Assembly (NCBI GenBank): GCA_028874315.1
Contig: JAPPKM010000024.1
Location: 1 to 54,338, forward strand
DNA from: Chloroflexota bacterium
GTDB taxonomy: Bacteria > Chloroflexota > UBA11872
Length of the DNA: 54,338 nt
Direction of reading: 5' to 3'
The notes under the pieces were generated by a model. That model did no database searches and was not told the origin of the DNA. It was given only the letters and a program-made list of their open reading frames with translations. The first letter of the stretch is position 1; every line of letters starts with the position of its first letter. Position numbers and translations under genes: made by a program. Below, in pieces: positions 1 through 54,338 of this stretch.

Positions 1-914
1 ACGTTCTTGGCGACCCAGCGGGCGGCGTAGTTGGCGGAGCGGTCGACCTTGGTGGGGTCCTTGCCGGAGAAGGCGCCGCCGCCGTGGCGGGCCATGCCGC
101 CGTAGGTGTCCACGATGATCTTGCGGCCGGTCAGCCCGGCGTCGCCCATGGGACCGCCGATGACGAAGCGGCCGGTGCCGTTGACGATGAAGCGGGTGTC
201 GTCGTCGATCCACTCCGACGGGACGATTTCGCGGATGACGTTCTCGACCAGTTCGCGCTCGATGGTGTCGCTGTCGATGTCGTCGGCGTGCTGGGCGGCC
301 AGCGCGACCGTGTCCACGCGGGCCGGTTGACCGTAGCGGTACTCAACGGTGACCTGGGACTTGCCGTCGGGCCGTAGCCAGGGAAGCGTGCCGTCCTTGC
401 GGACGGCGGCGAGCTGGCGGGCAGCGCGGTGGGCCAGGGCGATGGGCGCCGGCATGAGTTCCGGCGTCTCGTCGCAGGCGTAGCCGTACATCATTCCCTG
501 GTCGCCGGCGCCCAGGCCTTCGACCTCGGCGTAGTCGCCATGCAGGTCGCGGACTTCGAGCGCTTCGTCAACACCCATCTTGATGTCGGCCGACTGTTCC
601 TTGACGGAGACGGCGACGCCGCAGGTCTCGGCGTCGAAACCGTGATCCGAGTGGGTGTAGCCGATTTCGCTGACGGTGCGGCGCACGACCTTGGGGATGT
701 CCACGCTGTCGCCGCCGGCGGTGATCTCGCCGAACACGAGCACCAGGCCGGTGGAGGCCGCCGTCTCGCAGGCCACGCGGGCCTTGGGGTCGGCCTGGAG
801 GTAGGCGTCCAGAATCGCGTCCGAGACCTGGTCGCAGAGCTTGTCGGGGTGGCCCTCGGTTACGGACTCGGAGGTGAACAGCAGGCGGGCGGCCTGCGCG
901 AAGGTGCTACTCAA
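1..914 (-). CDS. metK: S-adenosylmethionine synthetase (partial, C-terminus outside window)
   Basis: Makes S-adenosylmethionine from methionine and ATP in the cytoplasm. The N-terminal 304 or so residues of a protein that is usually about 390-400 residues are present; the gene runs off the left edge. Near the start [13 protein letters not shown] carries the family's ATP-binding His. [12 protein letters not shown] is the MetK signature 1, and near the edge [15 protein letters not shown] is signature 2, the phosphate loop. The start is TTG at 914, chosen because the protein then begins directly at the conserved N-terminus and GGGAG lies 6-7 bases upstream; the nearby ATG at 927 is in another frame. 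It is the last gene of the mtnA-mtnP-pfkB-ahcY-metK operon, 52 bases after ahcY. No SAM riboswitch is visible in that gap. Identification is secure. Confidence 0.96.
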
Positions 915-966
915 TGTGCTCTCCCATGCTGTCGCCGAGTGTGGGTGCCGTGCGACCGCGGCCTGA

Positions 967-3188
<2,222 letters not shown>

Positions 3189-3198
3189 GTGCGGCGAT

Positions 3199-4077
3199 CT
3201 AGTCCGAGGCGGGACAGTTGAGGTACTTGCCCACGAGCAAGTCGTGGCGCTCGGCGAGTTCGGGCGGAATCGCGTCCGGCGCGGTGATGATGGCGGTGGC
3301 CAGGGCGTCGGCGCACTCACAGGCGGAGTCGTCGGTTGGCATCTGCCCGACCGCGCGGCGGACGACGCGCTGGGAGAGCGAGGTGTTGGCCATGAGATTG
3401 GCGATGACCATCTCGGCCGAGACGTCGTCTTCGCTTTCGTGCCAGACGTCATAGTCCGTGACCATGGCGAGGAGGGCGTAGCAGATCTCGGCCTCGCGGG
3501 CGAGGCGGGCTTCGGGGAGCGCGGTCATGCCGATGACGTCGACGCCCCAGGAGCGAAACGTCTCGGACTCGGCGCGGGTGGAGAACTGCGGGCCTTCGAT
3601 GCAGACGTAGGCGCCGCCGCGATGCACGTGCGCGCCCTCCACCTCGGCGGCCTCGGCGAGCACACCGGACAGCCGGGCGGAGAAGGGCTCGCCCATGCCG
3701 ACGTGGACGACCAGACCCGGGGTGTCGAAGAAGGTCATGGGGCGCTGGCGAGTGCGGTCGATCAGCTGGTCGGGCACGACAACGTGGAGGGGCTCGATGT
3801 GTTCACGCATGCTGCCGACGGCGCTGACCGAGATGACCCAGCGCACGCCGAGCGACTTGAGCGCCCAGAAGTTGGCGCGGGCATTGACGGCGGTGGGCAT
3901 GATGCGGTGGCCGCGGCCATGGCGCGGGAGGAATGCCACCTCCACGCCGTCCAGCCTGCCGATGCGAATGAAGTCGCTGGGGTCGCCGAACGGCGTTGTG
4001 ACGGTCTCGTCGCGAATGTCTTCCAGGCCGGGCATGTCGTAGAAGCCGCTGCCGCCAATGACTCCAATTGCAGGCAT
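3199..4077 (-). CDS. mtnP: S-methyl-5'-thioadenosine phosphorylase
   Basis: Phosphorolyses 5'-methylthioadenosine to adenine and 5-methylthioribose 1-phosphate. The 292-residue protein has the trimeric nucleoside phosphorylase layout: phosphate-binding GVIGGSGFY (5-13), PRHGRGH (51-57), the family signature EGPQFSTRAES (161-171), GMTALPEA (183-190) and the base-recognition TDYDVW (207-212), whose two aspartates match the adenine-selecting pair of human MTAP. It is therefore an MTAP rather than a guanosine phosphorylase. The ATG start has GGAG ten bases upstream. It sits 18 bases after mtnA and 10 bases before the PfkB kinase. Together with MtnA it starts the methionine salvage pathway without an MTR kinase. 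Confidence 0.95.
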   Translation of the reverse strand: MPAIGVIGGSGFYDMPGLEDIRDETVTTPFGDPSDFIRIGRLDGVEVAFLPRHGRGHRIMPTAVNARANFWALKSLGVRWVISVSAVGSMREHIEPLHVVVPDQLIDRTRQRPMTFFDTPGLVVHVGMGEPFSARLSGVLAEAAEVEGAHVHRGGAYVCIEGPQFSTRAESETFRSWGVDVIGMTALPEARLAREAEICYALLAMVTDYDVWHESEDDVSAEMVIANLMANTSLSQRVVRRAVGQMPTDDSACECADALATAIITAPDAIPPELAERHDLLVGKYLNCPASD

Positions 4078-4095
4078 TAGTCGTGGCTCCGCATG

Positions 4096-5187
4096 TCAGG
4101 CGGCCGCGTCAGGGGCCGCCGCGAACCGGCGTAACGATTCCAGGTAGGGCGGCCGGTGGACGCCGTGCTCGGTGATGATCGCGGTTACGCGTTCGTGCGG
4201 GGTGACGTCAAAAGCCGGATTGGCGACGGGCGCATCGGAGGGCGACCAGCGCCAGTCGCCGTAGCCGTGGACTTCCTCGGTGGCCCGTTCCTCGATGGGG
4301 ATGGCGTCGCCGTTGGGTGTGTTGAAGTCGATCGTTGACAGCGGGGCGGCCACGTAGAACGGCAGGTCGTGGGCGCCGGCGGCGACGGCATGGCTGTAGG
4401 TGCCGATTTTGTTGGCGACGTCGCCGTTGGCGGCAATGCGGTCGGCGCCGACGATGACGGCGTCGATGTGCCCTCGACGCATGCGGTCGGCGGCCATGCT
4501 GTCGGTGATGAGGGTGAAGGGCACGCCCCACTGCGCAAGTTCCCAGGTGGTGAGGCGACCGCCCTGGAGCAGGGGTCGGGTCTCGCTGACAACGACCTGG
4601 ATGCCATGGCGCTGGTTGGCGGCCTGGAGCACACCGAGGGCGGTGCCGTAGCTGGCGGCAGTGGCGAGCGGACCGGTGTTGCAGTGGTGGAGCACGCGCT
4701 GGCCGGATGCGAAGAGGTCGGCCCCGGCTTCGGCAAGAGCGCGGTGGCGCTGCTCGTTGTCGGCGGCGATCTCGTGAGCCAGCGCCAGCAAGCCGTGTTG
4801 GATTGCTTCCCGAGGGTCCCGAATATCGTCGGTCGGCCGGTGATCCGCGAGCGCGCCGAGCTCATGGGCCGCCGCACGCATGCGCTCGGCGGCCCAGGCG
4901 AGGTTTACGGCCGTGGGTCGGGTGGCGATGACCTGGTCGATGACTTTGTCCAGGCGTTCCAGGTAGGTCGTCTCATCGGGCGCGTCGACCCGCGTGGCGG
5001 CCAGGGCAACGGCGTAAGCGGAGGCGACGCCGAGGGCGGGGGCGCCGCGGATGGCAAGGGTGCGGATGGCTTCGTTGACCTGCGAAACCTCGGTGCAGTG
5101 CAGCACCTCGACGGCATCCGGCAGGCGACGCTGATCCAGGATGCGAACCGCGCCGTCACACCATTCGATAACCGGCGGGACAGCCAT
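4096..5187 (-). CDS. mtnA: S-methyl-5-thioribose-1-phosphate isomerase
   Basis: Converts methylthioribose 1-phosphate, the MtnP product, to methylthioribulose 1-phosphate. The 363-residue protein has the eIF2B-like fold markers of MtnA: IRTLAIRGAPALG (41-53), the catalytic cysteine loop HHCNTGPLAT (167-176, Cys169), SETRPLLQGGRLT (201-213), and VGADRIAANGD (247-257) with catalytic Asp249 followed by NKIGTYSHAV. These residues separate MtnA from ribose 1,5-bisphosphate isomerase and true eIF2B subunits. The ATG follows AGGTGAG. It is the first gene of the operon; a TATACT -10-like box lies about 30 bases upstream. The later salvage genes (dehydratase, enolase-phosphatase, dioxygenase or an aldolase shunt) are not in the window. 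Confidence 0.95.
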   Translation of the reverse strand: MAVPPVIEWCDGAVRILDQRRLPDAVEVLHCTEVSQVNEAIRTLAIRGAPALGVASAYAVALAATRVDAPDETTYLERLDKVIDQVIATRPTAVNLAWAAERMRAAAHELGALADHRPTDDIRDPREAIQHGLLALAHEIAADNEQRHRALAEAGADLFASGQRVLHHCNTGPLATAASYGTALGVLQAANQRHGIQVVVSETRPLLQGGRLTTWELAQWGVPFTLITDSMAADRMRRGHIDAVIVGADRIAANGDVANKIGTYSHAVAAGAHDLPFYVAAPLSTIDFNTPNGDAIPIEERATEEVHGYGDWRWSPSDAPVANPAFDVTPHERVTAIITEHGVHRPPYLESLRRFAAAPDAAA

Positions 5188-5214
5188 CGACGCTCACCTG
5201 CGTACAAGCCGGTG

Positions 5215-5220
5215 AGTATA
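5215..5220 (-). promoter_or_regulatory. Candidate -10 box for the mtnA-metK operon
   Basis: On the minus strand the hexamer reads TATACT, five of six matches to the sigma-70 -10 consensus, 28 bases before the mtnA start. The same hexamer occurs in front of the sigma factor gene at 18544-18549. No convincing -35 box is seen at 16-18 bases, so this is a weak call. Confidence 0.25.
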
Positions 5221-5287
5221 TCGGCGTGGGCGTCGTGACCCACCGAACCATCACGGTGCCAAAGATGAGACCAGCCAAGACCCGGTA

Positions 5288-6388
5288 TTAGTCCGGTGCG
5301 TAGCGAATAAGGCTGGCTCGGTCGAGCGTCCAGCCAAAACCCGGACGATCGGGGATGGTGACTGCGCCCCGTTCGGCTTCAGGTTCACCTGACAGAGCAT
5401 CCCAGATGAGGGAGTTTCCGGGCAGCGGATGGCGGCGAGGAAAGTACTCGCCAATCGGACAGTTGGCGCGCGAGGCGATCAGGTGCCAGGAATGCAGCCA
5501 CCCCTGGTGCGGCGTGACCGGTCGCTGGTGGCTGGCAGCCAAAGCGCAGATTCGCAGTGCTTCGGTCAGGCCGCCGACGCGGTTGACGTCCGGCTGGAGG
5601 TAGTAGACGCCGGCGCTGATGAGCGAGACGAAGGGGAACCGGGTGCGCTCCGACTCGCCCGCGGCCAGCGGCACGGCGCCGTCGCGGGCCAGCGATTCGT
5701 AGCCCGCCAGATCCTCGATCGGAATCGGGTTTTCCAACCAACGAGCGCCTACGTCGGCCAGCGGCTGAAGCATGCGCCGGGCGTACGGAAGGTCCCAACC
5801 GAAGTGGGCATCCACCATCAGGTCTGCACTGGGGCCGATGGCCGCGCGGATTTCGCGCAGCACGTCCACCTCGGTTTGCCGGCCCTGCTCGCCGTGGGCC
5901 GGACCGTGGATCGAGAAGTATTTGAAGGCGTTGAACCCTTGTTGGCGGCCCTCAAGGATTTCGTCCAGCAGCGACTGCGGGTCCTCGCGTCCACGCAGCG
6001 ATAGCGAACTGAGGTAGACGGGCACGGTCCTCGTCGATCCACCGCCGATAAGGCTGACCACCGGCCGGCCCACCGACTTCCCGAGCAGGTCCCAGAGCGC
6101 CAGATCCACGCCGCTCAGAGCCATGACGCCGGTTCCGCGTTGGCCCTGACGGTTCAGCGAGTCGTAGAGACGTTCCCAGAGCGTCTCGATGTCCGCCGGG
6201 TCAGCTCCCTCCAACAATGGGGCGAACTGGCGGGTGATGATCGTCTCGGCGCCGACGGGGAAGCCGCCCACGGATCCAAGGCCGGTCAGTCCCACGTCGG
6301 TTTCGATTTCCACGACGACGAGGGCAATGGCTTCACGACCCGGGTCGGGGTTGCGGAGGGGGTGAGCGCGGAGGCGAGTGATGCGCAT
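5288..6388 (-). CDS. Mandelate racemase/acid-sugar dehydratase family protein (enolase superfamily)
   Basis: A 366-residue enolase-superfamily enzyme that probably abstracts the alpha proton of a sugar acid and eliminates water or epimerises. The N-terminal capping domain (about 1-125) is followed by a TIM barrel with metal ligands Asp193 (MVDAHFGW), Glu219 (LENPIP) and Glu245 (AAGES), and an Asp267 (QPDVNRVGG)/His294 (TPHQGW) dyad as in the mandelate racemase subgroup. The second-strand base motif is KYF at 156-158 rather than KxK, so the usual Lys base of the racemases is altered and a His-driven dehydratase or one-sided reaction is more likely. It is divergent from the FGE gene and separate from mtnA. 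A GATAAT box 15-10 bases before the ATG hints at a very short leader. The substrate is unknown; a KDG-kinase-like gene lies downstream in the window. Confidence 0.85.
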   Translation of the reverse strand: MRITRLRAHPLRNPDPGREAIALVVVEIETDVGLTGLGSVGGFPVGAETIITRQFAPLLEGADPADIETLWERLYDSLNRQGQRGTGVMALSGVDLALWDLLGKSVGRPVVSLIGGGSTRTVPVYLSSLSLRGREDPQSLLDEILEGRQQGFNAFKYFSIHGPAHGEQGRQTEVDVLREIRAAIGPSADLMVDAHFGWDLPYARRMLQPLADVGARWLENPIPIEDLAGYESLARDGAVPLAAGESERTRFPFVSLISAGVYYLQPDVNRVGGLTEALRICALAASHQRPVTPHQGWLHSWHLIASRANCPIGEYFPRRHPLPGNSLIWDALSGEPEAERGAVTIPDRPGFGWTLDRASLIRYAPD

Positions 6389-6530
6389 AGTGGGCCATTA
6401 TCTAAGGACCGGCGCGAGTCGAGCCATCCCCTTGCCAGTCCGAGCATGAAGAAAATCGGGGTGTCGCGGTCAAGCAGTTCGTCAGGCTCGACAGGCTAAG
6501 ATTCCGCGTCCCCGTTGGTCGGTAGATCTC

Positions 6531-7505
6531 ATGCGCGACGATGCCTGTTGTTCGCCAGAGTCACCACGGCCCGCAAGCGCCGATGCCCCAGGAGCGCGCG
6601 CAGGCCAGGCTAAGGCAGTCTACCAATCGCTCCGCCGCCGACCCGGCATGGCGCGGATTCGCGGCGCGGATTACCGGATGGGGACGGAGGACCGGAGCGG
6701 CTTTTCGGCGGACGGCGAGGGGCCGGTGCGGCCGGTGCGGGTGGACACGTTTCGGATCGACATTGCGGCCGTGACGAATTGGCAGTTCGCCGAGTTCATC
6801 GCGGCCAGCGGCTACCGAACCGAGGCGGAGACGTTCGGCTGGAGCTACGTGTTTCACATGCTGGCGTCGGAGGAGATCAAGCGGCGCACGCCGCAGCGGC
6901 CGGACAGCACGCCGTGGTGGGTGCCGGTGAGCGGGGCCTACTGGGCGGCGCCTGAGGGCCCCGGCTCGGAGCTTGACGACCGTATGGAGCACCCGGTGAT
7001 CCACGTCTCCTGGAATGACGCCCTGGCCTACTGCGACTGGGCGGGCACGCGGCTGCCGACGGAGGCCGAGTGGGAATACGCGGCGCGGGGCGGGCTGGAC
7101 CAGCGCCGCTACCCGTGGGGCGACAAGCTGACGCCCAAGGGCGAGCACCGCTGCAATATCTGGCAGGGCACGTTCCCGGAATCGAACACATCGGCCGACG
7201 GTTGGATTGGCACGGCGCCGGTGGATTCCTACAAGCCGAACGGGTTTGGGCTGTACAACACATCCGGGAACGTGTGGGAATGGTGCGCCGACTGGTTCAG
7301 TCCCAGCCACCACTTGCGGGCCGAGCGAAGCAATCCGCAGGGTCCGGCGCAGGGTCAGCGGCGCGTGCTGCGCGGCGGGTCGTATCTGTGCCACCGGTCG
7401 TACTGCAACCGGTACCGGGTGGCGGCCCGCAGTTCCAACACGCCAGACAGCAGCGCGGGCAACCTGGGGTTTCGCTGCGTGCGGTCGATACCTGTGCCGG
7501 GCTAA
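6531..7505 (+). CDS. Formylglycine-generating enzyme (sulfatase-activating)
   Basis: Copper-dependent oxidase that converts the Cys of a CxPxR sequon in type I sulfatases to formylglycine. The 324-residue protein has the FGE-sulfatase fold from about residue 40: RMGTED, PVIHVSWNDA, RLPTEAEWEYAARGG (174-188), GNVWEWC (246-252) and GFRCV (313-317). The decisive stretch is RGGSYLCHRSYCNRYR (281-296), which carries the two copper-binding cysteines, Cys287 and Cys292, matching Cys336 and Cys341 of human SUMF1. It is therefore a true FGE, not one of the many catalytically different family members. The first 35 residues are a low-complexity tail with CCSP at 6-9. There is no signal peptide, so it acts in the cytoplasm. 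No sulfatase is in the window, so its clients are encoded elsewhere. It starts the GH127/GH33 gene run. Confidence 0.92.
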   Translation: MRDDACCSPESPRPASADAPGARAGQAKAVYQSLRRRPGMARIRGADYRMGTEDRSGFSADGEGPVRPVRVDTFRIDIAAVTNWQFAEFIAASGYRTEAETFGWSYVFHMLASEEIKRRTPQRPDSTPWWVPVSGAYWAAPEGPGSELDDRMEHPVIHVSWNDALAYCDWAGTRLPTEAEWEYAARGGLDQRRYPWGDKLTPKGEHRCNIWQGTFPESNTSADGWIGTAPVDSYKPNGFGLYNTSGNVWEWCADWFSPSHHLRAERSNPQGPAQGQRRVLRGGSYLCHRSYCNRYRVAARSSNTPDSSAGNLGFRCVRSIPVPG

Positions 7506-7525
7506 GACCAGCTGCCGCCAGTGCG

Positions 7526-9463
7526 ATGAATTCGGCCGCCGTCCTCAACCTGTCCAACTCACCACACGCCGCGGTGCAGCCGGTGGCGCCAGGGCGGGTG
7601 GAGGTGGCGGAGGGGTTCTGGGACGACAGGACGCGGTCAATGCGATCGCATGGGCTGGAGCGGCAGTTCCACCAGTGCGAGGTGACGGGGCGGCTGCGTA
7701 ACTTCGAGCGGGCGGCGGGGCGCCTGGAGGGCGAGTTCGAGGGCCGGTATTACAACGACTCGGACGTCTACAAGTGGCTGGAGGCGGCGAGCCATGCGCT
7801 GGCGCGGGCGCCGTCGGCGGCACTGAAGGCCCGTGTCGATGGCGTGATCGAGGCGATTGCCGCCGCGCAACGGCCGGACGGCTACATCAATACCTACTTC
7901 AGTGGGCCCCGGACCTCATGGCGCTACCGGAACCTGACGGACGAGCACGAGCTGTATTGCATGGGGCACTTGATCCAGGCGGGGGTGGCGCACCGGCGCT
8001 GTACGGGATCCGACCGGCTGTACGAGGTGGTGGTGCGGGCGGCGGATCACATTTGCGCCACGTTTGGGCCGGAAAGCCGGCCGGAGCCGGACGGGCATCC
8101 GGGAATCGAACTGGCCCTGGTGGAACTGGCACGGGAGACGGGCAATCCCGCGTACCTGCGACAGGCGGAGTTTTTCCTGGACCAGCGGGGGGCGGATCCG
8201 CCGAATCTGAGCGGGTTGCATTACCACCAGGACCACGCACCGGTTCGTGAGCAACGCGATGCCGACGGGCACTCGGTACGCCTGACCTATTTGGCGGCTG
8301 CGATGGCGGACGCGGCGATGGATACGGGCGAGGCGGAGCTGCTGAATGCCTCGATCCGGCTGTGGGACAGCGCGTATGAGCGCCGCGCCTACGTGACCGG
8401 CGGGCTGGGGTCGCGGTACCAGGGCGAGGCGTTTGGGGCCGACTACGAACTGCCCAACGACCGCGCCTACGCGGAAACCTGCGCGGCGGTGGGCGGGATC
8501 TTCTGGAATGCACGGCTGCTGGCGGCCACCGGCGACGCCCGCTACGCGGACTGGATGGAAACCGCGCTCTACAACGGCGCGCTGGTTGGAGTCTCGCCGG
8601 ACGCCGGGGCGTATTTCTACGCCAATCCGCTGGCGGCCGATCCGCAGCCCACGCCGGACGACCAGGGCGGTGTTCATAGCAGCGGGGCGCAGCAGTCGGT
8701 GGGCGGCCACCAACGCCAGCCGTGGTACGACACAGCCTGCTGTCCGCCCAACATCGCGCGGCTCCTGTTGAGCCTGCCGGGGTACGCCTACGGGGTGTCG
8801 GCGGGCGCGCTGTGGGTGCATCAGTACTTGCCGGGACGGGTGGAGGCGGCGCTTCCAGACGGAAAATTCCTGACGTTGCGGGTTGGCACGCGGTACCCGT
8901 GGGATGGGGACGTGGACCTGCTGGTGGAGGACGCCTCGGACGGGCCGGTGGAACTGCGGCTGCGCATTCCCTCGTGGGCGGATGGCGCGAACCTTGAGGT
9001 GGACGGGTCACGCGAGGCTGTCGAGCCCGGTTCGTACGCCGCCATTCAGCGGGTCTGGTCGGTGGGAACGACCGTGCGCTTGCGGCTGCCGATGGACATT
9101 CGGCTGGTCGCCAGCCACCCGCGAGTCCAGGCCAACTCCGGGCGAGCCGCGATTGCGCGAGGGCCGCTGATCTATTGCATCGAGGCCGCGGATCACCCCG
9201 AGTCAAACGTCGACGCGCTGGTCCTGGGCCCTGACTCCGATCTGCGGGCGCACGACGAACCGGACATGCTCGGCGGACTGACGACCATCAGGGGTTCGGC
9301 CGGCGTTGCGGTGCAGAACCAGTCCGACGCGTTGTATGCGCGGTTCGACGGCGGAAAGCCGAGACTGACGGGTTCGACGCCGCTCACCGCGATTCCGTAC
9401 TTTGCCTGGGCCAACCGAACGCCGGGGGCGATGCGCGTGTGGATTCCGTACATTGACGCCTGA
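7526..9463 (+). CDS. GH127 family glycoside hydrolase (beta-L-arabinofuranosidase-like, DUF1680)
   Basis: Retaining glycoside hydrolase that uses a zinc-bound cysteine as nucleophile. The 645-residue protein has an alpha/alpha-barrel (about 30-430) followed by beta-sandwich domains. The zinc and catalytic residues of characterised GH127 (HypBA1 Glu338, Cys340, Cys417, Cys418) correspond to Glu317 and Cys319 in YAETCAAVGG and Cys405-Cys406 in TACCPPN. The aromatic barrel motif NDSDVYKWLE and the YINTYF motif are also present. The frame is open back to 7070 inside the FGE gene, but ATG 7526, 20 bases after the FGE stop, begins at the family's normal N-terminus. There is no signal peptide. GH127 and its relatives also act on other furanosides or pyranosides, so arabinose is the default rather than a proven substrate. 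Confidence 0.88.
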   Translation: MNSAAVLNLSNSPHAAVQPVAPGRVEVAEGFWDDRTRSMRSHGLERQFHQCEVTGRLRNFERAAGRLEGEFEGRYYNDSDVYKWLEAASHALARAPSAALKARVDGVIEAIAAAQRPDGYINTYFSGPRTSWRYRNLTDEHELYCMGHLIQAGVAHRRCTGSDRLYEVVVRAADHICATFGPESRPEPDGHPGIELALVELARETGNPAYLRQAEFFLDQRGADPPNLSGLHYHQDHAPVREQRDADGHSVRLTYLAAAMADAAMDTGEAELLNASIRLWDSAYERRAYVTGGLGSRYQGEAFGADYELPNDRAYAETCAAVGGIFWNARLLAATGDARYADWMETALYNGALVGVSPDAGAYFYANPLAADPQPTPDDQGGVHSSGAQQSVGGHQRQPWYDTACCPPNIARLLLSLPGYAYGVSAGALWVHQYLPGRVEAALPDGKFLTLRVGTRYPWDGDVDLLVEDASDGPVELRLRIPSWADGANLEVDGSREAVEPGSYAAIQRVWSVGTTVRLRLPMDIRLVASHPRVQANSGRAAIARGPLIYCIEAADHPESNVDALVLGPDSDLRAHDEPDMLGGLTTIRGSAGVAVQNQSDALYARFDGGKPRLTGSTPLTAIPYFAWANRTPGAMRVWIPYIDA

Positions 9464-10499
9464 AAACGGTCCTGTTCAGACCGACCTGTACACGAGCGGG
9501 ACGCTGGGCTACCACACGTTTCGCATTCCGGCGCTGGTTGTCACCACGCGCGGAACGCTGCTGGCGATAGCCGAGGGCCGGCGGAACTCGCAACACGACA
9601 CCGGGGACATCGACCTGGTCCTGCGCCGCAGCCACGACAACGGCCAGACGTTCGACGACATGCGCGTGGCGGTGCCCGGCGGCGGCAACGTGGCGGGGAA
9701 CCCGGCACCGGTGGTGGATGCCGAGACCGGCACGATCTGGCTGTGGTTCTGTCGCAACAACGCCGACGGGCCGGAAACCATGATCTGCGCGGGCAAGGCG
9801 CCACGCACCGTCTGGTTGACCAGCAGCGACGACGACGGCCAGACCTGGGCCGACCCCCGGGAGATGACGGCCGAGGTCAAGCTGCCGGGGTGGACCTGGT
9901 ACGGCACCGGGCCCGGGCATGGGTTGCAGCTGGCCTCGGGGCGGCTGCTCATCCCCTCGTACCACGTCATCGGACAGAACTTCGATCGCGCGACCGATCC
10001 CTACATCTCGCACTTGATCCTGAGCGACGACAACGGGAAAACCTGGCGCCTGGGCGGCGTGGCCCAACCGGGAACGAACGAGTGCATGGCCGCGCAGTTG
10101 GCGGATGGCCGCGTGTACCTGAACGAGCGCAACTACCTGGGCGAGTACCGGCGGGCCTTCGCGGTCAGCCACGACGAGGGCGAGAGATTCGACGCCTTTG
10201 GCTGGCACGAACTGATCGACCCCATTTGCCAGGGGGCCGTGCTGGGTGTCGGCGGCGACCGCCTGGTGTTCAGCAACGCCGCCAGCCGCGCGCGTGAGCG
10301 TTTGACGGTCCGATCAAGTGCGGACGGTGGCCAGACATGGTCACGCGGTCGGGTCCTGCACGATGGACGGGCCGCCTATTCGGACCTTTGTGAGTTGCCG
10401 GACGGGATGCTGGGCTGTCTCTACGAGGCGGGCAGCGTGGGCGAGTACGAGCGGCTGCGCTGGGCGCGATTCGATCTCGAATGGCTACACGCGGGGTAG
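9453..10499 (+). CDS. Exo-alpha-sialidase-like protein (GH33, BNR/Asp-box)
   Basis: Six-bladed beta-propeller hydrolase that would release terminal sialic acid. With a TTG start at 9453 it has 348 residues; the start overlaps the GH127 stop by 11 bases. An in-frame ATG at 9402 would add 17 unconserved residues. HTFRIPAL near residue 21-28 is the F/YRIP motif with the first triad Arg. Five Asp-box repeats follow: SHDNGQTF, SSDDDGQTW, LSDDNGKTW, SHDEGERF and SSADGGQTW. Later arginines (NERN, RLTVRSS) could complete the triad. No signal peptide or lectin domain is seen, so intracellular action on imported glycans is likely. Some GH33-like proteins with Asp boxes cleave other sugars, so the sialic acid assignment is good but not certain. 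Confidence 0.82.
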   Translation: MTPENGPVQTDLYTSGTLGYHTFRIPALVVTTRGTLLAIAEGRRNSQHDTGDIDLVLRRSHDNGQTFDDMRVAVPGGGNVAGNPAPVVDAETGTIWLWFCRNNADGPETMICAGKAPRTVWLTSSDDDGQTWADPREMTAEVKLPGWTWYGTGPGHGLQLASGRLLIPSYHVIGQNFDRATDPYISHLILSDDNGKTWRLGGVAQPGTNECMAAQLADGRVYLNERNYLGEYRRAFAVSHDEGERFDAFGWHELIDPICQGAVLGVGGDRLVFSNAASRARERLTVRSSADGGQTWSRGRVLHDGRAAYSDLCELPDGMLGCLYEAGSVGEYERLRWARFDLEWLHAG

Positions 10500-10626
10500 G
10501 CGAGGAACTCGCATTCGCGGCGAAGCTCCGCCACACTGCCCGTATGTTTTGGAAGCTGCGGGCATTTTCAGCTCTGCGGGCGTTTCAGGGCCGCCGAGCT
10601 CACTCAATCTCACGAGGCGACCCGAG

Positions 10627-11145
10627 ATGACCGCGCACAGCCTTGGGTGGCGCCCAAGTCGGCGGGCGATTGTGGTCGGTGGTGCGTTGTCGACTGGAGT
10701 CCTCTTGTTCGGGGCGGCCTGCGAGACAGTTGATGGCCAAGCCGTCGCCGTCTACCTGACGGAACTAAACGAATTACGAGACAGTACCGCCGGCGACGAT
10801 GCGTTGCTGGGCGAGCGGTTCAACTCGTTGATCGCGAGCGGCTCGCGCGACGCTGGCGCCTATCTCGGGATTTATCGTGAGTTGCGTGCCTCCAATGCCG
10901 CCGTCGTGGCCAAGCTGGAACAGATCCAGCCGCCGAAGGGACTGGAACGCCATCACGAAGACTTCGTGGAGGGGCTGAGCGACCTCGTAACGGCGCTGGA
11001 TGAGGTGATCGGGATGATTGAAGCCGGAAACGTAATCGAGGCTAACCGCACGTTTCAGCGCGCGGTCACGCGCTCCCAGGCCAAGCAGACAGGTGCAATG
11101 CTGCAGATCCGCCGGGTGGCCCGCAGCGCGCGCGTTCGTATCTGA
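10627..11145 (+). CDS. Putative lipoprotein, unknown function
   Basis: I do not recognise a family. The 172-residue product starts MTAHSLGWRPSRRAI, a basic n-region, followed by a hydrophobic segment (about 16-30) ending in LLFGAAC, a plausible lipobox with Cys about 32. The rest is predicted helical and charged, with heptad-like stretches such as RELRASNAAVVAKLEQI and VEGLSDLVTALDEVIG, resembling small periplasmic helical-bundle proteins. The open frame reaches back to 10318 within the sialidase gene; ATG 10627 is preferred because it creates the export signal and is preceded by GAGGCGACCCGAG. The stop is only 3 bases before the PfkB kinase start, so the two are probably cotranscribed. Confidence 0.75.
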   Translation: MTAHSLGWRPSRRAIVVGGALSTGVLLFGAACETVDGQAVAVYLTELNELRDSTAGDDALLGERFNSLIASGSRDAGAYLGIYRELRASNAAVVAKLEQIQPPKGLERHHEDFVEGLSDLVTALDEVIGMIEAGNVIEANRTFQRAVTRSQAKQTGAMLQIRRVARSARVRI

Positions 11146-11148
11146 CCC

Positions 11149-12162
11149 ATGACGACCGACAGCAACACCCCACGCCTCGTGAGCCTGGGCGAGGTGATGA
11201 TCGAACTCTCGGCACAAGCACCACTTGCCGACGCCGCAGTCATTGATCGGTCGTATTCGGGCGACGCGCTGAACGTGGCGGTGGCGGTGCACCGGCTGGG
11301 AGTGCCCAGCGCGATCGTGACGCGGCTGGGCGAGGATCCGTTCGGCGACTACCTGTTCAATCAGTTTCGCGGCCTCGGCGTCGACCTGCGCTATGTGGCA
11401 CGGGGCGGCGGACCCACCGGCCTGTACGTTGTCGAGCAAGGCGGCCAGGGGGCTTACGACATCTGGTACTACCGGCGCCACAGCGCCGCCTCCACCGTGA
11501 GCCCGGCTGACATGGAACAGATCGACCTGGACGGCGTGGAGATGGTTCATCTCAACGGCATCGCGCAGGCGATCTCGGCCTCTTCCCGGCAGGCGACGCG
11601 CCGGCTGGCGGAGCGCGGTCGTGCCGCAGGGGCCCTGGTGGCCTTCGACCTCAACTTCAGACCGCAAATCTGGGACGGACCGGCGGCGGCTGATGCGGCC
11701 GACGAGGTGTTGCCGCTGGTGGACGTTGCCCTGTGCGGGTTCGACGAGGGACAGATGGTCTTCGGTACCGCCGACCCCGAATCAACGGCGGCCCGCCTTC
11801 TGGATCGCGGGCCGCGCGTTGCCGCGGTATCCATGGCGGAAGCGGGCGCCTACGTGGCCTGGGCCGACGGAGAGATTCGGCTCCCGACGGTGGCCAGAAT
11901 CGTTGAGGGAGCGCAGGGCGGCGGAGACGCCTTTGCCGGCGGCCTGGCGGTTGGCGAGCTGTTAGGACAGAACCCGGCGACCTCGGCCCGGCTGGCGACG
12001 GTGGTTGCTGGCGTCAAGGTGGAACGCGTGGGGCCGCTTGTGAGCCTGCCCTATCGGGCGGAGGTGCACGAACGGGCAGCCGAACTTGGGTGGGATGATG
12101 TGGTCGCGGTGCTGGAATCCGTCGACGCTAAGCCCGATCAGACATCAGGAGCGTGCGAATGA
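11149..12162 (+). CDS. PfkB-family sugar kinase, 2-keto-3-deoxygluconate kinase-like
   Basis: ATP-dependent kinase of 337 residues that most resembles KDG kinases, which phosphorylate 2-keto-3-deoxy sugar acids. YSGDALNVAVAVHRLG (36-51) is the substrate-side motif and FDLNFRPQIW (166-175) is typical of KDG kinases. The C-terminal anion hole, normally DTTGAGD, reads EGAQGGGD (253-260). The catalytic Asp260 is kept, but the first Asp is Glu and the GAG turn is GGG, an odd variant. The gene follows the lipoprotein by 3 bases and its stop overlaps the next ATG (ATGA). Its position near an acid-sugar dehydratase-like gene, a sialidase and a GH127 suits a role in breakdown of sugar acids. Confidence 0.85.
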   Translation: MTTDSNTPRLVSLGEVMIELSAQAPLADAAVIDRSYSGDALNVAVAVHRLGVPSAIVTRLGEDPFGDYLFNQFRGLGVDLRYVARGGGPTGLYVVEQGGQGAYDIWYYRRHSAASTVSPADMEQIDLDGVEMVHLNGIAQAISASSRQATRRLAERGRAAGALVAFDLNFRPQIWDGPAAADAADEVLPLVDVALCGFDEGQMVFGTADPESTAARLLDRGPRVAAVSMAEAGAYVAWADGEIRLPTVARIVEGAQGGGDAFAGGLAVGELLGQNPATSARLATVVAGVKVERVGPLVSLPYRAEVHERAAELGWDDVVAVLESVDAKPDQTSGACE

Positions 12163-12593
12163 GTGCCACCCAGCGGTCGTCACGGTCGTCAAGCCAGGCC
12201 AAAAGACCGCGGTTCGACCGTCACAACGTCGGCGCGTCAAACAAACCTCGCAGGTCTCCAATCACCAACCCGATGATTGTCGTGACGACACCTGACATTC
12301 CCGGCGCGGAGATTACGGAAGTGTTGGGCCTAGTCCGCGGAATGAGTGTGCACTCCCGCGGGAGCATTCACCATGACATCGGTGCGTCCTTTCGCAACTT
12401 CGTGGGCGGGGAGATGCGCGCGTACACCGAACTGATGGAAAACACGACTGGCGAGGCTGTGAACCGGATGGTGTCCCAGGCATCGCGACTCGGCGCCGAC
12501 GCGGTGGTTCAGGTTCGCTTCCTGTCTTCGGAGATCAACCAACAAGCCGCTGAGATTCTTGCCTATGGGACGGCGGTACGACTAGCGCAATGA
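12159..12593 (+). CDS. YbjQ/UPF0145 family protein with basic N-terminal extension
   Basis: Member of the YbjQ (DUF74) family of small pentameric proteins, sometimes annotated as heavy-metal binding; function unknown. The family domain runs from MIVVTTPDIPGAEI to the end (about 106 residues) with FRNFVGGEMRAY and GADAVVQVRF. The chosen ATG at 12159 overlaps the kinase stop (ATGA) and has AGGAG seven bases upstream. It adds 38 residues rich in Arg, Lys and Ser that the family lacks. An internal ATG at 12273 would give the standard length but has no ribosome binding site. The next gene is a paralogue about 50% identical by eye, so the pair arose by tandem duplication. Confidence 0.82.
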   Translation: MSATQRSSRSSSQAKRPRFDRHNVGASNKPRRSPITNPMIVVTTPDIPGAEITEVLGLVRGMSVHSRGSIHHDIGASFRNFVGGEMRAYTELMENTTGEAVNRMVSQASRLGADAVVQVRFLSSEINQQAAEILAYGTAVRLAQ

Positions 12594-12670
12594 CCGAAAC
12601 TTCCTTGCACGGCATTGCAGTTTCGTGATCAACCTCAAGGACCATGGAATCTACGGCAGAATTGGAATGA

Positions 12671-12711
12671 CTCGGGGAGAGGTCTGCTAAAGGCCTAGCC
12701 GACACCCCGAG
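12671..12711. repeat. Inverted repeat in leader of second YbjQ gene
   Basis: CTCGGGG (12671-12677) and CCCCGAG (12705-12711) are perfect 7-base inverted repeats separated by 27 bases, ending 20 bases before the next gene. They could form an RNA hairpin or bind a protein; there is no T-tract for a terminator. Confidence 0.3.
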
Positions 12712-12730
12712 CTAGACGAGGAGCAGTCCT

Positions 12731-13048
12731 GTGATCGTCGTAACGACCGAGTCCGTGCCGGGACGTGAAATCGCCGAAGTCATTGACATCGTGCAGGGCA
12801 GCACGGTGCGAACGCGTGGCGTTGGGCGAGACATCGTGGCCGGTCTACGCACGATCGTGGGCGGTGAAGTGCACGAGTACGCCGAGCTGCTTACCACGGC
12901 GCGGGCGGAAGCGTTGAACCGGATGGTGGCCGAGGCGGAAAAGATGGGCGCCGACGCCGTGGTGCAGGTCCGCTACAACACCGCCGACGTGATGCAGGGC
13001 ACCGCCGAACTGCTGGCCTACGGAACGGCCGTTCGTCTGAAGAGCTAG
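12731..13048 (+). CDS. YbjQ/UPF0145 family protein
   Basis: A 105-residue protein that is the whole YbjQ (DUF74) domain: MIVVTTESVPGREI at the start, IVGGEVHEYAELL in the middle and GADAVVQVRYNT with LLAYGTAVRL at the end. It is a paralogue of the preceding gene and lacks the basic extension. The gene starts with GTG at 12731; an ATG-less start preceded by GAGGAGCAGTCCT is consistent. A 137-base gap holding an inverted repeat separates it from its paralogue, so it may be made independently. It converges on the amidase gene with 11 bases between stops. Function is unknown; proposed metal binding for the family is not supported by any Cys or His cluster here. Confidence 0.88.
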   Translation: MIVVTTESVPGREIAEVIDIVQGSTVRTRGVGRDIVAGLRTIVGGEVHEYAELLTTARAEALNRMVAEAEKMGADAVVQVRYNTADVMQGTAELLAYGTAVRLKS

Positions 13049-13059
13049 TCGCGCCGGGC

Positions 13060-14484
13060 CTAAAAAGCCCTCAGGTTGGGCCAGCGACGTTCGGGCGCGT
13101 GGTCGGACTGCTCGTAGGCGTACGCCACGCGCAGGGCGGTGCGCTCGCGGTACTTGGCCGCCACGATCTGCACGCCCACAGGGAGGCCGGCCTCGGTCCA
13201 GCCGCAGGGGACGGCGACCACCGGCTGGTGGGTGGCATTAAACGGCCGGGTCAGGTTGGGCATCCAGTGATAATCGGTAAGGGCCTCGTCGATCCGTGGC
13301 GGCGGACGCTGAAGCACCGGCGCCACCAGCACATCGACCGTGCCGGCGGCTCTTCGGAATACCGCGAGGGCGTCGTCGCGCTGGCTGCGCAGGCGGCCCA
13401 GGGTGATCTGAATGTCCTCGCCGGGACGCATGGCCTCTTCCAGACCGAGCTTGAGCCGGTCTCGCAGCGTCGGGTTCACGCGGGTGACATCGCCCCCGGT
13501 GGCGCCAAGCACATTCTGGTAAGCCTCAATGGTCAGAATGCCGCGCTGCGACAGCGCCAGATCGGGCGCCGACGGCACCCCAACCTGCACCAATTCGCCG
13601 CCCAGGATAGCCAGGGCATCGACAGCACCACGGACGATCCGTTCAACTTCGGGATCCAGATCCTCAAAGAAATAGTTGGACGGCACGCCGACGCGCAATC
13701 CTTCTAAGCCAACCGGCATCTCGCGGGTGAGGTGAGCGGCGCGGTTGGCGGTGGCGATAGTCTCGTCAGTCAGGGGGTCGGCCATGGCCTGCAGCATCAC
13801 GGCGGCATCGCGCGTGCTTCGCGCCATTGGCCCCGGCGTGTCGAAGCTGGGACTAAGCAGGCACAGGCCTTCCAGGCTGACACGCCCGTAGGTTGGCTTG
13901 ATGCCGACTAATCCGCACAGAGCGGACGGCAGGCGGATGGAACCGCCGGTATCGGTGCCCAGCCCCCCGTAGATCAGGCCGGCCGCCACCGCCGAGCCGG
14001 TGCCTCCGCTGGATCCGCCAGAGACGATCTCGGTGTTCCATGGATTGCGCGAGGGGCCCATCTGCGACGTCGCGCCCGTCGGGTGGTAGGCGAACTCGTC
14101 GCAGTTCAGCTTGCAGGCGATCACCGCGCCGGCTCGGCGAAGGCCTCGGACCAATTCGGCGTCCACGCTGGCCGGCTCGTTGCCCAAGACGGTGGAGCCG
14201 GCGGTGGTGACGGAACCAGCCACGTCGGCCAGGTCCTTAATGCCAAGCGGTACGCCGTGGATCGGGCCGCGGTAGTCGCCGGCCAGGATTTCACGCTCGG
14301 CGCGGCGGGCGTCGGCCAGCGCCGAGTCGTGGAGTATCGCGGTTGTCGCACCCAGGGGGCCGGCGTAGCGGTCAAGCCGGTCCAGCGAGTTGCGCGTGAC
14401 TTCAACCGGGCTCACCTCGCCGGCGGCGATCAGGGCGCCGACTTCAGTGAGCGGCAGACGGGCGAGTTCGTTGCCGGGGACCAT
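13060..14484 (-). CDS. Amidase signature family hydrolase
   Basis: Serine amidase of 474 residues using the Ser-cisSer-Lys triad. Lys83 lies in VPLGIKDL, cis-Ser158 in SGGSSGGTGSAVAAG and the nucleophile Ser182 in GTDTGGSIRLPS. The size and the lack of a GatB/GatC partner nearby argue against the GatA subunit of the tRNA amidotransferase, although the sequence is of that general type. The C-terminus (FNATHQPVVAVPCG, GLPVGVQIVAA) is typical for stand-alone amidases. The ATG has the strong site AGGAGGGCGGCTC. It is followed, in transcription direction, by convergent YbjQ genes and preceded by the nitroreductase on the same strand, 32 bases away, so the two may be one operon. Substrate unknown. 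Confidence 0.9.
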   Translation of the reverse strand: MVPGNELARLPLTEVGALIAAGEVSPVEVTRNSLDRLDRYAGPLGATTAILHDSALADARRAEREILAGDYRGPIHGVPLGIKDLADVAGSVTTAGSTVLGNEPASVDAELVRGLRRAGAVIACKLNCDEFAYHPTGATSQMGPSRNPWNTEIVSGGSSGGTGSAVAAGLIYGGLGTDTGGSIRLPSALCGLVGIKPTYGRVSLEGLCLLSPSFDTPGPMARSTRDAAVMLQAMADPLTDETIATANRAAHLTREMPVGLEGLRVGVPSNYFFEDLDPEVERIVRGAVDALAILGGELVQVGVPSAPDLALSQRGILTIEAYQNVLGATGGDVTRVNPTLRDRLKLGLEEAMRPGEDIQITLGRLRSQRDDALAVFRRAAGTVDVLVAPVLQRPPPRIDEALTDYHWMPNLTRPFNATHQPVVAVPCGWTEAGLPVGVQIVAAKYRERTALRVAYAYEQSDHAPERRWPNLRAF

Positions 14485-14516
14485 GAGCCGCCCTCCTTAT
14501 CGGCGCCTGAGCGCGA

Positions 14517-15095
14517 TCAGTCCGTGTCGTCCCATCCAAGCCACGAGACCTGGGCGGGCTGCCGTTCACGCCTATCCGGCCCGATCGAGGGCGACGGGTG
14601 GCCCAGGTAGATGTAGCCGACGATGCGGTCGTCCTGACCCAAGCCCAGGAAATCCTTGCAGGCCGCGTAGTCGCACATGTCCCCGGTTCGCCACTTGGTG
14701 GCCAGGCCCTCGGCGTGCGCGGCCAGCATCAGGTTCTGGGTGGCGCAGCAGACGGAGGCATAGTCTTCAAGGTTTGTCACAGGATCATCCGACCAGACTT
14801 GGCTGACCACGATCACCACGGGTGACCGCCGCAGCCGGACGCGCGCCGAACGGATGGCCGGAGCCGAAGCCGGATCGTCCGGATCAAGCTCGGCTTCAAG
14901 GCGATCGCCAACCATGGCGCCCATTTCGTCGCGGGCCGCGCCGCGCAGGACATGAAATCGCCAGGGTTCGGTGAGGTGATGATTCGGCGCCCAGACCGAG
15001 GCCTGAATGATTCGGTCGAGCGCTGCGCGGGACGGGACATCATCGGATAGCCCCGTGATGCTGCGGCGGCCGCGGATAGCCGTGTAAACGTCCAT
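14517..15095 (-). CDS. Nitroreductase family FMN oxidoreductase
   Basis: Flavoprotein of 192 residues that would reduce nitro compounds or other electron acceptors with NAD(P)H. AIRGRRSI near residues 6-13 holds the FMN phosphate-binding Arg residues. WAPNHHLTEPWRFHVL (34-49) is the N-terminal dimer and FMN motif, and the C-terminal VGYIYLGHP is the usual glycine-rich FMN loop. ATG 15095 gives the family's usual N-terminus (MDVYTAIRGRR); an in-frame ATG at 15122 would add nine residues. The gene is divergent from PFK and lies just upstream of the amidase. The middle stretch NLEDYASVCCATQNLMLAAH is typical of the family. No substrate can be deduced. Confidence 0.87.
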   Translation of the reverse strand: MDVYTAIRGRRSITGLSDDVPSRAALDRIIQASVWAPNHHLTEPWRFHVLRGAARDEMGAMVGDRLEAELDPDDPASAPAIRSARVRLRRSPVVIVVSQVWSDDPVTNLEDYASVCCATQNLMLAAHAEGLATKWRTGDMCDYAACKDFLGLGQDDRIVGYIYLGHPSPSIGPDRRERQPAQVSWLGWDDTD

Positions 15096-15199
15096 ACCGC
15101 TCGTTTCACAGGTGGCGGACATCCATCATGGTATCGGGCGCGTCCGTGGCGTGCGGGCGGTTATGGTTGAATCAGACAGTTGGCACGCGAGGTTGACCT

Positions 15200-16231
15200 G
15201 TGCACATCGGAGTTCTTACGGGCGGCGGCGACTGCCCGGGACTGAATGCGGCGATTCGCGCCGTGACGCGGGCCAGCCTGGATCGCGGCTGGTCGGTCAC
15301 TGGTATTCACGACGGCTGGGCCGGTGTCCTCGACCGCAACGGCACGCCGCTAACCATCGAGAACACCGACGGTTTCCTGGACGTCGGCGGAACATTGCTC
15401 GGCAGTTCACGCACGAATCCGCTGCGAACGCCTGAGACCTACGCGAGGGCTGCGACGGTGTTCGACGACATGGGCCTACACGGCCTGGTCGCCATCGGAG
15501 GTGACGACACGTTGTCCGTGGCCGGTGCGCTGGCCGGGGATGGCTTGCCGGTCGTGGGGATCCCGAAGACGATCGACAACGATGTGCCGGGCACGGACAT
15601 GTGCATCGGCTTTGACACCGCGGTGGAGACGATCGCGACGTCGATAGCCCGCCTGCGGACCACCACCATGTCGCATCACCGCGCGACGGTGGTGGAGACG
15701 ATGGGACGCCAGGCCGGATGGCTAGCAGCGGTGGGCGGCCTTGCGGGCGGCGCCGACTTCATCGCCGTGCCCGAGCAGCGCAGCGGACGCGACGACTTCG
15801 TGGCGCACGTCCGGCGGCGGTACGAGGCCGGGCGTGCGTACAGCATCGTCGTGGTGGCGGAAGGCGCCGAGATTGACGGGCTGGAAGTCGGCGAAGCCGG
15901 CGTGCAGGCGACCGACGAGTTCGGCCACATCGTCCTGGCCGCGCGCAGCGTGGGTGAGAGCCTTGCTCGCACAATCGAGGAAGCGACGGGCATCGAGACG
16001 CGATCAAGTGTCCTGGGACATCTCCAGCGGGGAGGACCGCCGACCACCTTCGACCGAGTCCTCGGGACGCGCCTGGGCGTAGCGGCCGTCGGTTATCTCG
16101 CCAGCGGACAGCGCGGCCAGATGGCCGCACTGCAGGGATCGAACATCAAGCCTGTAGCGTTGGTCGAGATTGCCGGGCGGACGCGACCGCTGGATGACTC
16201 GTACCGGGAGCTGTTGCACCTCTTCGCCTAG
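15200..16231 (+). CDS. 6-phosphofructokinase, predicted pyrophosphate-dependent
   Basis: Phosphorylates fructose 6-phosphate in glycolysis. The 343-residue protein has LTGGGDCPGLNA at the start, IGGDDTLSVA (99-108), IPKTIDNDV (121-129) with catalytic Asp126, ETMGRQAGWLA and GHLQRGG. In ATP enzymes the second motif reads GGDGS or GGEGT and the third PGTIDND in E. coli. Here Asp103 replaces the ATP-permitting Gly and Lys123 is present, the pair linked to pyrophosphate use, as in the Amycolatopsis-type Group III enzyme. The start is GTG at 15200 with GAGG eight bases upstream. It is divergent from the nitroreductase. If it uses pyrophosphate the step is reversible. The residue-based prediction is strong but needs assay. 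Confidence 0.92.
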   Translation: MHIGVLTGGGDCPGLNAAIRAVTRASLDRGWSVTGIHDGWAGVLDRNGTPLTIENTDGFLDVGGTLLGSSRTNPLRTPETYARAATVFDDMGLHGLVAIGGDDTLSVAGALAGDGLPVVGIPKTIDNDVPGTDMCIGFDTAVETIATSIARLRTTTMSHHRATVVETMGRQAGWLAAVGGLAGGADFIAVPEQRSGRDDFVAHVRRRYEAGRAYSIVVVAEGAEIDGLEVGEAGVQATDEFGHIVLAARSVGESLARTIEEATGIETRSSVLGHLQRGGPPTTFDRVLGTRLGVAAVGYLASGQRGQMAALQGSNIKPVALVEIAGRTRPLDDSYRELLHLFA

Positions 16232-16401
16232 CGCGCAGCCATGGAATGCTTGCCCACGGGCCGGTGTCGTGTGCGAGAATTCTGGACACTGATCTTGGTC
16301 GGGCTGGCGCTCGTGACCATTCCCACGGCTCGAGCCGTAGGGTTGTTTACCCTCCACCGATTTACGTGGGCGGTCGCCGTAGCGCGCCAGCGAGTGTTGT
16401 C

Positions 16402-17469
16402 ATGAGCTTGGATACGGCCACCCTGGAGTCCACGAGGGCCGCGCTGCGCGCAAAGCTCGACGGCATCGTGCCTGAGTTCGAGGTGGACGTTAAAGCCGAG
16501 CTGGCATACCGCATCAACCGGCTGAAAGTCGAGCGCGGGGCAGTCATCCTGGGTCACAACTATATGGAGCCCGCGCTCTATCACTCCGTGTGCGACTACA
16601 CGGGCGACTCGCTGGAGTTGAGCCGGGTGGCGGCCACGACCGAGGCGGATCCGATCATTTTTTGCGGCGTGCGCTTCATGGCCGAGACAGCCAAAATCCT
16701 CAACCCCGAGCGCACGGTACTGCTACCGGCGCTCCGCGCTGGTTGCTCGCTGGCCGAGTCCATTACCGCCGAGGACGTGCGCGGGTTGCGGGCCCGCTAC
16801 CCAGACGCACCGATCGTGGCCTACATCAACACGTATGCGGACGTGAAGGCCGAAGTCGATGTGTGCTGCACGTCGAGCAATGCGGCCAAGGTCGTCGAGT
16901 CGCTCGATTCCGATCTGGTGATCTTCCTACCGGACGAGTACCTCGCGAAGAACGTGGCGCGGGAGACGGGCAAGACCATCGTGTTGCCCAGCACCGCGCC
17001 GGTATCGGCCGACGCGCGGGCCGAGTCCGCCAGCAACGGCGTGCATTACGACATCGTGGGCTGGACCGGCCGCTGCGAGGTGCATGAGAAGTTCACGGTT
17101 GAGGATGTCCGGGCCGTACGCGAACAGTTCCCCGACGTCGTTGTGCTGGCCCACCCGGAGTGCAGCCCCGAGGTGGTGGACGCGTCGGACTTCTCGGGTT
17201 CGACGGCAGCCATGTCGCGTTACGTCCGCGACGTCGAGGCGCCGCGCTATCTCCTGCTCACCGAGTGCAGCATGGGCGACAACATTGCCGCCGAGGCGCC
17301 GGAAAAGGACATGTTGCGCCTTTGCTCGGTTCGTTGTCCGCACATGAACGAGATCACGCTTGAGCATGTGCTGGCGTCGCTGCGGGAGAACCGCGAGCAA
17401 ATCGAAGTGCCGGAAGACATCCGCGTGCGCGCCCGACGGTCGATTGACCGGATGCTGGAGATCGGCTAA
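16402..17469 (+). CDS. nadA: Quinolinate synthase
   Basis: [4Fe-4S] enzyme that condenses iminoaspartate with dihydroxyacetone phosphate to quinolinate in NAD synthesis. The 355-residue protein has the three pseudo-repeat domains and the three cluster cysteines: Cys115 in RAGCSLAES, Cys254 in HPECSP and Cys312 in RCPHMNEITL. GHNYMEP and YINTYADVKAEVD are substrate-site motifs. The frame is open to 16246, but ATG 16402 is preferred, since the upstream part lies in the spacer after PFK and has no conserved sequence. It has the oxygen-sensitive Fe-S cluster supplied by machinery such as the IscS/IscA genes further on. nadB and nadC are not in the window. It converges on the sigma factor gene. 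Confidence 0.95.
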   Translation: MSLDTATLESTRAALRAKLDGIVPEFEVDVKAELAYRINRLKVERGAVILGHNYMEPALYHSVCDYTGDSLELSRVAATTEADPIIFCGVRFMAETAKILNPERTVLLPALRAGCSLAESITAEDVRGLRARYPDAPIVAYINTYADVKAEVDVCCTSSNAAKVVESLDSDLVIFLPDEYLAKNVARETGKTIVLPSTAPVSADARAESASNGVHYDIVGWTGRCEVHEKFTVEDVRAVREQFPDVVVLAHPECSPEVVDASDFSGSTAAMSRYVRDVEAPRYLLLTECSMGDNIAAEAPEKDMLRLCSVRCPHMNEITLEHVLASLRENREQIEVPEDIRVRARRSIDRMLEIG

Positions 17470-17492
17470 CCCCCTCAGCCACTCCGGTCCGG

Positions 17493-18482
17493 CTAGTTGA
17501 GACCGACGCCCGGCACGGCCAGGTAGTCGCGCAGATTGCGCGAGACGCTCGAGCGCTTGAGCTTGCGCAGCGCCTCGACTTGAAGTTGCCGGATGCGCTC
17601 GCGGGTCACACCAAAGTGTGCGCCAATCTGGTCGAGGGTCCACGGTTCCTGTCCGTCCAGTCCAAAGCGTCGAACCAGGATGGTCTGTTGGCGATCCGGG
17701 AGAATGGCTAGAGCCTTGGAAAGGTCTTCTCGGAGCGTTCCCGCCAGCAGGGCGCGGTCGGCCGTTTCGGGGTTCGGATCTTCCACAAAGTCCGCCAGCG
17801 ACTCATCGCCGTCTTCGCCGACCGGCTGTTCCAGCGACATCGGGGCGCGGCTGGCGCGCACGATCTCGACGACGCGCTCGGGCGCCATGCCAAGGGCCTC
17901 GCCAAGTTCGGCCGGGGTAGGTTCGCGCTCCTTTTCCAGGGCCAGCTCGGGTGTGACCTTGCGAATCTTGCGCAGCGCTTCCACCACGTGGACCGGTAGT
18001 CGGACGGTTCGCGAGTCGTTGGACAGGGACCGGGTAATGGCCTGGCGAATCCACCAGGTGGCGTAGGTGCTGAACTTGTAACCGCGGCGCCAGTCGAAGC
18101 GTTCCACGGCCTGCATCAGCCCGAGATTGCCTTCCTGAATAAGGTCCATCAGTGGCAGGCCGCCGGCGGCGTAGCGCTTGGCGACGTTGACGACCAGCCG
18201 CAGGTTGGCATCCACCAGGTGTTGGCGGGCGGCGGCATCGCCGGCTTCCACCCGCTTGGCGAGCGAAATCTCCTGGGCGGCTGTCAGCAGCGGAACGCGG
18301 TTGATCTCGTTGAGATAGAGCCGCGTCGTGTCCTCGATCGACTCGTCTCGCGAGGCGCGTGTCGCCCCCGGAGCTTCGGTCTCCCGCGCAGTACGTTCCT
18401 GGCGGCGATCAATCGAGTCCAGGTCGTTCGCCCAGTGGCCGAGCGCGGGCGATGGTTCGTAGGCCACATCCGTCGCGTGCAT
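17493..18482 (-). CDS. Sigma-70 family RNA polymerase sigma factor (RpoD/SigA-like)
   Basis: Directs RNA polymerase to promoters. The 329-residue protein has region 1.2 (TTRLYLNEINRVPLLTAAQE, about 52-71), region 2 (LIQEGNLGLMQAVERF and YKFSTYATWWIRQAI, the -10 recognition helix), region 3 (EREPTPAELGEALG) and region 4 (LPDRQQTILVRRFGL followed by FGVTRERIRQLQVEALRKL, the -35 helix-turn-helix). Region 1.1 is absent; the first 45 residues are a charged linker. This is a primary or close group 2 sigma factor; I cannot say which, since other copies may exist. It is divergent from the SufR-like gene, with an AT-rich region between that carries a TATACT box 60 bases upstream of its ATG. Confidence 0.93.
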   Translation of the reverse strand: MHATDVAYEPSPALGHWANDLDSIDRRQERTARETEAPGATRASRDESIEDTTRLYLNEINRVPLLTAAQEISLAKRVEAGDAAARQHLVDANLRLVVNVAKRYAAGGLPLMDLIQEGNLGLMQAVERFDWRRGYKFSTYATWWIRQAITRSLSNDSRTVRLPVHVVEALRKIRKVTPELALEKEREPTPAELGEALGMAPERVVEIVRASRAPMSLEQPVGEDGDESLADFVEDPNPETADRALLAGTLREDLSKALAILPDRQQTILVRRFGLDGQEPWTLDQIGAHFGVTRERIRQLQVEALRKLKRSSVSRNLRDYLAVPGVGLN

Positions 18483-18543
18483 TCATGCCTCGTCGGAGAG
18501 CGGGGAGGCGATCAACGGCGGTCGCCTGTCATCCGACGCCATG

Positions 18544-18549
18544 AGTATA
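18544..18549 (-). promoter_or_regulatory. Candidate -10 box of the sigma factor gene
   Basis: The minus strand reads TATACT, 62 bases before the sigma factor ATG, in the only markedly AT-rich part of this spacer. A matching -35 box is not evident (closest TTTACA lies 22 bases away). Confidence 0.3.
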
Positions 18550-18588
18550 CACGTTTTTCCAGATATTTCCGTGTAAATGGGAAAAACG
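18548..18588. promoter_or_regulatory. Overlapping perfect inverted repeats between sigma factor and SufR-like gene (candidate operator)
   Basis: CGTTTTTCC (18552-18560) and GGAAAAACG (18580-18588) form a perfect 9-base inverted repeat with a 19-base spacer. Interleaved with it, TACACG (18548-18553) and CGTGTA (18570-18575) form a 6-base repeat. Both lie in the divergent spacer next to the TATACT box and 90-130 bases before the SufR-like gene, as expected for an autoregulatory site. The sequence does not match the CAAC-N6-GTTG site known for cyanobacterial SufR, so the binder is open. Confidence 0.45.
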
Positions 18589-18678
18589 CTGGCATTCCGG
18601 TCCCGAATGGCACGAAACCAGTTGGTAGACGCTATTCCGCGGTGGTAGGTTCGATCAACGACCCCGCGCTGGCGGCGC

Positions 18679-19335
18679 ATGTCCGAGCATTCCGCGAATC
18701 CGCGCGAGCAGATCCTTCACGCCCTGAAAATGCAGGGGGCGCTTCAGTGTCGGGAGATTGCCGAAGCGATTGGCAGCAGCCTTTCGGCGGTTCGACCCCA
18801 TCTCGACCGGCTTGCGGCTGAGCGACTGGTACGCGTGCAGGTGGTGCGCGGTAGGCCCGGACGCCCGCGCCACCAATTCGAGCTGACCAGCGCCGGGCAT
18901 GCGAGATTCCCGCAGGGCTACGGGGAGTTTGCGAAAGACTTCGTGGAGGCCGCGCTGGCCTTCGGAGGGCCCGACCTCCTAAAGCGGATCCTGACGCACC
19001 ACGAGGACAAGCAGTACCAGCGGTTCGCGCCGCGCCTCTCGGGTTTGGACTTTCACGCGCGCGTGCAGGAACTGCGGCAAATTATGGACGAGTGTGGCTT
19101 CATGCCACGGGTCGACCGAACCGAGGCCGGGTATGTGCTGTCGGCGCATCACTGTCCGATCTGGGACGTGGCCGCCACCTGCCGGGCGGGCTGTGACTCC
19201 GAGCTACGGTTGATCCGACGGCTCGTCGAGGCCGAGGTCACCCCGCTTGAGGTGGGTCCGCGCGAGGGTTGCGCCTGCACGTACGCCATCCAGGAGCGGT
19301 CCGCGCTACCGCAGGCCTCACCCGTTACGACCTGA
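18679..19335 (+). CDS. SufR-like Fe-S cluster-sensing transcriptional regulator
   Basis: Winged-helix regulator of 218 residues. The N-terminus (MSEHSANPREQILHALKMQG, then IAEAIGSSLSAVRPHLDRL at about 27-45) is a DeoR/ArsR-type helix-turn-helix with a wing containing RGRPGRPRHQFELT. The C-terminal half has a dimer and sensor domain with Cys159 (HHCPIWDVA), Cys168, Cys172 (TCRAGCDSE) and Cys198 and Cys200 (EGCACTY). This spacing resembles the cluster ligands of SufR, which represses Fe-S assembly genes when it holds a cluster. The cysteine desulfurase starts 30 bases downstream, which supports that role. The divergent spacer carries perfect inverted repeats that could be its operator. The ATG has only a weak GGCGG ribosome binding site. 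Confidence 0.83.
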   Translation: MSEHSANPREQILHALKMQGALQCREIAEAIGSSLSAVRPHLDRLAAERLVRVQVVRGRPGRPRHQFELTSAGHARFPQGYGEFAKDFVEAALAFGGPDLLKRILTHHEDKQYQRFAPRLSGLDFHARVQELRQIMDECGFMPRVDRTEAGYVLSAHHCPIWDVAATCRAGCDSELRLIRRLVEAEVTPLEVGPREGCACTYAIQERSALPQASPVTT

Positions 19336-19365
19336 ACGCGGCGCGAGCGGCGCATCCCCACGCCC

Positions 19366-20556
19366 ATGGCGGCACCTCGCATCTACCTGGATCACGCGGC
19401 GACCACGCCGCTGGACCCCGTGGTACGGGACGCCATCGTTACGACGCTGGAGCAGCTGCCGGGTAACCCCAGTTCGCTGTACGCGGAGGGCAGGGCGGCG
19501 CGGGATGCGCTGGACGCCGCGCGCGCCAAGGTCGCCGACGTCCTGCTGGCCGATCCGGACGAGATCGTATTCACGAGCGGTGGCAGCGAAGGAGCGGCCC
19601 TGGCTATTCGGGGTACGGCGTTCGCGGCCGCGCGTACCGGAGGGCGGCACCTGGTAACGACGACGGTGGAACATCACGCGGTGCTACATACGGTGCAATT
19701 GCTGGCGCAGCGACACGATTTTCAAGCCACGGTCGTTCCTGTGGACGCGGCGGGGCTTGTCGATCCCGAGGCGGTGGTGAACGCCGTTCGTCCAGACACC
19801 GCCCTGGTGAGCGTGATGTATGCCAACAACGAGATGGGCGCCATCCAGCCGGTTGCGGAAGTCGCGACGGCGCTGCGCGACCACCCGGCGCTCGTCCACA
19901 CCGACGCCGTGCAGGCGCCGGGTCAGCTGCCGGTCGACGTTCCCTCGCTGGGCGTGGACCTATTGAACATTGCGGCACACAAGTTCTACGGCCCCAAGGG
20001 TGTAGGCGCGTTGTTCGTGCGACGTGGCGCACGGCTCAGCCCGCAGATCGTGGGCGGATCGCAGGAGCGCTATCGGCGCGCGGGCACTGAGAATGTGGCC
20101 TTTGCCGTGGGACTTGGCGTTGCGCTAGCCCGAGCGGAGACCGAGCGTCCAAGCGCCGCGGTGCACAACCTGCGGCTGCGCGACCAGCTGATGGAGGGAA
20201 TCGCGGCAATCCCCGACAGTCGGCTGAACGGACCGCGGCGTCAGCGGCTGTCGAACAACGTCAATGTCTGCTTCGCGGGTGTGGAGAGCGAAGCGTTGTT
20301 GCTGGGGTTGGACGCCGCCGGTATCGCGGCCTCCAGCGGGTCAGCCTGCACGTCGGCCTCACTCGAGCCTTCGCACGTCTTGCTGGCCATGGGCGTTCAG
20401 CCAGACCTGGCCGCAGGTAGCCTGCGGCTGACGACCGGACACGGGAATACGGAAGCCCAGATCGAGCGGACGCTGGAGGTGTTGCGCGCGTTGGTGCCGC
20501 AAGGGCGTCGCACGACCGCCGACTCGAAAGGAAATCAGGCTGCCAGAATCTTGTAG
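19366..20556 (+). CDS. Cysteine desulfurase (NifS/IscS type)
   Basis: PLP enzyme that takes sulfur from cysteine for Fe-S clusters and other thio-cofactors. The 396-residue protein has YLDHAATTPLDP at the start, VEHHAV with the PLP-stacking His (about 104), MYANNEMGAIQP (151-162), the PLP lysine Lys206 in NIAAHKFYGPKG, RRAGTENVA, and the mobile active-site Cys328 in SSGSACTSASLEPSHVL. The long loop around the Cys makes it a group I enzyme (IscS/NifS), not SufS. The phosphate-binding TSGGSEGAALAIRG differs slightly from the common TSGxTExNN. It follows the SufR-like regulator by 30 bases and lies upstream of an IscA-like carrier, so this is a small Fe-S assembly group. No IscU or SufBCD is in the window. 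Confidence 0.94.
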   Translation: MAAPRIYLDHAATTPLDPVVRDAIVTTLEQLPGNPSSLYAEGRAARDALDAARAKVADVLLADPDEIVFTSGGSEGAALAIRGTAFAAARTGGRHLVTTTVEHHAVLHTVQLLAQRHDFQATVVPVDAAGLVDPEAVVNAVRPDTALVSVMYANNEMGAIQPVAEVATALRDHPALVHTDAVQAPGQLPVDVPSLGVDLLNIAAHKFYGPKGVGALFVRRGARLSPQIVGGSQERYRRAGTENVAFAVGLGVALARAETERPSAAVHNLRLRDQLMEGIAAIPDSRLNGPRRQRLSNNVNVCFAGVESEALLLGLDAAGIAASSGSACTSASLEPSHVLLAMGVQPDLAAGSLRLTTGHGNTEAQIERTLEVLRALVPQGRRTTADSKGNQAARIL

Positions 20557-20584
20557 CTCGCGGCGCTCGATCACCTTCGTCGTA

Positions 20585-20602
20585 GAATCAGAAAATTGAT
20601 TC
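20585..20602. promoter_or_regulatory. Perfect 6+6 inverted repeat upstream of the small membrane protein gene
   Basis: GAATCA, a 6-base spacer GAAAAT, then TGATTC form a perfect palindromic site in an AT-rich patch, ending 20 bases before the GTG start at 20623. It could be an operator or a short hairpin. No known consensus fits. Confidence 0.35.
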
Positions 20603-20622
20603 CGGGCGGTAGAAGGGCCGTC

Positions 20623-20835
20623 GTGTCGGCAGAACTGATTGGGATCCTCGGCGTGGGCGTGACGTTGCTGATCGGGCTTGGTGGGCTGATTGTTGGGCTA
20701 AGTCTTCAGCTTCACAGCGAGTTGCGCAATGATCTGCGGCAGTTTCGCGAGGAAAACAGCCGACAGCATGGCGAGCTTGCCGCACGTATCGACGCCCTTA
20801 ACGCCCGCGTCGACGGTCAGTCCACGCCGTCGTAG
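20623..20835 (+). CDS. Small single-pass membrane protein with coiled coil
   Basis: A 70-residue protein of unknown function. It has a short N-terminus, one glycine- and leucine-rich transmembrane segment (ELIGILGVGVTLLIGLGG and on to VGL, about 4-27), then a charged helix of about 40 residues with heptad-like repeats (LRNDLRQFREENSRQHGELAARIDALNARV). This layout recalls many short bacterial proteins of the type found next to toxin or envelope genes but no family name can be given. GTG 20623 is chosen over TTG 20596 because AGAAGGG lies six bases before it and it begins at the membrane segment. It sits between the cysteine desulfurase and the IscA-like gene, preceded by a palindrome. Confidence 0.65.
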   Translation: MSAELIGILGVGVTLLIGLGGLIVGLSLQLHSELRNDLRQFREENSRQHGELAARIDALNARVDGQSTPS

Positions 20836-20946
20836 CCAGGAACTGTGCATGACACGACAGATGTGGCGAGCGGCCGCCGGGTTGCGTAGGCTCGGGGTGC
20901 GGCGCGGGACGGACCGCGGCGCCTTTTGAACCCAAGGAATGCCGAC

Positions 20947-21387
20947 GTGGCCACAGGCGACACGCTGACTCTGATGGACCTTCCGCTGGCTGATGCGCCG
21001 ATTCTTACGGTGCGGCCCTCGGCCGCCGCCGAATTCGACCGGATGCGGACCAAGCGCAACCGGCCGGACGCGGTGCTGCGGGTACGTGTGATCGTGGACT
21101 CCGGCTGCGGCGACTTCCGCTACGCCATGGGCATCGAGCCCGGTCCCCGCGAAGGCGACCAAAGCATCCCGGCCCACGGCGTCACCGTGATCGTCGATGC
21201 CGAGAGCGCCGACTTGCTGCGCGGCTCCACGCTGGAGTACAGCGATTCGCTGATGGACGGCGGCTTCAAGGTGCTAAACCCTCGCGCCCAGTCCGTCTGT
21301 GGCTGCGGTCAGTCGTTCAGCCTTACCGGACGTGAGATTACAAGCGAGCACGTGCGGGGCGGGCTGGGTAGTTCCGGCGGCTCGTAG
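20947..21387 (+). CDS. HesB/IscA-like A-type Fe-S carrier protein
   Basis: Binds iron or an Fe-S cluster and passes it to target apoproteins. The 146-residue protein has the fold's ILTVRPSAAAEFDRM start and the three conserved cysteines: Cys54 in DSGCGDFRYAMG, Cys118 and Cys120 in VCGCGQSF, with the C-x63-C-x-C spacing of the family. GTG 20947 is chosen because AAGGA precedes it; TTG 20926 is possible. Residues 63-80 carry an insertion (EPGPREGDQSIPAHG) typical of the family's flexible hairpin. A Gly/Ser tail follows the CxC motif, whereas many family members end there. It belongs with the cysteine desulfurase upstream. Which clients it serves cannot be seen, though NadA and GltB are Fe-S proteins in this window. 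Confidence 0.85.
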   Translation: MATGDTLTLMDLPLADAPILTVRPSAAAEFDRMRTKRNRPDAVLRVRVIVDSGCGDFRYAMGIEPGPREGDQSIPAHGVTVIVDAESADLLRGSTLEYSDSLMDGGFKVLNPRAQSVCGCGQSFSLTGREITSEHVRGGLGSSGGS

Positions 21388-21479
21388 CCACAATCGCACA
21401 GTTCCTCCAGCGGCTAGAGCGTCGGGGGCGAAACGGTCCAAATCGTTGAGAGCTAACGACTTCAGCACGCGTTGCATGT

Positions 21480-21527
21480 CGGAGTCGACTTCACTCCGGA
21501 GTGCTAATCCGCCTCGGCGCATACAAT
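21480..21527 (+). promoter_or_regulatory. Candidate ftsY promoter with palindrome
   Basis: CACTCCGGAGTG (21492-21503) is a perfect 12-base palindrome, and CGGAGT/ACTCCG (21480-21498) an overlapping 6-base stem. TACAAT (21522-21527) is a -10-like box that would place transcription start about 97 bases before the ftsY GTG. No good -35 box is seen. The rest of the 243-base spacer 21388-21630 shows nothing else. Confidence 0.3.
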
Positions 21528-21630
21528 TTCGTTCGGTTCCACGTTGCCGAGCGCGGCCGCCACGAGTTTCGGACCTTGTCGCTCGGCACGGCTACATTTT
21601 TCGACCAGAACCACGACCGCGGAGGTTGGC

Positions 21631-22611
21631 GTGCTGCTAAAGCGCTTGCGGCGTTCGCAGCGCTCGAAGGCGACGGCCTCGGAAGAGGCTCTTTCGCCGG
21701 CGGAAGAGCCCACGCGTCGCCGATTTGCCACCGTGCGGCGCTGGCTGCGCCGCCCCAGGCTGCCCCCCGCGGATTGGGATGAGCTGGACGAGCAGCTCGT
21801 CGCTGCCGACCATGGTCCCCTGCGGGCCATGGAGTTGCTGGACGAGTTGCGAGAAGCCGTTCGAGCGGACGGCGCCACCGACCCTGACGCAGCGCGGACG
21901 TTGCTGGCGGCCCGTCTACGCGAGGCGCTGGGCGGGCACGAGGCGGAATTCGCCAGCGGTCCCCCGCCGCAGGTGGTGTTCGTCGTCGGGGTCAACGGGG
22001 CGGGCAAGACCACGTCAATCGCCAAGTTGGCGCATCTGCTGCAATCCAACGGGCACGACATACTGCTGGCAGCCGGGGATACGTTTCGCGCGGGGGCTAT
22101 CGACCAGCTGCAGATCTGGGGCGATCGAGTTGGCGTGCCGGTAATTGCCCACCAGCCGGGCGGCGACCCGGGGGCCGTGATCTACGACGCGTTGGACGCT
22201 GCCCAGGCGCGGGGCGTGGATTACGTGATCGCCGATTCGGCCGGTCGGCAACACAACAACGTAAACCTGATGAACGAAGTGGCCAAGATGCGTAGAGTTG
22301 CCGAGCGCAAGGCGCCGGGGGCGCCGCACGAAGTGCTGCTTGTCCTGGACGCGCTTACCGGGCAGAACGGCCTGCACCAGGCCCGGGGGTTTCTGGAGAC
22401 GGCCGGCGTGACAGGCATCGTGCTCACCAAGCTGGATAGTTCCGCCAAGGGCGGGGTGGCGTTCGCCGTCACGCGGACGACGGGTCTTCCGATCAAGTTT
22501 GTTGGCGTGGGCGAGCGGCTGACCGACTTCGAGCCGTTCGACCCGGACCAGTTCGTAGAGGCGCTACTGGCGCCGCAGCCCGGCGATGCCGGTGACGAGG
22601 TGAGAACGTGA
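21631..22611 (+). CDS. ftsY: Signal recognition particle receptor FtsY
   Basis: SRP-type GTPase that brings ribosomes with nascent membrane proteins to the Sec translocon. The 326-residue protein has a basic N-terminus ([13 protein letters not shown]), an N-domain helix bundle, and the G domain: P-loop GVNGAGKTT (120-128), DTFRAGA (G2), DSAGR (G3, where most members have DTAGR), [10 protein letters not shown] (G4) and [14 protein letters not shown] at the end. The acidic A domain of E. coli FtsY is missing, as in many bacteria. Start GTG 21631 has GGAGG five bases upstream; the open frame to 21544 is not needed. It overlaps the next gene by 4 bases (GTGA). Confidence 0.95.
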
Positions 22612-23342
22612 AAGGCGTAATTCTGGCGGGCGGTACCGGGTCGCGCCTTGACCCAATTACGCGCGTGACCAACAAGCAGTTGCTCCCGGTCTACGACAAG
22701 CCCATGATCTTCTACCCCATCGAGGCGATGGTGAATGCCGGGGTGAAGGAGATCCTGATCGTCACCAGCGGGGCCAGCGCCGGCGACTTCCTGCGCCTGC
22801 TGGGGAATGGCGAGGCGCTGGGCGTCCGGCACCTGAGCTATACGTATCAGGACGGAGCCGGCGGTATCGCCGAGGCCATTTCGCTGGCGCGACCGTTCGT
22901 CGGCGACGACCGGATGGTCGTGATCCTTGGGGACAACGTGATTGGCGGCAACATCGTGGAGCCGGCCCGTCGGTTCGGAGCGCAGCCACTGGGCGCCAAG
23001 GTGCTGCTGAAGGAAGTCGAGAATCCCAGCGCCTATGGGGTGGCGGAACTGGACGGCGACCGGATCGTGCGTTTCGTGGAGAAGCCCACGGATCCGCCGT
23101 CCAACCTCGCGGTGACCGGCATTTACTTCTACGACGCGCAAGCCTTTAGCCTGATCGAACAGCTTGAGCGCTCGGACCGCGGCGAACTGGAAGTAACGGA
23201 TCTGAACAACGCGTACCTGGAGCGCGGTCAAATGACCCACGACGTGTTGGACGGCTACTGGGCCGACTGTGGAGAGTCGATCGGCCACTACCTCCAGGCA
23301 TGCAATCTGGTGGCAAAGCATGGGGCGAATCGAATCGCGTAG
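22608..23342 (+). CDS. Sugar-1-phosphate nucleotidyltransferase (RmlA-like)
   Basis: Joins a hexose 1-phosphate to a nucleotide, most likely glucose 1-phosphate and dTTP. The 244-residue protein has LAGGTGSRLDPIT (6-18), NKQLLPVYDKPM (22-33) and later LGDNVIGGNI and EKP, with ADCGE near the end. Those are RmlA motifs, but it is shorter than typical RmlA (about 290), so it lacks most of the C-terminal allosteric extension, like several archaeal and Chloroflexota homologues. The GTG start overlaps the ftsY stop (GTGA), so translation is coupled to ftsY, an odd pairing. No dTDP-rhamnose genes (rmlBCD) are near. Identity as a sugar nucleotidyltransferase is firm; the sugar is likely. Confidence 0.87.
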   Translation: MKGVILAGGTGSRLDPITRVTNKQLLPVYDKPMIFYPIEAMVNAGVKEILIVTSGASAGDFLRLLGNGEALGVRHLSYTYQDGAGGIAEAISLARPFVGDDRMVVILGDNVIGGNIVEPARRFGAQPLGAKVLLKEVENPSAYGVAELDGDRIVRFVEKPTDPPSNLAVTGIYFYDAQAFSLIEQLERSDRGELEVTDLNNAYLERGQMTHDVLDGYWADCGESIGHYLQACNLVAKHGANRIA

Positions 23343-23451
23343 CCGCCATCGCTTCATCGGTGACGGCCGCAGGGCGCGGCCGCGCCTGCTTGCCGTCCTT
23401 ACCTGAGTGACGGGGCGGTTGGGTGGGAGCGCCGTCTCATTTCCATCCCGA

Positions 23452-23457
23452 TACAAT
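23452..23457 (+). promoter_or_regulatory. Candidate -10 box before the zinc-ribbon gene
   Basis: TACAAT, a good -10-like hexamer, lies 30 bases before the ATG at 23488 in an otherwise GC-rich spacer (23343-23487). The same hexamer stands before ftsY. No -35 box was recognised. Confidence 0.22.
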
Positions 23458-23487
23458 GCTCGGGCGGCTGTTGCTGAGGACTGAACG

Positions 23488-23682
23488 ATGCCCGACGACG
23501 ACGACGAAATCAGTGTCCGTGTCAGATCCAGCGAACGGCGTGAATGCGCCCTGTGCCGTCAGGAGACCACCTGGAACTACTACGAATATCGTCGGTGGTT
23601 TGGGCTGCTGAAGTCTCGTTACTGGGCGTGCGGGCGCTGCGGCAAGCACGAGAGTCTGGCAACACCCACCACCGAAGACTGA
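23488..23682 (+). CDS. Small zinc-ribbon protein
   Basis: A 64-residue protein with four cysteines in two pairs: Cys20 and Cys23 (CALC), and Cys48 and Cys51 (CGRC), an arrangement that would bind one zinc ion. The start is acidic (MPDDDDEIS) and the middle aromatic and basic (WNYYEYRRWFGLLKSRYWA). The role is unknown; such ribbons often bind nucleic acid or act as small adaptor proteins. The ATG has AGGA about nine bases upstream. A TACAAT -10-like box lies 30 bases before the ATG. It is 40 bases before the MFS gene and may be cotranscribed with it. Confidence 0.7.
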   Translation: MPDDDDEISVRVRSSERRECALCRQETTWNYYEYRRWFGLLKSRYWACGRCGKHESLATPTTED

Positions 23683-23722
23683 CGAGATTCGCCGCGAGTA
23701 GACACGTCTGCAGGGGAGGCGG

Positions 23723-24922
23723 GTGATCGCCCGGCTGCGATCACGGCTGGGTTCGGTTCCTCCCACCCTGGTCACGATTGTCTCGATCCTCTTTCTGAAT
23801 AACGTCGCCGTTGCCGCGGCGCGGGCGCTGCTGCCCATCTACGTCGAGCGCGACCTGGGAATGTCACCCGCGTTTACCAGCCTGTTGGTATCGCTGGAGA
23901 CGGTGATGGGTGGGCTGATCTCGGTCACGGCGGGGGCGCTGGCTGACCGGCTGGGACACCGGCTGGTGCTGGTGATCGGGATTCTTGGGTTTTCGGCGGG
24001 ACTCTTGCAGTTCCTGACCGGCGTGCCCTGGCTGCTGATAGCTCTGGCCGTGATCCTCGGACTGGCCCACGGCATGCGCTCGACCTCAGGTCAAAGCTAC
24101 CTGCTGACAGCCTCCCGCCGTCAGTCCGTCGGCGTGGCCACCGCCGCCTACTTTCTGGGAGGGACTATCGGGATGGCCGCCAGTTCGGCTGTGGCGGGGC
24201 CGGTGGTTGACCGGTTTGGTTTTGGCGCGTATGCGCTCGTGGGGCTGGGACTGAACCTGGTGCCGGCCGCCATTACGCTGCGCTATCTGCGGGACGTGCG
24301 CCCCAAGCGCCCTGTTGGAAGCACCGACAGGGGGACCTGGAATGTCCTGATGCGGCGTGAGGTGTGGCTGATGGGCGGGCTGCGATTCGTATCCACCGCC
24401 TTCTGGGGGGTATGGAGCCTGGCAATGCCGCTGCTGATGTTCCGCGCCACTGAGAGCGTCCTGCCTCCGGCCCTTCTGTACGGAACCGTCGCCATGAGTC
24501 TGGCGGCGGTCAGTCAGTTCCTGATCGGCCACTGGTCCGACCGTCGAGGTCGCACCGCGCCGGTGTACCTGGTGCTGAGCCTGCAACTCGCGGTGGCCAT
24601 CGTAGCGGCGCTCGGTTGGCAGTCGACGCCGATTCTCATCGCGACGGGAATCACCGGTGTCGTGACCGGCTGGACGATGTCCGTGTTGGTGCTTGGTGTC
24701 GTGCGTGACCGTACGGCGCCGTTGGAACGCGGGCGCGTTGTCGGCTTTGTCCACGCCCTGTGGAGCTTCGGAATCCTGGCGGGCACGGTTACCGCTGGGA
24801 CGTTGCTCGATTTCGATCCGGGGATCCCGCTGGGGCTTGGAGCGCTGGCCAATCTCGTGTCGCTGGCAATCGCCGTCGCCTTGTTCCACGGCCGGCACAT
24901 ACGGGCACCCGACCCCGGCTAG
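23723..24922 (+). CDS. Major facilitator superfamily transporter
   Basis: A 399-residue inner-membrane secondary transporter with 12 hydrophobic segments visible in two halves. The first cytoplasmic loop has GALADRLGHRLVLVIG (about 71-86), the MFS loop 2-3 signature, repeated in the second half as IGHWSDRRGRTAP. The central loop is RYLRDVRPKRPVGSTDRGTWN (about 193-213). The start is GTG at 23723, with GGGGAGGCGG just before. This looks like a drug or metabolite efflux member but no specific substrate can be given. It follows the zinc-ribbon gene and precedes tpiA by 43 bases. Confidence 0.88.
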   Translation: MIARLRSRLGSVPPTLVTIVSILFLNNVAVAAARALLPIYVERDLGMSPAFTSLLVSLETVMGGLISVTAGALADRLGHRLVLVIGILGFSAGLLQFLTGVPWLLIALAVILGLAHGMRSTSGQSYLLTASRRQSVGVATAAYFLGGTIGMAASSAVAGPVVDRFGFGAYALVGLGLNLVPAAITLRYLRDVRPKRPVGSTDRGTWNVLMRREVWLMGGLRFVSTAFWGVWSLAMPLLMFRATESVLPPALLYGTVAMSLAAVSQFLIGHWSDRRGRTAPVYLVLSLQLAVAIVAALGWQSTPILIATGITGVVTGWTMSVLVLGVVRDRTAPLERGRVVGFVHALWSFGILAGTVTAGTLLDFDPGIPLGLGALANLVSLAIAVALFHGRHIRAPDPG

Positions 24923-24965
24923 GCGCCAATAGACTGGTGTGCCCCCGCAGCCTGAGTGTCATTGC

Positions 24966-25736
24966 ATGACCCCACCGCAAGCCCGTCGACCCATCGTGGC
25001 CGCGAACTGGAAAATGAATACAGGACCAGCCGATGGCTCCGAACTCGCTCGTGCCGTTGCGGCTCAGGATCTGCCGTTCGCGCAGGTCGACGTGGTCCTG
25101 TGTCCGCCATCCACCGGGATTACTTCAGTCGCGGCGGCCGTGCGGGACAGTCCAATTGCCATTGGCGCGCAGCACGTCTATTGGGAAACGGACGGTGCTT
25201 TTACAGGCGAGATCTCGGTTCCCATGCTGTCAGGCTTGGCCGCGTATGTCATCGCCGGACACTCCGAGCGCCGGCAGCTGTTCGGCGAAACCGACGACGA
25301 CGTGCGACGCAAGACGCTCGCCATCCTGGCCGGCGGACTGACGCCGATTGTGGCTGTCGGTGAGTCGCTGGACCAACGGGACGCCGGGCAGACCCTTGGC
25401 GTGCTGCGCTCGCAGGTTACGCACGTGTTCGAGTTGTTGACGCCAGAAGAGACCGCAGCCAGCGTGGTTGCCTACGAACCCGTCTGGGCCATCGGCACGG
25501 GGCGCAACGCCACACCCCAGCAGGCGCAGGAAGCCATTGGCTGGATTCGCGACACGGTCGCGGAAGCGCAGGGTTCGACGACCGCCGATCAGGTTCGGAT
25601 TCAATATGGCGGAAGCGTGTCGCCGGAGAACTGCGAGGAGCTGCTGAGCCGCGAGGGAGTCGACGGGGCCCTGGTGGGCGGCGCGAGCCTGGACGCCGCC
25701 AAGTTCGCGACCATCGTTCGAGCGGCGGCACCGTAG
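24966..25736 (+). CDS. tpiA: Triosephosphate isomerase
   Basis: Interconverts dihydroxyacetone phosphate and glyceraldehyde 3-phosphate in glycolysis. The 256-residue TIM-barrel protein has the catalytic Lys16 (AANWKMN), His99 (AGHSERR), Glu171 (AYEPVWAIGTG) and the phosphate-binding YGGSV. The loop VGESLDQRD has Ala-Val-Gly before Glu where most enzymes have a Cys (CVGE); this does not remove a catalytic residue. ATG 24966 gives the standard N-terminus; the frame extends to 24939 but those nine residues are not conserved. It lies 43 bases after the MFS gene and converges on the PHP gene. It is not linked to gap or pgk here. Confidence 0.96.
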   Translation: MTPPQARRPIVAANWKMNTGPADGSELARAVAAQDLPFAQVDVVLCPPSTGITSVAAAVRDSPIAIGAQHVYWETDGAFTGEISVPMLSGLAAYVIAGHSERRQLFGETDDDVRRKTLAILAGGLTPIVAVGESLDQRDAGQTLGVLRSQVTHVFELLTPEETAASVVAYEPVWAIGTGRNATPQQAQEAIGWIRDTVAEAQGSTTADQVRIQYGGSVSPENCEELLSREGVDGALVGGASLDAAKFATIVRAAAP

Positions 25737-25782
25737 CCCTGAGGCATCCCTGACCCGCGGAACCGCCGGCGGACGCCGGGGG

Positions 25783-26673
25783 TCAGATCAGGATGGGGTT
25801 GGACCAGGCAATTCGGCCAGCCGCATCCTCCACTTCGACGCGGACGTACACCTCGGTGCCGAGACGCTCGTGGACGGCGGCCGTCAGCGGCTCGGCTCCG
25901 GCGAGATGACTTGAACCGCGGGAACGTGCGCCAATGAAGCTGATGCGCGACGCAGGCGAGGTGCGAACCCGGACCTGTTCGTCGTCGACTTGCAGGTCAA
26001 TAATCTCCGGTCCCATCGTTGAGTAGAAGAGTCCGCGCCGCATGGCGTCGACAAGTCCGGCAGGCGTGAAGTCCTCGGTCCGGACCATGACCCAACCACG
26101 GCCCTCGGCGCCGTGCTTCCAATGCACGTCGTCCGTCGCGAAGCCCCAGGTCAAGCCGGCTTGGAGCAAATATTCGTCCCAGGTGACTCCCGAAAAACCC
26201 TTGGCGCGGGAGACGTCGCAGACGGAATTGAAGACCTCCATCCCGACGAATCCGTCAATCTCCAGCATGTCGTGGGCGGACTGGCCCAGCCAGTACGGAT
26301 GCGCCATCACGGCAATGCCGCCGCCCGCGTTCACCAGGTCGATGGCCTCTTGCGGACCCCACGACTCGCTGGAGCGCTCGAAGCCGCTCACGCCCGTGGC
26401 CAGGATGTGATAGCGCTCGCCGGTGTATGGATCCGGGCCGTGCATCTCGATGCCGGGAATCGTCACGAACCCCGGCTGGGCGTAGGCCGTCGTGTCGGAG
26501 ACGACGTGGTGATCCGACAGCGCCATGAAGTCGTAGCCGGCGTCGCGGTACCAGGCCACGGCGTCCGCTGGCGACTTGGCCCCGTCGGAGTTGGTCGAGT
26601 GGGCGTGCAAATTGCCGCGGTACCAGCGGCCCTGAGTCAGAAACGGGTTGCCATCGCTTGCATTCGCGGTCAT
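25783..26673 (-). CDS. PHP-domain metallohydrolase (CehA/McbA family-like)
   Basis: A 296-residue protein with the PHP (polymerase and histidinol phosphatase) metal site: GNLHAHSTNSDG (20-31), ALSDHH (51-56), IPGIEMH (72-78), AVMAHPYW and FATDDVHW, giving the usual set of His, Asp and Glu ligands for two or three metal ions. Family members hydrolyse phosphate esters or carbamates. The last 60 or so residues form a separate beta-rich piece (VRVEVEDAAGRIAWSNPILI). The ATG is preceded by GAGGAGTCGGAG. No signal peptide is present, so it is cytoplasmic. Divergent from the glycosyltransferase. The substrate is unknown. Confidence 0.85.
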   Translation of the reverse strand: MTANASDGNPFLTQGRWYRGNLHAHSTNSDGAKSPADAVAWYRDAGYDFMALSDHHVVSDTTAYAQPGFVTIPGIEMHGPDPYTGERYHILATGVSGFERSSESWGPQEAIDLVNAGGGIAVMAHPYWLGQSAHDMLEIDGFVGMEVFNSVCDVSRAKGFSGVTWDEYLLQAGLTWGFATDDVHWKHGAEGRGWVMVRTEDFTPAGLVDAMRRGLFYSTMGPEIIDLQVDDEQVRVRTSPASRISFIGARSRGSSHLAGAEPLTAAVHERLGTEVYVRVEVEDAAGRIAWSNPILI

Positions 26674-26861
26674 CTCCGACTCCTCATCACACGGCGGCTC
26701 AGGCTATATGAGGGCATTATCGGTTCTACACCGGAGCAACCGCTACAGCCGGCAGGCGAAGTTGATCAGCCGGACATCCCGCGGCGGCCGGCGTTAAGGC
26801 CTCGGGGGCGGGGCCGACTATGATCAGCGCTTTACGCGGCGCCGCCGGGAGGAAGCACGAA

Positions 26862-27548
26862 ATGCCGACGAATGGTCGACACGTGTCGGTCTGCATCCCG
26901 GCCAAGGACGAAGCCGAGACGATCGAGGAGATCATCACGGGCTGCCGACCACACGCCGACCACCTGTTCGTGGTGGACGGTCACTCCAGCGACGCCACGC
27001 GTGACATTGCCTCAGCGCTCAATGTGCCGGTCTACCTGGACGCCGGCCGCGGCAAGGGCTGCGCGGTGCGGGAAGCGATTGCTCGGGCGGAGGGCGACAT
27101 CCTGGTCACTATCGACGCCGACATGTCGTTCGACCCTGACGACATTCCGGCGCTGGTTGCGCCCATAGCGAACGGCGAGGCCGACTACGCCACCGGTTCG
27201 CGGATGCGCGGCGGCAGCGATGAACTCCACGGCGACTTCGACAAATTCCTGCGGATGATGGGCCAGGACATCATCACGCTGGGCATCAACTACCGCTTCG
27301 GGGTTCGGCTGACCGATTCGCAAAGCGGCTTTCGCGCCTTCGATCTGGCGGCCGCTAGATCAATCACGCTTCAGGAAGACATCACGACGACCGAGCAGGA
27401 AATGATCATCAAGTTCCTGCGCAAGGGGTACCGGGTTGCCGAGGTCCCGACGCACGAATACGCCAGCCGGCGCGAGCGATCGCACATTTCCCTGCGACGG
27501 CATGGGGCGCGGTACGTCTACAGCTGGCTGCGCTACATGTTTTTCTAG
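26862..27548 (+). CDS. Family 2 glycosyltransferase (dolichyl/polyprenyl-phosphate sugar transferase-like)
   Basis: A 228-residue GT-A fold transferase. VCIPAKDEAETIEEI (12-26) is the nucleotide-binding start, VVDGHSSDAT follows, and IDADMSFDPDDI holds the DxD metal motif. GSRM, GFRAFD and the late VAEVPTHEYASRRERSH are typical of dolichol-phosphate mannosyltransferase-like enzymes, which load a sugar onto a lipid carrier. There is no transmembrane tail, unlike larger members. ATG 26862 has GGGAGGAAGCACGAA before it; the frame to 26820 is not needed. It converges on the ABC exporter genes. The sugar and acceptor cannot be told. Confidence 0.85.
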   Translation: MPTNGRHVSVCIPAKDEAETIEEIITGCRPHADHLFVVDGHSSDATRDIASALNVPVYLDAGRGKGCAVREAIARAEGDILVTIDADMSFDPDDIPALVAPIANGEADYATGSRMRGGSDELHGDFDKFLRMMGQDIITLGINYRFGVRLTDSQSGFRAFDLAAARSITLQEDITTTEQEMIIKFLRKGYRVAEVPTHEYASRRERSHISLRRHGARYVYSWLRYMFF

Positions 27549-27590
27549 GCGCGAAACTCCGGCGGCCTCGGCTGCATTCCGGTTGGGGTG

Positions 27591-29432
27591 TTATCCGCCC
27601 CACATGCGGCGTGGCGGGCCTTGCGGCATGGCCTGGCTGACCTCGACCTGGTCTTTGCCAGGGAATCCAGTGGTGTAGAGCTTGTAATACAGCTCGCGCT
27701 CGGCCAGCAGATCGGCATGCGACCCGCGCTCGACGATCTCACCGTCCTGAAATACCAGGATCAGATCCGCGCCGCGCACCGTGGCCAGACGATGGGCGAT
27801 GACGAACGATGTGCGTCCACGCATCAAGTGCTCCAGGCCGTCCTGGATCGTGCGTTCGGTGCGCGCGTCCACGCTGGACGTCGCTTCGTCCAGGATCAGG
27901 ATGCGCGGATCGGCCAGCAGGGCTCGGGCGAAGCAGATGAGTTGACGCTGGCCCACCGAGAGCCGGGCGCCGCGCTCCCGCACATCGGTTGCATAGCCGT
28001 TAGGCAGCTCCTGAATGAACTCGTGGGCACCGACAGCCGTAGCCGCGTCAACGACGTCTTGCTGGGACGCCTCCGGCCGTCCAAACACGATGTTCTGGTA
28101 GATGCTGCCGGAGAACAGAAAGCTGTCCTGAGGAACGATGCCGAGCTGGCTGCGCAAGGATTGCTGCGTAACTGACCGGATCGGATGGCCGTCGACGCGA
28201 ACCTCGCCGGCATCCGCGTCGTAGAAGCGAGCCAACAGGTTGATGGTTGTGGTCTTCCCAGCGCCGGTTGGTCCAACCAGAGCCACGCGCTGGCCCGGTT
28301 CGGCGGTAAAGGACACGTCGCGCAGGACGTCGGTGCCGTCATAGGCAAAGGTCACGTCGTCGAAGTCCACGCGGCCAGTGATGGGTGGGAGTTCGGCCGC
28401 CGATGGTGAATCGCTGATCTCTTCCGGCTCGTCCAACAGCTCAAAAATCTTCTCGCCAGCAGCCATCGTGGACTGCAACTGGTTGTAGAAGCGCGTGAGC
28501 TGCTGGATGGGCTGGAAGAAGCGCGCCACCAACGCAATGAATGCCACCAGCGTTCCGGTGCTCGTGTCGCCGCCGACGACCAGCGAACCGCCAACCACAA
28601 TAACCAGGGCCGTGGCGATCGCCGAGATGGTGTCAATGACCGGGATGAACCCGGACACGATGGCTCCTGCCCGCACGCTGGCGGCCACATTGGCCTGGTT
28701 GGTGGCCTGAAATCGCGTGGCATTGGTGCGCTCGCGCCCGAACGACTGGGTGACGCGAACGCCATCGATGCTCTCCTGCAGGTTGGCGTAGACATCGCCC
28801 ACCGTGCTCCGAACATCGCGGAACGCGTTGCGCGCCTTCGCGCTAAAGACGCGGCTCGCGCCCCACATCACCGGCAGCATGATCAGCGTGACCAGCGCCA
28901 GCTTGGCGTCCAGGACAAACATCATGATCACGATGATCAGCAGGATGAAGACGTCGGTGACCAGGGAGACCACACCCATCGTCACGAATTCGCTAATCAC
29001 GTCCACGTCGTTGGTTACCCGCGACATGACAGCGCCCAGCGGGTGTCGGGTGAAGTACGACAGCGACAGCCGGTTGAGCTTGGCGAACAGGTCGTTGCGC
29101 AGCCGCAGCAGGCTCGCCTGCCCAATCGTGGCTGAGATTCGGACCTGCAGGTAGGTGCCCGCCCACATCAAGAACAACGTGACCAGGTAGACGGCACCGA
29201 TAGTGCTCAGCGCGTCAAAGTCACCCTTCGCGATGCCCTCGTCGATCCCAAGCTTCAGAAGCAGCGGGCCGGCGACATTCGCGCCGGATCCAATGGACAC
29301 GAGCACGACGGCCATAGCGATCATGCGCTTGTGAGGCGCCAGGTAGGCCAGCAGACGTCGGGCAATACGGGGGTTGTAGGCCGCGGCGTCAGCTTCAAAG
29401 CGACCCATGGACATCCGGCCGCCACCCATCAT
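27591..29432 (-). CDS. ABC exporter half-transporter, canonical NBD (second subunit)
   Basis: A 613-residue type IV (exporter) half-transporter with six N-terminal transmembrane helices (about 22-310) and a C-terminal ATPase. Walker A is GPTGAGKTT, the signature is LSVGQRQL (V for G, common in this subfamily), Walker B ILILDEATSSVD, and the H-loop IAHRLATV has the normal His. The start ATG 29432 overlaps the TGA of the upstream half-transporter (ATGA) with GGGAG before it. With the partner at 29429-31225 it should form a heterodimer exporting drugs, lipids or peptides. Controlled by the MarR gene. The C-terminus ends in a proline-rich tail. Confidence 0.92.
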   Translation of the reverse strand: MMGGGRMSMGRFEADAAAYNPRIARRLLAYLAPHKRMIAMAVVLVSIGSGANVAGPLLLKLGIDEGIAKGDFDALSTIGAVYLVTLFLMWAGTYLQVRISATIGQASLLRLRNDLFAKLNRLSLSYFTRHPLGAVMSRVTNDVDVISEFVTMGVVSLVTDVFILLIIVIMMFVLDAKLALVTLIMLPVMWGASRVFSAKARNAFRDVRSTVGDVYANLQESIDGVRVTQSFGRERTNATRFQATNQANVAASVRAGAIVSGFIPVIDTISAIATALVIVVGGSLVVGGDTSTGTLVAFIALVARFFQPIQQLTRFYNQLQSTMAAGEKIFELLDEPEEISDSPSAAELPPITGRVDFDDVTFAYDGTDVLRDVSFTAEPGQRVALVGPTGAGKTTTINLLARFYDADAGEVRVDGHPIRSVTQQSLRSQLGIVPQDSFLFSGSIYQNIVFGRPEASQQDVVDAATAVGAHEFIQELPNGYATDVRERGARLSVGQRQLICFARALLADPRILILDEATSSVDARTERTIQDGLEHLMRGRTSFVIAHRLATVRGADLILVFQDGEIVERGSHADLLAERELYYKLYTTGFPGKDQVEVSQAMPQGPPRRMWGG

Positions 29433-31225
29433 GACGACGGGCTCCCGACGGGGCTCGGGCTGGCGCCAGCGCTGGCGGCTTCGCGACGCAGTCGCTCGGC
29501 TTCGGCTTCCTGGGCCTCCCACATTTCACGGTAAAGGCCGTCGGTCTCGATCAGGTCTTCGTGGCGTCCGCGCTGCACGATGGCTCCGTGGTCAAGAACA
29601 ATAATCTCGGAAACGTGACGAACGCTGCGGATTCGCTGGCTGATGATGAGCGTTGTGCGCCCCTGCTGAGCCGTGCGTAAGGCATCCTGGATCGCGCGTT
29701 CCGTCCAGGTGTCGACGCTGGAGGTCGACTCATCCAGGATGAGGATGCGCGGGTCCAGCACCAGCGCGCGGGCGATCGCGACGCGCTGCTTCTGGCCGCC
29801 GGAGAGCGTGACGCCGCGCTCGCCAACCACGGTCTCGTAGCCGTTGGGCAGCGTCTCGATGAACCCGTGTATCTGGGCCAGCCGGGCTGCCGTCACGACT
29901 TGCTCGCGGGTCGCATCGGGTCGGCCGTAGGCAATGTTGGCGCGGATGGTGTCGGCAAAGACGAATGGCTCTTGATGGACGATGCCGATCTGGGCGCGCA
30001 GCGAGTCAATGGTCAGGTCGCGCACGTCAATGCCGTCCACCAAGACCCGGCCGTCGTTGGCGTCATAAAACCGTGGCAATAGGTTGATGATGGAGCTCTT
30101 GCCCGAGCCCGTGCCGCCGACGATGCCGAGGGCCTGACCGGGCGCGATCTCGAAATTGATGTTGTTGAGCACGGAATAGTGCTCGTGCTGAAAGCCAACG
30201 CCCTCGAACCTCACGCGGCCCTCGGCCTTCGTAAGCGCCTCGGCATGGGGTGATTCCAACACGTCGGAACGCTCGTCCAGGATGTCGAAAATGCGCTCAC
30301 CGGACGCGACGGCGCGGGCGAAGCTGTTGATCGTCATGCCAAGCATGCGCACCGGCATCATCAGCAACAGCAGGTAGGTGTTGAATTCCACCAGCTGGCC
30401 GAGAGTGATTTGGCCTTCGATCACCTTCCAGCCGCCAAACCACAGCACAGCGACCTGCCCGGCGCCCAGGATGGCGTTGAACAGTGGCGCGCGCATGGCG
30501 AACATGCGCATTACCGTGACCGTACGGTCATTGAGTAGGGCGTTGACGGGCGCAAAGCGCTGGGCTTCGGCGTCTTCCTGGGCAAACGCGCGAACCACGC
30601 GCGCTCCAGCCAGGTTCTCCTGCACCACGACATTCACATCCGCCCATGCTTCCTGCACCAGCTGAAACAGCGGCCGGATGCGCTTGGCGAACGAGAGGGC
30701 AATCCCGACCAGCAGCGGAACAATTAGGAGCGAGAGCACGGCGAGCTGCCAATCGGTGATGAACAGCACGACGGCCACGCCGCCCGTTACCAGGAAGATC
30801 TGCACAATCTGGAAGATGCCCATGGACGCAAAGCGGCGAACGCGTTCGACGTCGCTGGTCGTGCGCGACATCAACTCGCCCGTACGTGTCTGATCATGGA
30901 ATCGGAACGAGAGGCTTTGGATGTGCATATAAAGCTGATTGCGGATGGCAAATACAACCCGCTGGCTCAACACCTCGGCCATGAATTGCCGGCCGAACTG
31001 CGAGAGACCCTTGAAAGCCGTGAACGCCACCACCAAACCGGCGGCGATATAGAGCACGTTCTGCGCGCCATCCGTTAGGCCATCGTCAATGGCCTGGCCC
31101 AAGAACTGCGGAATAGCCAGGTCGGCCACCGTGCCTACCAGGGTGACCGCCAGCGTCCCCAGGCTCAGCCGCCAGTGCGGCAAGGCATAGCGAATCAGGC
31201 GGGCCAGGATCGTCGTGCTACGCAT
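29429..31225 (-). CDS. ABC exporter half-transporter with degenerate H-loop (first subunit)
   Basis: A 598-residue half-transporter: six transmembrane helices then an ATPase with Walker A GGTGSGKSS, signature LSGGQKQR, Walker B ILILDESTSSVD and the switch loop ISQRIRSV, in which the catalytic His is Gln. That change is a hallmark of the degenerate site in asymmetric heterodimeric exporters such as TM287/288. It overlaps the end of the MarR gene by 8 bases and the next half-transporter by 4, so all three are translationally coupled. The frame is open to 31396, but ATG 31225 removes an upstream part that lies inside marR. Multidrug export is the usual role; the substrate is unknown. Confidence 0.92.
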   Translation of the reverse strand: MRSTTILARLIRYALPHWRLSLGTLAVTLVGTVADLAIPQFLGQAIDDGLTDGAQNVLYIAAGLVVAFTAFKGLSQFGRQFMAEVLSQRVVFAIRNQLYMHIQSLSFRFHDQTRTGELMSRTTSDVERVRRFASMGIFQIVQIFLVTGGVAVVLFITDWQLAVLSLLIVPLLVGIALSFAKRIRPLFQLVQEAWADVNVVVQENLAGARVVRAFAQEDAEAQRFAPVNALLNDRTVTVMRMFAMRAPLFNAILGAGQVAVLWFGGWKVIEGQITLGQLVEFNTYLLLLMMPVRMLGMTINSFARAVASGERIFDILDERSDVLESPHAEALTKAEGRVRFEGVGFQHEHYSVLNNINFEIAPGQALGIVGGTGSGKSSIINLLPRFYDANDGRVLVDGIDVRDLTIDSLRAQIGIVHQEPFVFADTIRANIAYGRPDATREQVVTAARLAQIHGFIETLPNGYETVVGERGVTLSGGQKQRVAIARALVLDPRILILDESTSSVDTWTERAIQDALRTAQQGRTTLIISQRIRSVRHVSEIIVLDHGAIVQRGRHEDLIETDGLYREMWEAQEAEAERLRREAASAGASPSPVGSPSS

Positions 31226-31703
31226 GGACGGCCCTTCGTCGAGACCCGAAGTAGCCAGCCTCGCGCTTGGAACTGATGGCGGCGTTAAGACGAGCCAGGG
31301 CAGCGGCAATGTCCGAAGCCTCAGCCTTGCTGAGATCGTCGAGGGCGCCCTGCAGGTATTGCACGAAGGCGTTTTCGTAGGCCTCCAGCCGGGCAAGCCC
31401 CGCGGGCGTGGGGTCTATAAGGAGGTGCCGTCGGTCAGCCGAATCCTCGGTCCGCGTAGCCAGGCCTGCCACAACCAATTGGTCAACGGTCTGCGACATG
31501 GTTTGACTGCTGAGCAACTGCCATTCCGCCAACTGCTTCATACGCCGGGGAGCCCGGCGACGCAGCGCGCGCAGCGTCCGGTATTCGGGCTGAGTAAGTG
31601 CCAGGCTGCCCTCGCGGGATTTCGCGAAACGCTGGGCGATGCGCGTGAGGCGAGCGCTCAGCACAGCCAGTTCGGCTGCAGCCGCAGCGTCAGCGCCGTT
31701 CAA
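31218..31703 (-). CDS. MarR family transcriptional regulator
   Basis: Winged-helix repressor of 161 residues. The winged helix spans about residues 35-100: LTQPEYRTLRALRRR, then LLSSQTMSQTVDQLVVAGLATR as recognition helix and EDSADRRHLLIDPT as the wing with the Asp-Arg-Arg motif. It should bind a palindromic operator as a dimer and release it on binding a small toxic compound. The only possible start is TTG 31703, because the frame closes shortly upstream; it has no Shine-Dalgarno. It overlaps the stop of a nine-codon ORF (TTGA), which may deliver ribosomes. It shares a transcript with the ABC exporter. A 5+5 palindrome lies 34-52 bases upstream. Confidence 0.88.
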   Translation of the reverse strand: MNGADAAAAAELAVLSARLTRIAQRFAKSREGSLALTQPEYRTLRALRRRAPRRMKQLAEWQLLSSQTMSQTVDQLVVAGLATRTEDSADRRHLLIDPTPAGLARLEAYENAFVQYLQGALDDLSKAEASDIAAALARLNAAISSKREAGYFGSRRRAVHA

Positions 31704-31729
31704 TTCGTCAGGTACACGAACGTTCTCAT
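31700..31729 (-). CDS. Nine-residue leader ORF overlapping the marR start
   Basis: The minus strand carries ATG, eight further codons (MRTFVYLTN) and a TGA that overlaps the TTG start of the MarR gene. The MarR gene has a weak start with no ribosome binding site, so re-initiation or coupling from this ORF is possible. The ORF has no ribosome binding site either, and may be read from a leaderless transcript, since the ATG is near a TATCAT sequence. It could be chance. Confidence 0.35.
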   Translation of the reverse strand: MRTFVYLTN

Positions 31730-31736
31730 AGCAAGA

Positions 31737-31755
31737 TGATACGGGCTACGTATGA
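31737..31755. promoter_or_regulatory. Candidate MarR operator
   Basis: ATACG (31739-31743), five bases, then CGTAT (31749-31753) form a perfect inverted repeat. Counting the flanks it is a 7-base arm with one mismatch. It lies 34-52 bases before the marR TTG and beside the leader ORF, where an autoregulatory MarR site is expected. Size and spacing fit MarR-type sites, but the sequence is not a known consensus. Confidence 0.5.
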
Positions 31756-31806
31756 AATTGGCAAGCTGTCGGCTGCATGTCCCAACGTGGCGCCGGTCTG
31801 AGATCG

Positions 31807-34230
31807 CTAGTGGGGCGGGCCGTCGTGCCAGCGGCGGGCGAACTGGTCCAGCCGGGCCTGGACCGCGCCGAAGACCGTCTCCGCCGGAAAGCGGTCCACG
31901 GCGTCCCGGGCGCCGGCGGCGCGTCCGGTCAGGAGTTCCACGGCTGCGGCTACGTCCTCGGCGGCGTAGATGTGAAACGTGCCTTCCTCGACCGCGCCTG
32001 TGACGTCCCAACGCAACGTCAGATTCCGCATGTTGCTGGCCGGTATCAGGACACCCTGCCGCCCTGTGAGCCCCTGGCGGACGCACAGGTCGTAGAAGCC
32101 TTCAATCTTCTGCGACACGCCTCCCACAGCCTGCACGCGCCCGTGCTGGTTGACCGACCCGGTCACCGCCAGGCCCTGCAGCAGCGGGTAGTCCGAGAGC
32201 GCCGACAGCAGCGCCAGCAGCTCCGCCAGTGAGGCGCTGTCGCCCTCCACGCCCCAGTAGGACTGCTCGAAGGCAATGCTGGCGCTCATGGTCAGCGGAC
32301 CGTTCCGACCAAAGGTGCCGTTGAGGAACCCGGTCAGGATCATGGCGCCCTTGTCGTGGATCGGTCCTGAGAGCTTGGCCTCGCGATCGATGCTGATCAC
32401 CCCGTCGCGTCCCGCGAACACGCGCGCCGTAATCCGGTTGGGCTGACCGAAGTCGTGACCACCGACGCCGACCATCGTCAGGCCGTTGATCTGGCCAAGG
32501 GCCGAGCCGGCGGCGTCGATCATGACCGTCCCGTCGGCCATGCGGTCGCGAATCTGCATTTCCAGGCGGTTGGAGCGCCGGATGCGCTCGTCGATGGAGG
32601 CCCACACGTCTTCCTCCGTCACCAGGTCGCCGCCTCGGCGCCGCGCCCAGTATTCGGCTTCGCGCACGATGTCGCTGATGTCGCCGAAGCGAGTGGACAG
32701 CTTTGTGCGGTCGCCAGCCAGCCGCACACCCTCTTCCACGATCCGCGCTACGGCCGAGCGGTCGAAGGGCCGCAGGTTCTCGTCGGCGCAGCGGGCGGCG
32801 ATGAACTGGGCGTAGCGCGTGGTGTTCTCGGCGTTGAGCTCAATCTCCGTCTCGAACTCAGCCAGGACCTTGAACAGTTGCCCGAAGTCTGGGTCGAGTT
32901 CGTAGAGCAGCGCATACACGTCCGGCGAACCCACCAACGCGACCTTGAGATCCAGCGGAATCGGTTGCGGTTCGAGCCTCGCCGCCAACGGCAGGCCAAG
33001 CTCTTCGGCCGCGCTCTCGATTCGCACCCGTTCATTTCGCAGGGCTCGCTTGAGGGCCGCATAGGATGCGCCGGATTGCAGCAGGTCGCTCGCGTCCAGC
33101 ACCAGGTAGCCGCCGTTGGCCCGATGCAGCGCGCCGGGTTGTATGAGCGTGAAGTCGGTCACGCTAACGCCCGACTCCGTTCGAGTCTCGACCCGGCCGA
33201 ACAGATGCGGATGCGTGGGGTGGGTATCGCGAACCAGGGGCGCACCGCTTGCCGGCTCATGCGTCACCAGCACGTTGACCCGGTATGGGAGATAGGGATC
33301 CGGTGTCGGCCCCGATCCCTGCGTTGGCAGCGAGGTCGAGTCGGATTCCAGGAAGTTTTCGTGATGCTGCGTGATATGCGATTCCATGGCGTCGAGATGC
33401 GCCGCGACGTGGGGCAGCGCCTCGTATTCCTCACGCAAGTCATCCAGGAGCGGGCGAGCCACGCTGCGTGCCACGTCGGCGCTCAAGTCGCTCAACGTGG
33501 CACGCGCCGCGCGTTGTCGTCGCCGGAGCCGCCGCATCAGGCGCCCGAGCCGTTCTTCGAGCTCCTGGCCCCGGGACTGGATGCGTTCGCGCTCGGCCTC
33601 GGGAAGCGCCCGCATTGCCTCCGGCGACATAGGCCGGTCATCCACGACCGGGGTCACACTCAGTCCCGCCGGCAGCTGCGTCACGGCAAAGCCACTCTCC
33701 GTTGCGCCCAGCTCGAATGAGCCAAACGCCTCACGCCGCTCGGTTTGCACGGCCTGCGTAACGGCGTCGCGCTGGTTCTGGTACTCCTCGGTGTCGAAGG
33801 CGCGCTGCATTTCGTGGCGCAGCGTCCCCACCACCTCGCGCAACTGAGCGCGAAAGGTGGGAGCCTGACCAGCCGGCAGCCGCAAGGCGCGCGGTCGGTG
33901 GCTGTCGTCGAAGTTATAGACGTAGCACCAGTCGTCCGGGGTCGGACGACGCGCGGCCTCGGCCCGCAGCCGGGCCATGATCATCGAGGTTCGGCCGGTG
34001 CCGGGAATGCCGGCGGCGTAGATGTTGAAGCCACGGCTACGAATGTCCACGCCAAACTCAAGCGAGCGTTCGGCCCGTTCCTGGCCGATCAGCGCATCAG
34101 GCGGCACAAGTTCCGCTGTGGTCTTGAACGGCAGGTCGTCTGGGCCGCAGGTCCAGCGGACCTCGGCGGCCTCAAGTCGCCGCGCCCCGCCGCCTGAGTC
34201 GTTTCGACGAGATACGCCCGAACTGGCCAC
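31807..34230 (-). CDS. Lon-like ATP-dependent protease (AAA_32/LonC-like)
   Basis: An 807-residue protein with an N-terminal AAA domain, a long helical insert (about 140-290) and a C-terminal Lon protease domain. The Walker A reads GIPGTGRT (74-81) with Arg for the usual Lys, the form I recall as common in this AAA_32 family. The proteolytic dyad is Ser665 in VEGDSAS and Lys708 in SQKIEGFYD, spaced 43 as in E. coli Lon. The Lon substrate N-domain is absent. The start is GTG 34230 with GGAGGG upstream. It degrades misfolded proteins, but ATP dependence is uncertain because of the Walker change. Divergent from the D-2-hydroxyacid dehydrogenase. A Lon proper is not in the window. Confidence 0.87.
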   Translation of the reverse strand: MASSGVSRRNDSGGGARRLEAAEVRWTCGPDDLPFKTTAELVPPDALIGQERAERSLEFGVDIRSRGFNIYAAGIPGTGRTSMIMARLRAEAARRPTPDDWCYVYNFDDSHRPRALRLPAGQAPTFRAQLREVVGTLRHEMQRAFDTEEYQNQRDAVTQAVQTERREAFGSFELGATESGFAVTQLPAGLSVTPVVDDRPMSPEAMRALPEAERERIQSRGQELEERLGRLMRRLRRRQRAARATLSDLSADVARSVARPLLDDLREEYEALPHVAAHLDAMESHITQHHENFLESDSTSLPTQGSGPTPDPYLPYRVNVLVTHEPASGAPLVRDTHPTHPHLFGRVETRTESGVSVTDFTLIQPGALHRANGGYLVLDASDLLQSGASYAALKRALRNERVRIESAAEELGLPLAARLEPQPIPLDLKVALVGSPDVYALLYELDPDFGQLFKVLAEFETEIELNAENTTRYAQFIAARCADENLRPFDRSAVARIVEEGVRLAGDRTKLSTRFGDISDIVREAEYWARRRGGDLVTEEDVWASIDERIRRSNRLEMQIRDRMADGTVMIDAAGSALGQINGLTMVGVGGHDFGQPNRITARVFAGRDGVISIDREAKLSGPIHDKGAMILTGFLNGTFGRNGPLTMSASIAFEQSYWGVEGDSASLAELLALLSALSDYPLLQGLAVTGSVNQHGRVQAVGGVSQKIEGFYDLCVRQGLTGRQGVLIPASNMRNLTLRWDVTGAVEEGTFHIYAAEDVAAAVELLTGRAAGARDAVDRFPAETVFGAVQARLDQFARRWHDGPPH

Positions 34231-34335
34231 GCTCCAGCCCTCCGGGCGGCAAGCGCGCGAAGTCTAGCAGCGCCCCCAGCCCCTGAAATCCGCGGAGCCC
34301 CTAAACTGCGGACGCCCCAAACATGGTCTCGCCGA

Positions 34336-35292
34336 ATGAAGATTCTCATTTACATGCCCAGCCACTGGGCGGACGAGTGGGCCGAGATGCCGGCGCTGTT
34401 CCCGGATCACGACTTCGCCTTCGTTTACGACGTGACCGCCGCGGTCGCCGAAATTCGGGACGCCGAGGTCTTGGTCGTGCTCGGCGCAGCGGTTGAGCCC
34501 GAAGTGCTCGACGCCGGCACGTCTCTGAAGTGGCTACAGATAGCCAGTGCTGGCATCGACTCCCTCGCCGCCCGCGGCGCCGACCGCTACGGCCATCTCC
34601 TGGTCACCAACGCACGCGCGCTGCTGGCATCGCATGTAGCGGAGTCGGCCGTGGCGTTGCTGACGGCCTTGACCCGCGGTATTCACTACTCGGCCCTGCG
34701 GCAGGCCGAGCATCGCTGGGACAACAGCTATGACTACGACGAGGTGGCCGGCAAGCGGGCGCTGATCGTCGGCGTGGGCGGCATCGGCCGCGCCGTCGCC
34801 AGCCGCTATCACGCCCTGGAGATGGAAGTGCGAGGAGCCGACGTCGTGGCCGGTGAGCCCGACGACGCCCTGCGATCCGTTCACCCCGTGTCTGACTTGC
34901 TCGACTTGCTGCCGGAAACCGATGTGCTGACCCTGTGCTGCCCCTACACGCCGCAGACCCATCACATCATCAACCAGGCGGCCTTCGACGCGCTGCCCGA
35001 CGATGCCTATCTCATCAATGTGGCCCGCGGCCCATGCGTCGACACCGCCGCCTTGATCCGGACCGTACGCGCGGGCCGGCTGCGCGGCGTGGGTCTGGAC
35101 GTCGTGGAACAAGAGCCACATCCGCCCGAGAGCGAAGTATGGGATCTGCCGAACGTCCTGATGACGCCCCACATGGCCGGAGCCTCGCCCCGACGCGGCG
35201 AGCGCGTGGTCCCCTTCGTCACGGACAACCTGCGCCGTTACATCCGCGGCGAACCTCTGATTAACGTGGTGGACTTGGCCCGAGGCTTTTAG
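34336..35292 (+). CDS. D-2-hydroxyacid dehydrogenase family protein
   Basis: NAD(P)-dependent oxidoreductase of 318 residues that interconverts 2-keto and D-2-hydroxy acids. The Rossmann motif is VGVGGIGRAVASRY (about 151-164). The catalytic residues are visible: Arg in VARGPCVDT, Glu in DVVEQEPHP and His in TPHMAGASP. The N-terminal substrate domain is typical of the formate/glycerate dehydrogenase group but lacks an ACT domain, so it is not a full-length SerA. The start is the ATG at 34336; no other in-frame start is close. Substrate could be glyoxylate, hydroxypyruvate or a phosphonate-related acid; the sequence does not decide. Convergent with the SDR gene. Confidence 0.86.
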   Translation: MKILIYMPSHWADEWAEMPALFPDHDFAFVYDVTAAVAEIRDAEVLVVLGAAVEPEVLDAGTSLKWLQIASAGIDSLAARGADRYGHLLVTNARALLASHVAESAVALLTALTRGIHYSALRQAEHRWDNSYDYDEVAGKRALIVGVGGIGRAVASRYHALEMEVRGADVVAGEPDDALRSVHPVSDLLDLLPETDVLTLCCPYTPQTHHIINQAAFDALPDDAYLINVARGPCVDTAALIRTVRAGRLRGVGLDVVEQEPHPPESEVWDLPNVLMTPHMAGASPRRGERVVPFVTDNLRRYIRGEPLINVVDLARGF

Positions 35293-35319
35293 CGGCTCGA
35301 CATTCGCGCCGGCCGCTAA

Positions 35320-35339
35320 CCCCACTCCTGACGGAGGGG
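35320..35339. terminator. Candidate bidirectional terminator hairpin
   Basis: CCC-A-CTCC and GGAGGGG can pair around a four-base loop with one bulge, between the convergent stops of the D-2-hydroxyacid dehydrogenase and the SDR. There is no T-tract on either side, so Rho-independent action is doubtful. Confidence 0.25.
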
Positions 35340-36119
35340 CTAAATCGTGTTGCTCAAACCGCCGTCGATGGCGATAGCCGCGCCGGTAATGTACGCCGCA
35401 CGCGGTGAAACCAGGAACGCCACCAGGTCCGCCACCTCTTCCGGGTTCCCGATGCGGCCAAGCGGTATGCCCACGCCGGCGCGCTCGTAGAACTCGTCCA
35501 GCGAGCCGTGGCGTCCGGTCGCCTTCCAGCGACGTTCCCACTGTGCGCTGCGGATCGACCCGAGCATCACCGTGTTCACCCGCACCCCCGCATCCGCGTA
35601 TTCCTTGGACAAGGTCTTGGTTAAGGCGATGCCTCCGGCGCGCGTGACTGAGGTTGGCACCGACGCCCGCGACGGCTCGCGCCCGCCGGTGGACGTGATG
35701 TTGATGATGGACCCGCCGGCGCGCCGCAGATAGGGCAGCGCCGCCCGCGAGCATCGAATCGCGCCGAACAGCTTGACGTCGAGATCGGCCTGCCAGATCT
35801 CATCGCTGGCCCCGTCAAAGCGATGAGCGCCAGGACCGCCAGCATTGTTCACCAGGATGTCGAGGCGGCCCAGGCTACGGGCGGCGGTGGCCACAAAGAT
35901 TCGAGCGTCGTCGGCCTGGCTCAGGTCCGCCTGAATCGGGAGGACGCGACGACCGCTGGCCTGCCCGATCTCGTGTGCGGCGTCCTCCAGTACGCCGCGA
36001 CGACGGGCAGCGATGGCGACATTGCACCCCTCGCGTGCCAGAGTCTCGGCAATCGCCCGGCCAACGCCCTCGCTGCCGCCGGTGACTGCGGCGGCCAGTC
36101 CTTCAAGCTGGAGATTCAC
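35340..36119 (-). CDS. SDR-family protein lacking the catalytic Tyr and Lys
   Basis: A 259-residue short-chain dehydrogenase/reductase fold. The nucleotide motif TGGSEGVGRAIAE (13-25), NNAGG (91-95), Ser143 in NITST and the closing AIAIDGGLSN are normal. The active-site YxxxK, which should stand about 13 residues after the Ser, reads TSVTR at 156-160, so Tyr is Thr and Lys is Arg. It can bind NAD(P) but the standard proton relay is missing. Related atypical SDRs with this change exist. Start ATG 36119, 12 bases after the small gene upstream. Its role is not clear; a structural, regulatory or altered catalytic role is possible. Confidence 0.85.
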   Translation of the reverse strand: MNLQLEGLAAAVTGGSEGVGRAIAETLAREGCNVAIAARRRGVLEDAAHEIGQASGRRVLPIQADLSQADDARIFVATAARSLGRLDILVNNAGGPGAHRFDGASDEIWQADLDVKLFGAIRCSRAALPYLRRAGGSIINITSTGGREPSRASVPTSVTRAGGIALTKTLSKEYADAGVRVNTVMLGSIRSAQWERRWKATGRHGSLDEFYERAGVGIPLGRIGNPEEVADLVAFLVSPRAAYITGAAIAIDGGLSNTI

Positions 36120-36131
36120 GGAGGGTCGAAT

Positions 36132-36365
36132 TCAGCTCGCGGCGTCTCCGGCGGCCGCGCGTTCACGCATCAAGAGTTCGCGCCCCTTGCGGATGATCTC
36201 CTCGCGCTGCCGCTGCTGCCAGCTCATGCCGGTCTTGGAGATGAACCACAGGCGCCGCGGGTAGCCCGGTATGCCGATCCAGACCACTTCCTGCCACGGC
36301 GGCATGCGGGCGGGCGGCACCACGCCGTCCCAGTGCACGGGGGTTTCATTGATGGTAAAGGCCAC
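36132..36365 (-). CDS. Small hypothetical protein
   Basis: A 77-residue protein that I cannot assign. The first half is rich in Trp and Pro (WDGVVPPARMPPWQEVVWIGIPGYPRRLW), the second is a charged helix (WQQRQREEIIRKGRELLMRERAAA). It has no signal peptide, transmembrane segment or metal motif. It starts with GTG at 36365, and GGGAG seven bases before supports translation. It lies between a small membrane protein gene and the SDR, with gaps of 21 and 12 bases, so it is part of a three-gene transcript. The product may bind a partner or act as a small cofactor-binding protein, but this is a guess. Confidence 0.62.
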   Translation of the reverse strand: MAFTINETPVHWDGVVPPARMPPWQEVVWIGIPGYPRRLWFISKTGMSWQQRQREEIIRKGRELLMRERAAAGDAAS

Positions 36366-36386
36366 AAGCTGCTCCCTGGAGGTCGG

Positions 36387-36725
36387 CTATTCGCGAAGCG
36401 ACCGCCGTACATTATCGATCAGGCTCCGATGCGCGTCGGGCGACCGGGCACGCTCGGCCAGTTTTCGCCGCACCGCGCGTTCGCCGTAGTGCCGCATCGC
36501 CATGTAGATGGCGGAGGCGATCAGTACGATGATCCCAATCGCCCCGATGGTGTTTTGAAGCTCCTCCTGGAACCACCAAAACCCGGTCAGCACCCGCAGT
36601 CCAATCACCACCAGGTATATCGTGGCCGTGACGGAGATTGCATACGCCAGCCGGCGCCGCATCCCGCTGTAGATCAGGAACGGGACGGTCGCAACCAGCA
36701 TTCCCAGAAGCAGCACGCGGAACAT
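36387..36725 (-). CDS. Small membrane protein, unknown function
   Basis: A 112-residue protein with three hydrophobic segments: about 4-20 (VLLLGMLVATVPFLIYS), 27-48 and 62-80, then a basic, charged C-terminal tail from HYGERAVRRKLAERARS onward. No family is recognised. Start ATG 36725. It is first in a minus-strand group with the small gene and the SDR, 21 bases before the next gene. The Trp pair after the second helix (TGFWWFQEEL) and the small size are compatible with a membrane adaptor or transporter subunit. It is divergent from the gltB gene across a 322-base spacer. Confidence 0.65.
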   Translation of the reverse strand: MFRVLLLGMLVATVPFLIYSGMRRRLAYAISVTATIYLVVIGLRVLTGFWWFQEELQNTIGAIGIIVLIASAIYMAMRHYGERAVRRKLAERARSPDAHRSLIDNVRRSLRE

Positions 36726-37047
36726 GGCGAAAAGTCAGGCGCGCAACGTCTGATCGTAGCACCGGCCCTTCGCCAGCCGGATCGGTAAGGGGCGCGCGGT
36801 ACCCATCCATGCGCTAGGCTATGCGGAACCCGCATGACGCTGGCCTTGGCGGCTGCATACCGTTCGCACGGTGGGCTCCTTCAGGTTCCAGGTCGCTCGA
36901 GAGCTACAACATCCCCCACGCCGATGAACGACCCTCGACCGATGACCGGCGCCGCCGGCGTCGGGCGCGCCGTACGTAGACGCATCCCCCACTCGCCGGC
37001 GTCGCACTAGTCGTTCCACCAGCCGCCTGATCGAGAGGATCCCTACC
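36726..37047. other. Spacer between small membrane protein gene and gltB
   Basis: A 322-base spacer that must hold the gltB promoter and that of the divergent small-gene group. I see no reliable -10/-35 pair, no open frame with a ribosome binding site, and no motif of the glutamine or glnA riboswitch. A short hairpin GCTC-GA-GAGC lies at about 36895-36904. Its role is unknown. Confidence 0.5.
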
Positions 37048-40000
37048 TTGGCCGCTATGTACGACCCGCGCTTCGAGCACGACTCGTGCGGCGTGGGATT
37101 CGTGGCGGACATTCAGGGTCGGCGCTCGCATCGAATCCTCGAGCGCGCGCTGGAAGCGGTGGCATCGCTCACCCATCGCGGGGCCATCGCGGCCGACGCC
37201 CGCACGGGCGACGGCGCGGGCGTCCTGACGCAACTCCCTCGCGAGCTCTTCGTCAGCGCCTACGCCGACGTTGGATGGTCCAGTGTCGATCTCGCACGGA
37301 TGGCCGTCGGCGTATTCTTCCTGGACGCGCATGACCCCCGCGGCACCCATCGTGCCCAGGTGTTGGCCGAAGCGATTTGCGCACGTCGCGGCTTTAGCGT
37401 GGCGGGCTGGCGCGACGTGCCGCTTGACCGCGACGTGTTGGGTGCGGCTGGCAGCAGCACAATGCCGGACATCAAGCATCTCCTGCTCGTCGACAACCAG
37501 GATTCAAGCGATCTCCTGCCCGCCGAGCAGCGGCTTTTCCTGGGTCGCAAGGAACTGGAGGGCCGGCTGCGCGCCGAGTCCCTGGATGCGAACTACGTGG
37601 TCTCGCTCTCCTCGCGCACCATCGTCTACAAGGGCCTGATCGTCGGTACCGAGGTCGGCCACTTCTTCAAGGATTTGAGCGACCCCCGCTACCGCACGGC
37701 CGTGGCGGTGTTCCACCAGCGCTACAGCACCAACACCAGTCCGACCTGGGAATTGGCTCAGCCGTTCCGGATGCTGGCGCACAACGGCGAGATCAACACG
37801 CTCGACGGCAACCGCAACTGGATGTTCGCCCGCGAAGGTGGGCTGGAACATCCCCTCTTCGGCGCGGACACGGCCGTCCTTCGGCCCATGACGGACCGCG
37901 TCGGATCCGCCATGTCGGACTCGTGCAGCCTCGACCAGGTACTCGAGTTGCTCACCCATTCCGGACGCAACCTCGTACACAGCGCCATGATGCTGGTGCC
38001 GGAAGCCTGGCGCGACGCGCGGGAAATGCCGGCGGAACTGCAAGACTTCTACGCCTATCACGCTTGTCTGATGGAGCCGTGGGACGGCCCCGCCGCCCTC
38101 GCCTTTACCGACGGGCGCTGGGTGTGCGGATCGCTGGACCGCAACGGCCTGCGACCGGCCCGCTATGTCGTCACGGACGACGACATGGTGCTGATGGCGT
38201 CGGAAGTCGGCGTGATCGACATCGACGACGCGCACGTCGTGTCGAAGGGCCGTCTCGGTCCCGGTCGCATGATCGCGGTCGACCTGGAAACCGGCCGCCT
38301 GCTCACCGACTATGCCGCCAAGCGCGAATTCGTCGAGCACAAGCCCTACGGCGACTGGTTCCACGAACAGCGCGTCGCGCTCGACCGGTCGCTGCCAGTT
38401 GACCTCAACGGTAACGAAAAGGGGCTGGGCGGACCCGAGGTGCAGCGCTGGCAGCGCGCCCTCGGTTTCACCCGGGAGGACCTCACGCACATCCTCGAAC
38501 CCATGGCGCTCCAAGCCATGGATCCCGTGTTTTCCATGGGCAACGATGCGCCCCTCGCGGTCATGTCACGCTTTCAGCCTTCGGTCTTCAGCTACCTGCG
38601 GCAACGGTTCGCGCAGGTCACCAATCCGCCGATCGATCCGCTGCGCGAGAAGCTGGTCATGTCGCTCATGACGCGTCTGGGCGTGCGCGGAACCTTCCTG
38701 GTGCCCACGCCCGAGGCTGCGCACCTGCTGCATCTGGAGTCGCCAATTCTGAGTGACGAAGATCTGCGGCGCATTGACACGCTGGGCGATCCCGACTTCA
38801 CCACGGCCTGGCTGGATGCCCTGTTTCCGGTCGCCGGGGGGCCGGCTGGGCTGGAACTGGCGCTGGACGAACTGATCCGGCAGGCACTGAGCGCTATCGA
38901 CGACGGAGCGCGCATCCTGATCGTCAGCGACCGCGGGATGGATCGAACCCGGGCGGCCATACCTATGGCACTCGCTGTGGGTGCGCTGCACTTCGCCCTG
39001 ATTGAGTCCGGGCGTCGCCTGCGCGCCGGCATCGTGGTGCATACGGCGCAGGCCTGGGACGTACATCACCTGTGCGCCCTCATCGGCTATGGCGCGGGGG
39101 CCGTCAATCCCTACCTTGCGCTGGCTACTGTCAACAGCCTGCAGCCGGCCTCGACCAACGGGTCCGAAGACCTTGGTCAGACCTACCTGCGCATTGCCGA
39201 GGACGGCGTGCGCAAGGTGCTCTCCAAGATGGGTATCTCGACCCTCAGCAGCTACCAGGGCGCGCAGGTCTTCGAAGCCGTCGGCCTGGCCGATGAGGTG
39301 ATCGACCGCTGTTTCCCAGGCACGCCATCGCGGGTGGGCGGCATCGGATTCGAGGAATTGGCGGCCGATGCCCTGGCACGGCACGCCGAGGCCTTCGAGC
39401 CTGAGGCCCCGCCACAGCCGGACGACATTGGCTGGGCGCGCTACCGTCGTAACGGCGAATTCCACGCCGCCAACCCCGGCTTCGTCAAAGCCATGCACCG
39501 CGCGATCCGAACGGGTGACCGCGAAGACTTCGACGCCTACGACAGCGTGGTAAACGACCGCGATCCCTACGCAATCCGCGACCTGCTGCGCTTCGTTCCA
39601 CAGGGCGACCCAATCCCCCTGGACGACGTCGAGCCGATCGAAACCATTGTGCGTCGCTTCACCACCACGGCTATGTCCGTTGGCGCCCTCAGTCCTGAGG
39701 CCCACAGCACGCTGAGCAAGGCCATGAACAGCTTGGGCGCGCGCAGTAACACGGGCGAGGGCGGAGAGGACCGCACCTGGTACACCCCGGACGAGAACGG
39801 TGCCGAACCCGACAGCCGGATCAAGCAGGTGGCCTCGGGCCGGTTCGGCGTCACCCCCCTCTACCTTTCCAAGGCTGATCAACTCGAAATCAAGATTGCC
39901 CAGGGCTCCAAGCCTGGCGAGGGTGGGCAGTTGCCGGCTCTCAAGGTGTCGCCCTACATCGCCAGCCTTCGCCACACCATCCCGGGGATTCCCCTCATCT

Positions 40001-41631
40001 CGCCGCCGCCGCATCACGACATCTACAGCATCGAGGATCTGGCGCAGCTGATCTACGACCTCAAGCACGCCAACCCCAACGCCGCGGTGGGCGTGAAGCT
40101 GGTGGCCGAGTCCGGCGTGGGCACCATTGCGGCCGGTGTGGCCAAGGCCTACGCCGACTATGTGCTCATCAGCGGCCACGATGGGGGCACCGGCGCCTCG
40201 CCGATCAGTTCCATCAAGAACGCCGGCGTGCCCTGGGAGATCGGCCTGGTCGAGACCCAGCACGTACTGGTGCGTAACGGACTTCGCGACCGCATCCTGG
40301 TAAAGACCGACGGTGGCCTCAAGACCGCCCGCGACGTCGTGACTGCCGGAATCCTGGGCGCCGAGGAGTTCGGCTTCGGTACGGTGGCCGCCGTGGCGGT
40401 GGGCTGCATCATGGCTCGGCAGTGCCACCTCAACACCTGCCCGGTGGGCGTGGCCACGCAGCGCGCCGACCTGCGCGAACGCTTCGCCGGCGAACCGGAA
40501 CACGTCGTCCGATTCTTCACGCACCTAGCTCAGGGCGTCCGCGAGATCATGGCTAGCCTGGGCGTGGCTCGCTTCGACGATCTGGTTGGCCAGGTCCAAT
40601 ACCTTGAACCGGACCCCGATCTCGACGCTGGCCGGGCGGCTGCCCTCGATCTACACGACCTGTTGGTCCCGCCTGACGAAACCCGCGTGTCGCCGTTGCG
40701 CCGCCATCGCGAACGCAATGACCGGCCGCACGACGTTCATCTCGACACGCAGATTATTCAGCACCTCGACAAGTCGGCGCTGCCCAGCGTGTCGCTGCAG
40801 TTTGAACTGCCGATCTCCAACACCGACCGTGCCGTGGGAGCCCAACTCAGCGGCACCATCGTTCGCGCCGGTTTCGAGGACGGTCTGCCCGACGAGAGCA
40901 TTCGTCTCACGTTCCGCGGCACCGCCGGCCAGAGCTTCGGCGCCTTTGTTACGCGCGGTCTGCGCCTGGACTTGATCGGTGAAGCCAACGACTACGTCGG
41001 CAAGGGGCTCGGCGGCGGTGTCATCACCGTTCGGCCCCCTGATAGCGCCGCCTTCGCGCCCGCAGACAACGTGATCATGGGCAATACCGTCCTTTACGGC
41101 GCAACCTCGGGTCGCCTCTTCGTGGCCGGCCGGGCCGGCGAGCGCTTCGGCGTCCGCAACAGCGGGGCACAAACGGTCGTCGAGGGCGTCGGCGACCACT
41201 GCTGCGAATACATGACCGGCGGCACGGTCGTGGTCCTTGGCCCGACCGGAAAGAACTTCGCGGCCGGCATGTCGGCCGGCACGGCCTACATCTACGAGCG
41301 CGGCGAGATGTTCCTCAAGCGTTTCAATCCGGAACTGGTCAGCGTTGCGCGTGTCGCCGCTCCGGAGGCCGCCGAGGAATTGCGCGCCCTGATCGCCGAC
41401 CACGTGGCGGCCACCGGCAGCGCCGTCGCACGGCGAATCCTGGACGCGTGGGAGACCGAAGTCACCAACTTCTGGCAGGTCACCCCCAACCCGCCGGTCG
41501 TCGACACGGAAGCGCCGCCCAAGGCCGATGCGGCTCGCGCCCGACGCGCCGTTGCGGCCCGCCGCCGGGCGGCCCTTCGGCAAGGCGGCCGCCGCCGCGC
41601 CCCCGCGAGGTCCCGAGACCCCTCCAGGTGA
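37048..41631 (+). CDS. gltB: Glutamate synthase large (alpha) subunit
   Basis: Makes glutamate from glutamine and 2-oxoglutarate. The 1527-residue protein has an N-terminal glutaminase (class II amidotransferase; Cys14 in DSCGVGF becomes the N-terminal nucleophile after cleavage), a central domain, an FMN synthase barrel (KVSPYIASLRHT, HDGGTGASP, TDGGLKTARDV) and the 3Fe-4S cysteines in CIMARQCHLNTCPVG, then a C-terminal GXGXG beta-helix. The last 40 residues are Arg-rich (ARARRAVAARRRAALRQGGRRR), an unusual tail. The start is TTG 37048 with GAGAGGAT at the right distance; ATG 37057 is too far from it. No gltD (small subunit) is adjacent, so electrons come from a distant subunit or ferredoxin. 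The stop overlaps the next start (GTGA). Confidence 0.94.
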   Translation: MAAMYDPRFEHDSCGVGFVADIQGRRSHRILERALEAVASLTHRGAIAADARTGDGAGVLTQLPRELFVSAYADVGWSSVDLARMAVGVFFLDAHDPRGTHRAQVLAEAICARRGFSVAGWRDVPLDRDVLGAAGSSTMPDIKHLLLVDNQDSSDLLPAEQRLFLGRKELEGRLRAESLDANYVVSLSSRTIVYKGLIVGTEVGHFFKDLSDPRYRTAVAVFHQRYSTNTSPTWELAQPFRMLAHNGEINTLDGNRNWMFAREGGLEHPLFGADTAVLRPMTDRVGSAMSDSCSLDQVLELLTHSGRNLVHSAMMLVPEAWRDAREMPAELQDFYAYHACLMEPWDGPAALAFTDGRWVCGSLDRNGLRPARYVVTDDDMVLMASEVGVIDIDDAHVVSKGRLGPGRMIAVDLETGRLLTDYAAKREFVEHKPYGDWFHEQRVALDRSLPVDLNGNEKGLGGPEVQRWQRALGFTREDLTHILEPMALQAMDPVFSMGNDAPLAVMSRFQPSVFSYLRQRFAQVTNPPIDPLREKLVMSLMTRLGVRGTFLVPTPEAAHLLHLESPILSDEDLRRIDTLGDPDFTTAWLDALFPVAGGPAGLELALDELIRQALSAIDDGARILIVSDRGMDRTRAAIPMALAVGALHFALIESGRRLRAGIVVHTAQAWDVHHLCALIGYGAGAVNPYLALATVNSLQPASTNGSEDLGQTYLRIAEDGVRKVLSKMGISTLSSYQGAQVFEAVGLADEVIDRCFPGTPSRVGGIGFEELAADALARHAEAFEPEAPPQPDDIGWARYRRNGEFHAANPGFVKAMHRAIRTGDREDFDAYDSVVNDRDPYAIRDLLRFVPQGDPIPLDDVEPIETIVRRFTTTAMSVGALSPEAHSTLSKAMNSLGARSNTGEGGEDRTWYTPDENGAEPDSRIKQVASGRFGVTPLYLSKADQLEIKIAQGSKPGEGGQLPALKVSPYIASLRHTIPGIPLISPPPHHDIYSIEDLAQLIYDLKHANPNAAVGVKLVAESGVGTIAAGVAKAYADYVLISGHDGGTGASPISSIKNAGVPWEIGLVETQHVLVRNGLRDRILVKTDGGLKTARDVVTAGILGAEEFGFGTVAAVAVGCIMARQCHLNTCPVGVATQRADLRERFAGEPEHVVRFFTHLAQGVREIMASLGVARFDDLVGQVQYLEPDPDLDAGRAAALDLHDLLVPPDETRVSPLRRHRERNDRPHDVHLDTQIIQHLDKSALPSVSLQFELPISNTDRAVGAQLSGTIVRAGFEDGLPDESIRLTFRGTAGQSFGAFVTRGLRLDLIGEANDYVGKGLGGGVITVRPPDSAAFAPADNVIMGNTVLYGATSGRLFVAGRAGERFGVRNSGAQTVVEGVGDHCCEYMTGGTVVVLGPTGKNFAAGMSAGTAYIYERGEMFLKRFNPELVSVARVAAPEAAEELRALIADHVAATGSAVARRILDAWETEVTNFWQVTPNPPVVDTEAPPKADAARARRAVAARRRAALRQGGRRRAPARSRDPSR

Positions 41632-41897
41632 GGGGCAGCCTGCGCCTGGCGGCCCTCGGAGGTTCGATCGGCCTTATCGCGCTCGTCGCGATAGTCGGCG
41701 GCATCGTGGGCGGGCTGATCGGCCTTCAAAGCGGCGACCCACACGGCCCATTTGACGCCACCCTGAACGGCGGCCTCCGTGGCGCCCTCGCCGGACTGGC
41801 CGCCGGTGCCGTGGTTACGGTGCCACTCGCCCTGCTCTTTGTGAGGGCTGTTGGGCGCTGGGCGCGAGTCCCGAGAGCAGTGCTCCGCCGTGCCTGA
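41628..41897 (+). CDS. Small two-helix membrane protein
   Basis: An 89-residue protein. The start is GTG 41628, overlapping the gltB TGA (GTGA). Two hydrophobic segments are clear: about 6-28 (LAALGGSIGLIALVAIVGGIVGG) and about 54-73 (LAGLAAGAVVTVPLALLFV). Between them is GLQSGDPHGPFDATLNGGLRG. The ends are basic. It recalls the glycine-zipper type of small membrane proteins but no family is certain. It overlaps the next gene by 8 bases. Translation looks coupled to gltB, an unexpected neighbour. The reading frame has good codon use, but a shorter start further in is possible. Confidence 0.6.
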   Translation: MRGSLRLAALGGSIGLIALVAIVGGIVGGLIGLQSGDPHGPFDATLNGGLRGALAGLAAGAVVTVPLALLFVRAVGRWARVPRAVLRRA

Positions 41898-42495
41898 GCG
41901 ACCCCTCAACAACCCCGGACGAGTCCTCATTGCCGGTGAGAACCACATCGTTCGGCTTCAGTCAGCAGCCAGCGGCGCCGATGCGGCGCTGTTCAATCAC
42001 TTCCGACTCAGGCTTAGCCCCCACGGCCCAGGTCATGCCGTCTTCGTCCTTGCCGACCCCAACGCGGCTGACCCGCGCAACGCCTGCTACACGGACAACC
42101 CCGCGCTGGCCAACTGGTTGCTGGACTGGTATTTGCGGGGGAGCCCGCTGTACCGAAATCTCAAAGGTCTGGGCAATCTGCCCATCGTCACGGCGGGCGG
42201 CTTTACGTCCGTCGATGAACTTCCGCGCCGCTGGTCCGAGATCGTTAAGGCTGGCGACGTGACGGTCCGCGCAGTCTGGGATGACCTCGCGACGCCGTTT
42301 CACGTCGAGCGGCTGGCGCAACCCGGCGAACAAGATGCCATGGACGTCTTTTCGGTCCTCATGTCGGCATCTGGCGCCTCCCTGGACATCAACGGCCGGC
42401 GGATCCCCGGGGCGGTGTTCCCTCGTCAGGTCGGCACCCAGCCGATCAGCAGCGCCTTCCTCGCATTCGCCGAGTCGTGGGTTGAGTCGGCCTAG
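41890..42495 (+). CDS. Protein of unknown function
   Basis: A 201-residue soluble protein I do not recognise. The sequence has no signal peptide, no membrane segment and no nucleotide motif. Notable stretches are HFRLRLSPHGPGHAVFVLADPNAADPR (broken here by composition), NACYTDNPALANWLLDWYLRGSPLY and the C-terminal FPRQVGTQPISSAFLAFAESW. The GTG start at 41890 overlaps the previous stop by 8 bases; the frame reaches 41851 without a better start. The run of genes gltB, membrane protein, unknown protein is tightly overlapping, so they are likely one transcript. It converges on the nuclease gene. Confidence 0.62.
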   Translation: MPERPLNNPGRVLIAGENHIVRLQSAASGADAALFNHFRLRLSPHGPGHAVFVLADPNAADPRNACYTDNPALANWLLDWYLRGSPLYRNLKGLGNLPIVTAGGFTSVDELPRRWSEIVKAGDVTVRAVWDDLATPFHVERLAQPGEQDAMDVFSVLMSASGASLDINGRRIPGAVFPRQVGTQPISSAFLAFAESWVESA

Positions 42496-42546
42496 AGCCG
42501 ACCAGGCAAAGATCTGGCCGTGCCACACGTTGGCTGACTGCTCCGG

Positions 42547-43503
42547 CTAGGGCTGGCTCGGCCAAGAGTCATCCCAGACGGCAACAACGCGACCGTCAGG
42601 GCGTCGGAGTTCGGCGGGGTCGGGGCTGCTGTTGTTCCAGACGTTGCGCTGCTGAAAGCGATGGGAACCGGTGGCTCCTCCCGAGACGACGCGGAGCGTT
42701 GCCCTGGGGGCAAGGGTGGTCGTGGCTGGGAAGCGGTAGCTCTGTTTGCCGCGCAGGCTGACAAGCCACCAGCCGGAAACGTCCAGCGGCGCCGATCCGG
42801 CGTTGGTCAGCGTCGCAACCTCCCGCACCTTGTCCACGGTTATCGAAACAGCGGCGGTGTCCAGCGCCCAGATGCCGACATCAGCGGCACGAGCCTCGGC
42901 GACGGCGCGCTGGATGGCCTCCCGCTGAGACAGGTTCGGGGGTATCGGAAGCGCCCGTGCCCAGCCCTGGCGGGCCAGGTCCGCGGCCAACAGGCGATCC
43001 GCCCGGTACACGTGGCGAAGCAGGCGGCCGCCGGCGTCCGATGGCTCAACGTCGGCGACCAGGCGCAATGGGCCGTTCCCTATGAGGACTCGCAGGGCAT
43101 CGCTCGCCTGCTCGGCGAGCTTGCGCTGGCCGACGTCATCGAACTCAGGCGCATCAATCCCAAGGACTCGAACCGTGACCTCGCCCGACGGAACCGTGAC
43201 CGTAAAAGTGTCGCCGTCGACGACTGCCAGCAGCCGACCGGAAACGCCGTCCGCATCCACCCTGACTGACGGCGCGGGAGAGGGAGTTGGCGTGGGCGTT
43301 GGCGTAGGTATCGACGTTGCCGAGGGAGTTCCTGTGGCAGCGGGCCTCGCCGGCTCGTCCGCTGGTGGGCGCCGACCGGCATCGGGCGTGCGCCCTGCAG
43401 CAGTGGGCCGAGTTTCGGTGGCTGTGGTAGCCCGCGCGGTGAGGCGCAGCACGACGGATTCGTCGGGCGTTCCGTCGCACGCCGTCAGCACGGCAGCCGC
43501 CAA
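42547..43503 (-). CDS. Lipoprotein thermonuclease with lamin-tail-like domain
   Basis: Predicted exported nuclease of at least 318 residues. VLTACDG is a lipobox. A Pro/Thr repeat linker (PTPTPTPTPSPAP, about 66-78) precedes a staphylococcal nuclease-like domain (about 85-210) with VVDGDTFTV, VRVLGIDAPEF, LVADVEPSDAGGRLLRHVY and GWARAL. The active-site Arg in VRVLG and Asp residues are present. The C-terminal part (about 215-318), with ATLTNAGSAPLDVSGWWLVS and RRPDGRVVAVWDDSW, is a lamin-tail domain. TTG 43503 is the only normal start but makes the signal too short; in-frame codons upstream to about 43551 encode RSLAPIARGLLAGAL, a full signal peptide without an ATG, GTG or TTG. Confidence 0.82.
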   Translation of the reverse strand: MAAAVLTACDGTPDESVVLRLTARATTATETRPTAAGRTPDAGRRPPADEPARPAATGTPSATSIPTPTPTPTPSPAPSVRVDADGVSGRLLAVVDGDTFTVTVPSGEVTVRVLGIDAPEFDDVGQRKLAEQASDALRVLIGNGPLRLVADVEPSDAGGRLLRHVYRADRLLAADLARQGWARALPIPPNLSQREAIQRAVAEARAADVGIWALDTAAVSITVDKVREVATLTNAGSAPLDVSGWWLVSLRGKQSYRFPATTTLAPRATLRVVSGGATGSHRFQQRNVWNNSSPDPAELRRPDGRVVAVWDDSWPSQP

Positions 43504-43882
43504 CGCCCCGGCCAGTAGGCCCCGTGCGATTGGCGCAAGGCTCCGCGTGCGGCATCAAGTGGTGCTGGTGGACCAACGACTACTGTACTGTGGAATTCTG
43601 GGTCCGTCGGCCAAATGCAGGTCTGCCGCGACAAGACCATGACGGCGGCCGAGCAAGACTTGGCCGCGCCGAACGAGCGTGAGTTCTTGTTGTGGGCCTC
43701 AAGCTCCGCCGAGCTAGCAGACGCCACCGGAACTACAGCGCGCCTCGTCAATTTCGGTAGCCGGTAGCGGACGAAAAAGGAAGCGTGACGGACCCGTCGG
43801 AGTGCCGTGCTGTCGCAGTCCAAATAGTTTGATATGGGAAGATGATGCATGGCGGCGTGAGCCAATCTGGAGATCCAACGTC
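43504..43882. other. Spacer upstream of the methyltransferase/flavoprotein cassette
   Basis: A 379-base spacer between the nuclease lipoprotein and the methyltransferase gene. It holds the missing N-terminal signal-peptide codons of the nuclease (minus strand, to about 43551), one 50-codon plus-strand ORF at 43615-43767, and a short AT-rich patch at 43823-43838 (AAATAGTTTGATATGG) that may hold the promoter of the next genes. No confident -10/-35 pair is seen. Confidence 0.5.
43615..43767 (+). CDS. Possible 50-residue ORF
   Basis: An open frame of 50 codons that starts MQVCRDKTMTAAEQDL and ends ARLVNFGSR, with GC-rich third positions as in real genes here. There is no ribosome binding site, no recognised family and no partner. 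It may be a small gene, the remains of a longer one, or a chance frame in GC-rich DNA. I give it low weight. Confidence 0.22.
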   Translation: MQVCRDKTMTAAEQDLAAPNEREFLLWASSSAELADATGTTARLVNFGSR

Positions 43883-44944
43883 ATGGCCAACTATCAGAAG
43901 CTGAAGAGCCGCATTGATCAGGGTGAAGTGCTCGTCCTTGACGGGGCCATCGGAACCGAGCTTCAGGCCATGGGCGTGCCGATGCACCCGGCCTCGTGGT
44001 GCGGCCCCGGCAGCTACACGCACCCGGCAACTGTGCGGCAAATGCACGAGCGTTACATAAGGGCAGGGGCGGACATCGTCACCACCAACACCTTCAACAC
44101 GTTGCGCCCCGCGCTGGAGGCTTCCGGGTACAGCGAACTGGTACGGGAAGTCAACGTGCGCGCCGTGGACTCGGCGCTGGACGCCATAGCCCGCGCCGCC
44201 GTCGACAGGCCGATCAGCGTCGCCGGCTCCATCTCCTGCCGAACCCCCATCCGCGACCGCAGAACCGGGACGCTGCTCGGCGGCACCGGCTACGGCTATG
44301 GGGCCAGCCTATCGGCGCCGGAGCTGAGAACGTACGCCGAGGAGCAGGCCAATATCCTGGCAGAGTCCGGTGTGGACTTTTTTCTGATCGAGAATCTGTG
44401 GGCCGACAACGAGTCTCGGGCGATTGCCGCCGAAGCAGCGAAGGCCACCGGACTACCGGTCTGGGTGGCGTTCACGGCCTCCATGGCGGCTGACGGGCAG
44501 GCGGTCAGGATGAGTTTCGGTGACGAGCGTCACTACAGCGGCGGCCTGGGGATGCCGCTGTGGGAGGAAAGTTGGCGGCCGGTCGACAACAACAAGAGCC
44601 TGGCCGACGGCGTCAACGAGATTGCATCAGTGGGCCCCGATGTCCTCGGGGTGTTCCACAGCCGGATCGACGAGACGACGGCGGCGCTCCAGGTCGTGCT
44701 GGACGAGTGGTCCGGACCCGTCGTCGTCTATCCCGATGCTGGCAGAGAAGATTATCTTGCGACCTGGCAGGACAGCACCGTGAGCAACGAAGAGTCCGTG
44801 GAGGAGTTGACGCGGGAGGCCGCCGCCTGGGTCGACATGGGAGCCCAGGTCATCGGCACCTGCTGTGGATTCGGGCACGACTACACCAGGGCTCTGCGAG
44901 GCGCTCTGCCGGCCAGGACCTCATCCCCGCGAAAGGTCGCCTAG
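43883..44944 (+). CDS. Homocysteine S-methyltransferase family protein with altered zinc site
   Basis: TIM-barrel protein of 353 residues of the betaine/S-methylmethionine homocysteine methyltransferase family (Pfam S-methyl_trans). VLDGAIGTELQAMG (18-31), TTNTFNTLRPAL and CR-TPIRDRR match. The family binds zinc with three cysteines, one in a GVNC motif and a GGCC pair. Here the pair is Cys327-Cys328 (IGTCCGFG), but the first position reads GVFHS (256-260), so His259 stands in for Cys. Zinc could still bind. ATG 43883 has GGAG ten bases upstream; the frame extends to 43802 without support. It lies 61 bases before the flavoprotein alpha-like gene, on one transcript. Possibly it takes a methyl group from a methylated substrate whose remainder the flavoproteins oxidise. 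Confidence 0.85.
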   Translation: MANYQKLKSRIDQGEVLVLDGAIGTELQAMGVPMHPASWCGPGSYTHPATVRQMHERYIRAGADIVTTNTFNTLRPALEASGYSELVREVNVRAVDSALDAIARAAVDRPISVAGSISCRTPIRDRRTGTLLGGTGYGYGASLSAPELRTYAEEQANILAESGVDFFLIENLWADNESRAIAAEAAKATGLPVWVAFTASMAADGQAVRMSFGDERHYSGGLGMPLWEESWRPVDNNKSLADGVNEIASVGPDVLGVFHSRIDETTAALQVVLDEWSGPVVVYPDAGREDYLATWQDSTVSNEESVEELTREAAAWVDMGAQVIGTCCGFGHDYTRALRGALPARTSSPRKVA

Positions 44945-45005
44945 GCCGCACATGTCCATCGAAATGGGACGTAGAACTGGTCGAGCGTGAGCAGAGGGAT
45001 CTGAC

Positions 45006-46538
45006 ATGGAGTCCAGACCGCTGGTCGTGGTCGGCGCGGGGGTGTCGGGGACGGCCGCCGCCATAGAGGCGGCCAGGGCCGGCGTGCAGGTCACGCTTAT
45101 CGACGAAAACCCCATACCAGCCTCTATGGCCGGGCTGAACGTTCCGCAGATCTTCGGCCAGCGGTTCGCGTATACGCTCAAGAGCAAGGCTCTAATGCTG
45201 GAGCGAGTAACCGCGGACAACGAGGCCCTGGCGGTCGCTGAAGCTGCCGGCGTGGACATTCAGCTTGGGACCTGCGTTTGGGGCGCCTTTCGCAATTCCG
45301 AATTCAGCAGAGTTCTTGACGGCCCTCAACTCGGGCTGGCCGACGACGAGCGGTCGTGGCTGATCAAGTATGACCGGCTCATCGTGGCCGCCGGCGCCCG
45401 GGATCTGGGCCTCGCCTTCGCCGGGTGGAATCTGGCGGGCGCCATGGGAGCCAATGCCGCCGACTTGCTCATGAATCGATACGAGGCATCATCCTCGCGG
45501 TGCATGGTGGTCATGGGCACCGGCAACCTGGGCCTCAACGCCGCCAGGATGGCGCTCGACAAGGGTATCGAAGTACCTGCCATCGTGGACGTGTCCTCCG
45601 CCGTGCGCGGCGACGAGGCTCTGCGTTCGGAGTTGCATAACGCGGGCGTACAGTTCTACACATCCCACACGGTTCGGGAGACGGTCGGCAACGACGGCAA
45701 CATGGAGTCCGTCGTGCTGGTCGAGATCGACGACAGCGGCAAGCCGGTTGCCGGCAGCGACAAGGTCATCGCCGCCGACACCGTCTGCCTCGCTGTCGGC
45801 CTGGTGCCCAACGTCGAGCTACTCAGCCTCCTGGGGTGCGACCTCAAGTTCGAGTCCGAGCTTGGTGGATACGTGCCGGACCGAGACGAATGGATGCGGA
45901 CCAGCGTCGACACCGTGTTCGTGGCGGGTGATGCCGCCGGCTACCACGACGGAATGGTCCTCGACAGCGAGATTGCACGAAACCAGGGGCGCCTGGCCGG
46001 AATCGCCGCTGCCGAGTCGCTCGGCGCCCTTGACGGCAAGCGGGCGCTGGACCGGAAAGCCGACCTGCAGGCAGATGCCGTCGACACCGTACCGAACGAG
46101 GTGCACTCGGATTGGACGCGTTGGCTTCAGTCCCTCGCGAAGGCCGGCGGACCCGACATCTTCGTGTGCCCGTGCGAGGAAGTAACGTGCGCCGAGCTGT
46201 TAGACCTAAGGCCGCCGCGGTTTCTGGGATGGGACTCGGAACGAGACAGCCGACGGAGTCTCAGGGCGCTCGCGAAGGGCTCTCCGGCAGACCCGGACCA
46301 GGTCAAGCGCCTCACGAGGGCCGGCATGGGTCACTGCCAGGGCCGGCTCTGCCGAGAGCAGGTGTCGATGCTGCTTGCCCACGAGTCCGGTCACGATGTA
46401 GCTGAGGTGCCCTTCATGTCGTATCGCCCCCCTGTGCGACCGCTTCCACTGAAGGTCCTTTGGGCCCACGAAGAGACGGAGCAGATGCGCAGGGACTGGC
46501 CCAAGTGGTTTAGCCCAACGAGTCCGGTGCTTGGATAG
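45006..46538 (+). CDS. FAD/[2Fe-2S] oxidoreductase, opine oxidase/HcnB/PDH alpha-subunit-like
   Basis: A 510-residue flavoprotein of the pyridine-nucleotide-disulphide oxidoreductase type. VVVGAGVSGTAAAIEAA (7-23) is the FAD-binding motif; a second dinucleotide site is around VVMGTGNLGLNAAR (168-181); VFVAGDAAG (304-312) is the FAD end motif. The C-terminal cluster domain has Cys388 and Cys390 (FVCPCEEVTC) and Cys444 and Cys449 (GHCQGRLCR), the C-x-C...C-x4-C set for a [2Fe-2S] cluster. This matches the alpha subunits of opine oxidase, hydrogen cyanide synthase (HcnB) and the archaeal dye-linked proline dehydrogenase. The beta-like partner follows after 35 bases. The small 2Fe-2S HcnA-type subunit is not seen nearby. 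Confidence 0.87.
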   Translation: MESRPLVVVGAGVSGTAAAIEAARAGVQVTLIDENPIPASMAGLNVPQIFGQRFAYTLKSKALMLERVTADNEALAVAEAAGVDIQLGTCVWGAFRNSEFSRVLDGPQLGLADDERSWLIKYDRLIVAAGARDLGLAFAGWNLAGAMGANAADLLMNRYEASSSRCMVVMGTGNLGLNAARMALDKGIEVPAIVDVSSAVRGDEALRSELHNAGVQFYTSHTVRETVGNDGNMESVVLVEIDDSGKPVAGSDKVIAADTVCLAVGLVPNVELLSLLGCDLKFESELGGYVPDRDEWMRTSVDTVFVAGDAAGYHDGMVLDSEIARNQGRLAGIAAAESLGALDGKRALDRKADLQADAVDTVPNEVHSDWTRWLQSLAKAGGPDIFVCPCEEVTCAELLDLRPPRFLGWDSERDSRRSLRALAKGSPADPDQVKRLTRAGMGHCQGRLCREQVSMLLAHESGHDVAEVPFMSYRPPVRPLPLKVLWAHEETEQMRRDWPKWFSPTSPVLG

Positions 46539-46573
46539 GCCGGCGGCACTGGCCGGATGCCTGGAGTGACGTA

Positions 46574-47740
46574 GTGCCCATGGACAGCGCAGACGTGGTC
46601 GTCATTGGCGGTGGCGTTTCCGGTTTGACGTCAGCCTATTTCCTGGCAAAGGCCGGCCGAGACGTCGTTGTCGTTGAGAAGGGCATCGTCGGGGGCGAGG
46701 CCTCGGGGCGGAACGGCGGGATGGTCAGCGAGCGCGTCGACGAACCGGCGCTGATACCGATGGCCGTGGAAGCCATCAAGATCTGGGCCACTCTGGATGC
46801 CGAGCTGGGCTATCCCACCGAGTTCACACAGAAGGGCAGACTCCAGGTCGCCGTTACCGAAGAGGAGATGGACGATCTCTACTCGGAGCGGGACGTAGCG
46901 TTGCGTCACGGCCTGAGCGCGGCAATGGTGGACCCGTCGGAGATTCTGGACATGCTTCCCGGAATCACCGGGAGGACGCTCGGCGGGCTGTTTTTTGCCA
47001 ATGGCGGCCACGCCAACTCCCAGCTGACGGTCCAGGCATTAGCGTGGGCGTTTCAAGACCTGGGCGGCAGGCTGTATCAGAACACGGCCGTCACCGGCCT
47101 CCGGGTCGTCGACGATAGAGTCACGTCGGTGGTGACGACCGGCGGCGCCATCGCCGCCGACATGGTGGTTGGCGCCGCCGGGCCCCAGACGGCGCTGTTG
47201 GCGCAACTGGTCGGCGTGCACGTTCCCGTGGCGCCGGCAAGGGTCGAGATCCTGGCGACCGCTCCCATAGAGCGGGCTTTCGACATCGCCCTTGTGGGGA
47301 ATGGACTCTATGGACGGCAGGCCGCCAGCGGCAATCTGCTCTTTGGTGGAGGCGCCCACGAATGGACCGACGTGGTCCTGACCGACGACCCCGGCAAGCC
47401 CAACACGCCCCTCATTCGGAACATTGCCCGGCGGCTCGCCGAACTGCTTCCCGGAGTGGCGGACGTTCCGGTAATCCGAAGTTGGGGCGGTGTGGTGGAG
47501 CAGGCCCCCGACTACATGCCAATCATCGACATCCTGGAATGCCCGAGCAACTACGTGGTCGTGACGGCATCCGCGCATGGGTTTGGCATTGCGCCAGCCA
47601 CCGGCAAGGCCGTCAGCGACCTCGTGCTCTACGGCGAAACGGACATTGACATCAGCGCCCTGCGGCTCAGTCGTTTCGCCGGCTACGGTCCCGACTGGCG
47701 GGAGCAGCGCGGCTGGACGCCGGCTCCACTGCGGTACTGA
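46574..47740 (+). CDS. FAD-dependent amino acid/amine oxidase, HcnC/SoxB-like beta subunit
   Basis: A 388-residue D-amino-acid-oxidase fold protein that takes hydride from an amine or amino acid. DVVVIGGGVSGLTSAYFLAKAG (7-28, split here) is the FAD Rossmann motif and VEKGIVGGEASGRNGGM carries the DAO-family signature. GAAGPQT, SWGGVVEQAPDYMP and ASAHGFGIAPATGKAV complete the FAD and substrate fold. It pairs with the alpha-like gene before it. GTG 46574 and ATG 46580 are both possible; both have GGAG in front. The known beta subunits form a heterodimer or hetero-octamer with the alpha partner. Likely substrates are N-methylated or N-substituted amino acids, opines, glycine or proline; which one cannot be told. 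Confidence 0.87.
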   Translation: MPMDSADVVVIGGGVSGLTSAYFLAKAGRDVVVVEKGIVGGEASGRNGGMVSERVDEPALIPMAVEAIKIWATLDAELGYPTEFTQKGRLQVAVTEEEMDDLYSERDVALRHGLSAAMVDPSEILDMLPGITGRTLGGLFFANGGHANSQLTVQALAWAFQDLGGRLYQNTAVTGLRVVDDRVTSVVTTGGAIAADMVVGAAGPQTALLAQLVGVHVPVAPARVEILATAPIERAFDIALVGNGLYGRQAASGNLLFGGGAHEWTDVVLTDDPGKPNTPLIRNIARRLAELLPGVADVPVIRSWGGVVEQAPDYMPIIDILECPSNYVVVTASAHGFGIAPATGKAVSDLVLYGETDIDISALRLSRFAGYGPDWREQRGWTPAPLRY

Positions 47741-47786
47741 CCTGGGCGCGGTCCAGTACGAGGCACGACGCGACGACGGACAACGG

Positions 47787-47860
47787 TGGGCGCGAGGGGA
47801 CTCGAACCTCTGACCTCCACGATGTCAACGTGGCGCTCTAACCAGCTGAGCTACGCGCCC
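47787..47860 (-). tRNA. tRNA-Val (anticodon GAC)
   Basis: The minus strand folds as a full cloverleaf: acceptor GGGCGCG/CGCGCCC, D arm GCTC/GAGC, anticodon stem CCACG/CGTGG with loop TTGACAT (anticodon GAC, valine), a 5-base variable loop and T arm AGAGG-TTCGAGT-CCCCT with one A-C mismatch. The discriminator is A and CCA is not encoded (the next bases are CCG). Confidence 0.95.
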
Positions 47861-48028
47861 AAAGGCTCGGAACTCAGACTGTAGGCGGCTACCGGCCAGG
47901 ATTCAACTCGTCGCCGCACGCAACCCTCACGCGACTCGTGCCCGGTCAACGGCTTGGGTGCGCAGGCGGTACGCTGCGGCAGGCGCGCGGTGCGCCGGTG
48001 CGCGATTCACGTGAGAGAGGATGCCTCG

Positions 48029-49072
48029 ATGGCCCAGGCGCCGGTTGTTTACAGCGCCAAGGATCTCCGCCGTCGGCTGGACGCCCTGCCTCGGTTTCAT
48101 CTCACCGATCTGCCGACTCCGCTGCTTGAGCTGCCCAATCTCACCCGGCAACTGGGCGGACCGCGGCTGCTGATGAAGCGAGACGACCTGACCCAGGGCG
48201 GTCTAGGTGGCAACAAGAACCGGAAATTTCAATTCGAAGTGGGCGAGGCCCTTGCGCAGGACTGCGATGTGCTGCTCTGGGGCGGCGGGGTGATGCAGTC
48301 CAACCACGCCCGTCAATGCGCCGCCGCCGCTCGACGCGCCGGCATGGACGTGGTGCTGGTGCTCAACGAGGGGCCGCATGGCAAAGAACTCCAGGGCAAT
48401 CGGCTGCTGCTGGACCTCCTGGGCGCCGACGTGCGACCCACCGGTCGCGATGGGATGTTCGGCCACGAGGCCGACCTGGCCGCGACCGCGAACGAATTGT
48501 GGACGGCGGGTCGCCGACCCTACGTGATCGACTACGGGCCCCTGACCTCCATCGGGTACGTCGAGTGTGTGTTGGAGATCCATGAACAGTCACACGCAAT
48601 GGGCGCCGATGTCACGCACCTGTACGTGGCCTCGGGCGGCGGCACGCAGGCCGGGCTTGAGCTGGGAAACCGTGCACTGGGCGCAGGCTATGCCATTCGC
48701 GGCTTCAGTCCGCTGATCGTGGAGGGTGGCCGAACGGCCCAGCAGGCCGAGATGGCCAACGCCACAGCCGAACGCCTCGGGCTGAATGTGAGCGTCCGGT
48801 CGGAGGACATCTGCAACTCCCAGGCCTTCGTTGGCCCCGCCTACGCCGAGGCTACGCCGGAGGGCGTGGAAGCCATCCGCCTGGTAGCCGAGACCGAGGG
48901 CATCTTTCTGGAACCGGTCTACACGGGTAAAGCGTTTGCCGCCCTGCTGGACGACATCCGCAGTGGCCACCTCACGGCGCAGGATACGGTGGTGTTTCTA
49001 CATACCGGTGGGACGCCGCTAATCTTTGCGTACGCTGACGAGCTCGGTGAATCGGCGCGGCTGAACGGGTAG
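48029..49072 (+). CDS. PLP-dependent D-cysteine desulfhydrase/ACC deaminase family protein
   Basis: A 347-residue fold-type II PLP enzyme. The Schiff-base Lys is Lys63 in LGGNKNRKF; SNHARQCAAAARRAG (about 91-105) and ASGGGTQAGLELG are the PLP-phosphate and substrate loops. It belongs to the group of D-cysteine desulfhydrase (DcyD), L-cysteate sulfo-lyase (CuyA) and ACC deaminase. The sequence alone does not separate these. Products could be pyruvate, ammonia and sulfide or sulfite. ATG 48029 has GAGAGG about ten bases upstream; the longer frame to 47954 is not needed. It follows the tRNA-Val gene on the other strand and is upstream of the small lipoprotein. Confidence 0.85.
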   Translation: MAQAPVVYSAKDLRRRLDALPRFHLTDLPTPLLELPNLTRQLGGPRLLMKRDDLTQGGLGGNKNRKFQFEVGEALAQDCDVLLWGGGVMQSNHARQCAAAARRAGMDVVLVLNEGPHGKELQGNRLLLDLLGADVRPTGRDGMFGHEADLAATANELWTAGRRPYVIDYGPLTSIGYVECVLEIHEQSHAMGADVTHLYVASGGGTQAGLELGNRALGAGYAIRGFSPLIVEGGRTAQQAEMANATAERLGLNVSVRSEDICNSQAFVGPAYAEATPEGVEAIRLVAETEGIFLEPVYTGKAFAALLDDIRSGHLTAQDTVVFLHTGGTPLIFAYADELGESARLNG

Positions 49073-49101
49073 GCTGCGGCAGGCAGCGAAGGAGGGTTTA
49101 C

Positions 49102-49266
49102 ATGCGAAGGGCCATCAGGACTCGGTCGGTGCGCCGCCTGGCGGGCATGCTCGCCGCCGTGGTGCTTATCGTCGCGATCGCGGTGGCATCAGGCTGCGGC
49201 CAGGAACGAAGCGGAAGCTTCAAGCTCAACCCGAGCAAGGCCTCGTCGGCCGGTATCGGCTTCTAG
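49102..49266 (+). CDS. Small lipoprotein
   Basis: A 54-residue ORF. It begins MRRAIRTRSVRRL, a strongly basic n-region, followed by a hydrophobic segment (AGMLAAVVLIVAIAVA) and the lipobox ASGC (Cys33), then 21 residues (GQERSGSFKLNPSKASSAGIGF). The ATG is preceded by AAGGAGGGTTTAC, an almost perfect Shine-Dalgarno at the right distance, which is strong evidence for translation. The mature part is only 22 residues. No family is known; similar short lipoproteins act in secretion or as entericidin-like toxins. It is 29 bases after the D-cysteine desulfhydrase-like gene and 79 before the glycosyltransferase. Confidence 0.8.
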   Translation: MRRAIRTRSVRRLAGMLAAVVLIVAIAVASGCGQERSGSFKLNPSKASSAGIGF

Positions 49267-49345
49267 AGCCCGCCATGACATTCGCGGCGCCTGCAGGCGA
49301 CGCGCTTATCGACAGCACTTCCCCGTGCCGCGGACAGGTGGACGC

Positions 49346-50455
49346 ATGACGCTGACCGAGTCCAACGGGGTGCCTAACCCGGTCGCCCGTGTGGTGTTTT
49401 TCTGGAGCGCCACCACGCTGAATTGGCGGCTGGACGGCTCCAATCCCTACGCCGGCCTGCTGGCGCAGGCGCTGGCCGAGCACCGCGTGCGGGTTGAGGT
49501 GCGGCGGTCGGGCAACCTCGACTTTGTGTGGAAGTTCCCGCGTCCCTTCGACATCGTCCATTTCAACTGGAATCCGACCTTCTACGAGCACCCCAACCCG
49601 GTGCTGGCCGTGCTGCGCCTGCTGGCGTTCGCGGCCATGCTGGTCGTCGCGCGACTGCGCGGTTTCCGCATCGTCTGGACCATGCACAACGTGGTGCCAC
49701 ACGAGCAGCTGCGCCCGTCGCACGGAGAAATCGCGCGGCGGGTGGTCACCACGCTGGCCAATGCGGTGATCTGTCACTGCGAGTACGCGAAGTCGGTGCT
49801 GGGGCGTCGCTTCGGCCGGCGCTGGGGCGTGCACGTGATCCCGCACGGGTCGTTTGCTGACGCGTACCCGCGCGAGGCCACGCGCGCAGAGGCGCGGCGG
49901 TCGTTCGACATCCCCGATGACGCATTCGTCTACGGGTTCTTCGGAAACATCCGGGCATACAAGGGCGTCGAGCAACTGATCGAGGAGTTCGGATCATTGG
50001 AGGGCGACAACCTGCGCCTATTGGTCGCCGGCGCGCTGCATCAGAACTATCACGGGCCGCTGCATACGACCGAGATTGAAGACCAGCGAGTGGTTGCGCA
50101 TCTGCGGCACATTGCCGACGAGGAAGTGCAACTGGTGATGGCGGCCGTGGACGTGCTGGTGCTGCCGTTCCTGGACACGCTGACCTCCGGCTCGGCAATC
50201 CTGGCACTGGGTCATGGCACGCCGCTGGTGCTGCCGCGCCGGGGGTGCCTGCCGGAATTGGTGGGCGAGGGTCCAGCCTCGGTCCTGTACGACCCGGACG
50301 ATCCCGGCGCCCTGCGCCAGGCGCTGTTGGACGCCCGGGCGCTTGATCCCGAGGCGTCCGTTCGTGCGGCCGGCAGCGTGGACGCCGGATTGAACTGGGC
50401 CGGAGTCGCCCGCAAGACGCTGGCCGCCTACGGCCTGGATGGGAGTTCGTCGTGA
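49346..50455 (+). CDS. Family 4-type glycosyltransferase
   Basis: A 369-residue GT-B fold transferase. The N-terminal domain (WSATTLNWRLDGSNPYAGLLAQAL at 20-43, split; FDIVHFNWNPTFYEH) holds the acceptor and the C-terminal half the nucleotide sugar: FVYGFFGNIRAYKGVEQLIEEF is the donor motif with the Gly-rich loop, then VLVLPFLDTLTSGSAILALGHGTPLVLP, a family 4-like E-x7-E region in altered form. There is no membrane helix beyond one hydrophobic stretch (LLAFAAMLVVARL). ATG 49346 follows AGGTGG. It overlaps the heparinase-like gene by 4 bases (GTGA), so both are made together. The sugar is unknown. Confidence 0.84.
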   Translation: MTLTESNGVPNPVARVVFFWSATTLNWRLDGSNPYAGLLAQALAEHRVRVEVRRSGNLDFVWKFPRPFDIVHFNWNPTFYEHPNPVLAVLRLLAFAAMLVVARLRGFRIVWTMHNVVPHEQLRPSHGEIARRVVTTLANAVICHCEYAKSVLGRRFGRRWGVHVIPHGSFADAYPREATRAEARRSFDIPDDAFVYGFFGNIRAYKGVEQLIEEFGSLEGDNLRLLVAGALHQNYHGPLHTTEIEDQRVVAHLRHIADEEVQLVMAAVDVLVLPFLDTLTSGSAILALGHGTPLVLPRRGCLPELVGEGPASVLYDPDDPGALRQALLDARALDPEASVRAAGSVDAGLNWAGVARKTLAAYGLDGSSS

Positions 50456-52485
50456 CCGATTGGAACCTGGGGCTGCCCGCAGGCCCGTTGGAGCGCGCGC
50501 TGGCTCGATGCGAATCGCCGGCCTTTGCCGCCGCCATGCAGGAACTGCACGACGAAGCGGCAGCCGCGCTGGCAAGCCCGCTGCGGCCGGTGGCTCGCAA
50601 CGGCGGCTACTACCACTCCTACTTCTGCCCGGACCACGCGGCCGAACTGACTTTCGAGGAACACACGCCGGGTCAGCACGCATGTCCGGTGGATGGTCGG
50701 ATCTGGTCGGGGGAGCCATTCGATGACTCGTGGCTTTGGACGGCCAACCGCCGCATGGCGCAGCGCGCCTACCGTCTGGCCCTGCTGTGGCGGTTGGAAG
50801 GTAACCGGACACACCTGGACGCGGCACGCCGGATTCTCACCGAATACGCAGCCATCTATCCGGAGGTCCACAGTCCGCGCAACGATCCCAGCGTGGGCAA
50901 GATCACCTATTCCGCGCTCGACGAGTCAGTCTGGGCCATTCCCATTGCCTGGGCCTGCCATTGGATTTGGCCAGGGGTGGTCGACGACCGCGATCTACTT
51001 CGTACCCGGCTGCTGGAGCCGGCGGCGGCGCACATCGAGGCGCAGCGCACGCCGCGAATCCATAACTACGAGAACTGGCTCAACGCGGCGCTGGCCACGC
51101 TGGGAACCGCCCTCGGCGACGAAGCGCTGGTGCGAACCGTCATTGACGACACCTACGGCCTGACGGATCAGCTGGCCCGCGGCGTGCTGGACGACGGTCA
51201 TTGGTACGAGGGCGCGTCGAGCTACCACTACTACACGCTCGGGGCGGTGTTGTACCTGGCGCAGGCGCGCGAGGGTCTGTCCGGTGATCCGGTCGGCAAC
51301 CCCACGATGCGCCGCATGTTCGAAGCGCCGCTCCGGATCGCCTATCCGGACGACTACGTACCGGCGATCAACGACTGCTGGTACCACTCGCGCGTCACCG
51401 ACGAAGTCGGGCACGGCATTCCCAACGGTCCCGGCTTCTACGAAGTCGCCGCCGGCACGTATGGAGCCCCCGAATTCGAGGCGGTTCTGGCGCGCGCCTA
51501 CCGCTCCATGCCGAGATCAAACGTGGAATCGCTGCTCTACGGACCCGATGAGGTATCGGACGCGGCGGCGCCGTCACTCGTCGAATCCAATGAAGCGGCC
51601 AGCGGCTTCGCGGTGCTGCGGCCGAATCTCCCCTCGGACTCGCCGGGCGAACTGCTCCTGAAGTATGGGCCGCACGGCGGTGGCCACGGACACGCCGACA
51701 AGCTGGCGCTCAGCATTTACGGCGGCGGCCGGCGCTGGGGCGCCGACCTGGGCACGCCGGGTTACGGGATCGCAATCAACGACTCGTGGTACCGGCACAC
51801 GCTCAGTCACTCGACGATTCTTCTGGAGGGCGAGGAGCAGCCGCCGGCCACCGGTGAGGCCTTGCGGTATCGGCCGCTGGGCGGCAACGACTTCGGGATT
51901 GCCGACGTGCAGGTGCATTGGGAGCAAGGACCGTACGCCGCTGTATATGCGCGTCGGATTGTCCTGGCGCGCCATGGATATTTCATTGTGTTGACCCGGG
52001 TCGAGGCCCCGGTCGCACGCCGCGCACACGTGGTCTTCCACCACGAAGGCATGATTGCGGGATGGCCGGACGGTGACGGCCGGCCCGCAGACCTGCCCGA
52101 CAACGTCTCGTACGCGCACCTCAGCGACGCGCTGGCCTGGCCTGCGGAGCAAGGGGCCGCGGTTCAGATGGCTGTCCCCGTGAATGGCGAGTCCTCGGCG
52201 ACCCTGACGGCCGCCTTCGCGCCGCTGCCAGGTGCGCGCCTGGTCACAGCGCGCTCGCCGGGCAACCCGGCAAGCGATCTGCGCAGCACGCTGATTTCGG
52301 AGATCAGGGGCGACACGTTCTGGAGCGGTGCCGCCTTCGTCTACGGCGACGATGTGCGTGTCGCTTGGCACTCGGCATCCCCGGACGGCCCGCCGGATGT
52401 GGTGATACGCCGCGGCGGTGACGAGGATCCCTGGACCTTCACTCCGGCCGGTGACGCGAGATTCACCTATCCCCTGGGCGGCTGA
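50452..52485 (+). CDS. Heparinase II/III-like polysaccharide lyase family protein
   Basis: A 677-residue protein with an alpha/alpha-toroid N-terminal domain (about 1-360) and a C-terminal beta-sheet Hepar_II_III domain (about 385-600). HNYENWLNAALATLG, DDGHWYEGASSYHYYTL, GGHGHADKLALSIYGGG, WYRHTLSHSTI and FHHEGMIAGW carry the His, Tyr and Asn that family members use to break uronic acid polymers by beta-elimination. No signal peptide is present, so it acts in the cytoplasm, unlike heparinase II. GTG 50452 overlaps the glycosyltransferase stop (GTGA). Downstream lie sugar ABC permeases. Substrate (heparin/heparan, alginate or another uronan) cannot be decided. Confidence 0.84.
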   Translation: MTDWNLGLPAGPLERALARCESPAFAAAMQELHDEAAAALASPLRPVARNGGYYHSYFCPDHAAELTFEEHTPGQHACPVDGRIWSGEPFDDSWLWTANRRMAQRAYRLALLWRLEGNRTHLDAARRILTEYAAIYPEVHSPRNDPSVGKITYSALDESVWAIPIAWACHWIWPGVVDDRDLLRTRLLEPAAAHIEAQRTPRIHNYENWLNAALATLGTALGDEALVRTVIDDTYGLTDQLARGVLDDGHWYEGASSYHYYTLGAVLYLAQAREGLSGDPVGNPTMRRMFEAPLRIAYPDDYVPAINDCWYHSRVTDEVGHGIPNGPGFYEVAAGTYGAPEFEAVLARAYRSMPRSNVESLLYGPDEVSDAAAPSLVESNEAASGFAVLRPNLPSDSPGELLLKYGPHGGGHGHADKLALSIYGGGRRWGADLGTPGYGIAINDSWYRHTLSHSTILLEGEEQPPATGEALRYRPLGGNDFGIADVQVHWEQGPYAAVYARRIVLARHGYFIVLTRVEAPVARRAHVVFHHEGMIAGWPDGDGRPADLPDNVSYAHLSDALAWPAEQGAAVQMAVPVNGESSATLTAAFAPLPGARLVTARSPGNPASDLRSTLISEIRGDTFWSGAAFVYGDDVRVAWHSASPDGPPDVVIRRGGDEDPWTFTPAGDARFTYPLGG

Positions 52486-52667
52486 GACTCCGGCGATTCC
52501 CTAATGTCCACGGTGGGCGCGTGCCAGTAGAATTCGCGCACATTTGTTGACGTGCGTCCTGCGATAGCTGTACGGTCCGCCACCGCTCTCGCGGGATCCG
52601 TCCATTGGGGGACCGAGCGGCCCGGCGCCAAGCGCGGGGTCTGACGCTCGGAATTGAAGGAGGTGCG

Positions 52668-53624
52668 ATGACCGCAACTGACATGGCCAGTGCGCCCACG
52701 CCGATGAGACGCAGGCGCGGCATTCTGGGCTGGACGTGGAAGGAGACCCAAGGATTCCTGTTCATTCTTCCTTGGCTCTTTGGCTTTATCGTGTTCATTG
52801 CGGGGCCATTCTTCTTCTCGTTCTTCCTCAGCTTCACGCAGTGGCGCCTGGTCGGCGACATCAAGTGGCTGGGGTTTGAGAACTACGCCCAGCTGTTATC
52901 CGGGGAGGACACCCGGTTCGTCCAAAGCGTGTACAACACGGCCTACTACGTCGTGTTCCACGTACCGGGCGTTCTGATCATTTCGTTCATCGTCGCTGGG
53001 CTGCTGAACCGCAAGGTGAAGGGCATCGCGATTTACCGAACGTGCTTCTACCTCCCGTCAATTACCACCGGTGTCGCCACCGCGGTGCTGTGGTACTGGG
53101 TGTTGCAGCCGAACGGCTTGCTGAACAACTTCCTGAACATCTTCCTCACGCCGATGGACATTCAGGCGCCCAACTGGCTGGGGTCAACCACCTGGGCCAT
53201 GCCGGGGCTGATCATCATGAGCTTCTGGTCCGTGGGGACCACGATGATCATTTACCTGGCCGGGCTGCAGGGGATTCCCCAGCATCTGTATGAGGCCGCC
53301 GAAATCGACGGCGCCGGCTGGTGGGGCAAGGTTCGCCACGTCACCATTCCCATGATGACGCCGCAGATCTTCCTGACCATGGTGCTGGCGGTTATTGGAT
53401 CGTTCCAGGTCTTCACGGCCGCCCTGATCATTACCGAGGGTGGTCCCGCCGACGCGACGCTGTTCCTCTTGCTGTATCTCTACTGGAACGGCTTCCGCTT
53501 CTTCAAGATGGGCTACGCCTCGGCCATCGCCTGGATCCTGTTCTTCGTCATCCTCTTCCTGACGATCGTGCAGTTCCTGACCGCGCGTCGCTGGGTGTAC
53601 TACGAGGGTGAAAGGGCCGGGTAG
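52668..53624 (+). CDS. Sugar ABC transporter permease (UgpA/LacF/MalF type)
   Basis: A 318-residue inner-membrane permease. After a basic N-terminus (MRRRRGILGWTW) there are six hydrophobic helices, starting with GFLFILPWLFGFIVF (about 31-45). The cytoplasmic EAA loop, YEAAEIDGAGWWGKVRHVTIP, binds the ATPase. The start ATG 52668 follows AAGGAGGTGCG, the strongest ribosome binding site in the window. The next gene is a second permease of the MalG/UgpE type, 8 bases later; the two form the carbohydrate uptake (CUT1) channel. The solute-binding protein and ATPase are not in the window; the block starts after the heparinase-like gene with a 182-base spacer, which suits a new promoter. Confidence 0.93.
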   Translation: MTATDMASAPTPMRRRRGILGWTWKETQGFLFILPWLFGFIVFIAGPFFFSFFLSFTQWRLVGDIKWLGFENYAQLLSGEDTRFVQSVYNTAYYVVFHVPGVLIISFIVAGLLNRKVKGIAIYRTCFYLPSITTGVATAVLWYWVLQPNGLLNNFLNIFLTPMDIQAPNWLGSTTWAMPGLIIMSFWSVGTTMIIYLAGLQGIPQHLYEAAEIDGAGWWGKVRHVTIPMMTPQIFLTMVLAVIGSFQVFTAALIITEGGPADATLFLLLYLYWNGFRFFKMGYASAIAWILFFVILFLTIVQFLTARRWVYYEGERAG

Positions 53625-53632
53625 GAGGGACC

Positions 53633-54338
53633 ATGGCGCAGCAAACGGTAACTGTAGAACCATCGGATCCCTCCGGGATGCCGTCATCCGTCCGCATCCG
53701 TACGCCGGCGCGTATCCGCGCGATGCGCATCAGTGGTCGGGTATTGACGTACCTGATTCTCTGGCTGGGCAGTTTCGTGTACGCCATCCCCTTCCTGTGG
53801 ATGGTGCGGACGTCGTTCATGCGACTGGACAAGCTCTTTGAAGAGCCGCCGCAGATCTGGCCCGATCCCTGGATCTGGCAGAACTACATCGACATGTGGG
53901 AAACGGGGCCGTTCGCGAACTGGATCGTGAACTCCCTCATCCTGGTCGCGCTCGGCATGTTCGGGCAGACCTTTATCAGCATCTTCGTGGCCTACGGCTT
54001 CGCGCGAACCCAGTTCCCGGGCCGTAACCAGCTGTTTGTGCTGATTCTGGCGACCCTGATGCTGCCGGGCCACGTGACGATCGTGCCCAAGTTCATCATG
54101 TTCCGCACCGTCGGGTTGCTCGACAGCCTGTGGCCCGTGGCCCTTCCGGACCTCTGGGGACAGGCCTTCTACATCTTCATCCTTCGGCAGTTCTTCTTAA
54201 CCCTGCCGGTGGAGTTAGATGAAGCGGCGGAGATTGACGGCGCCAACCTCTTGCAGGTGTTGTTCCGCGTCGTGATTCCGCTATCCAAACCTGCAATCGC
54301 CACCGTGGCGGTGTTCAACTTCATCAACAAGTGGAACG
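53633..54338 (+). CDS. Sugar ABC transporter permease (UgpE/MalG type), partial
   Basis: The first 235 codons of a permease that runs off the right edge. Start ATG 53633 has AGGAGGGACC before it. The N-terminus is hydrophilic (MAQQTVTVEPSDPSG), then helix 1 (VLTYLILWLGSFVYAIPFLWM, about 37-57, split here), WQNYIDMWETGPFANWIVNS, which is typical of MalG/UgpE proteins, later helices, and the EAA loop ELDEAAEIDGANLLQVLFRV near the edge. It partners the preceding permease. Because it follows the glycosyltransferase-heparinase pair, the transporter may import the oligosaccharide that the lyase cuts. Confidence 0.9.
   Translation, partial: MAQQTVTVEPSDPSGMPSSVRIRTPARIRAMRISGRVLTYLILWLGSFVYAIPFLWMVRTSFMRLDKLFEEPPQIWPDPWIWQNYIDMWETGPFANWIVNSLILVALGMFGQTFISIFVAYGFARTQFPGRNQLFVLILATLMLPGHVTIVPKFIMFRTVGLLDSLWPVALPDLWGQAFYIFILRQFFLTLPVELDEAAEIDGANLLQVLFRVVIPLSKPAIATVAVFNFINKWN

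Follow-up and report, generated by a model that had tools for sequence, protein, structure and literature searches.

A conserved methyltransferase and flavoprotein gene trio of Chloroflexota with a possible role in betaine-type amine breakdown

The three genes at positions 43883-47740 of the analysed window (a stretch of 54,338 nucleotides from a Chloroflexota contig) form a real unit, in which a methyltransferase (MT) is followed on one strand by the alpha and beta subunits of a flavoprotein pair. The MT is one of a set of enzymes that have His in place of a zinc Cys and constitute a single clade. Each component has known enzymes as relatives; among the papers searched, which were judged by titles and included few subscription papers, none concerns such a trio, as the initial annotation had supposed. 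The trio may well serve the breakdown of a quaternary (betaine-type) amine, a tentative reading that is developed below.

Table 1. Features of the locus, in positions of the window
Feature	Position	Strand	Description
MT	43883..44944	+	ATG start 43883, stop ends 44944, 353 aa; homocysteine S-methyltransferase-family barrel, His-Cys-Cys putative zinc site
MT Trp39 and Cys40 codons	43997..44002	+	both kept in all readable clade genomes
MT His259 codon	44657..44659	+	column of first zinc Cys
MT Cys327-Cys328 codons	44861..44866	+	vicinal zinc Cys pair (putative site)
alpha flavoprotein	45006..46538	+	510 aa; FAD/NAD fold and C-terminal cluster domain
alpha cluster motif C388-x-C390-x53-C444-x4-C449	46167..46352	+	spacer 20 residues longer than in most other alphas compared
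beta flavoprotein	46574..47740	+	GTG start, 388 aa; DAO family, presumed catalytic subunit
beta Arg302-Ser-Trp304 codons	47477..47485	+	fits Arg-X-Trp motif
tRNA-Val(gac)	47785..47860	-	bounds trio on 3' side; not a member

The frames and families of the three genes, and the intergenic gaps of 61 and 35 bases, are as the initial annotation described them. A GGAGA-ATG arrangement is common to the ten upstream stretches that were aligned, which backs the MT start given in Table 1. The tRNA is the sole Rfam match in the window, so a riboswitch was rejected; a promoter scan detected no promoter. The downstream PLP gene (48029-49072) was rejected as a fourth member, since the opposite-strand tRNA intervenes and the gene is absent near the trio in genomes L010, L012, L013 and L015.

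Orthologues of MT and alpha occur in the identical 23 genomes of the 400 Chloroflexota searched; these carriers represent three genera of one class and are not independent cases. The two genes are adjacent in 22 of the 23, the remaining one being broken by contig ends, and the order MT-alpha-beta is kept in all 20 genomes with the complete trio in view. This constant order indicates that the arrangement is more than chance, and the expectation that the three genes should adjoin wherever they are found is borne out. The flanks vary between genera. In one genus (g7) they hold, upstream, genes for an isochorismatase-family protein (a weak match), a polysaccharide deacetylase and a SAM-dependent methyltransferase and, downstream, a TdeIII-type restriction enzyme gene; these families were read in a single genome, L145. 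As the genes are missing from the flanks in the other two genera, they were not counted with the trio.

The MT matches PF02574 with an E-value of 1.7e-44 (153.2 bits, gathering score 22), and the best matches in a fold search are MetH, MmuM and betaine-homocysteine S-methyltransferase (BHMT). It has no cobalamin or pterin module. The assignment to this family, with His for one zinc Cys, is thus confirmed: by alignment, residue 259 is His in 26 of 26 distinct clade genomes (the 23 carriers with L015, G361 and L016); all 37 of the other relatives compared have Cys there. The column corresponds to Cys217 of BHMT. Of the three Cys ligands typical of PF02574 the MT therefore retains the last two, and this C327-C328 pair is conserved at every readable place. 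His with two Cys is the zinc set of the thiol methylases MetE and MT2-A, according to PMC539065, which lends support to His-Cys-Cys as a putative zinc site. All 25 readable clade genomes have both Trp39 and Cys40; Cys40 appears in none of the 37 other relatives. In the MT tree the His clade is separate (support 100/95) and lies outside the plain homocysteine methyltransferases compared. The cassette idea of the initial annotation thus survives both of the tests proposed with it, on adjacency and on grouping. The clade was found in 0 of 349 Pseudomonadota at an E-value of 1e-30, a result of little weight, as the search carried no positive control. The phylum of L016 gave two passing matches out of 148: L016's own genome, and G787, which has Cys at the His column. 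In L016 and G361 the His-clade MT stands without an adjoining flavoprotein pair.

Residues on the thiol side are retained in the MT (D20 and E170, equivalent to BHMT D26 and E159). The aromatic residues Trp44, Tyr77 and Tyr160 of BHMT, which line its betaine pocket, correspond to Trp39, Asn72 and Asn171; one of the three is kept, and with Asn in place of both tyrosines there is no clear sign of a betaine cage like that of BHMT. The MT scores 93.3 against the NCBI betaine--homocysteine S-methyltransferase model (cut-off 338).

The alpha subunit is a short flavoprotein resembling the alpha subunit of sarcosine oxidase, with four cluster Cys; it matches the profiles Pyr_redox_2 (2.2e-29) and SO_alpha_A3 (1.6e-8). 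Its FAD motif starts at residue 10, leaving no N-terminal gamma-like domain, and there is no GcvT part. The beta subunit matches DAO at 1e-72; its structure prediction failed (pLDDT 45) and was discarded. The pair scores far below cut-off with the named models of three enzymes: sarcosine oxidase, glycine oxidase and D-amino acid dehydrogenase. Alpha matches the middle of SoxA and beta matches SoxB of heterotetrameric sarcosine oxidase (SoxBDAG); however, the scores of 130 against the soxA model (cut-off 1164) and 153 against soxB (cut-off 529), the missing GcvT part and the lack of gamma and delta genes in the cassette all separate the two.

A four-Cys alpha together with an Arg-X-Trp beta is what characterizes the OdhABC opine dehydrogenase, D-hydroxyproline dehydrogenase, HcnABC and archaeal L-proline dehydrogenase, according to PMC4575208, where the Arg-X-Trp motif of related beta subunits is named as a putative FMN site. 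The cassette pair has both motifs. One could accordingly read alpha/beta as an enzyme of the HcnBC or opine dehydrogenase type, oxidising an opine, proline, a D-amino acid or glycine, with the MT incidental; despite the common motifs, we regard this as very unlikely. Those enzymes have their own gamma subunit or a gamma-like N-terminal part of alpha, and neither was found here. The absence of a small HcnA-like subunit, already remarked on in the initial annotation, holds both between and beside the three genes and in a Fer2_4 search of 25 genomes, where the smallest frame was 207 aa and no protein of gamma-subunit size appeared; the cassette's own genome has three Fer2_4 matches, all off this contig, in frames 1083, 814 and 287 aa long. 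As no HcnA came up in this search, HCN synthesis was rejected. The alpha cluster spacer is also 20 residues longer than in most other alphas compared, the relevant named models score far below cut-off, and the nearest relatives mostly adjoin genes of betaine demethylation.

These nearest relatives are found outside the phylum. Of nine loci opened around the closest alpha/beta relatives, six have a GbcA-like Rieske demethylase near the pair and four have sarcosine oxidase genes; an annotated glycine-betaine-type ABC transporter is present in three of the six annotated regions. The Rieske gene is absent from the other three loci (two Rhizobium plasmids and G416), and none of the nine contains an MT match. 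The Rieske-linked pairs belong to Alphaproteobacteria (Paracoccus denitrificans PD1222 plasmid 1, P. yeei, Ancylobacter, Novosphingobium, G551 and G705). They share with the cassette the gene order, a cluster spacer of 52-54 residues and the lack of an annotated gamma gene beside them, and in the listed Paracoccus, Ancylobacter and Novosphingobium rows the identity to the cassette is 35-40% for alpha and 43-45% for beta. The beta tree places the cassette with this Rieske-linked group (87/80). The clusters differ in having a Rieske demethylase in place of the methyltransferase, and their function is itself putative: the linked Rieske proteins tested score 528 and 440 against a GbcA cut-off of 670, so that the substrate is not settled even here.

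It is possible that glycine betaine itself is the substrate, with the MT acting as a BHMT to give dimethylglycine, alpha/beta as a dimethylglycine dehydrogenase and sarcosine oxidase completing the path to glycine, so that the proteins alone would be unusual. This special case of the proposed role would agree with what lies near the relatives, namely transporters of the glycine-betaine type and GbcA/GbcB-like genes, and with the distribution of SoxD, a mark of sarcosine oxidase, which occurs in 19 of 20 carriers checked vs 4 of 11 non-carriers; a true SoxB-SoxD-SoxA set is encoded elsewhere in the cassette's own genome. In addition, PMC12366255 describes a stand-alone Bmt, different from the human type, that uses both betaine and DMSP as methyl donors in vitro. 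We nevertheless consider it unlikely, given the two altered pocket aromatics, the low score against the BHMT model and Rieske partners that fall below the GbcA cut-off.

The methionine synthase of the same genome is split, with homocysteine, pterin and cobalamin modules encoded as separate genes on other contigs. The MT is therefore not the only methionine synthase. Stand-alone PF02574 proteins can be mere homocysteine modules of a split synthase, and MtgE serves in such an arrangement in Ruegeria (PMC12478193). By analogy, the MT could be a thiol-side module only, receiving methyl from the split cobalamin synthase or another donor protein and co-transcribed with flavoproteins that it does not feed. 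This appears improbable, as the split set already includes a homocysteine module of the ordinary three-Cys type, and the MT keeps company with alpha/beta in nearly all carriers while the synthase modules lie on other contigs.

Under the preferred reading, breakdown of a quaternary amine by the trio, the MT would use its His-Cys-Cys zinc barrel to move one N-methyl group to a thiol, most likely homocysteine, yielding methionine and a tertiary amine. The alpha/beta complex would then oxidise this amine at the FAD of beta, with electrons passing via FMN to alpha; the products would be a secondary amine and an aldehyde, namely formaldehyde if the group lost is an N-methyl. Finally, the last methyl would be removed by the heterotetrameric sarcosine oxidase, whose genes lie elsewhere in the genome. 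The Rieske and sarcosine oxidase genes near the closest relatives suggest that a zinc methyl-transfer enzyme here fills the role that an oxygen-using Rieske demethylase has in related Alphaproteobacteria. The initial annotation had proposed demethylation of a methylated amine followed by oxidation of the rest; the neighbours of the relatives speak for this route, whereas the weak scores against named oxidase models and the changed pocket speak against it. Also in its favour are the constant order and shared distribution of the trio, the place of the cassette in the beta tree, the common cluster spacer, the SoxD counts, the kept D20, E170 and Trp39 of the MT, the lack of any GbcA match above cut-off among 31 relatives and the presence of MttB in 1 of 20 carriers. 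Also against it are the scores of the linked Rieske proteins below the GbcA cut-off, the three loci that lack the Rieske gene, the unpaired MTs of L016 and G361, the precedent of stand-alone PF02574 proteins as homocysteine modules and the restriction of the carriers to one class. Its alternative of an S-methylated substrate gained nothing, as no result points specifically to such a compound. As the betaine pocket of BHMT is only partly kept, glycine betaine itself is uncertain as substrate.

Each known betaine route resembles the proposed one in part. BHMT with dimethylglycine and sarcosine oxidation likewise combines a methyl-transfer family with an amine-oxidising flavoprotein, and sarcosine oxidase is present in the genome; the cassette differs in the zinc His, the changed pocket residues and the two-subunit oxidising pair. 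The GbcAB glycine betaine monooxygenase would perform the same first demethylation but requires oxygen, and the cassette contains no Rieske oxygenase or reductase gene. MtgBCDE, a corrinoid demethylation of glycine betaine tied to methionine synthesis, also saves the methyl and uses a PF02574 homocysteine module (PMC12478193); in contrast, the cassette lacks a corrinoid protein or MttB. A bolder version, rather doubtful at present, would be an oxygen-independent betaine route beyond the Rieske, BHMT and corrinoid ones, in which a His-Cys-Cys zinc enzyme (perhaps with Cys40 as fourth ligand or transient methyl acceptor) transfers the methyl directly and, with a gamma-less alpha/beta dehydrogenase, acts on a betaine other than glycine betaine.

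Betaines are large marine stores of nitrogen and methyl groups. The bin names RHO, COS and IRC, with the sponge species named in PMC8163846, suggest that the Chloroflexota group with the trio comes from sponge metagenomes. If the proposed role is true, these bacteria would have a new betaine route in which the first methyl is saved on a thiol rather than burnt with oxygen. The His clade would gain its first function within a zinc methyltransferase family that has otherwise been studied in depth, and two unrelated demethylating enzymes would be seen to serve one flavoprotein pair.

The homocysteine-methyltransferase-family protein (MT) and the flavoprotein subunits alpha and beta form one unit. 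Reading frames in the window confirm the three genes as first described. By Pfam and NCBIfam, MT is of the homocysteine methyltransferase family, alpha is sarcosine-oxidase-alpha-like and beta belongs to the DAO family; none of the NCBIfam models listed for them reaches its curated cut-off. Upstream of MT, the stretch around TTTGATATGGGA is conserved in several related loci and could contain a promoter -10 site; a consensus promoter scan found none there. The PLP enzyme of the window is nearest to the D-cysteate sulfo-lyase CuyA (282 bits, under the cut-off of 450) and scores 239 bits against the coenzyme M enzyme XcbE, again under a cut-off of 450.

Features of the MT-alpha-beta locus and of the remainder of the window
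Feature	Position	Strand	Remark
SAM synthetase, adenosylhomocysteinase, methylthioadenosine phosphorylase, methylthioribose-phosphate isomerase	3-5187		clustered at window start; by eye
Nuclease-like gene	42547-43503	minus	upstream, pointing away from the trio; by eye
Conserved stretch	~43822-43850		upstream of MT
MT	43883-44944	plus	
Alpha	45006-46538	plus	
Beta	46574-47740	plus	
tRNA-Val(gac)	starts 44 bases past the beta stop	minus	downstream
PLP enzyme	48029-49072		

The adjacency on which the initial annotation made its cassette depend recurs in other genomes. Scanning named genome contigs yielded 163 MT relatives; of the best 80, which were retained, 13 are closely related (best-segment identity 81-96%), all of them from Chloroflexota. 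MT-alpha-beta is present in 11 of the 13, and the other two loci, L011 and L014, are truncated at contig ends. In an evenly drawn sample of 400 Chloroflexota genomes searched for MT and alpha, orthologues of MT (E <= 1.6e-123) and of alpha (E <= 2.7e-233) occur in the identical 23 genomes, the first matches below them being 7.2e-79 for MT (genome G361) and 1.7e-72 for alpha (G015). These carriers comprise 11/13 genomes in the genus of the window, counting the own genome, 6/6 of a second genus of the same family and 6/6 of a genus in another family of the same class; as three genera of one class, they are not independent events. MT and alpha adjoin by coordinates in 22 of the 23 (G280 judged from the MT end only), the exception being G033, where both lie at contig ends. 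Beta was read in 20 genomes (the window, 11 from the contig scan and 8 further loci), and the order is MT-alpha-beta in all 20, each with the whole trio in view. The flanks vary between genera. Distances of the three proteins correlate (r 0.83-0.86, 190 pairs), as is expected among related genomes anyway.

Comparison of 43883-47740 with L003:10001-13851 gives 96% identity for MT and 85-99% for the flanking genes, but just 71% for alpha and 79% for beta; inside the cassette, the alpha/beta alleles seem either to have been exchanged or to evolve fast. Genome G165 holds, besides its main copy on C31, a second set on a short contig (L204, G165:C61:1-3671), which is either a true second copy or a strain mixture.

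Grouping of MT with plain homocysteine methyltransferases, which would have told against the cassette, is not seen: the 12 His rows of a 50-row tree form a single group (support 100/95), subject to the caution that L016 and L150 are long branches. His259 occupies the first zinc Cys column in 26/26 genomes of this clade (the 23 carriers, L015, L016 and G361). Cys40 occurs in 25/25 readable clade genomes and 0/37 other relatives, and Trp39 in 25/25 and 4/37. Two His enzymes lie beyond the cassette, L016 in a Desulfobulbaceae genome and L150 in G361; the stretches searched gave no alpha or beta match. The former (L016:8055-9032) lies, by eye, a few kb from MetF-, MetV- and HdrA-type-like genes. 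Alignment to rat BHMT shows that Asp26 and Glu159, which we take to be thiol-side residues, are kept as D20 and E170; of the presumed betaine-pocket aromatics, Trp44 is kept as W39, and Tyr77 and Tyr160 are replaced by Asn. The predicted structure is good (pLDDT 81.8, pTM 0.87; low at 133-141 and 214-231), with MetH, MmuM and BHMT as best solved relatives. The zinc ligands of MetE are His, Cys, Glu and Cys, the same set serves in MT2-A, and ligand sets differ among thiol methylases (PMC539065). Because His is used in these enzymes and the sets vary, His at the zinc column of MT need not indicate a dead enzyme.

Outside Chloroflexota, beta matches 1364 plasmid records and alpha 494. Nine loci were opened: six plasmid regions from the top rows and all three genomes passing E 1e-60 among 348 Pseudomonadota. 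A Rieske oxygenase resembling GbcA, the oxygen-using betaine demethylase, lies near the pair in six (Paracoccus denitrificans, P. yeei, Ancylobacter, Novosphingobium, G551 and G705) and not in the other three (two Rhizobium plasmids and G416). Sarcosine oxidase genes occur in four of the nine (P. yeei, G416, G551, G705), and three of the six plasmid regions carry an annotated glycine betaine transporter. Neither MT nor the own genome's ordinary homocysteine methyltransferase finds a match in the nine loci at E 1e-10. The Rieske proteins of P. denitrificans (528 bits) and Novosphingobium (440 bits) are under the GbcA cut-off of 670, and the P. denitrificans reductase is under that of GbcB (237 against 500 bits). 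SoxB is above cut-off in G416 and G705; SoxA is above in G416 and below in G705. A PLP enzyme of the cystathionine gamma-synthase family (L179:7586-8842; also L190 and L191) separates the Rieske gene from alpha/beta in Novosphingobium, G551 and G705.

In a 25-row beta tree the cassette joins the Rieske-linked group, G416 included (87/80), separate from true SoxB. The spacer that separates the third cluster Cys from the second is 52-54 residues long in 9/9 cassette alphas, 7/7 alphas from the Rieske-linked group (G416 again included) and 2/2 Rhizobium alphas, against 32-36 in five others; row L135 gave no match. The six plasmid regions, whose annotation tables are incomplete, show no annotated gamma gene next to the pair, and the absent HcnA thus seems characteristic of the clade.

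SoxD, GbcA and MttB were sought in 31 relatives, 20 carriers and 11 others. SoxD is found in 19/20 carriers against 4/11 others; in the own genome SoxB, SoxD and SoxA are consecutive, SoxB and SoxA being above cut-off. GbcA is above cut-off in none of the 31, with weak matches (86-143 bits) in 3/20 carriers and 2/11 others. MttB occurs in 1/20 carriers (a fragment at a contig end of the own assembly) and 1/11 others. This fragment of a trimethylamine methyltransferase-family gene (G000:C182:3-611; L201, L203) may reflect a binning error, since a search at E 1e-20 found it in none of the 12 other genomes of the genus. In the own genome, methionine synthase is split into separate homocysteine, pterin and cobalamin modules, and the homocysteine module has the usual Cys.

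The proposal in the initial annotation, that a methyl group is removed from a methylated amine and the rest oxidised, is partly supported, and the Rieske-linked relatives suggest a clearer partner system. Judged from relatives and neighbours, the most economical reading is that alpha/beta oxidises a tertiary amine, probably supplied by a Rieske demethylase in Alphaproteobacteria and by the MT of the cassette here. Two marine studies are relevant here: glycine betaine demethylation in Ruegeria is carried out by a corrinoid system, with the PF02574 protein MtgE as homocysteine module (PMC12478193), and a stand-alone Bmt from Phaeobacter uses betaine and DMSP as methyl donors in vitro (PMC12366255). 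MT may be an MtgE-like homocysteine module or a Bmt-like betaine methyltransferase; the company of neighbouring genes favours direct use of a betaine. MT would then move a methyl group from the amine to homocysteine or another thiol and hand the tertiary amine to alpha/beta for oxidation. With the methyl group ending on a thiol, its carbon would be saved and the first step would proceed without oxygen.
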